Source: Jiella avicenniae (GTDB lineage Bacteria; Pseudomonadota; Alphaproteobacteria; Rhizobiales; Rhizobiaceae). Taken from it: a DNA stretch of 64,000 bases. The stretch spans positions 124,001 to 188,000 of the forward strand of contig NZ_JAJUWU010000009.1 of the NCBI RefSeq assembly GCF_021390325.1. The letters are read 5' to 3'. Shown here piece after piece: positions 1 to 64,000 of the stretch (position 1 is the stretch's first letter; every line of letters begins with the position of its first letter). The position numbers and the translations under genes are program-made. The notes beneath the pieces were generated by a model. That model searched no databases. It had not been told where the DNA came from and was given only the letters and a program-made list of their open reading frames with translations.

Positions 1-158
1 CGCATTCCGATTCTAGCACGTCGCTCGCCAGCCATCGCAACGCGCTGCGGCAGGATCCGCTCTTCCGTCCGAACATTCTTGAAAAGCAAAAGCATCGATG
101 GGCGAATCGCGCGCCGGCGACGTCGGCGGCTCCCGTCCGTGGAAGGGATTTGGCGACC

Positions 159-1091
159 ATGTTTCCCAGTGATTCGGTCCTGCGCTTCGCCCCCAGTCCG
201 AACGGCGAACTGCATCTCGGCCATGCCTATTCGGCGCTTCTCAATCGCGGGATGGCCCGCGCCATCGGGGGCAAATTCCTCCTGCGCCACGAGGACATCG
301 ACACGGCCCGCTGCACCCCGGCCTACGAGCGGCAGGTGGAGGAGGACCTCGCCTTTCTCGGCGTCGACTGGGACGAACGACCGCGCCGCCAGTCCGAGCA
401 CATGCACGACTATGCCGCCGCCCTGGAGGCGCTGGCGGCGGAGGACCTCGTCTACCCGGCCTTCATGTCGCGGGGCGAGATCAAGGCCCATGTCGAACGC
501 TTCGAGGAAGAGGAGGGCCGGCCCTGGCCGCGCGATCCCGACGGCGCGCCGCTCTATCCGGGGCTCGACCGCCACGCCTCGACCAAGGAGCGCGAACGGC
601 GGATGAGCGAGGGCGCGCGCTTCGCCTGGCGGCTCGACGTCGAGCGGGCGATCGAGATGATCCCGGCACTGACCTGGGACGAGCACGGCGCCTCGCCGAT
701 CGGCGAAAGCGGCACCATCGTCGCCCGGCCGCTCGAATGGGGCGACGTCGTCCTCGGGCGGATGGACATCCCGACCAGCTACCACCTCTCGGTGGTCGTC
801 GACGACGCGATCCAGGGCGTCACCGACGTGGTGCGGGGGCGCGACCTGTTCTACGCGACCAGCGTCCAGCGGCTCCTGCAGGCGCTGCTCGGCCTTCCCC
901 AGCCGCGCTACCACCACCACGAGCTGATTCTGGGAACCGACGGCCGGAAGCTATCCAAAAGCGCGCGCGACACCTCGCTGCGCTCGCTGCGGGAGGCGGG
1001 AATGACCGCCGAGGACGTCCGCCGGATGGTCGGGCTGCCGGGACGGCCGGCGGACCCGAGCGAAACGGCCCTCAGGTCCCGAGGATCTTGA
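159..1091 (+). CDS. gluQ: Glutamyl-Q tRNA(Asp) synthetase
   Basis: This 310-aa protein is a truncated paralogue of glutamyl-tRNA synthetase that activates glutamate and attaches it to queuosine at position 34 of tRNA-Asp. The class I signatures are visible: HLGH at residues 19-22 and KLSKS at 264-268. The anticodon-binding domain of true GluRS is absent, and the length matches the GluQ family. I chose the ATG at 159 over an in-frame TTG at 150 because the purine-rich AAGGGA at 143-148 is well spaced only for the ATG. The cysteines that bind zinc in the E. coli protein are not seen: the region reads YPAFMSRGE where YPCxC is expected. Its 3' end overlaps the convergent carrier gene by 20 bp. 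Function is secure from the motifs. Confidence 0.93.
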   Translation: MFPSDSVLRFAPSPNGELHLGHAYSALLNRGMARAIGGKFLLRHEDIDTARCTPAYERQVEEDLAFLGVDWDERPRRQSEHMHDYAAALEALAAEDLVYPAFMSRGEIKAHVERFEEEEGRPWPRDPDGAPLYPGLDRHASTKERERRMSEGARFAWRLDVERAIEMIPALTWDEHGASPIGESGTIVARPLEWGDVVLGRMDIPTSYHLSVVVDDAIQGVTDVVRGRDLFYATSVQRLLQALLGLPQPRYHHHELILGTDGRKLSKSARDTSLRSLREAGMTAEDVRRMVGLPGRPADPSETALRSRGS

Positions 1092-2037
1092 GCCAGACGC
1101 TGAGCGTGACCACCGACGCGACGGTGGAGATCAGGATGGTCGTCGCCGCCAGCTTTTCGCCGGACTTGAAATAGGTGGCGAAGAGATAGGCGTTGATGCC
1201 GGCGGGGGCCGCCGCAGTCAGCACCGCCCCCTTCAGCCACAGCGGCGGCAGGCCGGCCTCGCGGGCGATGAGCCAGACGACGAGCGGCATGACGATCAGC
1301 GACAGCCCCGTCATGAGCGAGGCGGCGAGGAGATCGCCCCGAAGCCCGTAGCGCGTCAGCGACATGCCGAGCGAAAACAGCGCCAGGCCGCCCGCCGTGC
1401 CGCCGAGAAGCCGCGTCACCTCGTCGATCGACCCTTCGAGGGGCAGGCCCGAGACGCGCCAGACGAGGCCGACGGCGATGCCGACGACGATCGGGTTGGT
1501 GACGAGGTTCACCGCCATCCGCCGCGCCATCCGGCCGAGCGGCACGGGCACCCGGACGAGTTCGGCGCCGTCCCGGGCGTCGAGGGCGGCGGCTCGTTCG
1601 ACGAGCAGGGTCGAGGCGATCATCATCACCGGCAGATGGATCGAGATGATGAGCAACAGCGGCTCGAGGCCCGCGTCGCCATAGGCTCGCTGCAGCATCG
1701 GGATGGCGACGAAGACGGTGTTGGCGAAGCTCGCCGTGATGCCGGCGATCACCCCCGTCCGATGGTCGGCCCTGAGGAATTTGCGCATCACGACGGTACC
1801 GACCGTCCAGACGAGGGCGACGCCGCCGAAATAGCTGATCCAGAGAAGCATCGGATTGGCGCTGCCGACGCTCATCGTCGCGAGGGTTCTGAACAGAAGG
1901 ACCGGTACGGCGACGACGAAGACGAAGCGGGCCAGGCTCTCGCCGACGGCTTCCGACAACAGCCCGAAACGCGCCGCGGCATAGCCGAGGGCGATCAGGC
2001 TGAAGATCGGGACGATGACGTCGAAGATGGTCTGCAT
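1072..2037 (-). CDS. AEC family (auxin efflux carrier-like) transporter
   Basis: This 321-aa integral membrane protein has about ten hydrophobic segments spread over its length, starting MQTIFDVIVPIFSLIALGYAA, which is typical of the AEC (auxin efflux carrier / malonate transporter) family. Such carriers export small carboxylates or related compounds by secondary transport. The two-repeat topology around a polar central stretch (residues about 160-185) fits the family. The substrate cannot be read from sequence. The gene is convergent with gluQ and overlaps its last 20 bp. Upstream lies a 231-bp gap before the end of glgX, so it may be read through from the glg transcript. Confidence 0.85.
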   Translation of the reverse strand: MQTIFDVIVPIFSLIALGYAAARFGLLSEAVGESLARFVFVVAVPVLLFRTLATMSVGSANPMLLWISYFGGVALVWTVGTVVMRKFLRADHRTGVIAGITASFANTVFVAIPMLQRAYGDAGLEPLLLIISIHLPVMMIASTLLVERAAALDARDGAELVRVPVPLGRMARRMAVNLVTNPIVVGIAVGLVWRVSGLPLEGSIDEVTRLLGGTAGGLALFSLGMSLTRYGLRGDLLAASLMTGLSLIVMPLVVWLIAREAGLPPLWLKGAVLTAAAPAGINAYLFATYFKSGEKLAATTILISTVASVVTLSVWLKILGT

Positions 2038-2268
2038 GGCGGGCGGTGAGGGCGGCAGGCGCCCGTCGAGACCTTTATGGGCAAGCGGTGAGGGAGGCGG
2101 CGAAGCCGGGCAATCGTGCTGCCGGACCGCGCCCTGGACGAGAGTTTGGCGTGAGGCCTCCTGCTACGATGCGCGGTCGCGGCGGGCAAGGGGTTTGCAC
2201 GTCCGCCCGCGCAACGGTGTGTGCGGTGATCGCCCGGCCGAGGACGATGCCTCTCCTGCTCCGATCTC

Positions 2269-4320
2269 TCAGCCAGTTGGTTCCTCGATCAGCACGAAGA
2301 CCGATCGGGGCCCGACCGCCAGCGGCTTGTCGGGGACGACGTGTCCACCGGGCGAGGCCGGCTCGTCGGAGCGCAGGACCAGCGCGAAGCGATGGCCGGG
2401 ACGCGGCTGCGGGAGCATTACGTCCCTGGTCAGATGGCCGGCATTGAGATAGACGATCGCCCGCTCGCTTTCCTCGTCCCCCGTGCGCCGGGGGGCGTAG
2501 ACGCCCATGCCGAGGAAGTCCCGGTCGCGGTCGTGCCAGTCGGCCTCCGTCATCGCCGCGCCCGTCTCGGTCAGCCAGACGACGTCTTCCACCGCACCAT
2601 CCTCGACGATGCCGCCGGTGAGGAACCGGTCGGCGGACAACGCCGGATGGGCGCGCCGCAGCTTCGCCAGCGCCGCGACGAAGGCGGCAAGATCGGTGTC
2701 GGCGTTCTGCCAGTCGAGCCAGAGGATCTCGTTGTCCTGGCAATAGGCGTTGTTGTTGCCGCGCTGGCTGCGGCCGATCTCGTCGCCGGCGACGATCATC
2801 AGGCTGCCGCGCGAGACGAACAGCGTCGCCAGCAGCGCCCGGACGTCGCGGCGGCGGGCCTCGACGACCTGCGGGTCGTCGCTCGGGCCCTCGACGCCGT
2901 GGTTCCAGCTGAAATTCTCGCCATGGCCGTCGCGGTTGGCCTCGCCATTGGCCTCGTTGTGCTTGCCGGCATAGGCGGTGAGGTCGGCAAGGGCGAAGCC
3001 GTCATGCGGGGCGAGCATGTTGACGCCGATCGAGGGGCGCCGGCCGTTGCCGCCGAAGACGTCCTGCGATCCCGCGAGCCGCGTCGCGAGGTCGCCGACG
3101 GTCTCCGCGTCGCCGCGCCAGAATCGGCGGACGTCGTCGCGGAACCGGTCCTGCCACTCGAAGAAGGGCGGCGGGAAGTTCCCGACCTGATAGCCGCCGG
3201 GGCCGATGTCCCAGGATTCGGCGACATGGATGCGGTCCTTCAGCACCGGATCCGCCGCGATCGCCTTCAGAAGCGGCGCGTCCGGCGAAAAGCCGGCGTC
3301 GCTCCGCCCGAGCACCGGGGCGAGATCGTAGCGGAAACCGTCGATCCCGACGGTCTCGACGAAATGGCGAAGCGTGTCGACGAAGAGCCTCGCCACCGCC
3401 GGCCGGTCGCAGGCGAAGGTGTTGCCGGTGCCGGTGTCGTTGACCAGCGCGCCGTCGGGCGCGTGTCGGTAGTAGAGAGCGTTGTCGAGGCCCCGGTAGC
3501 AAATCGTCGGCCCTTCCACCGGTCCCTCGCCGGAGTGGTTGAGGACGACGTCGAGAAGAACGCGGATGCCGCGCCGGTGGAACGCATCGACGACACGGCG
3601 AAGGTCGGAAAGGCCGCCCGGCGCGAGCCGCGGATCGAGCGCCATGTGGGTGACCGGATTGTAGCCCCAGGCATTGGTCAGGCCGAGTTCGGTCAGATGC
3701 CGCTCGTCGATCCAGGCGGCAGAGGGCATCAGCTCGACGGTGTCGACGCCGAGGCTTTGGACGTGGTCGAGCAGCGCCGGCTCGGCGAGGGCGGCCAGCG
3801 TCCCGCGAAGCGTATCCGGCACGTCCGGATGGCGTTGGGAAAAGCCGCGGACGTGCAGCTCGTAGACGAAACCCGGCGCCGCAAAGGGCAGGGGGTCGGC
3901 ATCGCGCGAAACATCGGTGACGACGGCGCGCGGCACCCACGGTGCACTGTCGAGCCGCTGCGCCGGCGGCGCGACCAGCGCGGGATGGTAGACGAACGGC
4001 CGGTCGAGCCGGACGGCGTAGGGATCGACGAGGAGCTTCGACGCGTCGAAGCGATGATGCCGCGCCGGATCGAACGGCCCATGGGCGCGAAAGCCGTAGC
4101 GCGCGCCGGGCTTGAGATCGGGCACGAAGCCGAAGCGCACGCCGTCCGCCTCACCGGGCAGCGGAAGGCGCTGGATTTCCTGTGTCCCGGCATCGTCGAA
4201 CAGGCACAGCTCGACGGTGTCCGCATTGTGCGACGTAACGGCAAAGTCGACGCCGCGCTTCTTCGGCGCCGCGCCGAGACGCTTCGGCAGCCCGCGTTCG
4301 GAGGTGATCTGAAAGGTCAT
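2269..4320 (-). CDS. glgX: Glycogen debranching protein GlgX (GH13 isoamylase type)
   Basis: This 683-aa cytoplasmic enzyme hydrolyses alpha-1,6 branches of phosphorylase-limit glycogen. An N-terminal CBM48-type beta-sandwich (about residues 15-110) precedes the GH13 barrel. The catalytic aspartate lies in GFRYDL (D332), the acid/base glutamate in HVAESWD (E368), and the transition-state aspartate in the APHDGF segment. Length is close to the E. coli enzyme. In related rhizobia glgX commonly follows pgm. Here it is on the same strand but separated from pgm by 2.3 kb of accessory sequence, so it probably relies on its own promoter or on read-through. The identity is secure. Confidence 0.95.
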   Translation of the reverse strand: MTFQITSERGLPKRLGAAPKKRGVDFAVTSHNADTVELCLFDDAGTQEIQRLPLPGEADGVRFGFVPDLKPGARYGFRAHGPFDPARHHRFDASKLLVDPYAVRLDRPFVYHPALVAPPAQRLDSAPWVPRAVVTDVSRDADPLPFAAPGFVYELHVRGFSQRHPDVPDTLRGTLAALAEPALLDHVQSLGVDTVELMPSAAWIDERHLTELGLTNAWGYNPVTHMALDPRLAPGGLSDLRRVVDAFHRRGIRVLLDVVLNHSGEGPVEGPTICYRGLDNALYYRHAPDGALVNDTGTGNTFACDRPAVARLFVDTLRHFVETVGIDGFRYDLAPVLGRSDAGFSPDAPLLKAIAADPVLKDRIHVAESWDIGPGGYQVGNFPPPFFEWQDRFRDDVRRFWRGDAETVGDLATRLAGSQDVFGGNGRRPSIGVNMLAPHDGFALADLTAYAGKHNEANGEANRDGHGENFSWNHGVEGPSDDPQVVEARRRDVRALLATLFVSRGSLMIVAGDEIGRSQRGNNNAYCQDNEILWLDWQNADTDLAAFVAALAKLRRAHPALSADRFLTGGIVEDGAVEDVVWLTETGAAMTEADWHDRDRDFLGMGVYAPRRTGDEESERAIVYLNAGHLTRDVMLPQPRPGHRFALVLRSDEPASPGGHVVPDKPLAVGPRSVFVLIEEPTG

Positions 4321-4568
4321 GGTGGGAGGTTAGCGACTTCGCCGACGCGGCGCCATTGGGGCGGCGGTCGTTCCGCATATGACACGGCTTGCCGCTTCCC
4401 ATGCGAGACGGCCGCGATTTTGAACAGAATACAGCGAAAGTGTTTCAGAAACGAGTGTCATCACTGTGCGATTTGCGTACTGTCCGATTGGGCGTAACGT
4501 TAGGCGAAACGGGCATAACCGTCTCTCATGAAGCGCTTTCCGCGCATTACACTTTAAAGAATGTCCAA

Positions 4569-5015
4569 ATGATACGGAAGACCGTCAATTTTTTCGCCGC
4601 CATGAGCTGCTTGGTTCTACCGTTAGCCACTAGCGCGCAAGAAAATCACCACAAGAAAAGCAACCCTCCCTCATACACAGTTCGGTTCGGCGCGATCTTC
4701 GGTGACATGGAGCCAATCGCAGGGGAGATACAATGTATCGTCGGCAAGAAATGCATTGTACCACTAACGACTTTACCGAAAGTCGAGATCTGGTTGATTC
4801 GCTTTACCACTGTACCAAATACAGGACTCATAACGCTTTTTTGCCCGGACATTGAATGCGGATTTATAAATGGGCTTAGGTCAACCGCATATAACGGCCG
4901 CCTCAAACACCTAAACATCTACGAGGAAAATATTTCGCAGCATGGTCTTGAGACACACCTGATTTTCCGGCCTGGGAGATATCTTGGTCGTTTCTCATTC
5001 GCGGTTATCGATTGA
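4569..5015 (+). CDS. Small secreted protein with two cysteine pairs, function unknown
   Basis: This 148-aa protein was not recognised. Residues 1-23 form a signal peptide (MIRK, then a hydrophobic core, then TSAQ), so export to the periplasm or beyond is expected. The mature part is polar and beta-rich with cysteines at 56, 62, 92 and 97, spaced as two close pairs that could form disulfides. The ATG at 4569 was chosen because the signal peptide begins there, although the frame stays open upstream to 4389. The whole stretch from about 4,400 to 5,110 is visibly AT-rich compared with its neighbours, which suggests horizontal acquisition. It lies divergent from glgX inside the accessory interval of the glg cluster. 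Confidence 0.6.
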   Translation: MIRKTVNFFAAMSCLVLPLATSAQENHHKKSNPPSYTVRFGAIFGDMEPIAGEIQCIVGKKCIVPLTTLPKVEIWLIRFTTVPNTGLITLFCPDIECGFINGLRSTAYNGRLKHLNIYEENISQHGLETHLIFRPGRYLGRFSFAVID

Positions 5016-5405
5016 TTCCGAACACTATATGGAACGGCTGATTTAGCGCAATAATTGCCGTCAGAATCTTGATCTACAAACCCTAAATCTGAAACAGAAT
5101 TCGCAATTCTGTTCCGCCGGCCGGCGGCCGGTCTGCGTGGCGGAATATCCCGGCGGCCACTTGATGTATCTGCGGCCGGATCCGCGCCGCTTGCCGATGC
5201 AGGAGGTGCGAGCGCTCTATGGCGCGGTGGTGAACGTTGCCGATCGATCGGCGAGCGGTCCTGCCGGGCTTCGGCGTTCCCCTATCGCGGCCGGGTTGCA
5301 GGAAACCTCCCTGTGACGTGCGGCACAGCAGCCCCGCGGGGCAATCGGTAACGTCTGGGCATCGGCGGTCAGACGGGCCGCCGGCAATCAGAGGGAAGCC
5401 AACCC
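5016..5405. other. Gap containing an AT-rich hairpin and a GC transition
   Basis: No convincing gene was found here. At 5093-5113 there is a perfect 9-bp stem (AACAGAATT, loop CGC, AATTCTGTT) with no T-tract. It sits at the point where the AT-rich block to the left gives way to strongly GC-rich sequence. To its right, frame 1 from 5101 stays open to a TGA at 5314-5316 and reads as a plausible but unrecognised protein fragment (VCVAEYPGGHLMYLRPDP). This may be a decayed gene piece. Confidence 0.35.
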
Positions 5406-5606
5406 GTGGTCACCAACCTGCCGACCATCGCCTTCATCACGGCCGCTGCGATCACCGCCACCGGCGCCTCGGCCGCCATGACCACCGATCTGCCCACGAT
5501 CTCGGCCGCGGCCGCTGCCGGCGAGCCGTCGATCGACAGCCGCGGTTTCAACAATGGCGACCGGCAGCAGAACCGGCGCGTCGAGATCGTCATCGTCAAG
5601 CCGTAG
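5406..5606 (+). pseudogene. Remnant ending in an OmpA-like C-terminal tail
   Basis: A 66-codon frame opens with GTG and ends GDRQQNRRVEIVIVKP. The stretch RQQNRRVEIVI is the hallmark of the last helix and strand of OmpA/MotB-type peptidoglycan-binding domains, normally preceded by about 90 residues of that domain. Those residues are missing here. The preceding 35 residues are alanine/threonine-rich and could be read as a signal peptide, so an intact small exported protein is an alternative. I favour a truncated OmpA-family gene left over from recombination, because the piece lies in the disturbed interval between glgX and pgm. Confidence 0.4.
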
Positions 5607-5720
5607 AGGTCTATGATTGGACCCTCGAGGGGTTGGATATCTTCCATCGCCTCGCCTGGTTCACCGGCAGCCTTCCGGCAACGGCGCCAGACAACCCAAG
5701 GAAACGAGGCCGGAGCCGCT

Positions 5721-5762
5721 TCACGTCCCCACGTCCGGCTCGATTCGCCCGGTGCGCTTCTT
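5721..5762 (-). repeat. Partial duplicate of the pgm 3' end (left copy)
   Basis: These 42 bases match the last 14 codons of pgm including its stop (6640-6681) at 37 of 42 positions, in the same orientation. Identity stops abruptly after the shared CGCTTCTT. The two copies bracket the toxin-antitoxin pair, giving a cassette of about 0.88 kb flanked by imperfect direct repeats. This is what integration at, or duplication of, a gene end would leave behind. Confidence 0.65.
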
Positions 5763-5852
5763 CTTCGGGACGGGCGAACCGATTCGCCAGCCGGCGCTCG
5801 AGGTGATCTCAAAGGCATGGGAAGGTCGGCCCGTGTCGGGGGAGTGTTTCAT
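5721..5852 (-). CDS. Possible 43-aa ORF abutting the toxin stop and ending in the pgm tail
   Basis: An ATG follows the toxin stop codon directly (TAGATG on the minus strand) and opens 43 codons, ending KKKRTGRIEPDVGT. That C terminus is the translated pgm-tail duplicate; true Pgm ends [13 protein letters not shown]. No ribosome binding site other than toxin sequence is apparent, although re-initiation is possible. It may be a chance frame created when the cassette joined the duplicated pgm end, and I do not assign a function. Confidence 0.25.
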   Translation of the reverse strand: MKHSPDTGRPSHAFEITSSAGWRIGSPVPKKKRTGRIEPDVGT

Positions 5853-6146
5853 CTACGCGCCTCGGTCTTCCCGGCCATGCCACACCCGGACGACGACGAG
5901 CGTCTCGCTCTCCTCGTCGATCCTGTAGCGCAGCACATAGGCGCTTTTGCCGAACCGGACGAAAAGCTGCCTATAGTCCGGACGAACATCCATGCCAATT
6001 CCGGCGCGTGGATTTTCGAGAAGCCGGCGGATTCCATCATCGATTGCCAGCATCGCCTTCTCGGCAGCGAGAGGAGATCGAGCCAGCAGGAAGTCATGAA
6101 GGCGTTCGATATCCTCCACGGCTTCCGGGAGGAAAACGAATTTCAT
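5853..6146 (-). CDS. RelE/ParE-family toxin
   Basis: This 97-aa protein has the compact RelE/ParE layout. It has an N-terminal strand (MKFVFLPEAVEDIERLHDFL), two helices carrying the conserved pattern A-x-x-D-I-E-R, then a core strand ending in a tail of the type R-Y-R-I-D-E-E-x-x-x-L-V-V-V-R-V-W-H-G-R-E. Family members inhibit gyrase (ParE branch) or cut mRNA on the ribosome (RelE branch). The sequence looks closer to ParE, which is inference. It overlaps the antitoxin by 4 bp (ATGA), so translation is coupled. The pair is co-oriented with pgm and lies in the cassette bracketed by pgm-end repeats. Confidence 0.88.
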   Translation of the reverse strand: MKFVFLPEAVEDIERLHDFLLARSPLAAEKAMLAIDDGIRRLLENPRAGIGMDVRPDYRQLFVRFGKSAYVLRYRIDEESETLVVVRVWHGREDRGA

Positions 6147-6421
6147 CGCCGCGCCGACTTGGCCCTCGCCTCATCGCGCAGCATGCCAAGCCGCTGGCGG
6201 ACCGCCTCGAAGGGCACCGCGTGGCGGGATTGCAAATAGGCCTGCCAGCGCTTTTCGTCGTCTACCGCTTCGACGTCGGTCCGCTCCGCCTCGTCAGCAT
6301 ATGCCCGCAAAACACGTTCGGCGAACTCCGCTAGCGAAGTTCCTTCCCGCGCTGCCAGTTCGGCAAGTCTGGAACCCAGATCGGGATCGAGTTCGAGTGA
6401 GTCTGCTTTGACGGTCGACAT
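6143..6421 (-). CDS. Ribbon-helix-helix antitoxin
   Basis: This 92-aa protein begins with a short strand (SLELDPDLGSRL) followed by two helices (AELAAREGTSLAEFAERVLRAY), the arrangement of ParD/CopG-type ribbon-helix-helix repressors. The charged C-terminal half (about residues 45-92) would wrap the toxin. It is the first gene of the two-gene module and overlaps the toxin start by 4 bp. As in the family, it is expected to bind its own promoter just upstream of 6421 and repress the module together with the toxin. I see no strong palindrome there to name as the operator. Confidence 0.85.
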   Translation of the reverse strand: MSTVKADSLELDPDLGSRLAELAAREGTSLAEFAERVLRAYADEAERTDVEAVDDEKRWQAYLQSRHAVPFEAVRQRLGMLRDEARAKSARR

Positions 6422-6639
6422 CGGACGACACTACCGCAAACATCGACGCATTTGAACTGGCCATCACCGCGTGCGGATCAGAACACCTTTCAGGTGGGGT
6501 GGGCACGGTGGAAAACCCGGGAGCGCTTTTGCTCTGGCGGCTCGTCGGCGATGTCTTCGCCCATGCGCTTTACCAGATTAAGCTCGGCTCATATCCCGCG
6601 GTACACTCCGCCGACCGAAGATACGCCACCAGAGGATCG

Positions 6640-8271
<1,632 letters not shown>

Positions 8272-9717
8272 CTACTCTTTCATCAGATCGCGGTAGAGGC
8301 CCGCATAGATCTTCGCGCTCTTTTCCCAGGAAACGTCGGACTTCATAGCCGCCGCCTGCATGTTTCGCCAGACGCGGGCGTCCTCGTAGAGTTCGAGCGT
8401 CCGGTCGACGGCCGCAAGCAGGGAGGCCTCGTCCGGCGGCGAGAAGATGACGCCGGTCGCCGCCCCCGCGGCGACGGCCGCATGGTTGGCGTCCACCACC
8501 GTGTCGGCGAGGCCGCCGACCTTGGCGACGACCGGGATGCAGCCATAGCGCAGCCCGTAGAGCTGGGTCAGGCCGCAGGGCTCGAAGCGCGAGGGAACGA
8601 GGATCGCGTCGGCGCCGGCCTGCACCCGGTGCGACAGCGGCTCGTCATAGCCGATCCGCACGCCCACCCGGTCGGGATGTTTCGAATGGGCGGCCTGGAA
8701 GGCGCCCTCGATCATCGCCTCGCCCGAGCCGACGACGACGAGGCGAATGCCGCGCTCGACGATCTCGGTGCAGATGCCGGCGACGAGGTCGAGGCCCTTC
8801 TGCCAGGTCAGCCGGCTGACGACGGCGAAGATCGGGCCGTCCTCGCGCCGGAGGCCGAACTCGCCTTCGATCGCCCGCTTGTCGTGGATCCGCGGGCGGA
8901 TGTCGGCCGCCGAATAGCCGGCGGCGATCGCCGGGTCCGTCTCGGGATTCCAGAAGGTCGTGTCGATCCCGTTGACGATGCCGACGAGGCGCGAGCCGCG
9001 CCCCCGCAACAGACCGTCGAGCCCCATGCCGCCGCCCTCGGTGACGATTTCCTTGGCATAGGTCGGGCTGACGGTGGTGACGACGTCGCAGGCGTGCAGG
9101 CCGCCTTTCAGGAAGCCGACATTGCCGTAATATTCGACCCCCTCGATCGACCAAGTGGCGGCCGGAAGATCGAGCTCGGGGAAGACCTGCGAGGGATAGT
9201 TGCCCTGGAAGGCGAGGTTGTGGATCGTCAGTACCGTCCGCGGGCGGGGGCGGTTCGAAGCGGCGAGATAGACCGGCGTCAGCGCCGCCTGCCAGTCGTG
9301 CGCATGGACGATGTCGGGCCGGTAGCCGGGGATCGCGCCTTGGGCGATCCGCGCGCCTGCCTTCGAAAGCGCCCCGAAACGCTTCCAGTTGTCGGAAAAG
9401 TCGTGGCCGCCGGCGTCGGAATAGGGGCCGCCGAGGCGATCGTACAGTTCCGGACTGTCGAGGACGAAGAGCTTCAGGCCGGCGAGTTCGCAGGCGAGGA
9501 TGCGCGCCTCGCAGCCGAGCACCGGGTCGAGGAGAAACGTTTCGACCCCGGCCTTTGCGCGCGCGATTTCCCGCATCACCACGGGATAGCCCGGCAGCAT
9601 GGTGACGACGTCGCATCCATGGGTAGCGAGGGCGCCGGGCAAGGCACCGGCGACGTCGGCCAGGCCGCCGGTCTTGATCAGCGGAAAGACTTCCGAGGCA
9701 ATCGACAGGATGCGCAT
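8272..9717 (-). CDS. glgA: Glycogen synthase (ADP-glucose type, GT5)
   Basis: This 481-aa glucosyltransferase adds glucose from ADP-glucose to the non-reducing ends of alpha-1,4-glucan. The N-terminal KTGGLADV motif (K15) that binds the nucleotide sugar is present. The C-terminal GT-B domain carries the PSRFEPCGLTQLYGLRYG signature with the catalytic-site glutamate. Length agrees with bacterial GlgA. The stop is 3 bp before pgm and the start 6 bp after glgC, so the three form a tight operon. The identity is secure. Confidence 0.96.
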   Translation of the reverse strand: MRILSIASEVFPLIKTGGLADVAGALPGALATHGCDVVTMLPGYPVVMREIARAKAGVETFLLDPVLGCEARILACELAGLKLFVLDSPELYDRLGGPYSDAGGHDFSDNWKRFGALSKAGARIAQGAIPGYRPDIVHAHDWQAALTPVYLAASNRPRPRTVLTIHNLAFQGNYPSQVFPELDLPAATWSIEGVEYYGNVGFLKGGLHACDVVTTVSPTYAKEIVTEGGGMGLDGLLRGRGSRLVGIVNGIDTTFWNPETDPAIAAGYSAADIRPRIHDKRAIEGEFGLRREDGPIFAVVSRLTWQKGLDLVAGICTEIVERGIRLVVVGSGEAMIEGAFQAAHSKHPDRVGVRIGYDEPLSHRVQAGADAILVPSRFEPCGLTQLYGLRYGCIPVVAKVGGLADTVVDANHAAVAAGAATGVIFSPPDEASLLAAVDRTLELYEDARVWRNMQAAAMKSDVSWEKSAKIYAGLYRDLMKE

Positions 9718-9723
9718 CGGCCG

Positions 9724-10995
9724 TCAGTAGCTCAGCCGGTCGATCATCGGCTTGGTGACGAGGCAGATGCCGGATTCGGTGCGCCGGAAGCGCTTGGCGT
9801 CGAGCTCGGGATCTTCGCCGATCACCAGTCCGTCGGGAATGACGACGCCCCGGTCGATGACGGCGTTCTTGATCCGGGCGCTGCGGCCGATGTGGCTGTG
9901 CGGCAGAGCCACGGCGTGGTCGAGATAGGAATAGGAGTGCACCCGGACACCGGTGAAGACCAGCGAGCGATTGAGCGCGCCGCCGGAGATGATGCAGTCG
10001 CCGGAGACGAGGGAGGAGATCGCCGTGCCGCGCCGCCCGTCCTCGTCATGGACGAACTTCGCCGGCGGGTTGATCTCGGCATAGGTCCAGATAGGCCAGT
10101 CGCGGTCGTAGATGTCGAGCGGCGGGACGATGTCGGTGAGGTCGATGTTGGCCTGCCAGTAGGCGTCGACGGTCCCGACGTCTCGCCAGTAGGCCTCGTG
10201 GTCCGGCTCCATCGCCGAGCGCACCACCGATCGGTTGAAGCGGTGGGCGACCGCCTTTCCGTGCCGCACGATGTGGGGGATGATGTCCTTGCCGAAGTCA
10301 CGCTGCGAGTTGGGATCGGAGGCGTCCCGGCGAAGCTGGTCCATCAGGAAGTTCGTCTCGAAGACGTAGATGCCCATCGAGGCGAGTGCCACGTCGGGAC
10401 GGCCGGGGATCGCCGGCGGATCCTTCGGCTTTTCGACGAACTCGGTGATCTCGTAGTCTTCGTCGACATGCATGACGCCGAAGCCGACCGCCTCCATGCG
10501 CGGCACTTCGAGGCAGCCCACCGTCACGTCCGCACCCGAGTCGACATGCTGCTGGAGCATGATCTCGTAGTCCATCTTGTAAATGTGGTCGCCAGCGAGG
10601 ACGACGATGTGCTTCGGCGCGTAGGACTCGATGATGTCGATGTTCTGGTAGACCGCGTCGGCCGTGCCGGCATACCACTGATCCTCCGAGACGCGCTGGC
10701 TGGCGGGGAGGATGTCGAAACTCTCGTTGCGACCGGGCCGCAGGAAGTTCCAGCCGTTCTGGAGATGCCGGATCAGGCTGTGAGCCTTGTACTGGGTGGC
10801 GACGCCGATGCGGCGGATGCCCGAATTGATCGCATTCGACAGCGCGAAGTCGATGATCCGGGTCTTGCCGCCGAAATAGACGGCGGGCTTGGCGCGGCTG
10901 TCGGTCAGTTCGAGCAGCCGGCTGCCGCGCCCCCCTGCCAGGACGTAAGCCATGGCATCGCGCGCCAGCGGTGCGAACGGTCGTGAATCTGCCAT
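9724..10995 (-). CDS. glgC: Glucose-1-phosphate adenylyltransferase
   Basis: This 423-aa enzyme makes ADP-glucose from ATP and glucose-1-phosphate, the committed and allosterically controlled step of glycogen synthesis. The pyrophosphorylase signature AGGRGSRL is at residues 20-27, with [11 protein letters not shown] following. The C-terminal left-handed beta-helix carries the hexapeptide-like repeats. The start is well supported by a strong GAGGGAGGGA Shine-Dalgarno just upstream of the ATG. It is the first gene of the glgC-glgA-pgm run, so a promoter should lie in the 402-bp gap before glgP. Confidence 0.96.
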
Positions 10996-11397
10996 TGTCC
11001 CTCCCTCGATGGCGAATCGCGCGCTCTCGGCGCGCTTCCTTTGCTGATCCCGGCCGCCAACGAGGGCGGCGGGAGGTTCGCCACGTCAACTCAGAGTGAA
11101 GATAGGGCGGCGAGAGTCAAGAAGCATAGGCCCCGGACGAAGGACTGCCGCCGCGCGCTTGTCGGGCCAAGGGTCCGTTCCCGTGCGTCGCGCCGCACCC
11201 GCCGACGGTCCGTGACGGGAAGGCCACCGAGGCACCGGCCCGCGCGGCGAGGTCCCGGGTCGCATCCCGCGGGCCGCTCGCCGCCGGCATCCGTCAGAAC
11301 GGGTTCGGACCACCACTCGAATGCCTTCGGCGCGTCGCCCGCAAGGTTCTTCGTCCCTGCGGGCGGTTTGCCGGGAAACGGGTCGGTGACGTCGCAA
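10996..11397. other. 402-bp gap at the usual position of glgB
   Basis: In related genomes the branching-enzyme gene glgB often sits between glgP and glgC. Here the interval is only 402 bp, and none of its six frames resembles GlgB. The sequence is GC-rich with no obvious promoter boxes, repeat or terminator. It must carry the start signals for glgC and the end of the pgi-glgP transcript. Confidence 0.5.
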
Positions 11398-13878
11398 TCA
11401 GACCTTGCCGGGTCCTGCCTGCCAGATGTCCCTGGCATATTCGCGGATCGAGCGGTCGGACGAGAACCATCCCATCCGGGCCGTATTGTGGATGGCCTTC
11501 GACTGCCACTCATTCTGGGTCAGGAACAAGCCGTCGAGGTTCCGCTGGGTGTTCCAGTAGGCCTCGAAATCGGCGCAGATCATCCACCAGTCGTTGTTGT
11601 AGAGATTGGAGACGAGGCTGTGATAGCGGGCCGGGCTTTCCGGCGCGAAGACGCCCGCGGAGATCGCATCGAGAGCTTCGCGCAAGAGCGGCGTCCGGTC
11701 GATGATCGAGCGGCCGCTGTGGGTCTCGCGCCGCCTCTGCGCGACCTCGTCTGCCGTCAGGCCGAAGATGAAGATGTTGTCCTCGCCGACATGATCGAGC
11801 ATCTCGACATTGGCGCCGTCGAGCGTGCCGATGGTCAGGGCACCGTTCAGCGCGAACTTCATGTTGCCGGTGCCGGAGGCTTCGAGCCCCGCCGTCGAGA
11901 TCTGCTCGGACAGGTCGGCCGCCGGCATGATGATCTCGGCGAGGCTGACATTGTAGTTCGGGATGAACACGATCTTCAGGAGATCGCGCACCGAAGGATC
12001 CGAATTGACGACCCGTGCGACGTCGTTGGCGAGATGGATGATCTCCTTTGCCTGCACGTAGCTCGGCGCCGCCTTGCCGGCGAAGATCTTGACCCGCGGC
12101 GTCCAGTCCTTCTCGGGATGGGCGCGGATCTGGTTGTAGAGGGCGATCGCCTCGATGATGTTGAGGAACTGGCGCTTGTATTCGTGGATGCGCTTGACCT
12201 GGATGTCGAAGATCGCGTCCGGGTCGATGGTGATGGCGAGCCGGTCGGAGATGAGATCGGCGAGCCTCGCCTTGTTCGCCCGCTTCATGGCGGCGAACCT
12301 CTCCCGGAAGGCCGCATCGCCCGCGAGCGTATCGGCATCTCCGAGCTTTTCGATGTCGTCGAGAAAGCCGGGCCCGATCGCTTCGGTCAAAAGGCCCGTC
12401 AGACCGGGATTGCATTCCATCAGCCAGCGCCGCGGGGTGACGCCGTTGGTCTTGTTCTGGATGCGGTCGGGATAGAGTTCGTGAAGGTTGCGGAACACCG
12501 TCTCCTTCATCAGTTCGGTGTGCAGCGCCGACACGCCGTTGACCGCGTGGCTGCCGACGAAGGCGAGCTGGCCCATGCGCACGCGCCGGCCGTTGCCTTC
12601 GTCGATCAGCGAGATCGCGGAGATCTGGCCACCGTCGAAGCCGGTCTGGGAAGCCTCGCGAATGATGTCGGCGTTGATCTGGTAGATGATCTGCATCTGG
12701 CGCGGCAGCAGCCGCTCGAAGAGGTTGATCGGCCAGTGCTCGAGCGCCTCGGGCAGCAGCGTATGGTTGGTGTAGCCGAAGGTCGCCCGGGTGATCTCCC
12801 AGGCCTTGCCCCATTCGTAGCCGTGGACGTCGACGAGGAGACGCATGAGCTCGGCCACCGACACGGCCGGGTGGGTGTCGTTGAGCTGGATCGCCACCTT
12901 GTCGGCGAGATTGTCGAGGCTTGCGTTCTCGCCGAGATGCCGGCGGATGATGTCCTGCAGCGAGGCGGCGGAGAAGAAGTATTCCTGCCTGAGGCGCAGT
13001 TCCTGGCCGGCCTGATGGGAATCGGCCGGATAGAGAACGCGGGTGATCGCCTCGGCCTTGTTGGATTCCACCAGGGCGCCGATGTGGTCACCGGAATTGA
13101 AGGCGTCGAGCAGGATCGGGTCGACGGCCTGGGCGCTCCACAGGCGCAGCGTGTTCACCTGTTCGCCGCGCCAGCCGACGATCGGCGTGTCGAAGGCGAC
13201 GGCGAGGACGCGCTCGGCCGGCCGCCAGACGTGGCGGGGCGGCTTGCCCGGCTCCTGTTGGGTGACGACCTTGCCGCCGAAACCGATCTCGTAGGTCGAA
13301 TCGCGCCGCTCGAACTCCCATGGATTGCCGTGCACGAGCCATGTCTCGGGCAGCTCGACTTGGGCGCCTTCGGCGATCTCCTGACGGAAGAAGCCGTGGA
13401 CGTAGCGGATGCCGTAGCCGACGCCTGGCACGCCGGTCGAGGCCATCGATTCCATGAAGCAGGCGGCAAGCCGGCCGAGACCGCCATTGCCGAGCGCGGC
13501 GTCCGGCTCGAGCAGCTCGACCATGTCGAGTTCGACGTTGTAGCGCTTCAGCGCCTCGCGGATCGGGCCCGTGAGCTGGAGATTGTTGATCGCGTCGCGC
13601 AGCAGCCGCCCGATCAGGAATTCCATCGACAGATAGTAGACCCGCTTGTCCTTGCTCTCGCGAATCTTGTCGGTCGAGCGGAACCAGTGATCGATGATCC
13701 GATCCCTCACGACCAGCGTCGTTGCCCGCAGCCAGTCGTATTTCCGCGCCTGCTCGGGGTGCTTGCAGATGGAATAGGTGAGCTTCTCGACGATCTGCCG
13801 GGCGAGCGTATCGGGGTCGTTCTGGCGCGGCTCGGGAACCTTCGCGCCGATCGGCTCGATCTTCGGTGTGGCTGACAT
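11398..13878 (-). CDS. glgP: Glycogen phosphorylase
   Basis: This 826-aa PLP enzyme releases glucose-1-phosphate from alpha-1,4-glucan. The PLP-lysine signature EASGTGNMKFALNGALTIG is present with the lysine at residue 674. The N-terminal segment (KRVYYLSMEFLIGRLL) and the GNGGLGRLAACF loop are canonical. The start at 13878 (MSATPK) follows AGGAA. Its ATG overlaps the pgi stop as TGATG, so translation is coupled to pgi. The same frame stays open far upstream through pgi, but that is a shadow in high-GC DNA and not a fusion. Length is normal for the family. Confidence 0.96.
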   Translation of the reverse strand: MSATPKIEPIGAKVPEPRQNDPDTLARQIVEKLTYSICKHPEQARKYDWLRATTLVVRDRIIDHWFRSTDKIRESKDKRVYYLSMEFLIGRLLRDAINNLQLTGPIREALKRYNVELDMVELLEPDAALGNGGLGRLAACFMESMASTGVPGVGYGIRYVHGFFRQEIAEGAQVELPETWLVHGNPWEFERRDSTYEIGFGGKVVTQQEPGKPPRHVWRPAERVLAVAFDTPIVGWRGEQVNTLRLWSAQAVDPILLDAFNSGDHIGALVESNKAEAITRVLYPADSHQAGQELRLRQEYFFSAASLQDIIRRHLGENASLDNLADKVAIQLNDTHPAVSVAELMRLLVDVHGYEWGKAWEITRATFGYTNHTLLPEALEHWPINLFERLLPRQMQIIYQINADIIREASQTGFDGGQISAISLIDEGNGRRVRMGQLAFVGSHAVNGVSALHTELMKETVFRNLHELYPDRIQNKTNGVTPRRWLMECNPGLTGLLTEAIGPGFLDDIEKLGDADTLAGDAAFRERFAAMKRANKARLADLISDRLAITIDPDAIFDIQVKRIHEYKRQFLNIIEAIALYNQIRAHPEKDWTPRVKIFAGKAAPSYVQAKEIIHLANDVARVVNSDPSVRDLLKIVFIPNYNVSLAEIIMPAADLSEQISTAGLEASGTGNMKFALNGALTIGTLDGANVEMLDHVGEDNIFIFGLTADEVAQRRRETHSGRSIIDRTPLLREALDAISAGVFAPESPARYHSLVSNLYNNDWWMICADFEAYWNTQRNLDGLFLTQNEWQSKAIHNTARMGWFSSDRSIREYARDIWQAGPGKV

Positions 13879-15530
13879 CAATGGTTCCTCATCGACTGGA
13901 TTGCTGCGACGAGCCCGCGGGTGGAGCCGTCCCGACCTTCGGCCGAGGCTTGCCCGGTGACGACCGGGACGAGATTGTTCGCCAATTCCTTGCCGAGTTC
14001 CACGCCCCATTGGTCGAAGGCGTTGATGCCGAACAGCTGTGCCTCGACGAAGACCCGGTGCTCGTAGAGCGCGATCAGCGCGCCGAGCGTCGCCGGATCG
14101 AGCTTGGAATAGAGGATGGTGACCGACGGACGATTGCCCGGAAACACCCGGTGGGGGGCGATGCGCTCGGCATCGGCGGGGGTGCGGCCGGCATCGAGAA
14201 GCTGGCGGCGCGCCTCCTCCAGCGTCCGGCCTTTCATCAGCGCCTCGCTCTGGGCGAGACAGTTGGCGAGGAGAAGGTCCTGGTGGACCGACATGTCGGT
14301 GCCCTCGTCGGCATTGGCGCCGAGCAGAAACTCGACCGGGATGACGTCCGTCCCCTGATGGATCAGCTGGAAGAAGGCGTGCTGGCCGTTGGTGCCGGGT
14401 TCGCCCCAGACCACCGGCCCGCTGATCGGAACCTCCTCGCCGTCGAGGCCGACGCGCTTGCCGTTCGATTCCATGTCGAGCTGCTGGAGATAGGCGGGGA
14501 AGCGGGCGAGCCGCTGGTCGTAGGGAATGATCGCCCGGGTCGGATGGCCCATCAGCGCCCGGTGCCAGTAGCCGACGAGGCCGAGGAGGACGGGAAGGTT
14601 CTCTTCGAGCGGCGCGGTCTTGAAGTGCTGGTCGATCTCGCGGGCGCCGGCGAGGAACTCCCGGAAGTTCTCCGGGCCGATCGCCAGCATCAGCGGCAGG
14701 CCGATCGCCGACCAGATCGAATAGCGGCCGCCGACCCATTCCCAGAAGCCGAAGGTCCGCTCCGAACCGATGCCGAAGGCGTCGACCTTGTCGAGGGCGG
14801 TCGAGACGGCGGCGAAGTGATCGCCCACCGCCGCTTCGCCGAGGGTCGCGACGATCCACCGCCGGGCCGTCGCGGCGTTGGTCATGGTCTCGATCGTGGT
14901 GAAGGTCTTCGAGGCGATGACGAACAGCGTCGTCTTCGGCTCCAGCCCCTTCAGCGTGTCGGCCATGTGGGCGCCGTCGACATTCGACACGAAATGGGTG
15001 CGCGGGCCGTCGTGATAGGGGGCGAGGGCAAGCGTCGCCATCACCGGGCCGAGATCGGAGCCGCCGATGCCGATATTGACGACGTCGGTGATCAGGTCGC
15101 CATCGGAACCGAGAATCTCGCCGTTGCGGACCTTGGTCGCAAAGTTCGACATCGCGGTCAGGACGCCCATCACCTCGGCGCTGACCGGATCGCCGTCGGC
15201 GCGGTAGGCATCCGCAGGCTGGGCCCGGAGCGCCATGTGAAGCACCGAGCGATTCTCGGTGACGTTGATGCGGGCGCCGGAAAACATCGCGTCGCGTTTC
15301 TGTTCGACCTGGCGGTCGCGCGCCAGATCGAACAGCGCCGATCGCGTTTCCGCGTCGATGGCGGTCTTGGAATAGTCGAGCAGCAGGCCGCCGGCTCCGG
15401 CGGAGAACTCGGCGAAACGATCGGGACTTTGGACGAACAGCTCCCGGATGCCGACCGTGCGCGCGGCGTCGGCTCGCCGGGTCAATGCGGCGAGGTTCGC
15501 GGAAGGCTGGGGGGGGCGGGTCGAGCTCAT
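13878..15530 (-). CDS. pgi: Glucose-6-phosphate isomerase
   Basis: This enzyme of about 550 aa interconverts glucose-6-phosphate and fructose-6-phosphate. Family signatures are present: the sugar-binding GIGGSDLGP segment, the active-site [18 protein letters not shown], and the C-terminal [12 protein letters not shown] with its lysine at residue 514. I place the start at 15530 (MSSTRPP), which gives the usual family length. In-frame ATGs at 15593 and just upstream are also possible, and the Shine-Dalgarno evidence is weak for all of them. The stop overlaps the glgP start (TGATG). Together the pair channels glycogen breakdown and gluconeogenic carbon to hexose phosphates. Confidence 0.95.
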
Positions 15531-15820
15531 GCGACGTTCCATTTGCTTGTCGATCGGTCCGGCCGAGACCTCGGCGGACACCGGATGCGGCATTTCCCGA
15601 CGTCGACCTTGGGTTTATGCCGTGAGAATAGGCAGCCGGCAAGTCTGCCAAAGAACTAGACGAGGCTTACCATCTGCTCGCCTTGCGGTTGCCGCGGATC
15701 GAACGCTCTGGCGGACGTGCGTGTGGTGCCGGCTGATATGCCGTGGCGACCAACCGACGACGACGACGACGCAGGCAGACCCCCGAACTCCGAGGCCGCG
15801 GCATCCGATCCGTTCGCCAT

Positions 15821-17179
15821 TCAGTCTATCGTCACGGTCTTGGCGTTCATGAAGGCGTGGATGCCCTCTCTCGACAACTCCCGCCCGTAGCCCGAGCGCT
15901 TGACGCCGCCGAAGGGAAGCCGCGGATCCGAGGCGGTCATCCGGTTGACATGGGTGCCCCCGGTGTCGAGGTCGCGGACGAAGCGTTCGATCTCGCCCGC
16001 CTCGTTCGTCCAGACGGACCCGCCGAGGCCGAAGTCGGAGTCGTTGGAAAGTTCGATCGCTTCGTCGATCGAGGCGACCTTGAAAAAGATCGCACACGGG
16101 CCGAACAGCTCCTCGCGATAGGCCGGGGCCTCCTTGCCGACGTTTTCGAGCATCGAAGGTTTGAAGTAGAAGCCCTTGCCCTCGATCGCGCCGCCCGTCG
16201 TCAACGCCGCGCCCGCCTCGACCGACCGCTCGATCTGGTCGGTCAGATCGTCGACGCCGGACTTCATCGCGACGGGGCCGAGATCCGTCGTCTCGTCCAT
16301 CGGGTCGCCGATGGTCATCGCCTCGAGCTTTTCCCGGTAGCGGGCGGTATAGTCGTCATAGACGTCGGCGTGGACGATGAAGCGCTTGGCGGCGATGCAG
16401 CTCTGGCCGTTGTTCTGCATCCTCGCCGTGACGCCGACGTCGACTGCCTTGCCGATGTCGGCCGAGGGCATGACGATGAACGGGTCGGAGCCGCCGAGTT
16501 CGAGCACCGTCGTCTTGATCTCGGACCCCGCCGTCGCTGCGACGGACGCGCCGGCCGCCTCGCTACCGGTCAGGGTCGCGGCGCGCACCCGGCGATCGCG
16601 CAGGATCGGCTCGACCCTCTTCGACGAGATCAGCAGCGTCTGGAAGACGCCTTGCGGCGCGTCGGCTTCGAGCAGCACGTTCTCGATCTCGAGCGCGCAC
16701 TGGCTGACGTTCGAGGCGTGCTTCAAAAGGCCGACATTGCCGGCCATCAGAGCCGGCGCGATGAAGCGGAAGCACTGCCAATACGGAAAATTCCAGGGCA
16801 TCACCGCCAGCACCGGGCCGATCGGCAGATAGGCGACGTAGTTCTTCGAGCCGGGACCTGAGCGTTCGTCGTCGGCGATCATCGCCTCGCCGTGCTCGGC
16901 GTAGTAGCGGCAGGCAGCCGCGCATTTCTCCACCTCGGCGACGGCCTCTTTCAGGCGCTTGCCCATTTCCAGCGTGGCGATCCGGCCAAGGTCGTGCTTG
17001 CGCCTTTCGAGGACGTCGGCGGTCCGGCTCAGAAGCTCGGCGCGCCGGCTGAAGGGCGTCCGCCGCCAATCCCGAAAGGCGATCTCGGCATTTTCCAGCG
17101 CTCTTTCGACGACGTCCTCGCCGTGCTCCGCGAAATCCTCGATGACGTCGCCCGTCGCGGGGTTGATGCTTTTCGGCAT
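15821..17179 (-). CDS. NAD(P)-dependent aldehyde dehydrogenase, succinate-semialdehyde type (Sad/YneI-like)
   Basis: This 452-aa enzyme oxidises an aldehyde to its acid. The active-site cysteine is C261 ([12 protein letters not shown]) and the general base is E227 (LELGGSDPF). The cofactor loop MPWNFPYWQ and the substrate-pocket pattern follow the E. coli Sad (YneI) succinate-semialdehyde dehydrogenase closely over their length. No GABA transaminase or transporter lies beside it, so the physiological substrate is uncertain. It is on the same strand as the glg block but begins a separate cluster, with 290 bp to pgi. Confidence 0.88.
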
Positions 17180-17332
17180 GATTGCTGTCCCGTCGCCATT
17201 TCCGAGCGGCCCTTTGCGGCCGCACGTCCGGCAAGTTAGGGTGCATCGACCGGTGAGAAAGACGGAGCCCTGCGAGAAAGGCGAGAAGGCGGAACGGCAA
17301 CCGCCGTTTCAATCACGGGTTCCGGGGAGAAA

Positions 17333-17572
17333 TCAGTGCCGTCCGGAGGCGAGCCTGTCGGCGGCGCCCTTCAGCGATTTGACTGCAGCTTCGAGTGCAG
17401 CCGGGTCGGCTTCTTCGGAGATCCCGCGCTCGAGCTGAGAGAGCCATGCCTCGATCGCCATCTGCTTCTGGGTTTCAGACAGCCTGTCGTCCGCCAGCAA
17501 TTCGTCCGCAGATCGGTATGTGCCGTGCTGGGGGTGATCGTAGTAGGCTGCGGGCGGAAGCGAAGTCGGCAT
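17333..17572 (-). CDS. 79-aa conserved small protein, paralogue 1
   Basis: This soluble 79-residue protein has no signal peptide or membrane segment. It shares the frame HPxHGxY...LxDDRLxxxxK...W...L and a C-terminal SLxxAAxxLAxG with the protein encoded 300 bp further on, and both are exactly 79 aa when started at ATG. I chose the ATG at 17572, preceded by AGAAAGA, over an upstream GTG at 17593. It is acidic and predicted helical. No function is known to me. Tandem placement suggests a local duplication with strong divergence. Confidence 0.7.
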   Translation of the reverse strand: MPTSLPPAAYYDHPQHGTYRSADELLADDRLSETQKQMAIEAWLSQLERGISEEADPAALEAAVKSLKGAADRLASGRH

Positions 17573-17872
17573 GGTCTGTCTTTCTAACCCCACGGTCCTT
17601 CACTATGTCCGCCCGCTGCCCAGGAGACGTTTCGGCGCAACTCGGCGCGGCTTACCAGTCTATGGATTTCATCTAGGCAGCAACGTATGACGAAACCTTG
17701 TGCCAAATTGCCGCATCACTTCGTCGTTCGGTCTTGACCGCCGTCTGCGACACAGTCCTTCGAGCGAAAACATCTGCTCGAATCCGACACGCCGATTCCC
17801 AACTGTTTTGTCTGATCTGTCGGGAACGAAATTGTCGGCGATCGCCATGGCTGCGACCATGGGATGACCGAG

Positions 17873-18112
17873 TCAGATCTTGCCGGCGGCAAGTTTGGCT
17901 GCGGCGTCGTCGAGCGACTGGTTGGTGTTCTCTGCCTGAGGCGCGTCCGGGTCGTTCCGCAAGATATGCTTCAGAGACGAGCGCCACTCGTCCAGTACCG
18001 TGCGCTTTTCGTTGTCCGTGAGGCGATCATCGTTCAAGACCGCTTCGGGATTGTCGTAGTCTCCATGCGTCGGATGCGTGAAGCGCGCGTGTTTCATCGC
18101 CTCGGTTGCCAT
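17873..18112 (-). CDS. 79-aa conserved small protein, paralogue 2
   Basis: This 79-residue paralogue of the preceding protein reads MATEAMKHARFTHPTHGDYD at its start and keeps the DDRL, K and W positions. It is charged and helical with no cysteines. The gap to paralogue 1 (17573-17872) holds no convincing gene. It does contain a perfect 7-bp inverted repeat, TTCGAGC/GCTCGAA, with a 10-nt spacer at 17759-17782, which could be a regulatory site for paralogue 1. The upstream gap of 152 bp before allA makes an independent promoter likely. Confidence 0.72.
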   Translation of the reverse strand: MATEAMKHARFTHPTHGDYDNPEAVLNDDRLTDNEKRTVLDEWRSSLKHILRNDPDAPQAENTNQSLDDAAAKLAAGKI

Positions 18113-18264
18113 GGGTGTCCTCCTTCGTTCTTGCCGATGCTTGTGCGTGCCCGATCACTTGGGCGGCAAAACATTGAACGCACAAGCTTATAGGCCTATA
18201 ACGAACGAACGGGGCGATGGTTTCGGCTTTCTGCCACGGGGGTGCGAAGCGACGCGGCGCGCGG

Positions 18265-18750
18265 TCAGATCTCCACCCGCACGGGGGTTTCGAGCCGGAA
18301 TTCCTCCAGATTGTCGTCGCCGGCGCGGTCGACCACCAGAAAATCCGACATTTCCTCCAGCGCCAGCAACGGATGATGCCAGACGGATCGGGCATAGTTC
18401 ACGCCTTGGTCTCCACTGGCCAGAAACGCGTGGATCTCGCCCGGGCGGCCGGCATCGTCGCTGGCCACCACGACCAGCCATGGCCGGCCGGAGAGCGGAT
18501 GGAAAGCCTGGCTGGCGAGAGGATGGCGCTCGAACATCGTGACGTCGAGCGGCAGGCTCCGCGGCTTCGCCCGGAAGATCGCTATTCCCGGACGGCCCGT
18601 ATCGGGCGCGACGTCGACCCTGGCGAGGTCGTTATAGCGCGTCGCCATGCCGGCGTTGATGACCAGTTCCTCGGCGCCTGCAGTCTCCAGCACCTCTCCG
18701 AACGGAGCGAAGGCGGCCTTGGTCAATGGCTGGGGGCGAACGACCCGCAT
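18265..18750 (-). CDS. allA: Ureidoglycolate lyase
   Basis: This 161-aa cupin-fold enzyme splits ureidoglycolate into glyoxylate and urea, the last step of the pathway encoded here. It begins [18 protein letters not shown], and family-typical segments ([17 protein letters not shown], and [16 protein letters not shown] with its histidines) are visible. Length matches AllA. Its ATG overlaps the allantoicase stop as TGATG, so it is translationally coupled as the third gene of the operon. Identity is well supported by family pattern and context. Confidence 0.92.
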
Positions 18751-19769
18751 CAGGCCTTCTTCCCGTAGAGCCGCAGCCGCGAGACGCCGCCGTCCGGGAA
18801 GATGTCGAGCCGCACATGGGTGGCCGGCCGATCGAGCGGCGCGGCAGTGAACTTTTCGACGTGGTGGGCCTTCAGCTTTGCCTCCTCGACGATCGCCGGC
18901 CAGGAGCGGCTCGCCGCATCGATCGCTTCGAGCGTCGTCTCGTCGCCGAGCCGGCCGGCGCGCAAGGAAAAGCGGTCCGGAAAATTGCCCTTGAAGTGGT
19001 TGGTGTCGATGGCGATGCGTTCGATCCGGCCGGCGGTCCCGAGCTTCAGAACGCACCAGTCGTTGCCGGGAACCCGGCGGCGCGCCGTCTCCCAGCCGTC
19101 GGCCATCACCGGCGCCCGGCCCGGTGCCAGCATGTTGGCGGGATGGCCGTAATGGGCGTCGTTCCAGGCGACGGCGGTGCCGCCGTTTTCCATCGCCGCG
19201 AGATCGACGGTCTCGTCCGGCGAAACGAGGCCCCAGTCCTTTTCGATGGTGCCGTAGACGCGCAGGCGCGCAACGCCGCCATCGGGGAAGATGTGCAGCT
19301 TCAGCCAGCGGACCGGCCGGTCGTCCTCGATGGCGAAGAGGTTGTGGCCGTCGCCGTTGAGAGCGGAGCGAGGCACGAAGGCGTACCAGTCGGCGTCGCC
19401 CGGCTCACCCGCCGTGTCGGCGGCCTCGATCATCGCTTCCGGCGGATAGTTGCCGGTGAAGAACGAGGTGTCGACGTCGACCGCCACGATCCGGCCGCGC
19501 TGGCCGAGGCGGATGACGGCATGATCGTGGCCGGTGGTTCGCTTGCGGCGGGACTCCCATCCGTCCATCCACTTGCCATGGTCGTCGAACCGGTCGGGAT
19601 AGAAGACCGGCGGCGCCGGATCGATCATCCGGGACTTGTCGGCGAAGAAGTCGTCGGTGGCGAAGGTGACCTCGGTGCCGAGCCGCGGCTGGGCGAGGTC
19701 GATGGCGCGGCGCGTGAGCTCCTCGGCCTCGGGGAGGGGCCTGGCGGTCAGAAAGCGTTCGGAACTCAT
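18750..19769 (-). CDS. alc: Allantoicase
   Basis: This 339-aa enzyme hydrolyses allantoate to ureidoglycolate and urea. It consists of two similar jelly-roll halves (about residues 20-175 and 185-335), each with the pattern [11 protein letters not shown] or [11 protein letters not shown], then [10 protein letters not shown] or [10 protein letters not shown], and an FPDGGVxRLRxYG end. These are the tandem allantoicase repeats. It overlaps puuE-uraD by 4 bp (ATGA) and allA by 1 bp (TGATG). It feeds AllA directly. The start at 19769 (MSSERFL) is fixed by the overlap. Confidence 0.94.
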
Positions 19770-21211
19770 GAATGGCTGCCTTCGAAGATGGAGTGGATGC
19801 GCAGCCGTGCAATCTTTTCCACCTCGCGGCAAGCGGTGGCGAATTCTTCGGCCGGGTCGTTGCCTACCCGCCGCTCGAAAGCGGCGAGGATCGCGGTCTT
19901 GTCGAGGCCCTTCACGGCGACGATGAAGGGAAAGCCGAAGCGCGCGACATAGCGTTCGTTGAGTGCGGTGAAGCGGGAAAGCTCTTCCGCCGTCAGCCTG
20001 TCGAGGCCGGCGCCGGCCTGTTCGGCCTTCGACTGCTCGGTGAGGTCGCCGGCCAGCGCCAGTCTTCCGGCGAGGTCGGGATGGGCCGCGAGGACGCCGA
20101 GGCGCTCGGCCTCGCTCGCCCCGCGAAACGCGGCGTTCATGGCGCCGGAGAGGCCGAGAGGCGTGTCGTGGGCGTCGTGGAGGCCGTCCGCGACCGTGCG
20201 CTCGGCGACGAAGGGCGAATGTTCGAACACGCCGCCGAAGTTTTCGACGAACGCATCGGCGCTCATCCGGCTCGGTCTGAGGCGTGGAGCATGGGGGAAG
20301 CGCTCGCGCCAGTGCCGGGCGATGTCGATCCGCCTTGCCACCCAGACGTCGGGCTTCGATTTTACGTAGTCGAGGAAGCGGGCGAGGGCGGCGGCGCGGC
20401 CCGGCCGCCCGACGAGCCGGCAGTGCAGGCCGACATTCAGCATCTTCGCCCGGCCCGCCTCGCCCTCGGCATAGAGTGCGTCGAAGGCGTCCTTCAGATA
20501 GGTGAAGAACTGATCGCCCGAATTGAACCCCTGCGGCGTCGCAAAGCGCATGTCGTTGGTGTCGAGGGTGTAGGGGATGATCAGATGCGGCCCGTTCGGG
20601 CCCTCGATCCAGTAGGGCAGATCGTCGGCATAGCTGTCGGAGGAATAGGCAAAGCCGCCTTCTTCCATCACCAGCTTCAGCGTGTTGGCCGACGGCTTGC
20701 CCTGATAGATGCCGAGCGGGCGCGAGCCGGTGACGGTCGTGTGGATGCGGACGGCGTCCGTGATGTGCCGGCGCTCTTCCTCCTCCGGAAAATCCTTGTA
20801 TTCCAGCCATCTGAGGCCGTGGCTGGCGATCTCCCAGTCGGCCTCCAGCATCGCGTCGACGGCTTCCGGATTGCGCTGGAGGGCGAGGGCGACGCCGTAG
20901 ACGGTGACCGGCATGTCCCATTCGGTGAACATTCGCCACAACCGCCAGAAGCCGGCGCGCGCGCCGTATTCGTAAAGTGATTCCATGTTGAGGTTGCGCT
21001 GCCCCGGCCAGGGCTGCGCCCCGACGATCTCGGACAGGAGCGACTCGGAGGCCGGATCGCCGTCGAGGATCGAACTCTCGCCGCCCTCCTCGTAATTGAC
21101 GACGAACTGGACGCAGATCTTCGCATGGCCTTCGCCGGAGGGATTCGGCCATTGCGGATCGGGCGGCGTCCGGCCGTAGCCGAGGAGATCGCGGGGGTAG
21201 CATTCGGTCAT
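19766..21211 (-). CDS. Allantoinase (PuuE) fused to OHCU decarboxylase (UraD)
   Basis: This 481-aa bifunctional protein has two parts. Residues 1 to about 310 are a PuuE-type allantoinase of the polysaccharide-deacetylase fold (MTECYPRDLLGYGRTPPDPQ, the FVVNYEEGGE metal segment, WEIASHGLRWLEY). The C-terminal part, about residues 315-481, is an OHCU decarboxylase domain (NAAFRGASEAERLGVLAAHPDLAGRLA, FGFPFIVAVKG). The UraD domain converts OHCU to S-allantoin and the PuuE domain opens it to allantoate, so consecutive steps are fused. The ATG at 21211 begins the conserved PuuE N terminus. It is the first gene of a three-gene overlapping operon. Confidence 0.93.
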   Translation of the reverse strand: MTECYPRDLLGYGRTPPDPQWPNPSGEGHAKICVQFVVNYEEGGESSILDGDPASESLLSEIVGAQPWPGQRNLNMESLYEYGARAGFWRLWRMFTEWDMPVTVYGVALALQRNPEAVDAMLEADWEIASHGLRWLEYKDFPEEEERRHITDAVRIHTTVTGSRPLGIYQGKPSANTLKLVMEEGGFAYSSDSYADDLPYWIEGPNGPHLIIPYTLDTNDMRFATPQGFNSGDQFFTYLKDAFDALYAEGEAGRAKMLNVGLHCRLVGRPGRAAALARFLDYVKSKPDVWVARRIDIARHWRERFPHAPRLRPSRMSADAFVENFGGVFEHSPFVAERTVADGLHDAHDTPLGLSGAMNAAFRGASEAERLGVLAAHPDLAGRLALAGDLTEQSKAEQAGAGLDRLTAEELSRFTALNERYVARFGFPFIVAVKGLDKTAILAAFERRVGNDPAEEFATACREVEKIARLRIHSIFEGSHS

Positions 21212-21493
21212 GGGGATCGCTTCGTGGACTGTCGATCGGCAAGGGGTAACGGCAGACGCGGGGCGGATCAATCGGGGAGGGGCGACTGTCCGCTTGATGT
21301 GTAGGAGATGCCGCGCCTTCCTCTGCGACCGCCCGGATTGCATCCGCCGTTCCGGGCGCAGCCGGCGAGCGGGATGGGGCGAGATCACCGTTGCCGGAAG
21401 GGCGCTGGCATCGACGCTGGAAGGCCTGCGGCCTCATCGGCTACGACGATATTCCGGGCAAAGGAAGTCGATCCGGACCCGGCGGGGCCTGCT

Positions 21494-21946
21494 TCACTCC
21501 ACCGGCTCGACCTGAAGCACCGCGCCGTCGGCGCCGATGACACGCACCCGCGCGCCCTCGGGCAGTTCCGGGCCGGAGACCGTCCACCATGAATCCTCGA
21601 TCGCGACGCGGCCCCTGCCGGAGACGATCGCCTCGGTCAGCCGGGCTTCGCGCCCGACCAGCCGGCCGGTGCGGCGGTTGAGCGGCGCGCCTTCGTCCTT
21701 GACGGGATCGCGCCCGTACCAGCGCCGGCCGAGATAGATGCAGACCGCCGAGACGACGATGAAGGCGACGACCTGCTGCGGCCAGTCGAACCAGTCGCCG
21801 ACGAGGAACGCGTTGGTGCCGACGACGAGGGCGGCGATGCCGAAGAAGACGAGATAGGCGCCGGGGACCACGACCTCCAGGATCAGGAGGACGAGGCCGG
21901 CGATCCACCAGCCGTAGTCGGCGAGTGTCTGGAACAGCGCTTCCAT
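21494..21946 (-). CDS. NfeD-family membrane protein
   Basis: This 150-aa protein has an N-terminal hydrophobic region with about three membrane segments (WWIAGLVLLILEVVVPGAYL, IAALVVGTNAFLV, VVAFIVVSAVCIYL). It ends in a soluble OB-fold domain (from about residue 85, GRLVGREARLTEAIVSGRG to RVRVIGADGAVLQVE), as in the short NfeD proteins. These partner with SPFH/stomatin proteins in membrane quality control. The SPFH gene ends 4 bp upstream, which fits that partnership. The ATG at 21946 was preferred; an in-frame start at 21976 would overlap the upstream gene. Confidence 0.88.
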   Translation of the reverse strand: MEALFQTLADYGWWIAGLVLLILEVVVPGAYLVFFGIAALVVGTNAFLVGDWFDWPQQVVAFIVVSAVCIYLGRRWYGRDPVKDEGAPLNRRTGRLVGREARLTEAIVSGRGRVAIEDSWWTVSGPELPEGARVRVIGADGAVLQVEPVE

Positions 21947-21950
21947 GGGG

Positions 21951-22970
21951 TCACCCGGCTGCGGATGGGCCGGCATTCCCGCTGTCGGGAACGCGGAAGC
22001 CCGGCCGCTGCGGCCGGCCGCGGGGCGGCGATGGCGGGACGGTCGGGCCGGCCTCGTCGCCGAAAGCGGCTCTGGCGATCTCGGCGATGCCGGAGACCGA
22101 TCCGATCAGCGAGGAGGCTTCCAGCGGCATCAGCACGACGCGCTGATTGGGCGCCGAAGCGAGCTTGGCGATGGCCTCGGTGTATTTCTGCGCGACGAAG
22201 TAGTTGATCGCCTGGACGTCGCCGGCGGCAATGGCTTCCGAGACGAGCCGCGTCGCGGTCGCTTCCGCCTCGGCCAGCCGCTCGCGCGCCTCGGCCTCGC
22301 GGTAGGCCGCCTCGCGCTTGCCTTCCGCCTGCAGGATCTGGCTCTGCTTCTCGCCCTCGGCCCGAAGGATCGCGGCATTGCGCGATCCCTCCGCCTCGAG
22401 GATCTCGGCGCGCTTCTCGCGCTCGGCCATCATCTGCCGCGCCATGGCATCGACGAGGTTCTTCGGCGGATTGATGTCCTTGATCTCGATGCGGGTGATC
22501 TTGATGCCCCAGGAATGCGAGGCTTGGTCGACGACGCGCAGGATCTTTTCCGAGATGGTGTCGCGGTTCGACAAAAGGTCGTCGAGGTCCATCGAGCCCA
22601 TGACCGATCTGAGATTGGTCATGACGAGATTGAGGATGGCGTTGTCGAGGCCGGAGACCTCGTAGGCCGCCGCCTTGGCGTCGAGGATCTGGTAGAAGGC
22701 GACGCCGTCCGCCGCCACCGAGGCGTTGTCGCGGGTGATCACCTCCTGGGTCGGAACGTCGAGCACCTGCTCCATCATGTTCATCTTGCGCCCGACGCGC
22801 TCGATGAAGGGCACGAGGATCGAGAGCCCCGGCTCCAGCGTGCGGGTATAGCGACCGAAGTTCTCGACCGTGTAGTTGTAGCCCTGGGGGACGATCTTGA
22901 TCGTCGACGTCAGCACGACGACGGCGACGACGAGCACGACGATGAGAAGGATTGTGCCGGGTGTGAGCAT
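21951..22970 (-). CDS. qmcA: SPFH/Band 7 (stomatin-like, QmcA-type) protein
   Basis: This 339-aa protein has an N-terminal membrane anchor (TILLIVVLVVAVVVLTSTI). A PHB/SPFH domain (about residues 25-185, VPQGYNYTVENFGRYTRTLEPG) follows, then a long alanine/glutamate-rich coiled coil (AEREKRAEILEAEGSRNAAILRAEGE region, residues about 190-265) for oligomerisation. Such proteins form membrane microdomain scaffolds and modulate FtsH-type proteolysis. The tail after residue 310 is proline/glycine-rich and probably disordered. It is paired with the NfeD gene 4 bp downstream. The family is certain; the specific QmcA role is inferred. Confidence 0.88.
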   Translation of the reverse strand: MLTPGTILLIVVLVVAVVVLTSTIKIVPQGYNYTVENFGRYTRTLEPGLSILVPFIERVGRKMNMMEQVLDVPTQEVITRDNASVAADGVAFYQILDAKAAAYEVSGLDNAILNLVMTNLRSVMGSMDLDDLLSNRDTISEKILRVVDQASHSWGIKITRIEIKDINPPKNLVDAMARQMMAEREKRAEILEAEGSRNAAILRAEGEKQSQILQAEGKREAAYREAEARERLAEAEATATRLVSEAIAAGDVQAINYFVAQKYTEAIAKLASAPNQRVVLMPLEASSLIGSVSGIAEIARAAFGDEAGPTVPPSPPRGRPQRPGFRVPDSGNAGPSAAG

Positions 22971-23232
22971 GCCGATCTCCCGAGCCGGCAGGTTCCGGCG
23001 GTTTTGCTTCGAGCCCCGGTCGACTATCGCCTGATCAGGGGAGAACGCAAGCCGCCCCGAAAGAAGGCGGCGGCCGATGGCGAGATGTCGACCGGTCGAG
23101 CGCGGCGGCCGCCGCCGCGCCGATCCTCGAGAGAACGGCTCGCAGCATCACGAAGCCGAGGGGGGAAAGGGCCGCCGCGACGGGCAGCGCACCTGGTTGT
23201 CGCAGTCCGGTCTGTCCTGCGTGCCGCCCGCC

Positions 23233-24294
23233 TCAGTCGAGCCAGCCGCGCAACTCCCGGCGCACCATCGCCTCGATGACGTCCATCCCGGCTTCGGAAT
23301 CGTTGAGGCACGGGATGTGGGAGAAGTTCTCGCCGCCGGCCTCGTGGAAGATCTCGCCCGCCTCGCCGGCGATTTCCTCCAGCGTTTCCAGGCAGTCCGA
23401 GACGAAGCCGGGATTGAGGACGGCGATCGACTTCACCCCCTCCTTCGCCAGCTTTTCCACGGTCTTGTCGGTGTAGGGCTGCAGCCACTCTTCCGGCCCG
23501 AAGCGGGACTGGAAGGTGGTGATCAGCCGGCCCTTCGGCCAGCCGAGCCGCTCGTCGAGCAGCCGCGAGGTCTTCTGGCAGTGGCAGTGATAGGGGTCGC
23601 CCTTGCGGAAATAGCTCTGCGGGATGCCGTGATAGGAGGCGATGACGTGTTCGGGCTCGAAGTCGAGGGTCGCGAGATGGCTTTCGATCGAGCGGGCGAG
23701 GGCGTCGATATAGACCGGCTCGTCGTGATAGGGCGGAACGGTCCGGACCGCCGGCATCCATCGCTTGCCCATCATGTGCTCGAAGAACTTGTCGTTCACC
23801 GTGGCGGTCGTTGACGCGGAATATTGCGGATAGAGCGGGTAGACGAGAATGCGCTCGCAGCCCTGGCTCATCAGATAGTCCGTCCGCTCGGCGATCGACG
23901 GATTGCCGTAGCGCATCGCCCAGTCGACGACGATCTCGCCATGGCCGGCGAGGCGGACGGCGAGCTTTTCGCCCTGTGCGCGGGTGAAGGTGCGCAGCGG
24001 CGACTCGTTGCGCTCCGTATTCCAGATCTCGGCATAGGCGGCGCCGGACTTCTTCGGCCGGGTGTTGAGGACGATGCCGTAAAGGATCGGATACCAGGCG
24101 ATGCGCGGCCATTCGATGACCCGCTTGTCGGAGAGAAACTCTTTCAGATAGCGGCGCATCGGCTTGAAGTCGGTGCCGTCGGGCGTGCCGAGATTGACTA
24201 GGAGAACGCCGATCTTCGCCGTCTCGACCGGCGGGTGGCCGGCTGGAAGAGGGCCGGTCGCCCGTTCGGCGACCGTCTGTGTGAGAGCGTTCAT
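23233..24294 (-). CDS. hemH: Ferrochelatase
   Basis: This 353-aa enzyme inserts ferrous iron into protoporphyrin IX to make protoheme. The metal-site signature SYHGIPQSYFRKGDPYHCHC is present with its histidine, and the second ligand segment is at GGENFSHIPCLNDS. The LLVNLGTPDGTD N terminus is typical. I started at the ATG at 24294 (MNALTQ), which gives a family-normal length. The flanking gaps (22971-23232 and 24295-24540) show no gene. It is on the same strand as the Omp10-like gene upstream. Confidence 0.95.
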   Translation of the reverse strand: MNALTQTVAERATGPLPAGHPPVETAKIGVLLVNLGTPDGTDFKPMRRYLKEFLSDKRVIEWPRIAWYPILYGIVLNTRPKKSGAAYAEIWNTERNESPLRTFTRAQGEKLAVRLAGHGEIVVDWAMRYGNPSIAERTDYLMSQGCERILVYPLYPQYSASTTATVNDKFFEHMMGKRWMPAVRTVPPYHDEPVYIDALARSIESHLATLDFEPEHVIASYHGIPQSYFRKGDPYHCHCQKTSRLLDERLGWPKGRLITTFQSRFGPEEWLQPYTDKTVEKLAKEGVKSIAVLNPGFVSDCLETLEEIAGEAGEIFHEAGGENFSHIPCLNDSEAGMDVIEAMVRRELRGWLD

Positions 24295-24463
24295 CCTGCG
24301 ATTCCGATCGATTGCGTTGTTCTCGCTCCGCAGCGGATCGATCGGCGGACGCCCGCCGCGACGAAGCGGGCCGTCACGGGGAAAGCAGCCGAACAAGCGC
24401 GGAGCCTGCCCTGGGCCCGCGAAATATAGAGGGGACGGGACGGAATTTGAACGAGAAGAATCG

Positions 24464-24492
24464 AAAAGACCGTCGCCTCGCAGCGAGCGGTC
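24464..24492 (-). terminator. Probable terminator of the Omp10-like gene
   Basis: Read on the minus strand, GACCG pairs with CGGTC around an inner CTC/GAG stem and is followed by TTTTC. It lies about 50 bp after the lipoprotein stop. The stem has an unpaired GCGA on one side, so the call is moderate. Confidence 0.4.
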
Positions 24493-24540
24493 CTTTCAGG
24501 GTCGGCGAAGGCGAAGCTCCGAAGGGAGCCCCGGACCGGC

Positions 24541-24906
24541 TCAGGCCCGCGCGAACTCGAAGCGCGTTCCGGTGGAGGAAGCGCAGGCGAGGCGATTGGC
24601 CTGGACGAGATTGCAGTTCGCCGACTGCTGCTGATTCGTCGTCCGCGAGGTGTAGAGGATGTTGATCTGGCCGGGGCCCAGATTGGAATAGGTCCCCGTG
24701 GCGAGAACGCCGCCGGTTCCCTGTTCGACGGAGGCGAAGCGGCCGTTGTTGAAGGTCGCCGCGTAGGCGACGGGCCCGCCGATGGCGTTCCACCGGCCCT
24801 CGACGCCCTGGGGCTTGGGGGCGACCGAGGCCCGCTCGCTGGTCGTGCAGGCACCGAGCGCCAGAGCGACGACGGTGATGGCGACTGCCGTCTTGCGTGT
24901 CCGCAT
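24541..24906 (-). CDS. Omp10-like outer-membrane lipoprotein
   Basis: This 121-aa precursor has a lipoprotein signal peptide and lipobox LGAC, with the modified cysteine at residue 20. The mature domain follows the Brucella Omp10 pattern: G(V/I)EGRW near residue 34, a GTYSNLGPGQINI-type strand, then SANCNLVQANRLACASSTGTRFEF, whose two cysteines probably form a disulfide. It should be anchored in the inner leaflet of the outer membrane. The start at 24906 (MRTRKT) sets a normal signal length. No operon partner is evident. The fold resembles small beta-barrel inhibitor-like lipoproteins, but the function is unknown. Confidence 0.82.
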   Translation of the reverse strand: MRTRKTAVAITVVALALGACTTSERASVAPKPQGVEGRWNAIGGPVAYAATFNNGRFASVEQGTGGVLATGTYSNLGPGQINILYTSRTTNQQQSANCNLVQANRLACASSTGTRFEFARA

Positions 24907-25110
24907 CAAAAAACCTCGTTCAGGACGGTCGGCGGCGATACGGACGTCGCATCGCCGCACTGGGGCAGGGCGGGGCCTCGACGTTCCCGAGACCTCCGGC
25001 AAGTGTTTCAGAACGAGACGCGGCGACGGTCAAGATGAAATCGACCACGGTCGCGCGCTTTTTCCCGCCGCCGGGCGAACCCTCGCCGCTCGGATGCCGG
25101 TTTCGCGGCG

Positions 25111-26556
25111 TCAGCGGACGAGGATGTTCCGGAACTGCCAGGGATCCTTCTCGTCGATGTCCTCCGGGAAGAGCCCCGGCCGGTCGACCAGCGGATTCCA
25201 GTTGGTGTAATAGCCTTTGACGGGCCCGAGATACGGCGTCTGGATTTCCAGGCAGCGCTTGTAGTCCATCTCGTCGGCCTCGACGATGCCGGCCTCCGGA
25301 TTCTCCAGCGCCCAGACCATGCCGGCGAGCACCGCCGACGTCACCTGCAGTCCGGTGGCGTTCTGGTAGGGCGCGAGTTCGCGTGTCTCCTCGATCGAAA
25401 GCTGCGAACCGTACCAGTAGGCGTTCTTCTCGTGGCCGTAGAGGAGGACGCCGAGCTCGTCGATGCCGTCGACGATCTCGGTCTCGTCGAGGACGTGCAG
25501 CTCCGGCTGGATCTTGCCGGCGGCGCCGAAGAGTTCATGCAGCGACAGGACGGCGTCGTTGGCCGGATGGTAGGCGTAATGGGAGGTCGGCCGGAAGGTG
25601 ACCTCGCCGTCCTTGTTGGTGTGGGTGAAGTAGTCGGCGATCGAGATCGACTCGTTGTGCGTCACCAGGAAGCCGTACTGCGCCCCCGGCGTCGGGCACC
25701 AGGTCCTGACGCGGGTGTTGGCGCCCGGCTGTTCCAGGAAGATCGCCGCCTGGCAGCCCTTCTTGTGTCGGCTGGCGTTCTTCGGCATCCATTTCTCGTG
25801 GGTGCCCCAGCCGAGTTCCGACGGCTGCATGCCCTCCGACAGGAAGCCCTCGACCGACCAGGTGTTCCAGAACACGTTCATCGGCTTGGGGGTCTTCGCC
25901 CGCTGGGTGTCGCGTTCGGCGATGTGGACGCCCTTGACGCCGGCCTTCTTCATCAGCTTCGCCCAGCCCTCGCGGTCGTCCCAGGCGGGTTCGCTGAAGT
26001 CCATGCCGGTGTCCCGGGCGATGTCGACCAGCGCCTGCTTGACGAACCAGGAGACCATGCCGGGATTGGCGCCGCAGCAGGAGACGGCGGTGGTGCCGCC
26101 GGGGTTCTTCCGCTTCTCCTTGCGGACGGTCTCACGCAGGGCATAGTTCGTGCGCTCGGCATTCGACATGTTCTTGTCGAAGTAGAAGCCGAGCCAGGGC
26201 TCGACGACGGTGTCGATGTAGAGGACGCCGAGCTGGCGGCAGAGCTTGATCAGGTCGAGCGAGCCGGTGTCGACCGAAAGGTTGACGCAGAAGCCCTGGC
26301 CTTCGCCCTCGGTCAGGAGCGGGGTCAGGAGGTCCTCGTAGTTCTTGCGCGTCACCGCCTCGTTGACGAAGCGGATGCCCTTTTCGTCCAGCAGGCCGCG
26401 CACGCTTTCGTCGGGATCGATCACGACGAGGCGGCTGCGATCGAAATCGAAATGCCGCTCGATCAGCGGCAGGGTGCCCCTGCCGATCGAGCCGAAGCCG
26501 ATCATCACGACGGGGCCGCTGATCTTGGCGTGGACCGGATGCTGGTTGTCGGCCAT
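25111..26556 (-). CDS. hss: Homospermidine synthase
   Basis: This 481-aa NAD-dependent enzyme joins two putrescines into sym-homospermidine, the main triamine of many rhizobia. The N-terminal Rossmann loop VVMIGFGSIGRGTLP and the saccharopine-dehydrogenase-like fold are clear. The stretches TAVSCCGANPGMVSWFVKQAL and LEQPGANTRVRTWCPTPGAQYGFLVTHNE are typical of bacterial HSS. It is a single gene divergent from the aldolase. An ornithine/lysine-type decarboxylase that could supply putrescine lies 22 kb away at 48,326. The identity is secure. Confidence 0.95.
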   Translation of the reverse strand: MADNQHPVHAKISGPVVMIGFGSIGRGTLPLIERHFDFDRSRLVVIDPDESVRGLLDEKGIRFVNEAVTRKNYEDLLTPLLTEGEGQGFCVNLSVDTGSLDLIKLCRQLGVLYIDTVVEPWLGFYFDKNMSNAERTNYALRETVRKEKRKNPGGTTAVSCCGANPGMVSWFVKQALVDIARDTGMDFSEPAWDDREGWAKLMKKAGVKGVHIAERDTQRAKTPKPMNVFWNTWSVEGFLSEGMQPSELGWGTHEKWMPKNASRHKKGCQAAIFLEQPGANTRVRTWCPTPGAQYGFLVTHNESISIADYFTHTNKDGEVTFRPTSHYAYHPANDAVLSLHELFGAAGKIQPELHVLDETEIVDGIDELGVLLYGHEKNAYWYGSQLSIEETRELAPYQNATGLQVTSAVLAGMVWALENPEAGIVEADEMDYKRCLEIQTPYLGPVKGYYTNWNPLVDRPGLFPEDIDEKDPWQFRNILVR

Positions 26557-26969
26557 GTTCGCTTCAACTCCTTTGGCGCGGGTCGGGGCGCCGGGCAGTG
26601 GGCCGGGCGCTCGCGTCGGGGACGGGTGGCGCCGCGCTAGACGGTTTCGCCGTCAAATAAAAGCGAATTGTCGGCTTCAACCCGAAAAAGCGGATCGGCC
26701 CGCCAACAGGGTCGGGCGATCACGGGGAACGTCTTCCGGCTCCGGCACTCGGCGTCGGGGCGATGCCGGCAGGGGGGCGCGATCGGCTGCGAGACGTCGG
26801 CAATCGTCATCAAGACGAAGCATTCGATCCTTTTGTTGGACCCGCCGGGAATTTAATCGATTGGGGTCGGTCGCGCCGTCTGGACGTCAAACGGATATAC
26901 CTCCAAAAGAAACGGCAAGCATCGCGAGCGATGCGCAATCCCTGTCGTTTGCCGAAGGACATCGATACC
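26557..26969. other. Divergent intergenic region, hss / aldolase
   Basis: This 413-bp region lies between two divergent genes and should hold both promoters. Two short open frames exist but look like chance. The part near the aldolase is less GC-rich (TTTAATCGATTGGGG, GGATATACCTCC), yet I could not assign -35/-10 boxes with correct spacing. Confidence 0.4.
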
Positions 26970-27881
26970 ATGCTGAGAACTGAGGTCGTCCGGAATATCC
27001 TCTCCTGGTACGAAGGAGAGACCCCGGGCCTGAAGAGCAATCTGTCGCGTCTCCTCATGCACGGCAGGCTCGGCGGCACCGGCCGGTTGGTGATCCTGCC
27101 GGTCGATCAGGGCTTCGAGCACGGCCCGGCGCGGTCGTTCGCGCCGAATCCCGTCGGCTACGATCCGCATTATCTCTACGAGCTGGCGATCGAGTCGGGC
27201 GTTTCCGGCTATGCGGCGCCGCTCGGTCTTCTGGAACAGGGCGCCGACACCTTCGCCGGCGAGGTGCCCTTGATCCTCAAGCTGAACAGCGGCAACTCGC
27301 TGGTCTCCAACCAGGATCAGGCGATCACCGGAACGGTCGACGACGCGATGCGGCTCGGCTGCGTCGGCGTCGGCTTCACCATCTATCCCGGCGCCGACTC
27401 CTCCTACGACATGATCGAGGAGCTGCGCGAGATCAGCCATCAGGCGAAGTCCCGCGGCCTGATCTCCGTCGTGTGGTCCTATCCGCGCGGCGGCAAGGTG
27501 ACCAAGGACGGCGAGACCGGCCTCGACATCATCGCCTATGCCGCGCACATGGCGGCGCTGATGGGCGCGACGATCATCAAGGTGAAGCTACCCACGGCCC
27601 ACGTCGATCTCGAAGCGGCGAAGTCGGTCTACACGAAGCACGGGATCGACGGGAACACGGCCGCCGCCCGGGTGCGCCACATCATGCAGGCGGCCTTCAA
27701 CGGCAAGCGCATCGTCGTCTTCTCCGGCGGCGCGGCGAAGAACACCGACGAACTGCTCGACGAGGTCCGTGGCATCCGCGAAGGCGGCGGCAACGGCTCG
27801 ATCATCGGCCGCAACTCCTTCCAGCGCTCGAAGGAAGACGCCATCGCCCTTCTCAACGAGGTGATGGACGTCTACGCCTGA
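26970..27881 (+). CDS. Class I fructose-bisphosphate aldolase (DhnA/FbaB type)
   Basis: This 303-aa protein of the DhnA/DeoC-like aldolase family cleaves fructose-1,6-bisphosphate through a lysine Schiff base. The ILPVDQGFEHGP segment, LNSGNSLVSNQDQ and the probable Schiff-base lysine in GATIIK (K204) match E. coli FbaB. The phosphate-binding end FSGGAAKNTDELL to GGGNGSIIGRNSFQRS is intact. The ATG at 26970 is preceded by GAAGGAC at good spacing. An upstream in-frame ATG would only add a poorly conserved leader. It stands alone between divergent hss and the thioredoxin-like gene. Confidence 0.92.
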   Translation: MLRTEVVRNILSWYEGETPGLKSNLSRLLMHGRLGGTGRLVILPVDQGFEHGPARSFAPNPVGYDPHYLYELAIESGVSGYAAPLGLLEQGADTFAGEVPLILKLNSGNSLVSNQDQAITGTVDDAMRLGCVGVGFTIYPGADSSYDMIEELREISHQAKSRGLISVVWSYPRGGKVTKDGETGLDIIAYAAHMAALMGATIIKVKLPTAHVDLEAAKSVYTKHGIDGNTAAARVRHIMQAAFNGKRIVVFSGGAAKNTDELLDEVRGIREGGGNGSIIGRNSFQRSKEDAIALLNEVMDVYA

Positions 27882-27973
27882 TCCTCGGCGAAGCCGGGCC
27901 GGAGCGACGGCTGCTGCCGGCCAAATCGTCGCGGCGGGTGACCTTTCGTCGGCCGCGGCGCTATGATCGGGCC

Positions 27974-28471
27974 ATGACGAAAGCCCGAAGCATTTATGGA
28001 CATTGCCGCGGGACGAAGGGTCCAGCGCATATCGGGCGGCGGCTGGTTTGGCTTGCCGCCCTTTTTCTGGTCGCCGGCCAGCCGTTCTTTTTCGCGTCGG
28101 CCGGCTCGGCCATGGCGGCCGAACTCCTGATGTTCGAGCAGGACGGCTGTCCGTTCTGCCGCAAGTTCGACGCGGAGATCGCGCCGGACTATCCGCAGAG
28201 CCGCATCGGCCAGATCGCGCCTCTGAGACGGGTGAACATCTTCGAGGATCGCACCGGAGGCATCGCAGGCCTGACGCCTGCCGTGTTTACCCCGACCTTC
28301 GTCCTGGTCGGCGACGATGGCCACGAAGTCGGCCGGCTGGAGGGGTATCCCGGGCAGAAGTGGTTCTATCCCGAGATCGAAGCGATCCTCGACGGCGTGA
28401 CGTCCGAACCGGATGCCGGCGACGGTCCGACCGGTGCCGCGGGCAAGACACCGGCGGCGCGGGCGAAATGA
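27974..28471 (+). CDS. Exported thioredoxin-fold protein with CPFC motif
   Basis: This 165-aa protein has a long signal or anchor region (hydrophobic core LVWLAALFLVAGQPFFFASA, then AMAAE at residues 46-50). A thioredoxin-like domain with the redox pair CPFC at residues 59-62 follows. The family cis-proline segment is TPTFVLVGDDGHEVGRLEGYPG. It resembles SoxW-like or small periplasmic thioredoxins that reduce or oxidise cell-envelope proteins. The tail is rich in alanine, glycine and proline and probably disordered. The partner is unknown. It follows the aldolase by 92 bp and may share its transcript. Confidence 0.78.
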   Translation: MTKARSIYGHCRGTKGPAHIGRRLVWLAALFLVAGQPFFFASAGSAMAAELLMFEQDGCPFCRKFDAEIAPDYPQSRIGQIAPLRRVNIFEDRTGGIAGLTPAVFTPTFVLVGDDGHEVGRLEGYPGQKWFYPEIEAILDGVTSEPDAGDGPTGAAGKTPAARAK

Positions 28472-28638
28472 CGCTTGCCGTCGTGCGTCGCCGGCCTCTC
28501 GGACTTGCTCGGCCGGCGCACGGGAGACATGCGCGGATTTCCGTCTTCGCCCGAAAGTCTCAGATTGCGGCCCACCCCAAAGCTCCATAAGGTCCGGGGT
28601 TTCAAGCGAAGACCACTCCACTTTCGCCGGAGAATCCC

Positions 28639-31600
28639 ATGCCTGCCAGAGCTCGCTCAACCGCAACGGCCGACGCCGGACGGTTCTCTCCGCCGTTCTC
28701 CGCGCCCTTCGCACTCGACGACCAGGCGGCGGTCTCGGCGCTCCTGAAGGCGTCCGAGCGCTGGTCCCATGACGAGGACAAGGTCGACGAGCGGGCGCGC
28801 GGCCTGATCGTCGGCATCCGCAAGGCGGCCGGGGGCATCGGCGGCGTCGAGGACTTCCTGCGGGAGTTCGGGCTTTCGAGCCGCGAGGGTCTCGCTCTGA
28901 TGATTCTGGCGGAAGCGCTGTTGCGGGTTCCGGATGCGGCCACCCAGGACCGGCTCATCGAGGAGAAGATCGGCGCCGGCGACTGGGCCCATCACGAGGG
29001 CGGCGAAGACCGGCTGATGACGGCCGCCTCGGCCTGGGCGCTCGGCATCTCCGCCCGCATCATCCGCCCCGGCGAGACGCCGCAGGGCGTCATGTCCGGG
29101 CTGGTCAAGCGGATCGGCGGCCCCGCCGTGCGTCAGGCGACGCGTCAGGCGATGCGCTTCCTCGGCCGGCACTTCGTTCTCGGCGAGACCATCGAGGATG
29201 CGCTGGAGCGGGCCCGGGGATTCGAATCCAAAGGCTACCGCCACTCATACGACATGCTGGGCGAGGGCGCCCGGACGATGGAGGACGCCGAGCGCTACTA
29301 CCGCTCCTATGCCAATGCGATCGAGAGGATCGGCCGCAAGGCCGGCAACAAGAAGCTGCCCGACCGGCCGGGGATCTCGGTGAAGCTTTCGGCGCTGCAC
29401 CCGCGCTACCACCCGCTGCACCGCGAGCGCGTCCTCGAGGAACTGTTGCCGAAGGTGATCGCGCTCGCCGAAATGGCCCGCAGCTTCGATCTCAACCTGA
29501 CCATCGACGCCGAGGAAGCCGAGCGGCTGGAACTCTCGCTCGACGTGATCGACGCGCTGGTCGAGCGCTTCGACTTCAAGGGATGGGAAGGCTTCGGCCT
29601 CGCCATCCAGGCCTATCAGAAGCGCGCGCTCGCCGTCATCGAACACGTCGACGACCTCTGCGAGGCCGCGGGCATCCGCATGATGGTGCGCCTCGTCAAG
29701 GGCGCCTATTGGGACACGGAGGTCAAGCACGCGCAGGAGAAGGGGCTCGACGGCTATCCGGTCTACACCCGCAAACCGGCGACCGACCTGTCCTATCTCG
29801 TCTGCTCCAGGGCGCTGCTGGAGCGCCGGGCGCGGATCTATCCGCAATTTGCCACGCACAATGCGCTGACCGTCGCGACCATCCTCGAAATGGCCGGCAG
29901 CGACGCCACCGGCTTCGAGTTCCAGCGTCTTCACGGCATGGGCGAGGCGCTCTACGAGACGCTGCGCCGCTCCGGGCCGAAGCCGGTCGCCTGCCGGATT
30001 TATGCGCCGGTCGGAGGCTACCGCGACCTTCTCGCCTATCTCGTCCGCCGGCTTCTGGAAAACGGCGCCAACTCCTCCTTCGTCGCCATGGTCGGCGACG
30101 AGGACATTCCGGTCGACGATCTTCTGGAACGGCCCCGTTCGATGCTGGAGGGCGGTCCCGCGCGGCACCCGAAGATCGGCCTGCCGAAGGATCTCTTCTC
30201 GCCGCGGCGCAATTCTGCCGGCATCGAGGTGGGCGACCGCCGGGCGCTCGGCAGTCTGATCGCCGAACGACGCCGCACCAGGGTCGAACGGCTGGAGGCA
30301 CGGTGCGAGGCCGCGGCCGCGAAGACGGGCGGCGAGCCGGTCGAGATCGTCTCGCCAGTCGATGGCGGCCTCTTGGGGACGAGCTATCACCTGTCTTCCG
30401 AGGCCGCGACGGCGCTCGTCCGTGAGGCGGCGGCCCACTGCCGGACGGCCGAGGCCGTTCCTGGGCCGAGGCGGGCGGAGATGCTGCGGAAGGCGGCGAG
30501 CCTCATGGAGGAACGCCAGGCCGAACTCCTGGCGATCCTCGCTGCAGAGGGCGGCAAGACTCTCGACGACGGCATCGCCGAGGTGCGCGAGGCGGTCGAC
30601 TTCCTGCGCTTTTACGCCGACGAGGCGATGCGGCTGTTCGGCGCCCCTGTCGAGCTGCCCGGCCCGACCGGCGAGGAGAACCGGCTGACCTATCGCCCGC
30701 GCGGCGTCGCGGTGGCGATCTCGCCCTGGAACTTCCCGCTGGCGATCTTCACCGGCCAGGTCGCGGCGGCGCTTGCCGCCGGCAACGTCGTCATCGCCAA
30801 GCCGGCCGAGCAGACCCCGCTGATCGCGGCCAAGGCCGTCGAGCTTCTCCACCAGGCCGGCTTTGCGAAAGAGCATCTGTATCTCGCCCCCGGCGACGGC
30901 AGGACCGGTGCGGCGCTGACGTCGCACGACCTCACCGCCGTCGTCGCCTTCACCGGCTCGACCGAGACGGCCTTCGCGATCAACCGGGCGCTCGCGTCCC
31001 GCAATGCGCCGATCGCGCCGCTGATCGCCGAGACCGGCGGCATCAACGCGCTGATCGCCGACGCGACCGCACTGCCCGAACAGGTTGCCGACGACGTCGT
31101 CATGTCGGCGTTCCGCTCGGCCGGCCAGCGCTGCTCGGCGCTGAGGCTCCTGTTCCTGCAGGAGGACGTCGCCGACAAGATCCTCGACATGATCGCCGGC
31201 GCGGCGAAGGAGCTGACCGTCGGCGACCCGCGCGAGCTTTCGACCGACATCGGCCCGGTGATCGACGGCGAGCAGCTCGCCATGCTGCGCGACCACGTTT
31301 CCCGCATGGAGCGCGAGCAGAAGCTGCGCTATCGCGGCGAGGTGCCCGCCGACCTCGCGGCCAAGGGGCACTATTTCGCCCCTCACATCGTCGAGATCGA
31401 TCGGCCCGAGGCGCTCGACCGCGAGATCTTCGGCCCCGTCCTCCACGTGGTTCGCTGGAAGGCCAGGGACTTCGACAAGATCCTCGATGCGATCGAGGCG
31501 ACGGGATATGGGCTGACGCTCGGCGTGCACAGCCGGATCAACGAAACGGCCCACAAGGTCATTGCACGCCTGTCAGTCGGTAACGTCTATGTGAATCGAA

Positions 31601-31773
31601 ACATCATCGGTGCGATCGTCGGATCTCAACCCTTTGGTGGATCAGGGCTTTCCGGAACGGGGCCGAAGGCGGGCGGTCCGAATTACCTTGTCCGCTTCGC
31701 CCGCGAACAGGTCATTTCGGTCAATACTGCCGCCGCTGGAGGTAACGCCAGCCTGATTGCGATGGAATCGTAG
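28639..31773 (+). CDS. putA: Bifunctional proline dehydrogenase / glutamate-semialdehyde dehydrogenase
   Basis: This 1044-aa enzyme oxidises proline to glutamate. Residues about 60-510 form the FAD-dependent proline dehydrogenase barrel (SVKLSALHPRYHPLHRERV, MVRLVKGAYWDTEVKHAQ, YAPVGGYRDLLAYLVRRLLENG). From about 560 follows the P5C dehydrogenase domain, with base E798 (AETGGINAL) and nucleophile C832 (SAGQRCSALR). There is no N-terminal ribbon-helix-helix DNA-binding domain and no long C-terminal extension, so it is the short PutA type and not a self-repressor. GGAGA precedes the ATG. The start is at 28639; the stop is followed by a candidate small RNA. Confidence 0.96.
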   Translation: MPARARSTATADAGRFSPPFSAPFALDDQAAVSALLKASERWSHDEDKVDERARGLIVGIRKAAGGIGGVEDFLREFGLSSREGLALMILAEALLRVPDAATQDRLIEEKIGAGDWAHHEGGEDRLMTAASAWALGISARIIRPGETPQGVMSGLVKRIGGPAVRQATRQAMRFLGRHFVLGETIEDALERARGFESKGYRHSYDMLGEGARTMEDAERYYRSYANAIERIGRKAGNKKLPDRPGISVKLSALHPRYHPLHRERVLEELLPKVIALAEMARSFDLNLTIDAEEAERLELSLDVIDALVERFDFKGWEGFGLAIQAYQKRALAVIEHVDDLCEAAGIRMMVRLVKGAYWDTEVKHAQEKGLDGYPVYTRKPATDLSYLVCSRALLERRARIYPQFATHNALTVATILEMAGSDATGFEFQRLHGMGEALYETLRRSGPKPVACRIYAPVGGYRDLLAYLVRRLLENGANSSFVAMVGDEDIPVDDLLERPRSMLEGGPARHPKIGLPKDLFSPRRNSAGIEVGDRRALGSLIAERRRTRVERLEARCEAAAAKTGGEPVEIVSPVDGGLLGTSYHLSSEAATALVREAAAHCRTAEAVPGPRRAEMLRKAASLMEERQAELLAILAAEGGKTLDDGIAEVREAVDFLRFYADEAMRLFGAPVELPGPTGEENRLTYRPRGVAVAISPWNFPLAIFTGQVAAALAAGNVVIAKPAEQTPLIAAKAVELLHQAGFAKEHLYLAPGDGRTGAALTSHDLTAVVAFTGSTETAFAINRALASRNAPIAPLIAETGGINALIADATALPEQVADDVVMSAFRSAGQRCSALRLLFLQEDVADKILDMIAGAAKELTVGDPRELSTDIGPVIDGEQLAMLRDHVSRMEREQKLRYRGEVPADLAAKGHYFAPHIVEIDRPEALDREIFGPVLHVVRWKARDFDKILDAIEATGYGLTLGVHSRINETAHKVIARLSVGNVYVNRNIIGAIVGSQPFGGSGLSGTGPKAGGPNYLVRFAREQVISVNTAAAGGNASLIAMES

Positions 31774-31839
31774 CAACCCCGCCACAGCAGAGCCGTGAAA
31801 CCTGTGCTAGGTTGACTGCGTTAGGGCAATGCGTGAGCA

Positions 31840-31986
31840 GCGGCCGCCCCATTCCTCCCATTGGGCACGGCCGCACATGCCCGAGTAGCAGACGGCCGCA
31901 TCGGTGTTGTCTCCCAGCGCCGCGGCCGGGATTTCGAGTAGAAGACGAGCCCGGTGGTCTCCTCCCACACCGGGCTCGTCTTTTTT
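31840..31986 (+). ncRNA. Candidate small RNA with three anti-Shine-Dalgarno loops (cuckoo/alpha-r14-like)
   Basis: Three consecutive GC-rich hairpins occupy this gap between putA and fhs. Hairpin 1 (31840-31874) has stem GCGGCCG/CGGCCGC plus CCCA/TGGG and loop TTCCTCCCAT. Hairpin 2 (31893-31928) has stem CGGCCGC/GCGGCCG plus GGTGTTG/CAGCGCC and loop TCTCC. Hairpin 3 (31942-31982) has a 15-bp stem, loop GTCTCCTCCCA and a T6 tail, and is a strong terminator. Loops carrying CUCC/CCUCCC would pair with ribosome binding sites. This is the hallmark of the alphaproteobacterial cuckoo or alpha-r14 (NfeR1-type) RNAs. The start is approximate and no convincing promoter was found. Family membership is inference from structure. 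Confidence 0.55.
31942..31986 (+). terminator. Strong intrinsic terminator
   Basis: AAGACGAGCCCGGTG (31942-31956) pairs perfectly with CACCGGGCTCGTCTT (31968-31982) across an 11-nt loop, followed by a run of six T (31981-31986). It would end the candidate small RNA and any putA read-through. It isolates fhs, whose promoter must lie in 31987-32131. Confidence 0.9.
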
Positions 31987-32131
31987 CGGCTCCTCGCCAA
32001 AGCCAGCCCTCGCCTCCCGCGATCTTCCGGCGCTTGCCGACGCTCCGGGTTTTCCGCCACGGCAGGCTGTGGCAATGGGCATCCACCTTGCGTATGCTGT
32101 CGCCAAAACGATCGAGCAGAGGGAGAAAGCC

Positions 32132-33811
32132 TTGAGCGACTACAATTCCGACATCGCCCTTGCGCGCGCCGCGAAGAAGAAGCCGATCAAGGAAATTGCC
32201 GGGCGCCTCGGCATGTCGGAAGAGGACATCGTTCCCTACGGCCACGACAAGGCGAAGATCGCCGCACCCTTCCTGAAATCGCTGGAGGGCCGTCCCGACG
32301 GCAAGCTGATCCTCGTCACCGCCGTCAACCCGACGCCGGCCGGCGAGGGCAAGACGACGACCACCGTCGGCCTCGGCGACGGGCTGAACCGCATCGGCAA
32401 GAATGCGCTGATCTGCATCCGCGAGGCCTCGCTCGGCCCCTGCTTCGGCGTCAAGGGCGGGGCGGCGGGCGGCGGTTATGCCCAGGTCGTGCCGATGGAG
32501 GAGATGAACCTCCACTTCACCGGCGACTTCCACGCGATCACCACGGCGCACAACCTGCTCTCGGCGATGATCGACAACCACATCTACTGGGGCAACGAGC
32601 TGCAGATCGATTCCCGCCGCGTCACCTGGCGGCGGGTGCTCGACATGAACGACCGGGCGCTGCGCCAGATCACCACCTCGCTCGGCGGCGTCGCCAACGG
32701 CTTTCCGCGGGAGACCGGTTTCGACATCACCGTCGCCTCCGAGGTGATGGCGATCCTCTGCCTTTCGGAGGACCTCGAGGACCTGGAACGCCGCCTCGGC
32801 GACATCATCGTCGCCTACCGCCGCGACAAGACGGCGATCACCGCCCGTGACCTCAAGGCCGACGGCGCGATGGCCGTTCTATTGAAGGACGCGATCCAGC
32901 CGAACCTCGTCCAGACGCTGGAGAACAATCCGGCCTTCGTCCATGGCGGCCCCTTCGCCAACATCGCCCATGGCTGCAATTCCGTCGTCGCCACCAAGGC
33001 GGCGCTGAAGCTGGCCGACTACGTCGTCACCGAGGCCGGCTTCGGCGCCGATCTCGGGGCCGAAAAGTTCTTCGACATCAAATGCCGCAAGGCCGGCCTC
33101 AAGCCCGCGGCGGCCGTCGTCGTGGCGACGGTCAGGGCGATGAAGATGAATGGCGGCGTCGCCAAGGCCGATCTCGGGGCGGAGAACGTCGAGGCGGTGA
33201 AGGCCGGTTGCGCCAATCTCGGCCGCCATGTCGAGAACGTCAAAGGCTTCGGAGTCCCCGTCGTCGTCGCGGTCAACCATTTCTCCGCCGATACCGAGGC
33301 GGAGATCCAGGCGGTGAAGGACTATGTCGCGACCCTCGGCACCGAGGCGATCGTCTGCCGCCACTGGGCGGAAGGCTCGGCCGGGATCACCGGGCTCGCC
33401 GAAAAGGTCGCGGAGCTCGCCGATGGCGGCACTGCCGACTTCCAGCCGATCTATCCCGACGAGATGGGCCTGTTCGAAAAGATCGAGACCGTCGTCAAGA
33501 AGATCTACCGCGGCTCGGAGGTGACGGCCGACCAATCCGTCCTCGACCAGCTCTCCGCCTGGGAGGAGGCCGGCTACGGCAATCTGCCGGTCTGCATGGC
33601 GAAGACCCAATATTCCTTCTCCACCGATCCGACGAAGCGCGGCGCGCCGACGGATTTTTCCGTCCATGTGCGCGAAGTGCGGCTGTCGGCCGGCGCCGGT
33701 TTCGTCGTCGCCATTTGCGGGCAGATCATGACCATGCCGGGACTGCCCTCGCAGCCGGCGGCCGAATCGATCTATCTGAACGACAACGGCGAGATCGAAG
33801 GCCTGTTCTGA
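32132..33811 (+). CDS. fhs: Formate-tetrahydrofolate ligase
   Basis: This 559-aa enzyme makes 10-formyltetrahydrofolate from formate, THF and ATP. The nucleotide loop [19 protein letters not shown], the [23 protein letters not shown] stretch and the C-terminal [12 protein letters not shown] are canonical. I start it at the TTG at 32132 (then [18 protein letters not shown]), since GGGAGAAA lies 4 nt upstream and the length then equals that of rhizobial homologues. An in-frame ATG at 32074 would add a non-conserved leader. The ABC ATPase starts 16 bp after the stop, so the two are probably co-transcribed. Confidence 0.95.
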
Positions 33812-33827
33812 TCGTTCCGGAGCGCGG

Positions 33828-34919
33828 ATGACTGCCATTACCATCGCCGGCGCGCTGAAGCGCTTCGGCAGCGGCGTCGCGGTGAGCGACGTCTCTCTCG
33901 ACATCGCCGAGGGCGAGTTCGTCGCGCTGCTCGGGCCTTCCGGCTGCGGCAAGACGACGTTGCTCCGCCTGATCGCCGGTTTCGAAACGCTGAGCGCCGG
34001 GGCGATCCGCTTCGGCGACCGGCTCGTGGCGGGGGAGGGCATCCACGTTCCGCCCGAAAGGCGCAACGTCGCGATCGTCTTCCAGTCCTATGCGCTGTGG
34101 CCGCACATGACGGTGGCCGAGAACGTCGGCTACGCGCTGCGGGTGCGGGGTCTTTCCAAGGCGGAACGCCGGGTCAGGATCGGCGAGGCGCTCGACGCGG
34201 TCGAACTCGCCGGCTTCGAGGGGCGGCGCTCGGCCGATCTTTCCGGCGGCCAGCGCCAGCGGGTGGCGCTCGCCCGCTGCCTCGCCATGGACCCGGACGT
34301 CATCCTGCTCGACGAGCCGCTCGCCAATCTCGACGTGCATCTGAGGGCCTCGATGGAGGAGACCTTCCGCGCCTTCCACGAGCGCACCGGCGCAACCATG
34401 GTCTACGTCACCCACGATCAGGCCGAGGCGATGGCCATGGCCGATCGCATCGCCGTCATGGAGAAGGGCCGGATCCTGCAGGTCGCCGGCCCGGCGACGC
34501 TCTACGACCGGCCGGCCAGCGAAGGCGTCGCGCGCTTCGTCGGCAATGGCCGGGTGGTGGATTGCATGGTCCTCGGGCCGGCGGACGCGGGGCAAAGCCG
34601 CGTCCGGCTGTTCGGTGGCGAGGCCGTGGTACGGGGCGGAGATGGAGATGGCGCCCTGACGGCCGGTCCCGCCCGGCTGGCGCTGAAGCCGGAGAACCTC
34701 GCGATCGGCGAGACGGGCTTCGCGGCGCGGGTTCGCAAGGCGGTCTTCAAGGGGTCGCACACCCTCTACGAAATCGAGCCGGATGCGGCGCCGGGCCTGC
34801 TCCTGCCGCTCCCGTCGAGCGAGCGGCTGGCGATCGGCGAAATCGTCCGCGTCTCGGTTCGCGGCGGCTGGCTGTTGTCGGCGGCTGCGGGCGAGACGGC
34901 CTTCGCGGCGGCGGCCTGA
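33828..34919 (+). CDS. ABC transporter ATP-binding protein, iron(III)/FbpC type
   Basis: This 363-aa ATPase has Walker A GPSGCGKT (residues 36-43), the Q-loop in VFQSYALWPHMT, signature LSGGQRQRVALARCL, Walker B VILLDEPLANLD and the switch histidine in YVTHDQAEAM. The C-terminal TOBE-like part (from about 245) is typical of the Fe3+/spermidine/sugar branch. It lies 16 bp behind fhs on the plus strand. Its likely permease and binding protein are encoded convergently just beyond, so the three subunits are not in one operon. Substrate assignment to ferric iron rests on those neighbours. Confidence 0.88.
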   Translation: MTAITIAGALKRFGSGVAVSDVSLDIAEGEFVALLGPSGCGKTTLLRLIAGFETLSAGAIRFGDRLVAGEGIHVPPERRNVAIVFQSYALWPHMTVAENVGYALRVRGLSKAERRVRIGEALDAVELAGFEGRRSADLSGGQRQRVALARCLAMDPDVILLDEPLANLDVHLRASMEETFRAFHERTGATMVYVTHDQAEAMAMADRIAVMEKGRILQVAGPATLYDRPASEGVARFVGNGRVVDCMVLGPADAGQSRVRLFGGEAVVRGGDGDGALTAGPARLALKPENLAIGETGFAARVRKAVFKGSHTLYEIEPDAAPGLLLPLPSSERLAIGEIVRVSVRGGWLLSAAAGETAFAAAA

Positions 34920-34961
34920 GCGTCCCGCCGTTCCACACAGAAGGCATTTTCGGCCGATCGT

Positions 34962-36665
34962 TCAATCGGCCCAGGGCAGGACGCCGCGCGGCAGCCGCCT
35001 TGCCAGCAGCGCCGTGACGCCCATGATCGCGACGATGACGAGAACCGTCACCACCGCCACGGCCGAGGCGAGCACCGTGTAGCCGCCGTCGTCGAGATTG
35101 AAGACCACCACTCCCAGCGTCTCGTTGCCGGCAGACCAGAGCAGCGCCGAGACCGTCAGCTCGTTGAAGCTGGTCATGAAGGTCAGCACCGCGCCGGCCG
35201 CCGCCGCCGGGGCGAGCAGCGGGAACAGCACCGTGCGCAGCCGGAAGACATAGCCGGCGCCTGTCATCCGCGCTGCCTCGTCGAGCCCCCGGTCGAGCTG
35301 CTGCACCGCGCCGACGACGGGCCTCAGCGACAGGGTCAGGAAGCGGGCGAGATAGGCGAGGAAGATGATCCAGATGGTGTTGTAAAGGCTGATGCCGAGG
35401 ATCGGCAGGGGGCGGATGAAGATCAGGATGGCGGCGATGCCGAGGACGATGCCGGGTAGGGCATAGGGCACTTCGGCCAGCATCGAGAGGCTCTTCAAGA
35501 GCCGTCCGCCGCGCCAGACGATCAGTGCGGCGAAGGGGACGGCGAGAATCATCAGGACGAGCGAGGCGCCGGCGGCGAGGAGGAAGGAGTTGCGGAAGGC
35601 CCTTATCGTCGCGTCTTGGCGCAGCAGCACCTCGGCGTAGTTGCCGAGCGTCATGGTCGTGCCCGACAAAGGAACGCCATAGGCGCTGACCAGCGAGGTC
35701 GCGAGAAGGGCCAGGAGGGGGACGACGAGGATCAGGACGATGACCCCCCAGGCGCCGGATTCCACCACCGGCCGCACCCTCCCGAGCCGGTAGCGCAGCG
35801 CCTGCGACGGCGCGCCGACCGTCCGGAAGTCGCGCCTGCCGATGAAGAGCGCCTGCGCCGCGAAGCCGAGGCAGGCGAGGGCGCCGACGAGGATCGACAG
35901 GACGGCGACGTCGGAGATGATCGACGGGCCGAAGCTCGCCAACCGCTGATAGATGAGCGTCGGCAGGACCGTGTAGCCGGCCGGGATGCCGAGCAGCGCC
36001 GGGATGCCGAAATTGCCGATGGCCGAGACGAAGGCCAGCGCCGAGCCGGCGACGAGGGCCGGGGTCATCATCGGCAAGACGATGGTGCGCAGTACGAAGA
36101 GCCGGCCGGCGCCGCAGGCCCTCGCCGCCTCGATCATCTCGCGCGGCAGGCCGCGCAGGCCCGCCCGCACCGCGAGAAAGACCAGCGGCGCATGCTGGAT
36201 GCCGAGGAGGAGGATGATTCCCTCGGCGCTGTAGAGCGGGTTCGGCGCGCCGAGCGGCGGGGCGAGGCCGAAGGTGATGAGCAGCGGGCTCGACGGGCCG
36301 GCAAGCTGCGCCCAGGAGAGCGCCGTCACCTGCGGCGGGATCATCAGCGGCAGGAGGAACGCGAAGACGAGGGCCGCCTTCGCCCGGATGTCGGTGAGCG
36401 CGACGGCGAGGGCGAAGGCCGTGCCGAGGACGAGCGAGATGGCCGTTCCGAAGATCGCCGTGACCAGCGAGTGCCAGGTCGCCCGCCAGGTCGAGCCGGC
36501 GGACAGAACCGAGGAGAGGTTCGAAAGGTCGAGATTTCCGCCCGGCGCGAAGGCTTCGAGAGCCAGCCGCATGACGGGCAGGACCGAGACGAGGAGGATG
36601 AAGACGACGAGGACGGCGAGTGCGATGCCCTCGCCGCCCAGTCCCGGTTTCGACGATGCCGCCAA
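34962..36665 (-). CDS. ABC transporter permease, fused two-domain iron type (FbpB-like)
   Basis: This 567-aa inner-membrane protein has two homologous permease halves with about 12 membrane segments. Each half carries an EAA-type cytoplasmic loop (EAARACGAGRLFVLRTIVLPMM in the first, EAARMTGAGYVFRLRTVLFPLL in the second) that docks the ATPase. This fused layout is typical of FbpB/SfuB ferric permeases. The start is a TTG at 36665, 4 nt after the binding-protein stop, so the pair is translationally linked. It converges with the ATPase gene, leaving 42 bp between the stops. Confidence 0.9.
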   Translation of the reverse strand: MAASSKPGLGGEGIALAVLVVFILLVSVLPVMRLALEAFAPGGNLDLSNLSSVLSAGSTWRATWHSLVTAIFGTAISLVLGTAFALAVALTDIRAKAALVFAFLLPLMIPPQVTALSWAQLAGPSSPLLITFGLAPPLGAPNPLYSAEGIILLLGIQHAPLVFLAVRAGLRGLPREMIEAARACGAGRLFVLRTIVLPMMTPALVAGSALAFVSAIGNFGIPALLGIPAGYTVLPTLIYQRLASFGPSIISDVAVLSILVGALACLGFAAQALFIGRRDFRTVGAPSQALRYRLGRVRPVVESGAWGVIVLILVVPLLALLATSLVSAYGVPLSGTTMTLGNYAEVLLRQDATIRAFRNSFLLAAGASLVLMILAVPFAALIVWRGGRLLKSLSMLAEVPYALPGIVLGIAAILIFIRPLPILGISLYNTIWIIFLAYLARFLTLSLRPVVGAVQQLDRGLDEAARMTGAGYVFRLRTVLFPLLAPAAAAGAVLTFMTSFNELTVSALLWSAGNETLGVVVFNLDDGGYTVLASAVAVVTVLVIVAIMGVTALLARRLPRGVLPWAD

Positions 36666-36669
36666 GGCG

Positions 36670-37653
36670 TCAGCCGCCGAAGATCTCGGCGAAGCGCTTC
36701 TTGTTCGCCTCCTCGTCGGCGAGCGCCTGATCGGCGTCGAAGGGCATCAGCTTGATCTCGTCGCGCGACGGAAAGCCTTCGGGCGGGGCGACGCCGTCTC
36801 GGGCCGGCAGATAGCCCTGCTTCGCGGCGAGCTTCTGGCCGTCCTCGGAGAGCAGGAAGTCGACGAAGGCCTTGGCGGCTTCCGGGTTCTTCGCGGTCTT
36901 CAGGATCGCCACCGGCTCGGTCACCGCCGAGACGCCCTCGGTCGGGAAGACGAAGTTGACCGGCGAGCCCTTGGCCGCCTCGCGGATCGGCAGATAGTCG
37001 ACGATGACGCCATAGGCGTTCTGGCCGCCGGCGACGGCTTTCAGGATGCCGCCATTGCCGCCGGCCGCCGTCGCACCGTTCTTCGCAAGCGCCTCCACAT
37101 AGGCCCAGCCGAGATCCGGGTTCTGGGTGATCGTCGCGAGATGAACGAGGGCGGCGCCGGAGGTCAGCGGGCTCGGCATGGTCACCTGGCCCCTGGCCTC
37201 TTCCTTGGTGAGGTCCTTCCAGGAGGTCGGCGTCATAGCGGCACGGGTGTTGTTGACGATGCCCGTGGTGATCAGCTTGGTCGAGAAATAGGTCTCGTCC
37301 TCGTCGTAGAGGCCGTCCTCGAAGCCGGTGGTGTCGGCGCCCTCATAGGCCATCAGTCGGTCGTCGCGCTTCAGGCCCGCCATGGTGACGCTGTCGGCGA
37401 TGAGGAGGACGTCCGGCTGCGGGTTGCCGGCGGCGAATTCGGCCTGCAGCTTCGCCATTACCTTGGTGGTGCCGTCGCGCACCCACTCGACGTCGACGTC
37501 CGGGTTCTTCGCCTCGAAGGCGTCGACGGTGGCCTGGGCGTCTTCGTTCGGCTGGCTGGTATAGAGAACCAGCTTGCCGGAGGCTGCGAGGGCGGGGGCT
37601 GCCGCGACGAGGGCTGCGAGCGAGATGGCGACGAGGCCGGCTTTGCGGATCAT
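36670..37653 (-). CDS. Periplasmic iron-type ABC substrate-binding protein
   Basis: This 327-aa protein starts with a clean signal peptide (MIRKAGLVAISLAALVAAAPALA, cleavage after residue 23). The mature protein begins SGKLVLYTSQPNEDAQATVDAF, the class II ferric-binding (FbpA/AfuA-like) pattern that also occurs in phosphonate/putrescine relatives. Paired ligand tyrosines are not certain: there are tyrosines in ITTGIVNNT-flanking and YGVIVDYLP segments. It is the first gene of a two-gene operon with the fused permease. GGAGA precedes the ATG. The exact substrate is inferred. Confidence 0.85.
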   Translation of the reverse strand: MIRKAGLVAISLAALVAAAPALAASGKLVLYTSQPNEDAQATVDAFEAKNPDVDVEWVRDGTTKVMAKLQAEFAAGNPQPDVLLIADSVTMAGLKRDDRLMAYEGADTTGFEDGLYDEDETYFSTKLITTGIVNNTRAAMTPTSWKDLTKEEARGQVTMPSPLTSGAALVHLATITQNPDLGWAYVEALAKNGATAAGGNGGILKAVAGGQNAYGVIVDYLPIREAAKGSPVNFVFPTEGVSAVTEPVAILKTAKNPEAAKAFVDFLLSEDGQKLAAKQGYLPARDGVAPPEGFPSRDEIKLMPFDADQALADEEANKKRFAEIFGG

Positions 37654-37813
37654 GGGGACGATTCTCCGGGTCGGTTCAGGATCGGCGCGTGGGGCATAGC
37701 ACCGTTCGAACCTGCGGAGTAACCGCTGCGTCATGACAGGCGCATGACACAGTCGTGACCGATGGCGGGCCGTCGGGCGACACGACCGCCGAGCGGAGAT
37801 GCGTGGCTCGGCC

Positions 37814-39211
37814 TCAGGCAGCCTCCCTCGCCTTGCCACTTCGCCGTCCCATCAGTCTGCGCGTCTTTTTGAGATCGGCGATGGCTCGATCGGTCGACGA
37901 CGGCGGGCAGACATGGGCGGCGACCTCGTCCATCCGCTTCAGCGTGCGGCAATGGACGTCTTCCATGAGGATATGGGCGAACTCGCCGTTCCGGCCGATG
38001 CTCCAGAGCCCGTCGATGCCGGTCGAGCGGGCGAAGCGCCGGCGATCTTCCTCGTAGTCGAGCCGGTAGACCGGATAGGAGACCGGCGTTCTCATGATCC
38101 CGCCGGCGCCGAGATGTTTCCGGCGCAGATGCGGGTAGATCGCGCAGATGCCGTCGAGGCAGAGCGAGGCGAGCTTTTCGTTCGGCATGGTCCAGTACTC
38201 GTCGCCAACCTCGCAGCCGATGTCGGCGGTGATCAGCGTCTTTCCTTCGGGGGCCAGCCAGGGCATCGAGATCGGCGTCTCGGTGAGACGGAAGAACGGC
38301 ATGGTCCGGTCGGGCACCCAGAGCATCGTGTCGGGCAGGTAGTGGCGGCCCTCGAAGTGCAGATTGACGAAGATCATCGGCCGGTAGCGGAAACGCGTGA
38401 GATGATCGAGCGCGGCCGAACCTTCGACGAGCTTCGGCAGGACGTTGACCGGTGCAGTCGAGATCACGGCCGAGGCCTCGATCGTCTCGCCGCGCACGCG
38501 CAGGCCGCGCACCCGTCCGTCCTCGACGAGGATCTTCTCGACCGGCGATTCGAGCCTCACCAGATGACGGACCTGATCGAGCGTCGGTTCCAAAAGCCGC
38601 GCGATGCCGCCCTCGGGATAGACGTGGTAGATGCCGGCATTCTCGGGGCGTTCGTGGGAATAGCCGATGCAGACGGCGCGTCCGGTGATGCGTGCGGCCG
38701 CCTTGAGGTAGAGCGTCTTGAGGGCGCCGTTGGCCATCTTCTCGCCGACCGACGGGGCGAGGTCGCTCGCGGCCGTGCCCGACCAGGCTTCGGCGATCGG
38801 GATCGCCACCGCCTCGGCCAGGGCATCGCCGTAGTGATGGCGGAACCAGTCCTCGGCCGTCGTGATCTCGTGATGCCGGAAGCGGCTCGCCATCGCGCCG
38901 CGCACGAAGCGCGGCGAGCGCATCAGGCCGAAGGGATAGCCGTAGGAGGTGCCGCCGAGATGCACCGCTTCGCCATAGTGCCGGACCGGCCGGCAGATCC
39001 CGGCCGCACCGAGCGCGGCGGCCAGGCGGTTGTTCACGAAATGCGCGCCGAAATCGTAGGTGAAGCCGGCCGGATCCTTGAACGAGGCCATCATCCCGCC
39101 GATCGTCTTGCCCGCCTCGTAGACGGTGACCGGAAGGCCGCGGCGCTGCAGTTCGGCGGCGGCCGTCAGTCCGGCGATGCCGGCGCCCAGAATGGCGATC
39201 GGATGCATCAT
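37814..39211 (-). CDS. FAD-dependent oxidoreductase of the amine oxidase / protoporphyrinogen oxidase family
   Basis: This 465-aa flavoprotein begins MMHPIAILGAGIAGLTAAAELQRRG, with the dinucleotide-binding GxGxxG at residues 9-14 and the following acidic residue in VTVYEAGKTIGGM. The C-terminal FAD loop is GIDGLWSIGRNGEFAHILMEDV. The middle resembles the flavin amine oxidase group that includes HemY-type enzymes and desaturases. The reaction cannot be named from sequence. It stands alone upstream of the iron-transport genes. The 289-bp gap on its 5' side contains the palindrome TGATTAATCA near 39,325-39,334 and no gene. Confidence 0.75.
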   Translation of the reverse strand: MMHPIAILGAGIAGLTAAAELQRRGLPVTVYEAGKTIGGMMASFKDPAGFTYDFGAHFVNNRLAAALGAAGICRPVRHYGEAVHLGGTSYGYPFGLMRSPRFVRGAMASRFRHHEITTAEDWFRHHYGDALAEAVAIPIAEAWSGTAASDLAPSVGEKMANGALKTLYLKAAARITGRAVCIGYSHERPENAGIYHVYPEGGIARLLEPTLDQVRHLVRLESPVEKILVEDGRVRGLRVRGETIEASAVISTAPVNVLPKLVEGSAALDHLTRFRYRPMIFVNLHFEGRHYLPDTMLWVPDRTMPFFRLTETPISMPWLAPEGKTLITADIGCEVGDEYWTMPNEKLASLCLDGICAIYPHLRRKHLGAGGIMRTPVSYPVYRLDYEEDRRRFARSTGIDGLWSIGRNGEFAHILMEDVHCRTLKRMDEVAAHVCPPSSTDRAIADLKKTRRLMGRRSGKAREAA

Positions 39212-39500
39212 GCGCTCCCTCCTGAACGACGAGAGCGACCCCGAGCCCGAGGTTCGACGGCCTTTCCCGGTCGTGCAAGGCGGCGCTGCGGCTTCGTCGT
39301 CGCAGCAATGATAAGTGAAGCGTGATTAATCAGTCGTTGCCATTTGAGGCTGTGCCGTCCGTGCGACGGAAACGATCCGCGAAAGCGTCAACGAAGGGTT
39401 TACGGCCACCGCGACGCGCGAAAGGTCGATCCTCTGCCCCGCGTCAGAGCCAAGCCGGATAGCGGCGCGACGAAACGCACGCCGCGACGCCATGACATCG

Positions 39501-41150
39501 TCAGGCGGCGGAATCGGGATCGGAGAGAAACTGGTAGAGCCAGGTCTCCGTCAGCGTCTGATCGCCGCGCTTGAGATAGGCGCGAAGATCCACCGGATCG
39601 GCATCTTCGGCCTTCAGGTCGAAGGTCATGCGCCAGGCCGTGCCGACCTTCACCGAATAGCAGTCGATGTTCGAGAGTTCGCCGCGCGACGTCGACACGA
39701 CGGCCTCGACGCCCTCGGTCTCGCGGTCGAGCCTTGCGACGAAGCCGCCGTCGAAATCGACCGCGAATTTGACCACGCCCTTCGGCCGCGGCTGACCGGC
39801 GATGCCGCCCCGGCCGATGCGCGTCGCGGTGACGGCGCTGACCTCGCTCGGATGCGGCTCGTCCCTGGCCCAGGTAAGGCGGTAGGAGAGGGGGATCTCG
39901 TCGCCCTTTTTCACGGGCTTTTCGGAAAGCCAATAGGCGACGATGTTGTCGTGGATCTCGTCGTCGGTGGGAATTTCGACGAGTTGCACCTCGCCCTGGC
40001 CCCAGTCGCCCTTCGGCTCGATCCAGACGCTCGGTCGCTTCTCGTAGAAGACGCCGTCGTCCTCGTAGTTGGAAAAGGCGCGATCGCGCTGCAGGAGCCC
40101 GAAGCCCTTAGGGTTCTTGTCGGAGAAGCTCGATGTGCGGACCACGGAGGGATTGTTCAGCGGCCGCCAGATCCGCTCGTTGCCGCCGCTGTGAATCGCC
40201 AGACCGTCACTGTCGTGGATCTCGGGCCGCCAGTCGACGCGGTCCGGCCTGTCGGTTTCGGAGAACCAGAACATCGAGGTCAGGGGCGCGAGCCCGAGGC
40301 GCGCGATGTCGTCGCGGGCGAAGAACCGGCTGTCGATGTCCATGACGACCGGGCCGTGCTTGCCGACGTCCATGCGGAAGACGCCGGTCATGCGCGGCGA
40401 ATCGATCAGGCAGGTGATGACGAGCTCGTGGCCGGGGGTAGCGGAGCGTTCGAGGAAGTAGTCGGTGAAACGCGGAAACTCCTCCGGCGTCGGCATGGCG
40501 ACGTCGATGGCGAGTGCGCGCGCCGAAAGGCCGAACTGGTCGAGTTCGCCGGACGACCGGAAATAGGCGGCGCCGAGGAAGGCCAGCCAGTCGTTCTTCT
40601 GATCGGGCGCCATCACCCGCAGGCCGGCATAGCCGATGTCCTTCGGCAGCTTGCGGGCCGGGCTGTCGGCTGGCATGTCGAAAACGGCCGGGTCGTAGCG
40701 CAACTCCCGCGACTCTCCTCCATCGACCACATGGATTCCGACCGGGAGCTGGAAGTAGCGGCCGAGGTGGAAAAGCCGGACCGGCGCCTCGCCGTCGGCG
40801 ACCTTCAACGTCGCCTCCGGCCTGTACTTGATCTTCCAGTGAGCGTCGAAGTCGATCTGGTCCAGCACCTCGGGATCGCGCGGCCGCGGCGGGATGTAGG
40901 GCTGCATCGCCATGCGCCGGGCATGCTCGGCGAGGAGTTCGAAGGAGAAGGGCCTGGCGTTCTCGAACGAGAGCAGGCCCTCCTCGGCGAAGGCCCGGCC
41001 GCCGGCAGGCAACAGGCCGAGCGCCGCCGCCGCGGTCAGGAAGGTGCGGCGACTCAAGCCCGGCCGGTCGGCCGGGATCGCAAAATCTGCAGAGCCCGTG
41101 CGCCCTGCACGATGAGCCGTCCCGTCCGGTCGTTCGCTACGCTCATGCAT
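39501..41150 (-). CDS. Periplasmic glucan biosynthesis protein (OpgG/MdoG family)
   Basis: This 549-aa exported protein has a twin-arginine signal (SRRTFL at residues 33-38, then AAALGLLPAGGRAFA, cleavage near 55). It then covers the full OpgG/OpgD fold: FSFELLAEHARRMA, FDAHWKIKYRPEA, GYAGLRVMAP, and GGNERIWRPLNNPSVVRTSSFSDKNPKGFGL, up to the C-terminal immunoglobulin-like domain. Family members process osmoregulated periplasmic beta-glucans. The Tat signal favours the OpgD-like branch. No opgH glucosyltransferase is adjacent, which is unusual. ATG 41150 was chosen; a second ATG at 41165 is also possible. Confidence 0.88.
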   Translation of the reverse strand: MHERSERPDGTAHRAGRTGSADFAIPADRPGLSRRTFLTAAAALGLLPAGGRAFAEEGLLSFENARPFSFELLAEHARRMAMQPYIPPRPRDPEVLDQIDFDAHWKIKYRPEATLKVADGEAPVRLFHLGRYFQLPVGIHVVDGGESRELRYDPAVFDMPADSPARKLPKDIGYAGLRVMAPDQKNDWLAFLGAAYFRSSGELDQFGLSARALAIDVAMPTPEEFPRFTDYFLERSATPGHELVITCLIDSPRMTGVFRMDVGKHGPVVMDIDSRFFARDDIARLGLAPLTSMFWFSETDRPDRVDWRPEIHDSDGLAIHSGGNERIWRPLNNPSVVRTSSFSDKNPKGFGLLQRDRAFSNYEDDGVFYEKRPSVWIEPKGDWGQGEVQLVEIPTDDEIHDNIVAYWLSEKPVKKGDEIPLSYRLTWARDEPHPSEVSAVTATRIGRGGIAGQPRPKGVVKFAVDFDGGFVARLDRETEGVEAVVSTSRGELSNIDCYSVKVGTAWRMTFDLKAEDADPVDLRAYLKRGDQTLTETWLYQFLSDPDSAA

Positions 41151-41718
41151 GAATCTCGTCCCCATATCCAAAGCTCGCGACAATGAAGCGCTCGTTCGTG
41201 CCGCGAAGTTGGGGCCGATTTTGTCACCGGTAAGGCGATATCTGCATAACAGATATGCATTCACTGAACATGATGATGGAATCGGCATGGTCGATCGTCG
41301 TCGCGCGGCACCACGAGGATCACGCATATTTCCAACGGAACAATGGGTTGTCCCCTCGCGGGAGACATACGCGGCTGCCTTTGAGGCCGATCGAAACTAC
41401 AGTTGCCGCCCGGAGAATTTCCCGGTGTCCGAAGCCGGCATCCGATCTCGTCTTGTCGCCCGAACTCGTCGGTGGAAGCGGCGTCGCCGATGGGTATGCA
41501 TGGACCCCCCATCGAGCGACTTGCCGGTTCGCCTCGGGAGTATTGTCGAACTCGCGACGATCCTCGCAGACGCCCCATCGATCGGGCATCCGTCTCGATC
41601 CGTGTAGTGAAATAATACTTTCATGGACTGAAACCCGATCGCCGGCGACATTTCAGCCGAGTTTTAATTCACCGTTGACGGTTCGATGCTTGAGTTGTGC
41701 AGGGGCAAGGGCATCGTA
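41151..41718. other. 568-bp intergenic region with an AT-rich inverted repeat
   Basis: No credible gene was found between opgG (minus) and the EAL gene (plus); both promoters should lie here. At 41238-41256 ATATCTG and CAGATAT form a perfect 7-bp inverted repeat around CATAA, within a locally AT-rich patch about 90 bp upstream of opgG. This is a reasonable operator candidate. Nearer the EAL gene, GTGAAATAATACTTTC and GTTTTAATTC are AT-rich and promoter-like, but boxes cannot be fixed. Confidence 0.4.
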
Positions 41719-43380
41719 ATGGCAAAGTTCATCGTCAGTCTGGTTTCTGCAAGGCAACAGCAAACGGCGGCGCTTCTTGCGGGAGCGGTCGCCTTCCTGC
41801 TGCTCTGCCTCTTGGTCGCCGGTGTCGCCAAGGAGGTTGCGGCCATCGCGATCGAGCGGGAGAGCCGTGAGATCCTGCAGCCGATGATCGATCGCAAGTA
41901 TCTGGTCCAAAAGGCCTTTGCTCTGTTGGAGAGGGACGCGACGGCAGAGCCCTGCAGTCCCTTGTTTCTCGACCAGATGCGACGCATCTCGTTGCTGCCG
42001 GACGGGTTGCATGAATTCGTCTATGTCGGCGAGGCGGGTATCGCCTGTTCGGTGACGCAGGGTCGGCTGGCGAGCCCCGTGCCGCTGCGTGAAGCCGATG
42101 CGACCTTGTCGGGACCATCCGGGCCGATCGAATTCTGGGCGGAGCGGGAGATGACGGACCTCGGATTCGCGGGCGTCGTCAGCTCGATCGTGAAAGGCGG
42201 CCCCTTCGCGGTGCTCTATCCAAAGCCGAAAGACGATCTGCCGCTGGTGAGTTGGCTTCAATACGAATGGGGGATCGAGGACGACCGCCGCTCGTTCTTG
42301 CCGCGCGGGGGCGTCGCAGGGATCTACGATAGCAACGTCGGCTCCAATGTCCTCGACCTCTTTTCGCTGTCGCCGGCCGTCCGGGGCATCTATTGCGACA
42401 CGCCGAATGGTGGCATCTGCGTCGCGACCGTCGTCCCGATCCTGCCGCTCCTGGCCAAGGGCTGGCCGATCCTCCTCGCGGCGTTGTTCCTGACCGCGCT
42501 CGCGGCCATGGGTGTCGCGAGCCAGGTGCGGGCTGCCGTGGCGCGGCGGTGGTCGCTGAAGTCGCGCTTCCTCAGAACGCTCGGGCCGGACACGATCCAG
42601 TGTCTCTATCAGCCGATCGTCAACTTGAAGACAGGTGAGATCGAGGCCTGCGAAGTTCTTGCGCGCTGGCGTGACGTCGACGGCAGCACGGTCTTTCCCG
42701 ACTGCTTCATCCCGATTGTCGAAGGAAGCCATCGGACGTTCGAGTTCACGCGTCTGGTCGTCGACCGTGCGTATCGCGAACTCTCGCAGATCGACACTGG
42801 AAGCACTCCGCTCTACGTCACTTTCAACATCTTTCCGTCCGACCTTCAGGAGCCCGGCCTTTCGGATGTCTTTTCAGACTTCGTCGCCGATTGCGAGCGT
42901 TTCGTCCCGGTGGCTGAACTCGTCGAAAGCGAGGCGATCGACGTGAAGACCATGCAGTCGCGCGTGGACATGCTGCGGGCTTCCGGCACCAAGGTCTTGA
43001 TCGACGACTTCGGGGCGGGCTACTCCAATATCAAGAACCTCGTCGATCTGTCGGTCGACGGCGTGAAGATCGATCGCTCTTTTGCCATGGCGGCGGACGG
43101 AACGGTGGCTGCGCGGATGCTCGACCTCGCCGTCGAGATGGTCCACGCCGCGGGACGCACGATCATCGTCGAGGGGATCGAAACCCAGGAACGGCTCGAA
43201 AAGTTGCGACGGCATCATCCGGCCGTCGATTTCGTCCAGGGATTTCATCTCTCCCGGCCCGTCGACGTCGCGACGTTCGAGAGGCTTCGCGCCGAGGCTG
43301 AACAGAGGCCGAGCCGGTCCTTGGCCGGACGAGCACCCGCGACCGCCGGCGAAGAAGCGAAGGTCGAGGCCTTCGCCTGA
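41719..43380 (+). CDS. Membrane-bound EAL-domain cyclic-di-GMP phosphodiesterase with CSS-like sensor
   Basis: This 553-aa protein has a first membrane segment at residues about 17-38, a periplasmic domain of about 190 residues, a second segment near 255-275 and a cytoplasmic EAL domain. The periplasmic part holds PCSP and other cysteines (AEPCSP, IACSV, IYCDTPNGGIC), resembling redox-sensitive CSS-motif sensors. In the EAL domain the signature is EVL (312-314) and the metal-binding pair is DD at 429-430 (IDDFGAGYSN). VKIDRSF, EGIET and QGFHLS are present, so activity is likely. The ATG at 41719 follows AAGGG at 7 nt. It should lower c-di-GMP in response to the envelope redox state. Confidence 0.85.
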   Translation: MAKFIVSLVSARQQQTAALLAGAVAFLLLCLLVAGVAKEVAAIAIERESREILQPMIDRKYLVQKAFALLERDATAEPCSPLFLDQMRRISLLPDGLHEFVYVGEAGIACSVTQGRLASPVPLREADATLSGPSGPIEFWAEREMTDLGFAGVVSSIVKGGPFAVLYPKPKDDLPLVSWLQYEWGIEDDRRSFLPRGGVAGIYDSNVGSNVLDLFSLSPAVRGIYCDTPNGGICVATVVPILPLLAKGWPILLAALFLTALAAMGVASQVRAAVARRWSLKSRFLRTLGPDTIQCLYQPIVNLKTGEIEACEVLARWRDVDGSTVFPDCFIPIVEGSHRTFEFTRLVVDRAYRELSQIDTGSTPLYVTFNIFPSDLQEPGLSDVFSDFVADCERFVPVAELVESEAIDVKTMQSRVDMLRASGTKVLIDDFGAGYSNIKNLVDLSVDGVKIDRSFAMAADGTVAARMLDLAVEMVHAAGRTIIVEGIETQERLEKLRRHHPAVDFVQGFHLSRPVDVATFERLRAEAEQRPSRSLAGRAPATAGEEAKVEAFA

Positions 43381-43425
43381 TCGCTGCGGAGCTGCGGAAA
43401 TCCCATCCGAGGTCCGGCCGGTGCC

Positions 43426-43773
43426 TCACTCTTCGAAAGACTGCTCCACGGAATCCGCGATCTCGTCGTCGCCCGCCTCGTTCGGATCGAGGCGGCGCTT
43501 GGCGCCCCAGCGGTCGAGAACGGCGTTGATGTCGTCCGCCACGAAGAACCGCGCCGCATCCTTGTCGTAGCCGTCGTCCATCAAGACGTCGTAGTCCGTA
43601 TGCTCGTGCCGGATGCGGGCGACGGCCGCGAGCCACACCGCCGCTTCCGCCGAAAGGCTGCGCATGTGCCGCGAACGGGCGGCCTCGCGGATGGCTTCGG
43701 CGTCGATGAACGGCGCCCTCGGGATCGTCGCCGTCACCGCCCGCATGATGCGCTTCTGTCGTTCCGTCGCCAT
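43426..43773 (-). CDS. DUF2293 domain protein
   Basis: This 115-aa cytoplasmic protein matches the DUF2293 pattern: RRIM-like start, IPRAPFIDAEAIREAA, HMRSLSAEAAVWLAAVARIRHEHTDYDVLMDDGYDKDAARFFV, then LDRWGAKRRLDP. The RHEHTDYD segment is the family's most conserved part. The biochemical role is unknown. It follows the TrmO gene by 7 bp and is therefore its operon partner. The acidic tail EAGDDEIADSVEQSFEE is probably flexible. It converges with the EAL gene across 45 bp. Confidence 0.85.
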   Translation of the reverse strand: MATERQKRIMRAVTATIPRAPFIDAEAIREAARSRHMRSLSAEAAVWLAAVARIRHEHTDYDVLMDDGYDKDAARFFVADDINAVLDRWGAKRRLDPNEAGDDEIADSVEQSFEE

Positions 43774-43780
43774 GGTCCCG

Positions 43781-44275
43781 TCAGTCCTGCGCCGGCCGGT
43801 CGACCGAGGCGAAATAGGGCTTGATGTCGAGGAGCGGCGTCTTGTCGACGACGTCGATCGCGTCGAGGCCGAGGACGCCCGTATCGGGATCGAGGGCGAC
43901 GATTCGCGCCAGATGCAGGCCGATCGGATTGGGCCGCGCGGGCGAGCGCAGGGAAAACGTGCCGCGCGCCGTCTCGGCATGGCGGGGCTTCTGCATGGCG
44001 AGGTCGCGGCGCGCACCGTGCAGCCAGCTCAGGCAGAAGACGTGATCGCCCACCGACAGGCCGGACAGCGCCTCGCGCCAAGGTCGATCGATCTCGACGC
44101 CGCCGCCGCCGCCCGCCTCCAGGGCGGCGCGGCGATTCTTCGGGCAGGCGTCGCGTTCACCGAAGGGCGAGCGCAACCGGCCGATGAAGACGAGGCCGGC
44201 ATCGTCGGCCGCCGGCATGGGACCCGAGAAGTACACCTCGCCGGGGCGGGCTGGACGCGGGTTCGGGGCGCTCAT
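43781..44275 (-). CDS. tRNA (N6-threonylcarbamoyladenosine) methyltransferase, TrmO/TsaA family
   Basis: This 164-aa protein carries the TsaA/TrmO fold: FIGRLRSPFGERDACPKN near the N terminus, LSWLHGARRD, then the diagnostic RPNPIGLHLARI and GLDAIDVVDKTPLLDIKPYF. TrmO uses SAM to methylate t6A at position 37 of threonine tRNAs. It lacks the C-terminal extension of the E. coli enzyme, as is common in short family members. GTGGAGA precedes the ATG at 44275. It is divergent from the ArsR-methyltransferase regulator and followed by the DUF2293 gene. Family is clear, exact substrate inferred. Confidence 0.85.
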   Translation of the reverse strand: MSAPNPRPARPGEVYFSGPMPAADDAGLVFIGRLRSPFGERDACPKNRRAALEAGGGGGVEIDRPWREALSGLSVGDHVFCLSWLHGARRDLAMQKPRHAETARGTFSLRSPARPNPIGLHLARIVALDPDTGVLGLDAIDVVDKTPLLDIKPYFASVDRPAQD

Positions 44276-44393
44276 GGCATGTCTCCACAATGGCCTGCGG
44301 GTTTCTGTCCGTCGCTTCGGGAGAGGGGACGGCGCGAAGCCGCTTCGTCATCACCCGGCGCGAGAAAAATCGGGTGACAGATCGCGAAAGTGC

Positions 44394-44431
44394 TTGCGTT
44401 CATTGGCGGTGTCACATAAACATATCTTTAT
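44394..44431 (+). promoter_or_regulatory. Probable promoter overlapped by an AT-rich palindrome (operator of the ArsR-type regulator)
   Basis: A possible -35 TTGCGT (44394-44399) is 17 nt from a possible -10 TAAACA (44417-44422). Over the -10 lies ATAAACATATCTTTAT (44416-44431), an inverted repeat broken at one base pair. The ATG at 44450 follows 18 bp later. The geometry suggests autorepression by the downstream ArsR-family protein. A second inverted repeat, TCACCCG/CGGGTGA with a 13-nt spacer (44351-44377), lies further up, toward trmO. Confidence 0.5.
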
Positions 44432-44449
44432 ATCCTAATCGAGTTGGCC

Positions 44450-45463
44450 ATGTTGGACGTCCGCAAATTTCCGTTCGAGCCCTTTGTCGATCTGCTGCGC
44501 GCCGCAGCCGAGCCGACGAGGCTGCGGCTGCTCGTCCTTCTTTCCGGAGCCGATCTGACCGTCAGCGAGCTTACGACGATTCTCGGCCAGTCGCAGCCGC
44601 GGATCTCGCGTCATCTGAAGCTGCTGTCCGAGGCCGGCCTGATCTCCCGCTACCAGGAAGGGTCCTGGGCATTCTTCCGGGCGAGCGACTCTCCGGTGGC
44701 GCTGCCCGTCATGCGGGCGCTGGTCGGCTGGCTCGATTCCGCCGATCCCGTGCTCGCCCGCGATGCCGAGCGGTTGGAGGAGGTGCGGGCGAAGCGGGCC
44801 GAGCGGGCGGCGGACTATTTCGCCCGCAATGCCGAGGAATGGGACCGTATCCGCAAGCTCCACGTCTCCGACGCCGAGGTCGAGGCGGCGCTGCTTCAGG
44901 CCCTCGGCCGGCGGCGGTTCGACACGCTTCTCGACGTCGGGACCGGAACCGGACGGATGCTGGAGTTTCTCTCGTCCCATTGCGAGCGGGCGGTGGGGAT
45001 CGATTCCTCCCGGGAGATGCTGTCGGTCGCCCGGGCGAAGCTCGATGCCGCCAAGGTCGGCAATGCGCAGGTCAGGCTCGGCAGCGTCTATCATCTGCCG
45101 ATCGAGCGCGGCGGTTTCGATCTCGTCGTCATCCATCAGGTGCTGCATTATCTCGACGATCCGGCCCGGGCCGTGCGCGAGGCGGCAGGCGCGCTCGCCC
45201 CCGGTGGGCGGCTGGCGATCATCGACTTCGCTCCCCACGATCTGGAATTCCTGCGCAGCCAGTATGCCCATCTGCGCCTCGGCTTCGCCGACCAGACGCT
45301 GGCCTCCTATGCCGAGGCGGCGGGGCTGACCGTCCGGACGCTCACCCATCTGAAATCGACGGCCACCGCCGCCGGCGAACTCACCGTCACGCTGCTTCTC
45401 GCCGAGGACCAGCGGCTCCTGGTCGCCGCCGAGGATGCGGCCCGAACGTCAACGACAAGCTGA
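44450..45463 (+). CDS. ArsR-family regulator fused to a SAM-dependent methyltransferase domain
   Basis: This 337-aa protein has an N-terminal winged helix (about residues 8-95, RAAAEPTRLRLLVLLSGADLTVSELTTILGQSQPRISRHLKLLSEAGLI, reported here in pieces) of the ArsR type without metal-site cysteines. A class I methyltransferase domain follows with motif I DVGTGTG at 162-168. It stands 12 bp before metF. Regulators of this architecture, such as SahR, sense S-adenosylhomocysteine and control methionine-cycle genes, so control of metF and itself is the natural inference. I chose the ATG at 44450 over an in-frame TTG at 44444. Confidence 0.85.
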   Translation: MLDVRKFPFEPFVDLLRAAAEPTRLRLLVLLSGADLTVSELTTILGQSQPRISRHLKLLSEAGLISRYQEGSWAFFRASDSPVALPVMRALVGWLDSADPVLARDAERLEEVRAKRAERAADYFARNAEEWDRIRKLHVSDAEVEAALLQALGRRRFDTLLDVGTGTGRMLEFLSSHCERAVGIDSSREMLSVARAKLDAAKVGNAQVRLGSVYHLPIERGGFDLVVIHQVLHYLDDPARAVREAAGALAPGGRLAIIDFAPHDLEFLRSQYAHLRLGFADQTLASYAEAAGLTVRTLTHLKSTATAAGELTVTLLLAEDQRLLVAAEDAARTSTTS

Positions 45464-45475
45464 GGAAACAACGCC

Positions 45476-46387
45476 ATGAGTCAGGTCAACGCCCTGTCGA
45501 ATTCCGGCATCCGCGTCTCGTTCGAATTCTTCCCGCCGAAGACCGAGAAGATGGAGGAGAACCTTTGGCGCTCCATCGAGCGGCTGGCGCCGATGCAGCC
45601 GACATTCGTCTCTGTGACGTATGGCGCAGGTGGCTCGACCCGCGAGCGCACCCACCACACGATCTCGCGGATCCTCAAGGAGACGAGCCTCGTGCCGGCG
45701 GCGCATCTGACCTGCGTCGACGCCTCGCGCGAGGAGGTCGACGACGTCGTCCGCCAGTATCGCGACACCGGCGTCAAGCACTTCGTGGCCCTGCGCGGCG
45801 ACAGCCAGGCGGGCGTCGGCGGCAAATACGTCGCGCGGGAAGACGGCTATCGCAATGCGGTCGAACTCGTCGCCGGCCTGAAGGCGATCGACGACTTCGA
45901 GATTTCCGTGGCGGCCTATCCGGAAAAGCACCCCGAGAGCCCGGACTTCGCCACCGACATCGATCTCTTGAAGCGAAAGGTCGACAACGGCGCCACCCGG
46001 GCGATCACCCAGTTCTTCTTCGACAACGACGTCTTCGAGCGTTACGTCGAACGTGCGCGCAAAGCCGGGATCTACATCCCGATCGTGCCCGGCATCGCGC
46101 CGATCCACGACTTCACCAAGATCGCCCGTTTCGCCGGCGCCACCGGAGCAAGTATTCCGGCATGGCTCGCCGCGCGGTTCGACGGACTGGATGGCGACGA
46201 GCAGACCCATTCGCACGTCTCGGCGGCTTTCTGCGCCGAACAGGTTCTCGACCTGACGAAGCGCGGCATCTCCGATTTCCACTTCTACACGATGAACCGT
46301 GCCGACCTCGTCTATTCGATCTGCCACATCCTCGGCCTGCGCGCGGCGCTGCCGAAAGGCAAGCTGGAGGCCGCGGCTGCGGCATGA
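45476..46387 (+). CDS. metF: 5,10-methylenetetrahydrofolate reductase
   Basis: This 303-aa FAD enzyme reduces methylene-THF to methyl-THF for methionine synthesis. The N-terminal SFEFFPPKTEKMEENLW holds the catalytic-region glutamate. FVSVTYGAGGSTRERT, ALRGDSQAGVGG and ITQFFFDNDVF follow the family order, and HFYTMNRADLVYSIC ends the barrel. Length is normal. It follows the ArsR-methyltransferase gene by 12 bp as one operon, and a good terminator lies 40 bp after its stop. Regulation by the upstream protein through the palindrome at 44416 is likely. Confidence 0.95.
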   Translation: MSQVNALSNSGIRVSFEFFPPKTEKMEENLWRSIERLAPMQPTFVSVTYGAGGSTRERTHHTISRILKETSLVPAAHLTCVDASREEVDDVVRQYRDTGVKHFVALRGDSQAGVGGKYVAREDGYRNAVELVAGLKAIDDFEISVAAYPEKHPESPDFATDIDLLKRKVDNGATRAITQFFFDNDVFERYVERARKAGIYIPIVPGIAPIHDFTKIARFAGATGASIPAWLAARFDGLDGDEQTHSHVSAAFCAEQVLDLTKRGISDFHFYTMNRADLVYSICHILGLRAALPKGKLEAAAAA

Positions 46388-46426
46388 ACAATCGGCCGCA
46401 TCGGCGGCCGCGACGATCCGCAAATG

Positions 46427-46459
46427 AGGAAAGGCCGGGTTTCCCCGGCCTTTCCTGTT
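46427..46459 (+). terminator. Intrinsic terminator of metF
   Basis: AGGAAAGGCCGGG (46427-46439) pairs perfectly with CCCGGCCTTTCCT (46444-46456) across a TTTC loop, then GTTT. The T tail is short but the stem of 13 bp is strong. Confidence 0.75.
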
Positions 46460-46561
46460 TCGTCCCGCTTCGAAGACGGGGAGCGGCTGGGGCCGGATCC
46501 GTCGTCGAGACTTATTCGAAGGCCTCGACGTGGCCCGCCCATTGCGCCTCCTGGCACTGGC

Positions 46562-46648
46562 TCAGGGCATGTAGCCCGCCACCATGGCTGCGAGAAACGC
46601 GAAGGCCGCGCAGATCATGATGAGGTTGAGCGAACGCGTGAGATGCAT
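46562..46648 (-). CDS. 28-aa single-span membrane peptide
   Basis: A short frame encodes 28 residues beginning MHLTRSLNLIMICAAFAF and ending AGYMP. It has a basic N terminus followed by one hydrophobic segment long enough to cross the membrane. A clear Shine-Dalgarno, GAGGAG, lies 9-10 nt before the ATG, which raises it above a chance frame. It is alone between the metF terminator and the amidase gene. The remaining 46649-46860 shows no gene. It could be a regulatory subunit of a membrane complex; the function is unknown. Confidence 0.5.
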   Translation of the reverse strand: MHLTRSLNLIMICAAFAFLAAMVAGYMP

Positions 46649-46860
46649 GGCTGTCTGGCTCCTCGTTGCATTCATCGTGACAGGTTAACGAACGCATACG
46701 ATCCGTAAAGGCACAATCGTCGCTGCACCGCCGCATGAACGCCGAAGCCTATCCCCAAGTGGCTCGCAATGCAGAGGATGCAACTGCGAAGTCGATGTCG
46801 GGAATTCTGCCGATCGTCCCGTTTTGAGACAATCCTGCCGCGGATGTCGTCAGATTTTCG

Positions 46861-48156
46861 TCATGTTCGCACATCGAGGGGCGCGGCGATCAGCGCCTGG
46901 AGGAGGCTTGCGACCTCGAGCGCCAGCGCGTCTTTGCCGAAGCGCGCGATCACCGAGACGCCGAGCGGCAACCCGCCGCCCGAGACCAGTCCGGGCACGT
47001 TGACGACCGGGTTGCCCGTCAGCGTCCACAGCTTGTTCACGAGCGCATCGCCGGTGCTCGTCAGGCCCCGCGGAGCCGGCCCGAGCGCCGAGGGCGCGAT
47101 CAGGACGTCGACGGTCTCGAACAGCGCAGACGCGGCCTTGCGGCCGATCCGCGCGGTCCGGCGCGCATCGTCGTATTCGGCCGGTTCGATCGTCGCGCCG
47201 TGATCGAGGATCGCGCCGAGCTTCTCGCCGAGCTGCTCGCGATGGCGGCGATATTCGCCCGACAAGGCCATGGCCGCTTCGAAGCCCTGGATCGTCGTGT
47301 GGCACGTTCGGGCTGTGCTGAGGGCAGCCGGTTCCTCGACGGTGACGATGGCGGCACCGGCCCGGTCGAGCAGCCTCGCCGCTTCCGTGACCGCGCCCTG
47401 CATTTCGGCCTCGACCTCGTCGTCGACGGCGCTTCGGTAGACGCCGATCCGCAGGCCGTTGCCATCGGTCAACGTTTCCCCACCGAAATATCGGCCGGTG
47501 ATCAGCCGGGCGGCGAGCGCCAGATCTTGCGCCGTCGCGGCGAAGAGGCCGGCGGTGTCCAGCGTGTATGAGAACGTCTTCATGCCCATGGTCGGCAGCA
47601 GGCGAAAGCTCGGCTTGAACCCGGCGACGCCGCAGTAGGAAGCCGGCCGGATCACCGAGCCGCCGGTCTGCGACCCGAAGGCCAGCGGCACCATGCCGGC
47701 CGCGACGGCCGCCGCAGAGCCGGAGGACGAGCCGCCCGGCGTATGGTCGAGATCGTGCGGGTTGCGGGTTGGCGTCGGGTCGAGGCTGGCGAACTCCGTC
47801 GTCGTCGTCTTGCCGAGGATCGCCGCGCCGGCGACGCGAGCCATCGAGACGAGCGAGGCGTCGACGACCGGCCGGTGGCCGCGATAGATCGGCGAGCCGT
47901 GTTCCGTCGTCATGTCGCGCGTGTCGTAGATGTCCTTCACGCCCACCGTGACGCCGGCGAGCGGGCCCCCCGAGGCCGCGGCTTCGGCAAGGCTTTCTTG
48001 CGGCGCGAGGCGCAGGAAAGCACCCACCTCGCCGTCGCTCTCGGCGATCCGCCGGCGTGCGGCTTCGATCTCGGCGGCGGGCGTCGAACGGTTGTCGGTG
48101 ATCGCCGCGACGATCTCGGAAAGTCTCGCAGCGGCTGTCGGATGGCGGTCGAGCAT
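46861..48156 (-). CDS. Amidase (amidase-signature family)
   Basis: This 431-aa hydrolase has the Ser-Ser-Lys machinery of the amidase-signature family: lysine K74 (VGVKDIYDT), the glycine/serine-rich GGSSSGSAAAVAAG at 141-154 with the bridging serine, and nucleophile S167 in SQTGGSVIRPASYCG. Family members cleave varied amides including allophanate, aryl amides and Glu-tRNA. This protein is shorter than GatA and no gatB/gatC is near, so a catabolic amidase is likelier. It is divergent from the decarboxylase gene across 169 bp. Confidence 0.86.
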   Translation of the reverse strand: MLDRHPTAAARLSEIVAAITDNRSTPAAEIEAARRRIAESDGEVGAFLRLAPQESLAEAAASGGPLAGVTVGVKDIYDTRDMTTEHGSPIYRGHRPVVDASLVSMARVAGAAILGKTTTTEFASLDPTPTRNPHDLDHTPGGSSSGSAAAVAAGMVPLAFGSQTGGSVIRPASYCGVAGFKPSFRLLPTMGMKTFSYTLDTAGLFAATAQDLALAARLITGRYFGGETLTDGNGLRIGVYRSAVDDEVEAEMQGAVTEAARLLDRAGAAIVTVEEPAALSTARTCHTTIQGFEAAMALSGEYRRHREQLGEKLGAILDHGATIEPAEYDDARRTARIGRKAASALFETVDVLIAPSALGPAPRGLTSTGDALVNKLWTLTGNPVVNVPGLVSGGGLPLGVSVIARFGKDALALEVASLLQALIAAPLDVRT

Positions 48157-48325
48157 TCTTCAAACGGTCCCTTGAACCCGCGACGGCCGCGGTATTTCGA
48201 TCCCGGTACCGCTCCCATCGCCTCGCCCGCAAGCACAAACCCTGCTGCCGTCACCCCTTCGCTCCGTTCGACCTCGACGCCCGCCGCCCCATCTTCCGGC
48301 GCGCCAACCTCTCGGAGACGCCAGC

Positions 48326-49546
48326 TTGCAGAGCTTTTCGACGGCCAAAGACGCCGCCCTGACCTTGCGCCCCGACGCGCCCGTCTACTGTTTCCGGCCG
48401 GATGTCCTGGCAGCCGATGCCAAGGCCTTCGTGACGGCGTTTCCCGGCGAGACGGCCTATGCGGTCAAGACCAATGGCGAGCCGATGGTGCTGGAGACCC
48501 TCGCCAAGGCCGGGATCTCCACCTTCGACGTCGCATCGCCGGGCGAATTCGCGGCGGTGAAGGCGGCGAAATCCGACGCCGAGATGCTCTACATGCATCC
48601 GGTGAAGGCGCAGTCGGACATCCGCCTGGCGCTGGAGACATACGGTATCCGGGTGCTCTCCCTCGACCATGAGGACGAGGTCGCGAAGATCCTGCGGATC
48701 GTGCGGGCGCTCGACATCGACCCCGGGACCGTGACGCTGTTCGTCCGCATCCAGACCAAGGGCCACGCCGCCTACGAATTGTCCAGGAAGTTCGGGGCCG
48801 CGCCCGCCCATGCCGTCGAGCTCTTGCAGCGCTGCCACAAGATCGGCTTCAAGGTGGGCATCTGCTTTCACGTCGGCTCGCAGATCGAGGATCCGGACAC
48901 CTACGAGCGGGCCCTTGCCTCGGCCGACTGGGTGCGCAACCGCGCCGACGTGCCGCTTGCCGGGCTCGACGTCGGCGGCGGCTTTCCGGCCGAATACGGC
49001 CACGACCCGCGCCGCAAGAAGAAGGAGATGCCGGGCTTTCCGGAGATCATGACGCGGCTGAACGCCGACATCGGCGAATGGGGCTTCGGCGACATGCCGC
49101 TGGTCGCCGAGCCGGGACGGGTGATCGTCGCGCGGGCGTTTTCGCTGATCGTGCGGGTGCTGCTGCGGAAAGGTCGGCGGCTCTACATCAACGACGGCAT
49201 CTGGGCGTCGCTGTCGGATTCGTGGACCGGCAAGATCACCCTGCCGGCCCGGTTCATCCCCGATCCGGCGCGGGTGACCCGCAACGGCGATCCGACGAAG
49301 ATCGGCGCCTTCAAGGTCTGCGGCGCCACCTGCGATTCCGTCGACATCCTGTCACGGCCGTTCTGGCTGCCCGAAACCGTCGACACCGGCGACTGGATCG
49401 AGATCGGCCACATCGGCGCCTACTCGCTGTCGCTGCGCACCCGCTTCAACGGCTTTTATCCGGATACCTTCGTCGAGGTGGCGTCGCCCTTCGACGCGGG
49501 CGACAAGGCCGAAGGCTATGCCAGCCTGGAGACGATGGCGGACTGA
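48326..49546 (+). CDS. Group IV PLP-dependent ornithine/lysine-type decarboxylase
   Basis: This 406-aa alanine-racemase-fold decarboxylase has the PLP lysine at K48 (TAYAVKTN). It also has HVGSQ, the phosphate-binding GLDVGGGFP, VAEPGRVIV, and active-site cysteine C336 in the CGATCDSVD segment. The EPGR and CDS motifs identify eukaryote-like ornithine or ornithine/lysine decarboxylases, which make putrescine or cadaverine. It would supply putrescine for the homospermidine synthase at 25.1 kb. The start is a TTG at 48326 with GGAGA 8 nt upstream; no nearby in-frame ATG exists. Confidence 0.88.
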   Translation: MQSFSTAKDAALTLRPDAPVYCFRPDVLAADAKAFVTAFPGETAYAVKTNGEPMVLETLAKAGISTFDVASPGEFAAVKAAKSDAEMLYMHPVKAQSDIRLALETYGIRVLSLDHEDEVAKILRIVRALDIDPGTVTLFVRIQTKGHAAYELSRKFGAAPAHAVELLQRCHKIGFKVGICFHVGSQIEDPDTYERALASADWVRNRADVPLAGLDVGGGFPAEYGHDPRRKKKEMPGFPEIMTRLNADIGEWGFGDMPLVAEPGRVIVARAFSLIVRVLLRKGRRLYINDGIWASLSDSWTGKITLPARFIPDPARVTRNGDPTKIGAFKVCGATCDSVDILSRPFWLPETVDTGDWIEIGHIGAYSLSLRTRFNGFYPDTFVEVASPFDAGDKAEGYASLETMAD

Positions 49547-49725
49547 GCGCCGAAGGCGGCGCTCTCCTCGCCCGCGTGGCATGAGAGCGGGGCAGGGCAC
49601 CGGCGAGACCCTTACGCCGGATTCCGCAGGTGTCCGCTTCGCATCGCGAGGCAGGGGGGCACCGCGATCGCCGCCATCCCGGCAAGAACCAAGGGGAGGC
49701 CCGGGCGCGAGGCCGGCGGCTTCGT

Positions 49726-51249
49726 CTACAGCGCCGCCATGTAGGTCGGCAGCTCGTCGAGGCTCGGGACGACGATCATCCTCCTGACCTGACCGCGCTT
49801 GAAGGCTGCCAGGAAGCGGTCGTAGTTCTTGAACACGACGCAACCGTTCGACTGGGAGCGATCGCCGCCGCCGACATACATGTAGGAGTGGGCGAGGAGG
49901 CCGTCGCGGTTGTATTTCTTGCGACCGTCCGCCGGCAGGAGACGGATGGCCTCGACACCGTGGAACAGCGCCTCGCGCATACGCAGGTTGTAGAGGTTCG
50001 GCGGCGTCGGCCCACGCATCTTCTGGGCGACGTAGCGCGGATTGTCCTGCATGTGGCCGAGGCCGGAATGGGCCTCCAGCTTGCCGTCGCCCGGAAGATA
50101 GACGGTCTGCGCGGAGATGTCGTAGACGGCGATGCCGCTGCCGGCACCGGGGAGCTTGGCGGAGCCGCCGCCCTTGAAGAGCTTTTCGAAGAACCCGCCG
50201 ATGCCGCCGCTTCCGCGCTCGCCCGGCGATGCCGGACGGGTGCTGGCAACGGCCGGGGCGCGCTGCGGGGCCGCCCGCTGGGCGGGTTGCTGGGCCGGCG
50301 CGGGCTGGCTCTGCGGTGCTGCGACGACGGGCGGCTGATAGGCCGGGCGGCGCTCCGGCAGCGGGACGGCCAACGCCGTCATCTCTTCGCTCGCGGTGCC
50401 GAGCGAACCCGGGCCGTCGCTCGGCTCGAGGCTGGCGACCCGCACTTCCTCTCCGGCCGCCGTTTCGGGGCGTGACGACGGCAGCGGGATCGCAGCGGCG
50501 ATGGCGTCCTCGACGGGGCCGTCCGGCGTCGCCTCGGCATTGGCCTCGACGGCCGCTGCGGCCTCGACTTCGGGGCGCAAGGAGGGGCGCGGGACGTCGG
50601 CGGACTGATAGGCGGCGATTGGAGCGTCTTCGAGGCCGGCCCTTGCGGCGGGCCGCGGATCGAAGGAGGCGAGCCGGGCGAGGGCCTCGTGGCTCGAACC
50701 CTCCGCCGTCTTCGGCGCGGGACGTGCGGCGGGCTTTGCCGGCACGGCTTCCGCCGCGACCTGAGCTTCGAGGCTCTTCGGCAACTTGGCGAGGATCCTG
50801 GTCGACGCTTCGGGGCGGGGGATCGTCAGAGCCGCGGCGACGACTTCGTTCGTAGCGCTTCGGGCGGCATTCGCGCCCTGACGTTCCGCGACCTCGTCCG
50901 ACGGGTGAAACACCCGGCCGCCGCGGTCCGCCGGCTCGTGGCCGGCACGCCAGCCGACTGCGTTCGTGGCAACCAGCTTGGGGGAAAACAGGCGAGAGGC
51001 GCGATCCTCTTCGGCGACATGCGTCCGTGATGCGGCGGGAAGGGCAGGGCGGCTCTCGGCTGCCGGCTGCGTCGCTGCCATCCGGGCGTCGGAAAGGCGG
51101 GCAGCGGCGACGCCACCGCGCGATCCACCGTCGTCCGCTGCAGACGAAGCGAGTTGCGGCGCTTCCACGACCGCGACGCCCACGGTGACCGACATCACCA
51201 CCGCGCCGGCCCAAAAAGCGCGGCGTCTGGCGTTGCGCGACATGCGCAT
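49726..51249 (-). CDS. DUF2778 (Tlde1-like) envelope protein with long disordered linker
   Basis: This 507-aa protein has an N-terminal membrane segment (FWAGAVVMSVTVGVAVVEA, residues about 10-28). A linker of roughly 330 residues rich in alanine, proline, arginine and glutamate follows, then a C-terminal DUF2778 domain (from about 375: GIAVYDISAQTVYLPGDGKLEAHSGLG in pieces, to HSYMYVGGGDRSQSNGCVVF). The histidine and the SNGCV cysteine match the L,D-transpeptidase-like catalytic pair of Tlde1 proteins, which act on peptidoglycan tetrapeptides. No type VI secretion genes are near, so a housekeeping wall role is possible. The ATG at 51249 is preceded by GAGG. Confidence 0.78.
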   Translation of the reverse strand: MRMSRNARRRAFWAGAVVMSVTVGVAVVEAPQLASSAADDGGSRGGVAAARLSDARMAATQPAAESRPALPAASRTHVAEEDRASRLFSPKLVATNAVGWRAGHEPADRGGRVFHPSDEVAERQGANAARSATNEVVAAALTIPRPEASTRILAKLPKSLEAQVAAEAVPAKPAARPAPKTAEGSSHEALARLASFDPRPAARAGLEDAPIAAYQSADVPRPSLRPEVEAAAAVEANAEATPDGPVEDAIAAAIPLPSSRPETAAGEEVRVASLEPSDGPGSLGTASEEMTALAVPLPERRPAYQPPVVAAPQSQPAPAQQPAQRAAPQRAPAVASTRPASPGERGSGGIGGFFEKLFKGGGSAKLPGAGSGIAVYDISAQTVYLPGDGKLEAHSGLGHMQDNPRYVAQKMRGPTPPNLYNLRMREALFHGVEAIRLLPADGRKKYNRDGLLAHSYMYVGGGDRSQSNGCVVFKNYDRFLAAFKRGQVRRMIVVPSLDELPTYMAAL

Positions 51250-51710
51250 GAGCCCTCTTGGGCGCGTCCCCTCAAAGCGTTCCGCGGTCAACCGCTTCCC
51301 CCATCTGTCTCGTGACGACCACCGGCGAGGGCCCCCTTGCCCGGAGCCGATCTTTCGAACCGGCCCGCCAGTCGTTCATTCATCATCGGCGAAACGTGGT
51401 AACCAATTCGTTTCGCCCGCTGAGATTTCCTTCACCATCTTCGTCGACGCCGCTCCTTCGAGGGATCCGCATCGACATCGGTCATCTCCGGCCCGGCTCG
51501 ATTGGGCTCGGCAATGCGCCCGAGAGAGGCAGCATGCAAGGACGCACGTCGCCCTGCTCACCGCAGTTCGACGATCGATCACGACGCGTTGGCTGAACCC
51601 CTCCAGCAACAGTCAAGAAGAGTAACCCGGCGGAAGCGGCATAATTGCGGCAGATGATGCAAATTTGCCTGCGCGGCCAATTTTCGCGCCCGCAACGACC
51701 GGCGTGTTCG
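51250..51710. other. 461-bp gap with a 9-bp inverted repeat
   Basis: No gene was recognised between the hydrolase stop and the DUF2778 start. At 51388-51417 GGCGAAACG and CGTTTCGCC form a perfect 9-bp inverted repeat around TGGTAACCAATT, which itself contains TGGT-A-ACCA. It lies about 140 bp upstream of the DUF2778 start and is a candidate operator or promoter-proximal element for it. Confidence 0.4.
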
Positions 51711-52625
51711 TCAGTCCGCGGCAGGCGGCCGCGAGCCGCGCAAGAGAAACTCGGTCGCGACGGGCCACAAGGTCTTGCGCACCTCGCGGCGGAAATAGCC
51801 CATGTGGCCGATCGGCCGGCCGGCCTCTTCGGGCGACAGCCAGACCTCGTCGATCCGGGCGCCGGAGAAGCGTTCGAGCATCGCCCCCACGGCTCCGGGC
51901 GTGCCCCAGCGGTCGTCGGTCATGGCGATCGACAGGAGCGGGATGCGAACGTCGGAGAACCGCTCCGCCTCGGGAACCTCGGGATCGGAGAACAGGAAAT
52001 CCGGCCTGCGGCACCAGCGGGCCCAGTCCCGGAAGATCGGTCCGGCGAGCGCCGTGCCGAGGCCGACGCTCGCCGGAACGTGGCCGAACAGGCGGGTGGC
52101 CGGGACGCCGGCGACGTTCATCCGGGCAAAGATGCTGAGCGGTTCGGCCGTGCGGCGGAAATAGCCGTTCATCGTGGCGACGAGGCAATAGCGCTCGAAC
52201 CGTGCCGAGACGCCGGACAGGCCGAGAGCGACCCCGCCGAAGGAATGGCCGATGCCGACGACGGGGCCTTCCCCGGCCTCGGCTTCGAGAACGGCGAGGC
52301 TCGCCGGAAGATCGAGGACGCCCCAGTCCTTCATGCGGAACGTGCGGGCCCTCGACGTCCGAGCCGCGTCGCCGACGCCGCGATAGTCGTAGGTGAGAAC
52401 CGCCCGCGAGCCCTGTTCGACGAGATGTGCCGCAAAGGCGCGGTAGAACCGCCGCTCGACCGCTGCCGCCGAGGAGACGAGCACGGCCGGCCCGCGGCCC
52501 TCGCCCTGGAACAGAGTGGCGGGCAGGGTGACGTCGTCGCCGGTCTCGACGGTCAACTCCCGCCGGCTGACCGGGAAGAAGGCGTCCGATGCCGCCGCGT
52601 TCGGATGGGGGGTGAAATCCGCCAT
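51711..52625 (-). CDS. Alpha/beta hydrolase
   Basis: This 304-aa protein has the alpha/beta-hydrolase fold with nucleophile elbow GHSFGG (S128). The preceding strand-turn LTYDYRGVGDAA marks the family, and the late histidine is probably in GRPIGHMGYF. It lacks a signal peptide. Such proteins are often annotated as YheT- or serine-aminopeptidase-like esterases; the substrate is unknown. The ATG at 52625 was chosen over an in-frame TTG 9 bp upstream. It is divergent from the gamma-glutamylcyclotransferase-like gene across 225 bp. Confidence 0.82.
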   Translation of the reverse strand: MADFTPHPNAAASDAFFPVSRRELTVETGDDVTLPATLFQGEGRGPAVLVSSAAAVERRFYRAFAAHLVEQGSRAVLTYDYRGVGDAARTSRARTFRMKDWGVLDLPASLAVLEAEAGEGPVVGIGHSFGGVALGLSGVSARFERYCLVATMNGYFRRTAEPLSIFARMNVAGVPATRLFGHVPASVGLGTALAGPIFRDWARWCRRPDFLFSDPEVPEAERFSDVRIPLLSIAMTDDRWGTPGAVGAMLERFSGARIDEVWLSPEEAGRPIGHMGYFRREVRKTLWPVATEFLLRGSRPPAAD

Positions 52626-52850
52626 GAACGCCAAGTTGGTTGCCGCTTACGTCCAAGTCAACACGATCCGTCTTCGCCACCGCCATCGGGAAGGGGCGAG
52701 GGCGCGGGCCGGCCTGTCGCCGCGCCGGATCTGAGAACGGGCGCGCTCCGGCACGCTCGCCTCGACCGCGCGGCTTTGCTAGGACGCGTTCGATCTTCGC
52801 CGTGGCCGTCTTTCGACGACCCGCTGCGGCAGCACCGAACGGGGCAACCG

Positions 52851-53492
52851 ATGCACAACGACGTCTTCCACGAGGACCATCCGGAGCTCGCCGATCTCGC
52901 CGCCCAGAACCGCGTCGTCGCCTATTTCGGCTACGGCTCGCTGGTCAATCCGCGCACGCTGCGCACCAAGTTTCTCGGCATCAGGCGAGCCGAGGCGGCG
53001 GGTTGGCGCCGGTTCTGGCTGCCGCGCGCGGCGAACGTGGAGATGTCTCTCCTCTCGGTGAAACCCGACGAAGAGGCGGCCGTTCACGGCGTCGTCGTCT
53101 ACGATCTCGCCGAGCATCTGCCGGCCGTCGACGAGCGCGAGGCCGGCTATGCCAGGCGGATCGTCGATCTTTCGCGGCTCGAAATCGAGAACCCGCCGCT
53201 CGAGGGCATTCCGGTCTACATCTACGAGGCGGAGGCCGGAACCGCGACGGCCGAGGACCGGCAGTCGGCGATCCTGCAGAGCTATCTCGACGCGGTGATG
53301 CAGGGGTTTCGGATGCTCTATGGCGACGACGGACTGAGCCGTTTCGTCGAGGAGACCCATGGCTTCGAGACCAGGCTTCTCGCCGACCGAGCCGCGCCGC
53401 TCTATCCCCGGCCGGTGTCGCTGGAGAGGGGGGAGGCAGAACTGTTCGACCGGCTTTCGACGGAGCGTGGTGTGGTGACCGTGACGCCTTGA
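52851..53492 (+). CDS. Gamma-glutamylcyclotransferase-like protein
   Basis: This 213-aa protein contains the YFGYGSLVNPRTL motif (residues 25-37) of the gamma-glutamylcyclotransferase-like fold. An acidic active-site region follows (AVDEREAGYARR, where the glutamate is the likely general acid/base). VYIYEAEAG strands and a helical C terminus complete it. Family members cyclise gamma-glutamyl amines or release 5-oxoproline from glutathione; the precise substrate is not readable. The ATG at 52851 opens the conserved part; longer upstream reading is a high-GC artefact. Confidence 0.8.
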   Translation: MHNDVFHEDHPELADLAAQNRVVAYFGYGSLVNPRTLRTKFLGIRRAEAAGWRRFWLPRAANVEMSLLSVKPDEEAAVHGVVVYDLAEHLPAVDEREAGYARRIVDLSRLEIENPPLEGIPVYIYEAEAGTATAEDRQSAILQSYLDAVMQGFRMLYGDDGLSRFVEETHGFETRLLADRAAPLYPRPVSLERGEAELFDRLSTERGVVTVTP

Positions 53493-53695
53493 GCGGAGAA
53501 GCCGGCAGAGCGTTCTCGATCGCAGTCTCGCGACGGCCGTCACGTCCCGCGCCGTTCATGATGACAAACTGATCAAGAAATGCTTAAACGCCGCCCATCG
53601 AAGGATCGCCCTGCGACGGAAGGCCGATCGACCGAGAAAAACCACGACAACCCGAGGCGAGTAGTGACCGGCTGGCCCGGTCAGGAGAGATTGCA

Positions 53696-55075
53696 ATGGC
53701 GAAGGATTGGACACCATCGAGCTGGCGCGCAAAGCCCGTCATGCAGATGCCCGACTATCCGGACCCGGCCGCGCTCGCCGAGACCGAGAAGCGGCTGGCG
53801 AGCTTTCCGCCGCTGGTTTTTGCCGGTGAGGCGCGCAAGCTGACGCGGGCGCTCGGCGAAGTCGCCGAGGGGCGGGCCTTCCTTCTCCAGGGCGGCGACT
53901 GCGCCGAGAGCTTCGCCGAGCACGGCGCGGACAACATCCGCGACTTCTTCCGCGCCTTCCTGCAGATGGCGATCGTGCTCACCTTTGCCGGCGCCCAGCC
54001 GGTGGTGAAGGTCGGCCGCATCGCCGGCCAGTTCGCCAAGCCGCGTTCGTCCGACACCGAAACGAAGGACGGGCAGACCCTGCCCGCCTATCGCGGCGAC
54101 ATCGTCAACGGCATCGAGTTCGATGCCGCCTCGCGCATCCCCAACCCGGAACGCCAGATCATGGCCTACCGGCAGTCGGCGGCGACGCTCAACCTGCTGC
54201 GCGCCTTCGCGCAGGGCGGCTATGCCAATCTCGACAACGTGCATCAATGGATGCTCGGCTTCGTCGCCGGCAGCCCGGAGGCCGAGCGCTACCGCGCTCT
54301 TGCCGACAAGATCTCCGAGACCATGGGATTCATGCGAGCGATCGGCATCGACGCGGAGAATCATCCCTCGCTGCGCGAGACCGATTTCTTCACCAGCCAC
54401 GAGGCTCTGCTCCTCGGCTACGAAGAGGCGATGACGCGCGTCGATTCGACGTCCGGCGACTGGTATTCGACGTCGGGCCACATGATCTGGATCGGCGACC
54501 GCACCCGCCAGCTCGACCATGCCCATGTCGAATTCTGCCGCGGCGTGAAGAACCCGCTCGGCCTGAAATGCGGCCCGAGTTCCGATCCGGACGATCTCAT
54601 CCGCCTGATCGACCGGCTGAACCCGGAGAACAAGGCCGGCCGGTTGACGCTGATCACCCGCTTCGGCCACGAGCGGGTGGAGGAGTGCCTGCCAAAGCTG
54701 ATCCGGGCGGTCGAACGGGAGGGGCGCAAGGTCGTCTGGTCCTGCGACCCGATGCACGGCAACACGATCACGCTCAACCGCTACAAGACCCGCCCCTTCG
54801 AGCGGATCCTCGCCGAGGTGGAGGCGTTCTTCGAGGTGCACCGGGCCGAGGGGACGCATCCGGGCGGCATCCATATCGAGATGACCGGCAAGGACGTCAC
54901 CGAATGCACCGGCGGCGCAAGGCCGATCCTCGCCGAGGATCTGTCCGACCGCTACCACACCCATTGCGATCCGCGGCTCAATGCCAATCAGGCGCTGGAG
55001 CTGGCGTTCCTCGTCGCCGAACTGCTCAAGAAGGACCACGCGGCGGCGGAGATGAAGGTCAAGGCGGCGGGCTGA
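53696..55075 (+). CDS. 3-deoxy-7-phosphoheptulonate synthase, class II
   Basis: This 459-aa plant-type DAHP synthase condenses phosphoenolpyruvate and erythrose-4-phosphate, the first step of the shikimate pathway. [10 protein letters not shown] holds the metal-ligand cysteine. [15 protein letters not shown], the [17 protein letters not shown] region, LKCGPSS and CDPMHGNT follow in family order. A strong AGGAGAG Shine-Dalgarno precedes the ATG. The gene stands alone; the 203-bp upstream gap shows no leader-peptide attenuator that I can recognise. The identity is secure. Confidence 0.95.
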
Positions 55076-55203
55076 CCGATCGTCTCCTTGCCGGGCGCAT
55101 GACGGCGCCGAATCGGTGAACGATGCGTCGGGCCCTTTGGGCCTGACGCCGCCACCGGCCGGGCATATCCTTCGAGGACATCGTTTTCTTCGAAGGGCCC
55201 GCC

Positions 55204-56004
55204 ATGCTGCCGACGCTGTTCGTTTCCCACGGCTCACCCGACATCGCGATCGTCGAGACGCCGGCGACGGCGTTTCTTCGGCAACTGGCGGCGACCTTGC
55301 CGAGACCACGCGCGATCGTCGTCGCCAGCGCGCATTTCGAGGCCGAGGGTCGCGTCTTCGTGACCGGCGACGAGCATCCCGAAACGATCCACGACTTCGG
55401 CGGATTCGCGCGGGAACTCTACGCGATGCGCTACGCCGCGCCCGGCGACCCCGAGCTCGCGGGCGAAATCGCCGCGGACCTGGCTTCCGCGGGCTTCTCG
55501 GCGGCGGTGGCCAAGGATCGCGGCTTCGATCATGGCGCCTGGGTGCCGCTGATCCTCGCCTATCCGCAGGCCGACATTCCGGTCCTCGAAGTCTCGGTCG
55601 ATCCGACCCGGGATGCCGCCTATCACTACGGGCTCGGCCGCGCGCTCGCCGGGCTGCCGCGCCGCGACGTTCTGGTCGTCGGTTCCGGTTCGCTGACCCA
55701 CAATCTGCCCGAGGCCTTTCCGAACCTTCGTGCCGGGCGGCGCCAGGCCGAGGTGCCGGCATGGGTGGACGACTTCGCCGACTGGATGGCCGCGCGGCTG
55801 GAGGCGGGAGACGTCGAGGCGCTGCGCGACTATCGGAACCTCGCCCCGCATGCCCGCCGGAACCACCCGACCGACGAGCATCTCATGCCGCTCTATGTCG
55901 CGCTCGGGGCGGCGGCGGAGGGAGGACGGGCCAGCATGCTGCATCGAAGCCGGGACGTCGGCGTTCTCGCCATGGAGGCCTTCGCCTTCCGCCAGGCGGC
56001 GTGA
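55204..56004 (+). CDS. LigB-type extradiol dioxygenase (DODA/YgiD family)
   Basis: This 266-aa protein is of the class III extradiol ring-cleavage family. Iron or zinc ligand histidines are visible in FVSHGSPD, ASAHFEAEG, DHGAWVPL and SLTHNLPE. The size and the HGAWVPL motif match the 4,5-DOPA-dioxygenase/YgiD branch. The physiological substrate in bacteria is generally unknown. It lies 128 bp after the DAHP synthase and 60 bp before the hemerythrin gene, so a small plus-strand operon is possible. Confidence 0.86.
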   Translation: MLPTLFVSHGSPDIAIVETPATAFLRQLAATLPRPRAIVVASAHFEAEGRVFVTGDEHPETIHDFGGFARELYAMRYAAPGDPELAGEIAADLASAGFSAAVAKDRGFDHGAWVPLILAYPQADIPVLEVSVDPTRDAAYHYGLGRALAGLPRRDVLVVGSGSLTHNLPEAFPNLRAGRRQAEVPAWVDDFADWMAARLEAGDVEALRDYRNLAPHARRNHPTDEHLMPLYVALGAAAEGGRASMLHRSRDVGVLAMEAFAFRQAA

Positions 56005-56064
56005 CGCCTCCGCCCGGACCGAGACAGCGCCATCGAATGCGCGAAAGACCGCCGAAAGGATCGC

Positions 56065-56649
56065 ATGGACGTTTCCTTCGACATCGATGCGAGGCCCGGC
56101 CTGCCGGGCGACCTGAAGCTTCTCCTGGAGGCGTATCCGCGCGAGACTTGGCAGGGCCACCCGAACGTCGAGGGCACGGCGCGCTTCTGGCTGTCGCGGC
56201 ACGACATGTTCCGGGAACTCGGCGGGGCGCTGACCGAGGCGCTTCGGCAGGAGCGGGAGGACGAGGTCGAGATCGAGCCCTTCAAGCGGTGGTTCGTGCC
56301 GCGGCTCGGCTTTTTCCTCAACGAGCTCGACGGTCATCACCGGATCGAGGACACGTATTATTTTCCGGTCTACCAAGAGGCCGAGCCGCGGCTTGCCCGG
56401 GGTTTCGACCTGCTCGACGCCGACCACGTGACGATCCACCACGATCTGCAAAGCGTCGCGGCGACGGCGAACGGTTTTCTGGCGACGATGACGGCGGAAA
56501 AGGAGACTTCGGACGCGGTGCTGCGGGCGCGGGACGCCTATCAGGCCGCGAGCGAGCAGTTGATTCGCCGGCTCCTCCGCCATCTCGGCGACGAGGAGGA
56601 CCTGATCATTCCTCTGATCCTTGATCGCGGAGACGCGGCGCTCGGCTGA
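56065..56649 (+). CDS. Hemerythrin-like (HHE) domain protein
   Basis: This 194-aa all-helical cytoplasmic protein has the HHE cation-binding pattern: LSRHDMFRE, LDGHHRIEDTYYFPV, LLDADHVTIHHDL and HLGDEEDLIIPLIL. These supply histidine and glutamate ligands for a di-iron site that can bind oxygen, nitric oxide or iron. The acidic end LGDEEDLIIP is typical of the family. The last 44 bp overlap the 3' end of the convergent dedA gene. It is probably linked in expression to the preceding dioxygenase. The specific role is unknown. Confidence 0.85.
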   Translation: MDVSFDIDARPGLPGDLKLLLEAYPRETWQGHPNVEGTARFWLSRHDMFRELGGALTEALRQEREDEVEIEPFKRWFVPRLGFFLNELDGHHRIEDTYYFPVYQEAEPRLARGFDLLDADHVTIHHDLQSVAATANGFLATMTAEKETSDAVLRARDAYQAASEQLIRRLLRHLGDEEDLIIPLILDRGDAALG

Positions 56650-57298
56650 TGACGCGCACCGAGCGCAGCATGCCGCCCTGTTGCCCGTCGCGCGCTTCGT
56701 CGCCGGCGTGTCGGCGACGGCGCCACCAGGCGGTCACCAGCGGGCCCCACTGCCGCCAGCCGAAATAGCCCGTCAAAAGGATGCCGAAGCCGGCAAGGAC
56801 GATCATCGCACCCTGCTCGAAGATCTTCAGATTGGCGAAGACCGACCAGATCGAATAGCCGAAGACGTAGCCGACCGTCGTGAAGATGCCGGCCCAGAGC
56901 GCCGCGCCGAAGAAATTGAGGACGAGGAAGCGGGTGATCGAGATGCGCGACATGCCGAGCGCCACCAGCCCCGGCATGCGCAGGCCATAGACGTAGCGGT
57001 TCACGATGACGAAATAGGCCTGGTAACGCTCGACCAGCTCCAGCGCCTTGGCGAAACGCGGCTTTTCCCGCCAGACCCTCACCCAGCGATGGTTGGAGGA
57101 GAAGCGGGCGAACAGGAAGACCGCGAGATCTCCGAAGAACGATCCGGCGAAGGCGAGGCCGATCATCATCTCGAACGGATAGGAGCCCCGATAGGCCAGA
57201 AAGCCGCCGATGATGGCGAAGACCTCGCCCTCGAAAAACGTCCCCGCCAAGACGATGACCGGGCCGAATTGCGCGATCAGGGACAGGATCTCGTACAC
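56606..57298 (-). CDS. DedA-family membrane protein
   Basis: This 230-aa protein has four to five membrane segments and the DedA/SNARE-associated pattern: EGEVFAIIGGFLAYRG, then a loop FARFSSNHRWVRVWREKPRF, then RYVYGLRMPGLVALGMSRISITRFLVLNFFGAALWA. Family members act as lipid scramblases or flippases, for example of undecaprenyl phosphate. The start is a GTG at 57298 with GGAGAA 6-7 nt before it. The C-terminal 30 residues are basic and lie over the hemerythrin gene in antisense, which may be a non-conserved extension. Confidence 0.86.
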   Translation of the reverse strand: MYEILSLIAQFGPVIVLAGTFFEGEVFAIIGGFLAYRGSYPFEMMIGLAFAGSFFGDLAVFLFARFSSNHRWVRVWREKPRFAKALELVERYQAYFVIVNRYVYGLRMPGLVALGMSRISITRFLVLNFFGAALWAGIFTTVGYVFGYSIWSVFANLKIFEQGAMIVLAGFGILLTGYFGWRQWGPLVTAWWRRRRHAGDEARDGQQGGMLRSVRVISRAPRLRDQGSEE

Positions 57299-57463
57299 GT
57301 CTTCTCCGTATCCACTGGCATTCGTCGTCCGAGGCGCCGGGCGCATCCAACGAGCGGGGCGCCCAAGGCCGCTCCGAGGCCGCCTTGTCTCAGAACTTTG
57401 CGGCACAAGAAAGTGGCAAGATGCGAGCCGGATGGGGCCGGTGGGGGCGATTTCCCCACATCG

Positions 57464-58024
57464 TCATGCCGGATCGATGCCACCGCGCCGTTCGATCCGC
57501 TCCAGCCGCTCGGCGATCTCCGCTAAAAGGCGTCTCGTCTCGGAAATTTCAAGGTCCCGGATGCGATCGAGCTTGTCGTGCAGGCCGAGGATCTCGATCT
57601 CCGCCTTGAGATTGACCTCGTAATCGCGGCTGGCCTCCCGTCGGTCGCGCGCCGCGGCCCGGTTCTGCGACATCATGATGATCGGCGCCTGAATCGCTGC
57701 CAGCATCGACAGGACGAGATTGAGGAAGATGTAAGGGTAGGGATCGAACGCGGTGCTGCGCAAGACCAGCGTATTGACCAGCGACCACGCGACGAGGAAG
57801 ACGAGAAACGACAGGATGAAGCCCCAGGAGCCGCCGATCACCGCGATCCTGTCGGCGATCCGGTCACCCAGACTGGCGGCCTCGATGCCGCGGGGCTTCA
57901 GCTCCGTCGAGATCGGCCGGCGCAGCCCGATCATGTCGAGAACGCGCCGCTCGCGCGGCGGCAGGCTCTCGGCCGGGCGGCCGAACCAGCGCTCGGCGCT
58001 GTCGTGGGGAGAATGAGTCGGCAT
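57464..58024 (-). CDS. DUF1003 membrane protein
   Basis: This 186-aa protein has two membrane segments (SWGFILSFLVFLVAWSLVNTLVL and IFLNLVLSMLAAIQAPIIMMSQ). They flank the DUF1003 signature FDPYPYIFLNLVLSMLAAIQAPIIMMSQNR, read here as overlapping pieces. A charged helix (AEIEILGLHDKLDRIRDLEI) that could form a coiled coil follows. DUF1003 proteins are widespread, with an unclear, possibly metal-related, role. It lies 165 bp upstream of dedA on the same strand and is divergent from nadE across 127 bp. Confidence 0.85.
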   Translation of the reverse strand: MPTHSPHDSAERWFGRPAESLPPRERRVLDMIGLRRPISTELKPRGIEAASLGDRIADRIAVIGGSWGFILSFLVFLVAWSLVNTLVLRSTAFDPYPYIFLNLVLSMLAAIQAPIIMMSQNRAAARDRREASRDYEVNLKAEIEILGLHDKLDRIRDLEISETRRLLAEIAERLERIERRGGIDPA

Positions 58025-58151
58025 GCGTCTCGTCCATCTCGATGTCGCTCGTGGCCTCGATAGCCGGATCGGATCTTGCTATCTGGCGAGTGGCGGGGTT
58101 TTGAACCGCGAGCAGTCATAGACAATCGGCGACGTGCCGAGGAGGTGTCCG

Positions 58152-59825
58152 ATGCCCGAGTTGAACGATCGCCTCAAGCTGGCCGTGGCGCAGCTCGATC
58201 CGACCATGGGCGACATTGCCGGCAATCTCGCGCTGGCCCGCAAGGCCCGCGACGAAGCCGCCGAGGCCGGCGCCGATCTCGTCCTCTTCACCGAGTTGTT
58301 CATCGCCGGCTATCCGCCGGAGGATCTCGTCCTCAAGCCGGCCTTCGTCGCCGCCTGCATGGCGGCGGTGGAGGCGCTTGCGCAAGACACCGCCGACGGC
58401 GGCCCGGGCGTCGTCATCGGCTGTCCGCTGCGGACGGATGAGGGGCTGTTCAACGCCGTCGCCGTGCTCGACGAGGGGCGGGTGGTGACGTGGCGCTCGA
58501 AGGTGGACCTGCCGAATTACGGCGAGTTCGACGAAAAGCGCGTCTTCCAGGCCGGCGCGATGCCGGGGCCGGTGAGTTTTCGCGGCCTCAGGCTCGGCAT
58601 CCCGGTCTGCGAGGACGTCTGGGGCGATCTCGGCGTCTGCGAGACGCTGGCCGAATCGGGCGCCGAGATCCTGCTCGTGCCGAACGGCTCGCCCTTCTAC
58701 GGCGGCAAGCTGGACGTCCGCCATCAGGTCGTGCTGCGGCAGGTGATCGAGACCGATCTGCCGATGGTCTACGCCAATCAGGTGGGCGGCCAGGACGAAC
58801 TCCTGTTCGACGGGGCCTCCTTCGCCTTCAATGCCGACCGGTCGCTCGCCTTCCAGCTGCCGCAGTTTTCGACCGGCGTCTTCGTCACCGACTGGGTGAG
58901 GGGCGAGGACGGCTGGCGCTGCGAGGGCGGCGCCGTTGCCGAGATCCCCGGCGGCGACGAGGCGGTGTGGCGGGCCCTCGTCCTCGGCCTGGCCGATTAT
59001 GTCGACAAGAACGGCTTCCGCTCGGTGGTGCTGGGGCTATCGGGCGGCATCGATTCGGCGATCTGCGCGGCGCTCGCCGTCGACGCGCTCGGCGCCAGCC
59101 GCGTCCACTGCATCATGCTGCCCTATCGCTACACCGCCGAGACGAGCCTCGAAGACGCGGCCGCCTGCGCGAAGGCGCTCGGCGTGCGCTACGACATCGT
59201 GCCGATCGCCGAACCCGTCGAGGGCTTCCTGAGCGCGCTCGGCCCGATGTTCGACGGCACGCCCTCCGGCATCACCGAGGAGAACCTCCAGAGCCGCTCG
59301 CGCGGCGTCATCCTGATGGCGATCTCCAACAAGTTCGGCGCGATGGTCGTCACGACCGGCAACAAGAGCGAGATGAGCGTCGGCTATGCGACGCTCTACG
59401 GCGACATGAACGGCGGCTTCAACCCGATCAAGGACCTCTACAAGACGCAGGTCTTCCGCCTCGCCCGCTGGCGCAACCAGAACCAGCCGGAGGGCCTCCT
59501 CGGCCCCTCGGGCGAGGTCGTGCCCGAGCGCATCATCACCAAACCGCCCTCGGCGGAACTGCGCGAGGACCAGAAGGACGAGGATTCGCTGCCGCCCTAC
59601 GACACGCTCGACGCCATCCTCGAACATCTCGTCGAGCATGACGGCGGCGTCGACGACCTCGTCGCCCGCGGCTTCGACGAGGGCACCGTCGCCCACATCG
59701 AAAAGCTCCTCTACATCGCGGAGTACAAAAGGCGACAGTCGGCGCCGGGGACGAAGGTGACGCGGAAGAACTTCGGGCGGGACCGGCGGTATCCGATCAC
59801 CAACCGGTTTCGGGATGGGGCGTAA
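58152..59825 (+). CDS. nadE: Glutamine-dependent NAD+ synthetase
   Basis: This 557-aa two-domain enzyme amidates nicotinic acid adenine dinucleotide to NAD. The N-terminal nitrilase-type glutaminase has catalytic residues E48 (FTELFIAGYP), K117 (RSKVDLPNYG) and C153 (PVCEDVW). The C-terminal synthetase has the P-loop GLSGGIDSA, then TTGNKSEMSVGYATLYGDMNGGFNPIKDLYKTQV. A strong AGGAGGTG at 58139-58146 fixes the ATG at 58152; a longer reading from 58134 has no support. The stop marks the edge of the AT-rich island. Confidence 0.96.
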   Translation: MPELNDRLKLAVAQLDPTMGDIAGNLALARKARDEAAEAGADLVLFTELFIAGYPPEDLVLKPAFVAACMAAVEALAQDTADGGPGVVIGCPLRTDEGLFNAVAVLDEGRVVTWRSKVDLPNYGEFDEKRVFQAGAMPGPVSFRGLRLGIPVCEDVWGDLGVCETLAESGAEILLVPNGSPFYGGKLDVRHQVVLRQVIETDLPMVYANQVGGQDELLFDGASFAFNADRSLAFQLPQFSTGVFVTDWVRGEDGWRCEGGAVAEIPGGDEAVWRALVLGLADYVDKNGFRSVVLGLSGGIDSAICAALAVDALGASRVHCIMLPYRYTAETSLEDAAACAKALGVRYDIVPIAEPVEGFLSALGPMFDGTPSGITEENLQSRSRGVILMAISNKFGAMVVTTGNKSEMSVGYATLYGDMNGGFNPIKDLYKTQVFRLARWRNQNQPEGLLGPSGEVVPERIITKPPSAELREDQKDEDSLPPYDTLDAILEHLVEHDGGVDDLVARGFDEGTVAHIEKLLYIAEYKRRQSAPGTKVTRKNFGRDRRYPITNRFRDGA

Positions 59826-60083
59826 GGGGGAGCGGTTGTCGTTATGCTTTTTGATCTCGGATTTAACAGGCAAGAAAGGGTCGCATTCCTAGACCAACGA
59901 AGATAATATTATTCGTTTATAATATCGGCCAGATCCCTTGGAGCTACCTACCGCGATAGAGTGCGAAATGCTATTTCTCGAATGGTGTTGAAGCATGATG
60001 CTCTACGGTGATCCGCTTAGAAGGTGATCGTATAAGAAATAAGGGATATAGAAAAATTTTACATCTGCGTTCTTAAGAGAAAA
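59826..60083. other. AT-rich left edge of the 59.8-61.9 kb island
   Basis: Composition changes within about 30 bp of the nadE stop from strongly GC-rich to AT-rich (for example ATAATATTATTCGTTTATAA around 59,905). No gene, clear terminator or repeat was found. This edge would be the place to look for an integration scar. Confidence 0.4.
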
Positions 60084-61664
60084 TCAATTTGTGTCATGCT
60101 GTAATTGCTCTAATTGTCTTTCTTCATGTTCGAATTGAGGCGCTTTTCGATGCTGTTGTCCTTTGATAAAACGTGCTGACGTAAAACCTTGAATGCCATC
60201 GGATTCTATCTCATACCATACCCCTTCATTGTCGTTGCTTAATTCGCATCCAACAATGTTCACTGCATCTCCAGGTTTTAGATATTCACGACGGTTCGAC
60301 TCGATGCTAGGTCTTTCTCGAATCGATGTGTTGAAGTCGGCCATCGCCGGCGAAAATTCATTGAAGGTTTCGGTTAAAAATTTTGAATCGTCGCAGCCGA
60401 ATGCTTGCGCGAGCATGCGGTTCGATACCGGCGTTGAAACGACCGACGGAGCTACGCAGAATTCATTTTGGTCTTGTGGATTTCTCTTACCGCAAGGTTC
60501 AAGTGACTTTTGGGCCCCGAGATCTGTTCCCGCCGGGCCTGAGTTAAGGGGGGTTCTCCAAATTGCGATGCTCATGTTCTTGCTGCTATCGAATTGTAAT
60601 TGACAATAAAACGTCCCATTAAATGTGACCGCACCAGATGTGTTATAATCATTTATGAGTTCTTCAATTCCAATGTTTCGAAACCCCGTTATAGTTGTAT
60701 CGTCCTGTAAAAATTTGACGGGCTCTCCTCCGAGGCCCGGACTTGTAAAGCTGCCATAAATATAATTATCGTATATTTGAAATGCGTTGCTATAATTAAG
60801 ATAAAAATCGCATATAAGTTTAGAGTGGAACTCATCTATATTTGAAATTGATGCAACTTTGACTTCGTTTGATTCAGCTACGGGCGTGAAACCATAATTC
60901 CATAAATCGGCTGAATCCTTTAAAATCAAAAAATCGTCCTGTCTGCGATGTGATAATATCTTTTCAATAAGACGTGGGGGATTTTTGTTTCGTCCAATTA
61001 GGGATATGAAAGAACTAGCTATTTCATAGGACAGATCTAAGCTTTGTTTTAGAGTAAGTGTCTTTTTAGAATCGCTTTCAAGAGCGTAGGGCGAGTGAAA
61101 GCCGATAACGCCGCCAGATTCTACATAGCGAGTGTCATCAAGTCCACGGGTATCTGATACTGCAAGAGAAAACGCGATTGCGCATGCCGAAAGACATATA
61201 GAATTCTTCTCAATTATAACGCCTTTAGTGTATATCTCCTGACCGCTCAATGTATTTGAGAAAAAATTTCCTAAGCGAATGCCTTCACCGTAAGAGCCCC
61301 CTGGGCTATTCAGTGAAAATATTGTATCATAATTCTTTTCAATATTAATAGACCATAATTGAGCGATTTTATCGGTATCTCCAAGTGATAGTTGCCCCGT
61401 AATCCTAACTATAGCAAGATCGGAATTACCAAAATCGCTTCCTCCGTATATTGACGTCAGCGCGTAATTTTGGTTTGCAGTGCGCGGGGGTGGCAAAGCG
61501 AGGAAAGTCCGGTAAGAATTTGGGGGGTAAAGAGGATAGAGACGCGTCAAAAAGCGGTTGTCAGTAAAATCGACCGTTATTGTTGCTGCGGAGACATGTC
61601 CGTAACCACAAAAAGCGGATAGGACCAGGAAAAATAAAGTATTCCGGCAGCGAGATGATACCAT
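60084..61664 (-). CDS. Exported ClpP-fold serine protease-like protein with C-terminal SH3 domain
   Basis: This 526-aa protein has a signal peptide (residues 1-26, FFLVLSAFCGYGHVSA). Residues about 85-250 follow the ClpP/crotonase-like COG3904 pattern. GQLSLGDTDKI leads into FSLNSPGGSYGEGIRLG (PGGS 121-124), then the nucleophile-like serine S159 in ICLSACAIAF and the histidine H190 in GVIGFHSPY. Residues about 448-505 (SIRERPSIESNRREYLKPGDAV to GIQGFTSARFI) form a bacterial SH3 domain that often binds peptidoglycan. The middle region, about 260-440, is unrecognised. Codon use is AT-rich, unlike all neighbours, which suggests recent acquisition. The protease function is inferred from the fold. 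Confidence 0.7.
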   Translation of the reverse strand: MVSSRCRNTLFFLVLSAFCGYGHVSAATITVDFTDNRFLTRLYPLYPPNSYRTFLALPPPRTANQNYALTSIYGGSDFGNSDLAIVRITGQLSLGDTDKIAQLWSINIEKNYDTIFSLNSPGGSYGEGIRLGNFFSNTLSGQEIYTKGVIIEKNSICLSACAIAFSLAVSDTRGLDDTRYVESGGVIGFHSPYALESDSKKTLTLKQSLDLSYEIASSFISLIGRNKNPPRLIEKILSHRRQDDFLILKDSADLWNYGFTPVAESNEVKVASISNIDEFHSKLICDFYLNYSNAFQIYDNYIYGSFTSPGLGGEPVKFLQDDTTITGFRNIGIEELINDYNTSGAVTFNGTFYCQLQFDSSKNMSIAIWRTPLNSGPAGTDLGAQKSLEPCGKRNPQDQNEFCVAPSVVSTPVSNRMLAQAFGCDDSKFLTETFNEFSPAMADFNTSIRERPSIESNRREYLKPGDAVNIVGCELSNDNEGVWYEIESDGIQGFTSARFIKGQQHRKAPQFEHEERQLEQLQHDTN

Positions 61665-62009
61665 TTGGCAAGCCTTTTTCGATTGTCAGACTGCGTCGAA
61701 TTAAACAGGGATCCTTAAGTGCAAGCGAGAAAATCTCAAAACACCTGCCTAAAAGTTACACTTCATCCATTCAGGGTCGCTGTGCAACAATTTTTTCAGA
61801 TTCGGTATAAACCAAATGCCTTCAGGAGCGGCAACTGATGTATTGTCGCACTCCATACCTACCCTGCGCTTTCCATCAGAATGGTTGCGAACTTTAGGTG
61901 CCATTCTGCTACGTCGATGCCCGACGACTGCGCCCGTTCCCCTATCCGTCGTTCGATGCTAAGCACGTCGTCTCACTCCTGACGGCGGCCCCGCCCCATC
62001 GGACCCATC
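61665..62009. other. Right edge of the AT-rich island and MFS upstream region
   Basis: This 345-bp gap goes from AT-rich (to about 61,890) back to GC-rich sequence. It should hold divergent promoters for the protease-like gene and the MFS gene. No gene, palindrome or tRNA-like end was found. Confidence 0.35.
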
Positions 62010-63287
62010 ATGGAATTCCTCACCTTCCTGGGCCGGAACGCCCGCTGGCTGGCCGGCGGGTTTCTGCTCTGCTTCTTCTCGTCCTTCGGGCAGACCTTCT
62101 ACATCTCGCTCTCCAACGGCGACATCCGCCGGGAGTTCGACCTTTCGAACGGCGATTTCGGGCTGATCTACATGGTGGCGACGCTGGCGAGTGCGGCGAC
62201 GCTGCCGGCGCTCGGCTGGACGCTGGACCGGTTCAGGGCCTGGCAGGTGACCGTCGGGACGGTGATCTGTCTCGCGCTGGCGACGGCCTTCATGGCCTTT
62301 GCCCGGAACCTGCCGGTTCTCCTCCTGTCGCTTTATCTGCTGCGCCTGTTCGGCCAGGGGATGATGACCGAGACGGCGATGACGACGACCGGCCGCTGGT
62401 TCGCCGCCAGTCGGGGGCGGGCGATGGCGATCATCTCGCTCGGCATGCATTTCGGCACCGGCCTGTTTCCGCTGATCTTCGTCGTCGTCGCGGCCTCGCT
62501 CGGCTGGCGCGGCACCTGGCTCGCCTGCGGGGCGACGCTCCTCGTCGTCGCCCTGCCGGTCCTCGTCCACACGACCTCGAGGGACCGGGATCCGCAGTCG
62601 GAGCCGAAGCTGCGCGAGCGGCCGGCGGTGCGCGACTGGACCATGCGCGAGGTGGTTGCCTCGCCGACCTTCTGGCTCGTCGCCTCCGCCGTTCTGGCGC
62701 CGCCCTTCATCGGCACGACGCTGTTCTTCCATCAGGTCTATCTCACCGAACTGCGCGGCTGGCCGATCGAGGTCTTCGCCTCCGGGTTCGCGGTGATGTC
62801 GGCGACAACGGTGGTCTTCGCGCTCCTCTGCGGCTCGCTGGTCGACCGGTTCTCGGCGGTGCGCCTGTTGCCGTTCTTTCTCATCCCGATGTCGCTGGCC
62901 TGCTTCGTCGTCTCGAGCTTTTCGGCCGTGGCGGCGATCTTCGTCTTCATGGTGCTGCTCGGCATCTCCAACGGCTTCTCCTCGACGCTGCTCGGCGCGC
63001 TGTGGCCGGAGCTCTACGGCACGAAACATCTCGGCTCGGTGCGCTCGGTGACGGTGGCGCTGATGGTGCTCGCCTCGGCCCTCGGGCCGGGGGTGACGGG
63101 CGTGCTGATCGACTGGGAGGTCTCCTATCCGCTGCAGATCGGCATGATGGGGCTCTATTGCGTGGCGATCTCGCTGGTGATGGCGCTGGTTTCGCGCCGG
63201 CACCGGGCGGTGAGCGAGCCGGGCATCGCGGCGGCCCTTTCCGAACGCCCGGTCGACCGGGTCGACCCGCAGCCGCGCGAGCGGTGA
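62010..63287 (+). CDS. Major facilitator superfamily transporter
   Basis: This 425-aa protein has 12 predicted membrane segments in two six-helix halves. The MFS loop motif appears as GWTLDRFRAWQ after helix 2, and a related CGSLVDRFSAVRLLP in the second half. The helix-4 arginine region LLRLFGQGMMTE is present. The layout resembles the oxalate/formate antiporter-like and uncharacterised drug-type MFS carriers. The substrate is unknown. No partner gene is adjacent, and its 3' side runs straight into the palindromic repeat cluster, which may terminate transcription. Confidence 0.85.
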   Translation: MEFLTFLGRNARWLAGGFLLCFFSSFGQTFYISLSNGDIRREFDLSNGDFGLIYMVATLASAATLPALGWTLDRFRAWQVTVGTVICLALATAFMAFARNLPVLLLSLYLLRLFGQGMMTETAMTTTGRWFAASRGRAMAIISLGMHFGTGLFPLIFVVVAASLGWRGTWLACGATLLVVALPVLVHTTSRDRDPQSEPKLRERPAVRDWTMREVVASPTFWLVASAVLAPPFIGTTLFFHQVYLTELRGWPIEVFASGFAVMSATTVVFALLCGSLVDRFSAVRLLPFFLIPMSLACFVVSSFSAVAAIFVFMVLLGISNGFSSTLLGALWPELYGTKHLGSVRSVTVALMVLASALGPGVTGVLIDWEVSYPLQIGMMGLYCVAISLVMALVSRRHRAVSEPGIAAALSERPVDRVDPQPRER

Positions 63288-63307
63288 GGGCGCCGCCACC
63301 ACCGCTT

Positions 63308-63438
63308 CGTCATCCTCGGCCTCGTGCCGAGGATCTACTGAGGCTCTCGGTCTAGAGCCGTGTCACGGAATGCACCTCTCCTCCACCGATCTGTCGCTTC
63401 GACGGCGGTAGATCCTCGGCACGAGGCCGAGGATGACG
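63308..63438. repeat. 131-bp palindromic element, copy A
   Basis: Perfect 31-bp terminal inverted repeats (63308-63338 and 63408-63438) enclose 69 bp. Each arm is itself a small hairpin (ATCCTCGGC, loop CTCGT, GCCGAGGAT). The right part of the core carries CACCGATCTGTCGCTT, shared with copies B and C. Translated, the arms give the VILGLxPRI pattern known from spurious ORFs in rhizobial genomes. It starts 20 bp after the MFS stop. Confidence 0.85.
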
Positions 63439-63527
63439 GTGAGGACGTGGCAGCCGCGCGCGGCATCGACCGGGGCGATCGGCAGGCGCAGGAGCGCTGA
63501 GGGAGACGGCGCACGCCCTCAAGCTGC

Positions 63528-63658
63528 CGTCATCCTCGGCCTTGTGCCGAGGATCTCCTGCCAGTGCCGGTCCGGAGCCCCTGCAGGGTGGCGGCTCTGC
63601 CAGCACCGATCTGTCGCTTCGACGGCGGGAGATCCTCGGCACAAGGCCGAGGATGACG
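63528..63658. repeat. 131-bp palindromic element, copy B
   Basis: It has the same length and structure as copy A, with perfect 31-bp arms (63528-63558 and 63628-63658). It differs from A at two arm positions (CCTTGTG for CCTCGTG, TCTCC for TCTAC), and both changes are mirrored exactly in the opposite arm. The core keeps CACCGATCTGTCGCTTCGAC. A stray half-arm, GTCGAGGATGACG, follows near 63,667-63,680. Confidence 0.85.
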
Positions 63659-63801
63659 GCCTGAAGGGTCGAGGATGACGTAGCGAGGACGGGTGCGAGG
63701 CAGGAGCGTAAGGCCAGCGAGGCGGCGCTCTCATCCACACATGGTCTGCTATCCGCGTCAGACCGGTAGGGTGGAAGACGTAGGCAACGCCACCACCGCT
63801 T

Positions 63802-63932
63802 CGTCATCCTCGGCCTCGTGCCGAGGATCTACTGAAAGTTCCCCTCCAGAACCGTGTGAGGGAAGGCGCGCTTCCTGCACCGATCTGTCGCTTTGGCGAC
63901 GGTAGATCCTCGGCACGAGGCCGAGGATCACG
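63802..63932. repeat. 131-bp palindromic element, copy C
   Basis: It again spans 131 bp with 31-bp arms (63802-63832 and 63902-63932), paired except for one base (GATCACG for GATGACG). The arms otherwise equal those of copy A. Flanking sequence is also shared with A: GCCACCACCGCTT before and GGACGTGGCAGCCG after. A and C therefore arose by duplication of a somewhat longer segment. The remainder to 64,000 shows nothing further. Confidence 0.85.
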
Positions 63933-64000
63933 GTGGGGACGTGGCAGCCGACCCTCGTGCCTCGGGACGGGGCCGGAGGACGGCGCCGCGGGAGGGACGT

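Follow-up and report, generated by a model that had tools for sequence, protein, structure and literature searches.

A probable stand-alone anti-Shine–Dalgarno small RNA behind putA in Jiella and related genera

Introduction

The closest described systems are alphaproteobacterial small RNAs (sRNAs) that carry anti-Shine–Dalgarno (aSD) motifs in hairpin loops. The alpha-r14 RNAs (ar14, Rfam family RF02344), which include NfeR1 of Sinorhizobium meliloti, consist of three hairpins with very different stems, each exposing an identical unpaired CCUCCUCCC (PMC10746234, PMC7143759). The aSD motifs of NfeR1 are reported to silence mRNAs that mostly encode transport proteins (PMC7143759). The RNAs RFMSmelA075 and RFMSmelA099 are described as having three and four such hairpins, respectively, and aSD-loop RNAs as present several times per genome and subject to intragenomic transfer (PMC3927594). 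CIN1 is the name given to tandem ar14 copies located beside a DUF1127 gene (PMC10253847). A literature search found no publication on the RNA described below or on Jiella small RNAs.

Results

Locus and predicted structure

The window, that is, the whole stretch of 64,000 nt that was analysed (G000:C48:124001-188000), belongs to the genome of Jiella avicenniae (G000). Between putA and fhs, the start of which was chosen from the conservation of the N-terminus, lie three hairpins with C/U-rich aSD loops (Table 1). An earlier note, made from the letters of this DNA, had proposed the three hairpins and had read the last of them, with its T6 run, as a terminator; both proposals hold. An outer helix enclosing hairpin 1 is also part of the RNA, so the start moves about 20 nt upstream of position 31840, where the note had placed it. 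Hairpin 3 was not flagged by a generic terminator scan; the scan permits loops of 3–8 nt, and the loop of hairpin 3 has 11 nt. Coding ORFs over the putA–fhs gap (e.g. 31812-32135 on the + strand) were rejected, since the stems are compensated and the alignment gaps are not multiples of three.

Table 1. Coordinates of the proposed sRNA, its structural elements and its neighbours in the window.
Feature	Position	Strand	Basis or annotation
putA (bifunctional proline dehydrogenase/aldehyde dehydrogenase; upstream neighbour)	28639..31773	+	Pfam Pro_dh-DNA_bdg, Pro_dh, Aldedh
Conserved block directly 3′ of the putA stop; probable promoter/control region	31771..31819	+	alignment
Proposed sRNA transcript, about 165 nt	31820..31987	+	outer helix, from which the 5′ end is deduced; T run, where the RNA ends
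Outer helix, 31824-31828 with 31878-31882, around hairpin 1	31824..31882	+	covariation
Hairpin 1, loop with UUCCUCCCA (DNA TTCCTCCCA) at 31852-31860	31840..31874	+	fold and alignment
Hairpin 2, loop UCUCC(C) (DNA TCTCC) at 31910-31914	31893..31928	+	fold and alignment
Hairpin 3, intrinsic terminator, loop GUCUCCUCCCA (DNA GTCTCCTCCCA) at 31957-31967, T6 at 31981-31986	31941..31983	+	fold and alignment
fhs (formate–tetrahydrofolate ligase; downstream neighbour)	32132..33811	+	Pfam FTHFS, 893.5 bits

Stability and covariation

The minimum free energy of 31834–31988 is −82.1 kcal/mol, compared with −57.2 ± 4.1 kcal/mol for 200 dinucleotide shuffles (z −6.1), none of which is as low. Three CTCC-loop hairpins with at least 4 bp, lying within 130 nt, occur at one place in the window when both strands are scanned, and this place is the sRNA locus; shuffling yields the same pattern in 6 of 60 strands. 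When each hairpin is required to have at least 5 bp, no such triple is left in the whole window, the sRNA locus included. By itself, the aSD loop pattern is only moderately unlikely, and it is stem strength and conservation that exclude chance.

A DNA search gave a match at the sRNA locus in eight of nine other Jiella genomes, immediately downstream of putA or of what remains of it. The tenth genome, G002, was found by a covariance model, R1, built from nine Jiella sequences that do not include it; here the RNA (51.7 bits) also lies between putA and fhs. The sRNA thus stands behind putA or its remnant in all ten Jiella genomes searched, and the R1 search finds one copy of the lineage per genome. 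In the ten-sequence alignment (A2), the nine letters of loop 1, UUCCUCCCA, are identical in nine loci and replaced by GUCUCCCAG in G002; the CUCC of loop 2 is present in nine loci and absent in G007, and the CCUCCC of loop 3 is present in all ten.

The ten-sequence alignment was evaluated over 41 pairs, a set that leaves out the outer stem of hairpin 2 because its columns fail to align. Overall, 87.3% of cells are paired; with slid partners the figure is 38–52%, a comparison in which the structure is favoured because it was taken partly from the window's own fold. Two-sided compensatory changes occur in 15 of the 41 pairs and in 30 cells (9.2 and 12.9 on average in 500 shuffles, none of which is as high), and the covariation score is 0.290 versus 0.202, these shuffles ignoring the relatedness of the sequences. 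Further pair types occur in ordinary number (79 of 500 shuffles), and one drawn pair (columns 40–49) is formed in just one of the ten sequences. The nine-sequence RNAalifold consensus has two-sided changes in 10 of 34 pairs.

Two-sided changes affect five of the seven pair columns of the outer helix (80% of cells paired), the letters of which read GGGCA/UGCCC in the window, GUCAGG/CCUGAC in G003 and G008, and AGAGC/GCUCU in G007. They affect 2 of 12 pairs in hairpin 1 (80.7% of cells paired), five of the six inner pairs in hairpin 2 (76.7%) and 3 of 16 pairs in hairpin 3 (98.8%). Across relatives, the loops are retained and the stems rewritten with compensation, the opposite of the pattern that the earlier note had regarded as evidence against its proposal.

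Distribution beyond Jiella

At E ≤ 0.01, R1 matches were found in 85 of 199 sampled family genomes; many of these matches, about 115–125 nt long, are probably ordinary ar14 RNAs. Eight R1 loci were opened in detail; in those of G002, G049, G136 and G050, putA immediately precedes the match. A search with the PutA C-terminus matched 366 of 394 family genomes, and the 3′ flanks of the best 70 were read. At least two CCTCC-loop hairpins follow putA in 18 of the 30 best loci (500 nt read) and in none of the next 40 (450 nt read), where G347 has two overlapping CCTCC hits at a single place. The 18 positives comprise seven Jiella genomes and 11 genomes from seven further genera (g23, g27, g41, g42, g52, g128 and g142); the 12 negatives among the best 30 belong to g128 (four), g37 (one), g14 (three) and g103 (four). 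Together with G001, G006 and G009, the 18 constitute the set of 21 RNA-bearing loci used below, among which G031 (g23) is the least convincing.

The loops are kept on differing stems in several genera; the stems of hairpin 2, for example, are replaced among loci (GGCAT/ATGCC, GACATT/GATGTC, GGCGTT/AACGCC, CCGGTG/CACCGG). Exact CCTCCTCCC is present in 2 of the 21 loci (G345 and G221), CTCCTCCC in 15 and TCCTCCC in all 21, counts that are partly circular because the loci were picked by their CCTCC hairpins. Hairpin 3 is without an aSD loop at eight loci (G035, G345, G049, G247, G414, G150, G221 and G060), where hairpins 1 and 2 retain theirs. This arrangement, a terminator hairpin without and hairpins 1 and 2 with an aSD loop, as at L183, L187 and L192 (g41 and g142), indicates that the number of modules changes within one locus.

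Upstream block and 5′ end

The block after the putA stop contains ACAG at 31784–31787 and TGTGCTA at 31803–31809, with an extended −10-like TGCTAGGTT. The ACAG element is present in 15 of the 21 RNA-bearing loci, compared with 0 of 52 putA loci without the RNA, and TGyGCTA in 10 of 21, again compared with 0 of 52. Six RNA-bearing loci, all outside Jiella, have neither. As judged from its sequence, the block (31771–31819) is probably the promoter or control region of the sRNA. A consensus scan of 31600–32200 finds no sigma-70 consensus promoter, and the LTTR box of NfeR1, TGCA-N6-GCAT, is absent from 31771–31823 with up to one mismatch allowed. Since the outer helix covaries, the transcript is expected to start upstream of 31824, near 31820.

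Promoters of the EcfG general-stress type have the consensus GAAAC-N17-CGTT, and 31797–31822 could be such a promoter. This is not the leading view. Transcription from it would start near 31830 and lose the 5′ arm of the outer helix, so the start near 31820 argues against it; moreover, the GGAAC/GAAAC element, tempting inside Jiella, fails to hold in other genera.

Relation to known RNA families

None of the Rfam families scores at or above its gathering threshold in the window. The 14 listed matches to 31500–32200 (E up to 10) include ar14, which ranks first of the bacterial sRNA families for the window RNA and matches it over the full model with 27.2 bits, the gathering cut-off being 58.8. 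It is also the only Rfam family that recurs across the 17 other homologue loci tested, 13 of which have an ar14 match of 27.4–40.0 bits, all below the cut-off (L012 40.0, L154 38.6, L011 33.9, L013 32.7, L151 32.3, L183 32.2, L014 32.1, L016 31.8, L128 31.1, L010 30.3, L015 28.8, L182 28.7 and L192 27.4); no ar14 match was obtained at L017, L149, L189 and L199. Ten of the 13 matches fit 86–98 nt, corresponding to hairpins 2 and 3 only, and those at L151, L183 and L016 cover 128–163 nt.

Several other matches were set aside. The top match in the window by both bits and E-value is mir-185 (37.1 bits, cut-off 60), a microRNA model, taken to resemble a strong hairpin by chance; CrfA, ar7, Scr3202 and the other sub-threshold window matches are microRNA models or have lower scores and are likewise attributed to chance, as are anti-hemB at L189 and Thr_leader at L017. 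The CcsR1 model (RF02791) gives 19.3 bits in the window, below its cut-off of 65.3, and the 14 matches listed for 31500–32200 (E up to 10) do not include the AbcR1/2 (alpha-r15) family.

The earlier note had proposed a member or a relative of the alpha-r14/cuckoo RNAs. Relatedness stands, given the full-model match of an aSD-loop sRNA and its recurrence at 13 of 17 loci; strict membership does not, as the copies tested reach at most 40.0 of the 58.8 bits and the window has no perfect CCUCCUCCC loop, only loop 3 matching eight of the nine letters of the motif. The RNA is considered a sibling rather than a member of ar14 because no copy tested reaches the cut-off and few loops hold the full CCUCCUCCC.

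The same genome contains four tandem ar14 copies at L001:1501-2009 (G000:C6:109857-110365, − strand) with 74.3, 66.5, 51.8 and 51.8 bits, two of them above the cut-off. A 47-aa DUF1127 gene is located beside them (L001:2026-2166, − strand; Pfam 55.2 bits), making this a CIN1/cuckoo cluster. A possible stand-alone aSD RNA is found at L006:1501-1610 (G000:C16:15440-15549, − strand; ar14 24.5 bits), where two stretches complementary to GGGAGGA (CCTCC) accompany a terminator-like hairpin.

Predicted targets

The complement of loop 3 placed ahead of a start codon, GGGAGGAGA-N1-9-ATG, occurs at 24 sites in the same genome. Once a duplicate (L271) is removed from 21, the ORFs of 100 aa or longer behind these sites number 20. 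Eight encode solute-transport components (three DctP, two NMT1_3, one Peripla_BP_6, one ABC ATPase and one ABC permease) and three match no Pfam family. With two control SD words, 18 sites and 12 ORFs of at least 100 aa were obtained; an ABC substrate-binding protein and an AcrB-type efflux pump are among the products of these ORFs. The transporter excess is not significant (8 of 20 versus 1 of 12, or 2 of 12 counting the pump; one-sided Fisher p 0.06 and 0.16), and the predicted transporter targets would equally suit the genome's own ar14 copies. Transporter mRNAs are weakly predicted to be among the main targets.

Pairing of the loops with the putA start region is close to the background mean; with the fhs start region it is 1.1–1.5 SD better than the mean but misses the best 5% for every loop. 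Both genes were rejected as special targets, since neither beats the best 5% of the background.

Dependence on the neighbouring genes and alternative explanations

In G006 and G001, putA persists only as a C-terminal remnant, of which 80 and about 147 of 1044 residues, respectively, are found, in pieces; the frames of G001 are to be read with care because its assembly is 84% complete. Despite this, the DNA corresponding to 31815–31990 is 92% (G006) and 87% (G001) identical, and the sRNA thus stands beside a putA remnant at 2 of the 21 loci; the two losses may be one event. At these loci (L245 and L246), the remnant adjoins the conserved sRNA and fhs. The fhs gene is present in the fetched flank of 17 of the 21 RNA loci and not in that of G004, G345, G060 and G136 (flank of up to 1.5 kb); six putA loci without the RNA (G290, G022, G355, G258, G111 and G392) have fhs alongside. 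Since the RNA persists with a putA remnant or without adjacent fhs, it looks like a gene in its own right. Among 80 fetched fhs loci, four outside Jiella (L095, L099, L107 and L111) are preceded within 6 kb by a PutA match, which at L095 is right next to fhs; the proximity of the two genes is, accordingly, either older than the RNA or recurrent.

These observations bear on how the RNA is made. It is possible, though unlikely, that it is a 3′-UTR-derived sRNA, cut by RNase E from putA read-through, with a level that follows putA as that of CcsR1–4 follows ccaF1. The first aSD loop does lie 76–90 nt past the putA stop at 20 of the 21 loci (142 nt in G031), and 3′-UTR processing of the CcsR RNAs is documented (PMC8625941, PMC10253847); however, the RNA and its upstream block are kept (92% and 87%) beside the remnants in G006 and G001, possibly after one loss, and 15 of the 21 loci have a specific block between the putA stop and the RNA. 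The view that the structure is merely a terminator of putA transcription, with incidental aSD loops, is very improbable: it would explain an intrinsic terminator behind putA in the form of hairpin 3, but the two upstream hairpins and the loops are also conserved, with compensated stems, the hairpins are absent from 52 other putA loci examined, and the RNA outlasts putA where only a remnant is left.

A role of the RNA in cis, as leader or attenuator of fhs, or as a device that ties putA to fhs, is scarcely credible. The terminator ends 145 nt upstream of fhs, the RNA occurs at four loci without fhs in the flank of up to 1.5 kb, and the six putA loci named above have fhs and no such RNA, although fhs does follow at 17 of 21 loci; the pairing of the fhs start, better than the background mean by 1.1–1.5 SD, is still outside the best 5% of random stretches. 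Given the fhs flank counts and the fhs pairing, together with the two loci at putA remnants and the background-level pairing of putA, the suggestion in the earlier note that the placement could link proline or one-carbon metabolism to translation through the neighbouring genes is not borne out; the RNA may share control by nitrogen or proline signals with putA. Very little weight can be given to a recent hop of a divergent ar14 copy out of the genome's own cluster. Four tandem copies of 51.8–74.3 bits at C6:109857-110365 could have supplied it, and intragenomic transfer of such multi-copy RNAs is described (PMC3927594), but the position of the RNA is shared by several genera and is therefore old, and R1 gives G002 51.7 bits and the ar14 cluster only 36.7 (the nine training sequences score 124–162 by construction).

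Discussion

With structure, conservation, covariation, synteny and persistence beside putA remnants all observed, the locus is best read as a gene for a stand-alone trans-acting aSD sRNA of about 165 nt that blocks SD sequences and that descends vertically, in a fixed place behind putA, as a sibling of the alpha-r14/cuckoo RNAs; we hold this to be highly likely. We infer that the RNA is transcribed, has its own promoter and blocks SD sequences. Transcription would probably start from a promoter within the block that follows the putA stop and would end at the RNA's own terminator. Its loops (UUCCUCCC, UCUCCC and UCUCCUCCC) are predicted to pair with purine-rich SD sequences of several mRNAs, an expectation based on the analogy with NfeR1; an SD paired in this way would be hidden from the 30S subunit and translation lowered, as reported for NfeR1/alpha-r14. 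The RNA would have been inherited vertically in this place in Jiella and several related genera. Whether it also represents a separate, undescribed family, anchored to putA by descent, equipped with its own control element and outer helix, outliving putA and tuning uptake alongside ar14, seems to us evenly balanced.

A single aSD RNA at a fixed place across genera makes its ancestry, control region and target set traceable gene by gene. None of the copies tested attains the Rfam cut-off, so real relatives escape the family thresholds. The two species with a putA remnant constitute a natural test of the RNA's dependence on its host gene.

Comparison with known systems

As with alpha-r14 (RF02344; NfeR1 of S. 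meliloti), the RNA has three hairpins with hypervariable stems and an aSD motif unpaired in the loops, in the window and in most relatives, loop 2 of G007 being without the motif; as with NfeR1, the complementary sites of the window RNA include transport genes. It differs from alpha-r14 in its length (about 165 nt versus 123), in the extra outer helix at hairpin 1 and the longer middle hairpin, and in loops that are mostly UUCCUCCC or UCUCCUCCC instead of the identical CCUCCUCCC; the lineage is also single-copy, with a fixed place behind putA. The RpoD promoter signature and the LTTR box TGCA-N6-GCAT of NfeR1 are not seen, and a different conserved block lies upstream. AbcR1/2 (alpha-r15) are reported likewise to carry aSD motifs and to act on transporter mRNAs (PMC7143759). 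Modular aSD hairpins in variable number are shared with what is described for cuckoo/CIN1 (RFMSmelA075 and RFMSmelA099), the present RNA having three or two aSD loops; in contrast to CIN1, it is not in tandem and not beside a DUF1127 gene, its neighbours being putA and fhs. Like CcsR1–4 of Rhodobacter sphaeroides, it is an RNA with a CCUCCUCCC-type motif located behind a protein gene, whereas the CcsR RNAs are described as four in one transcript with ccaF1, from which they are processed (PMC10253847).
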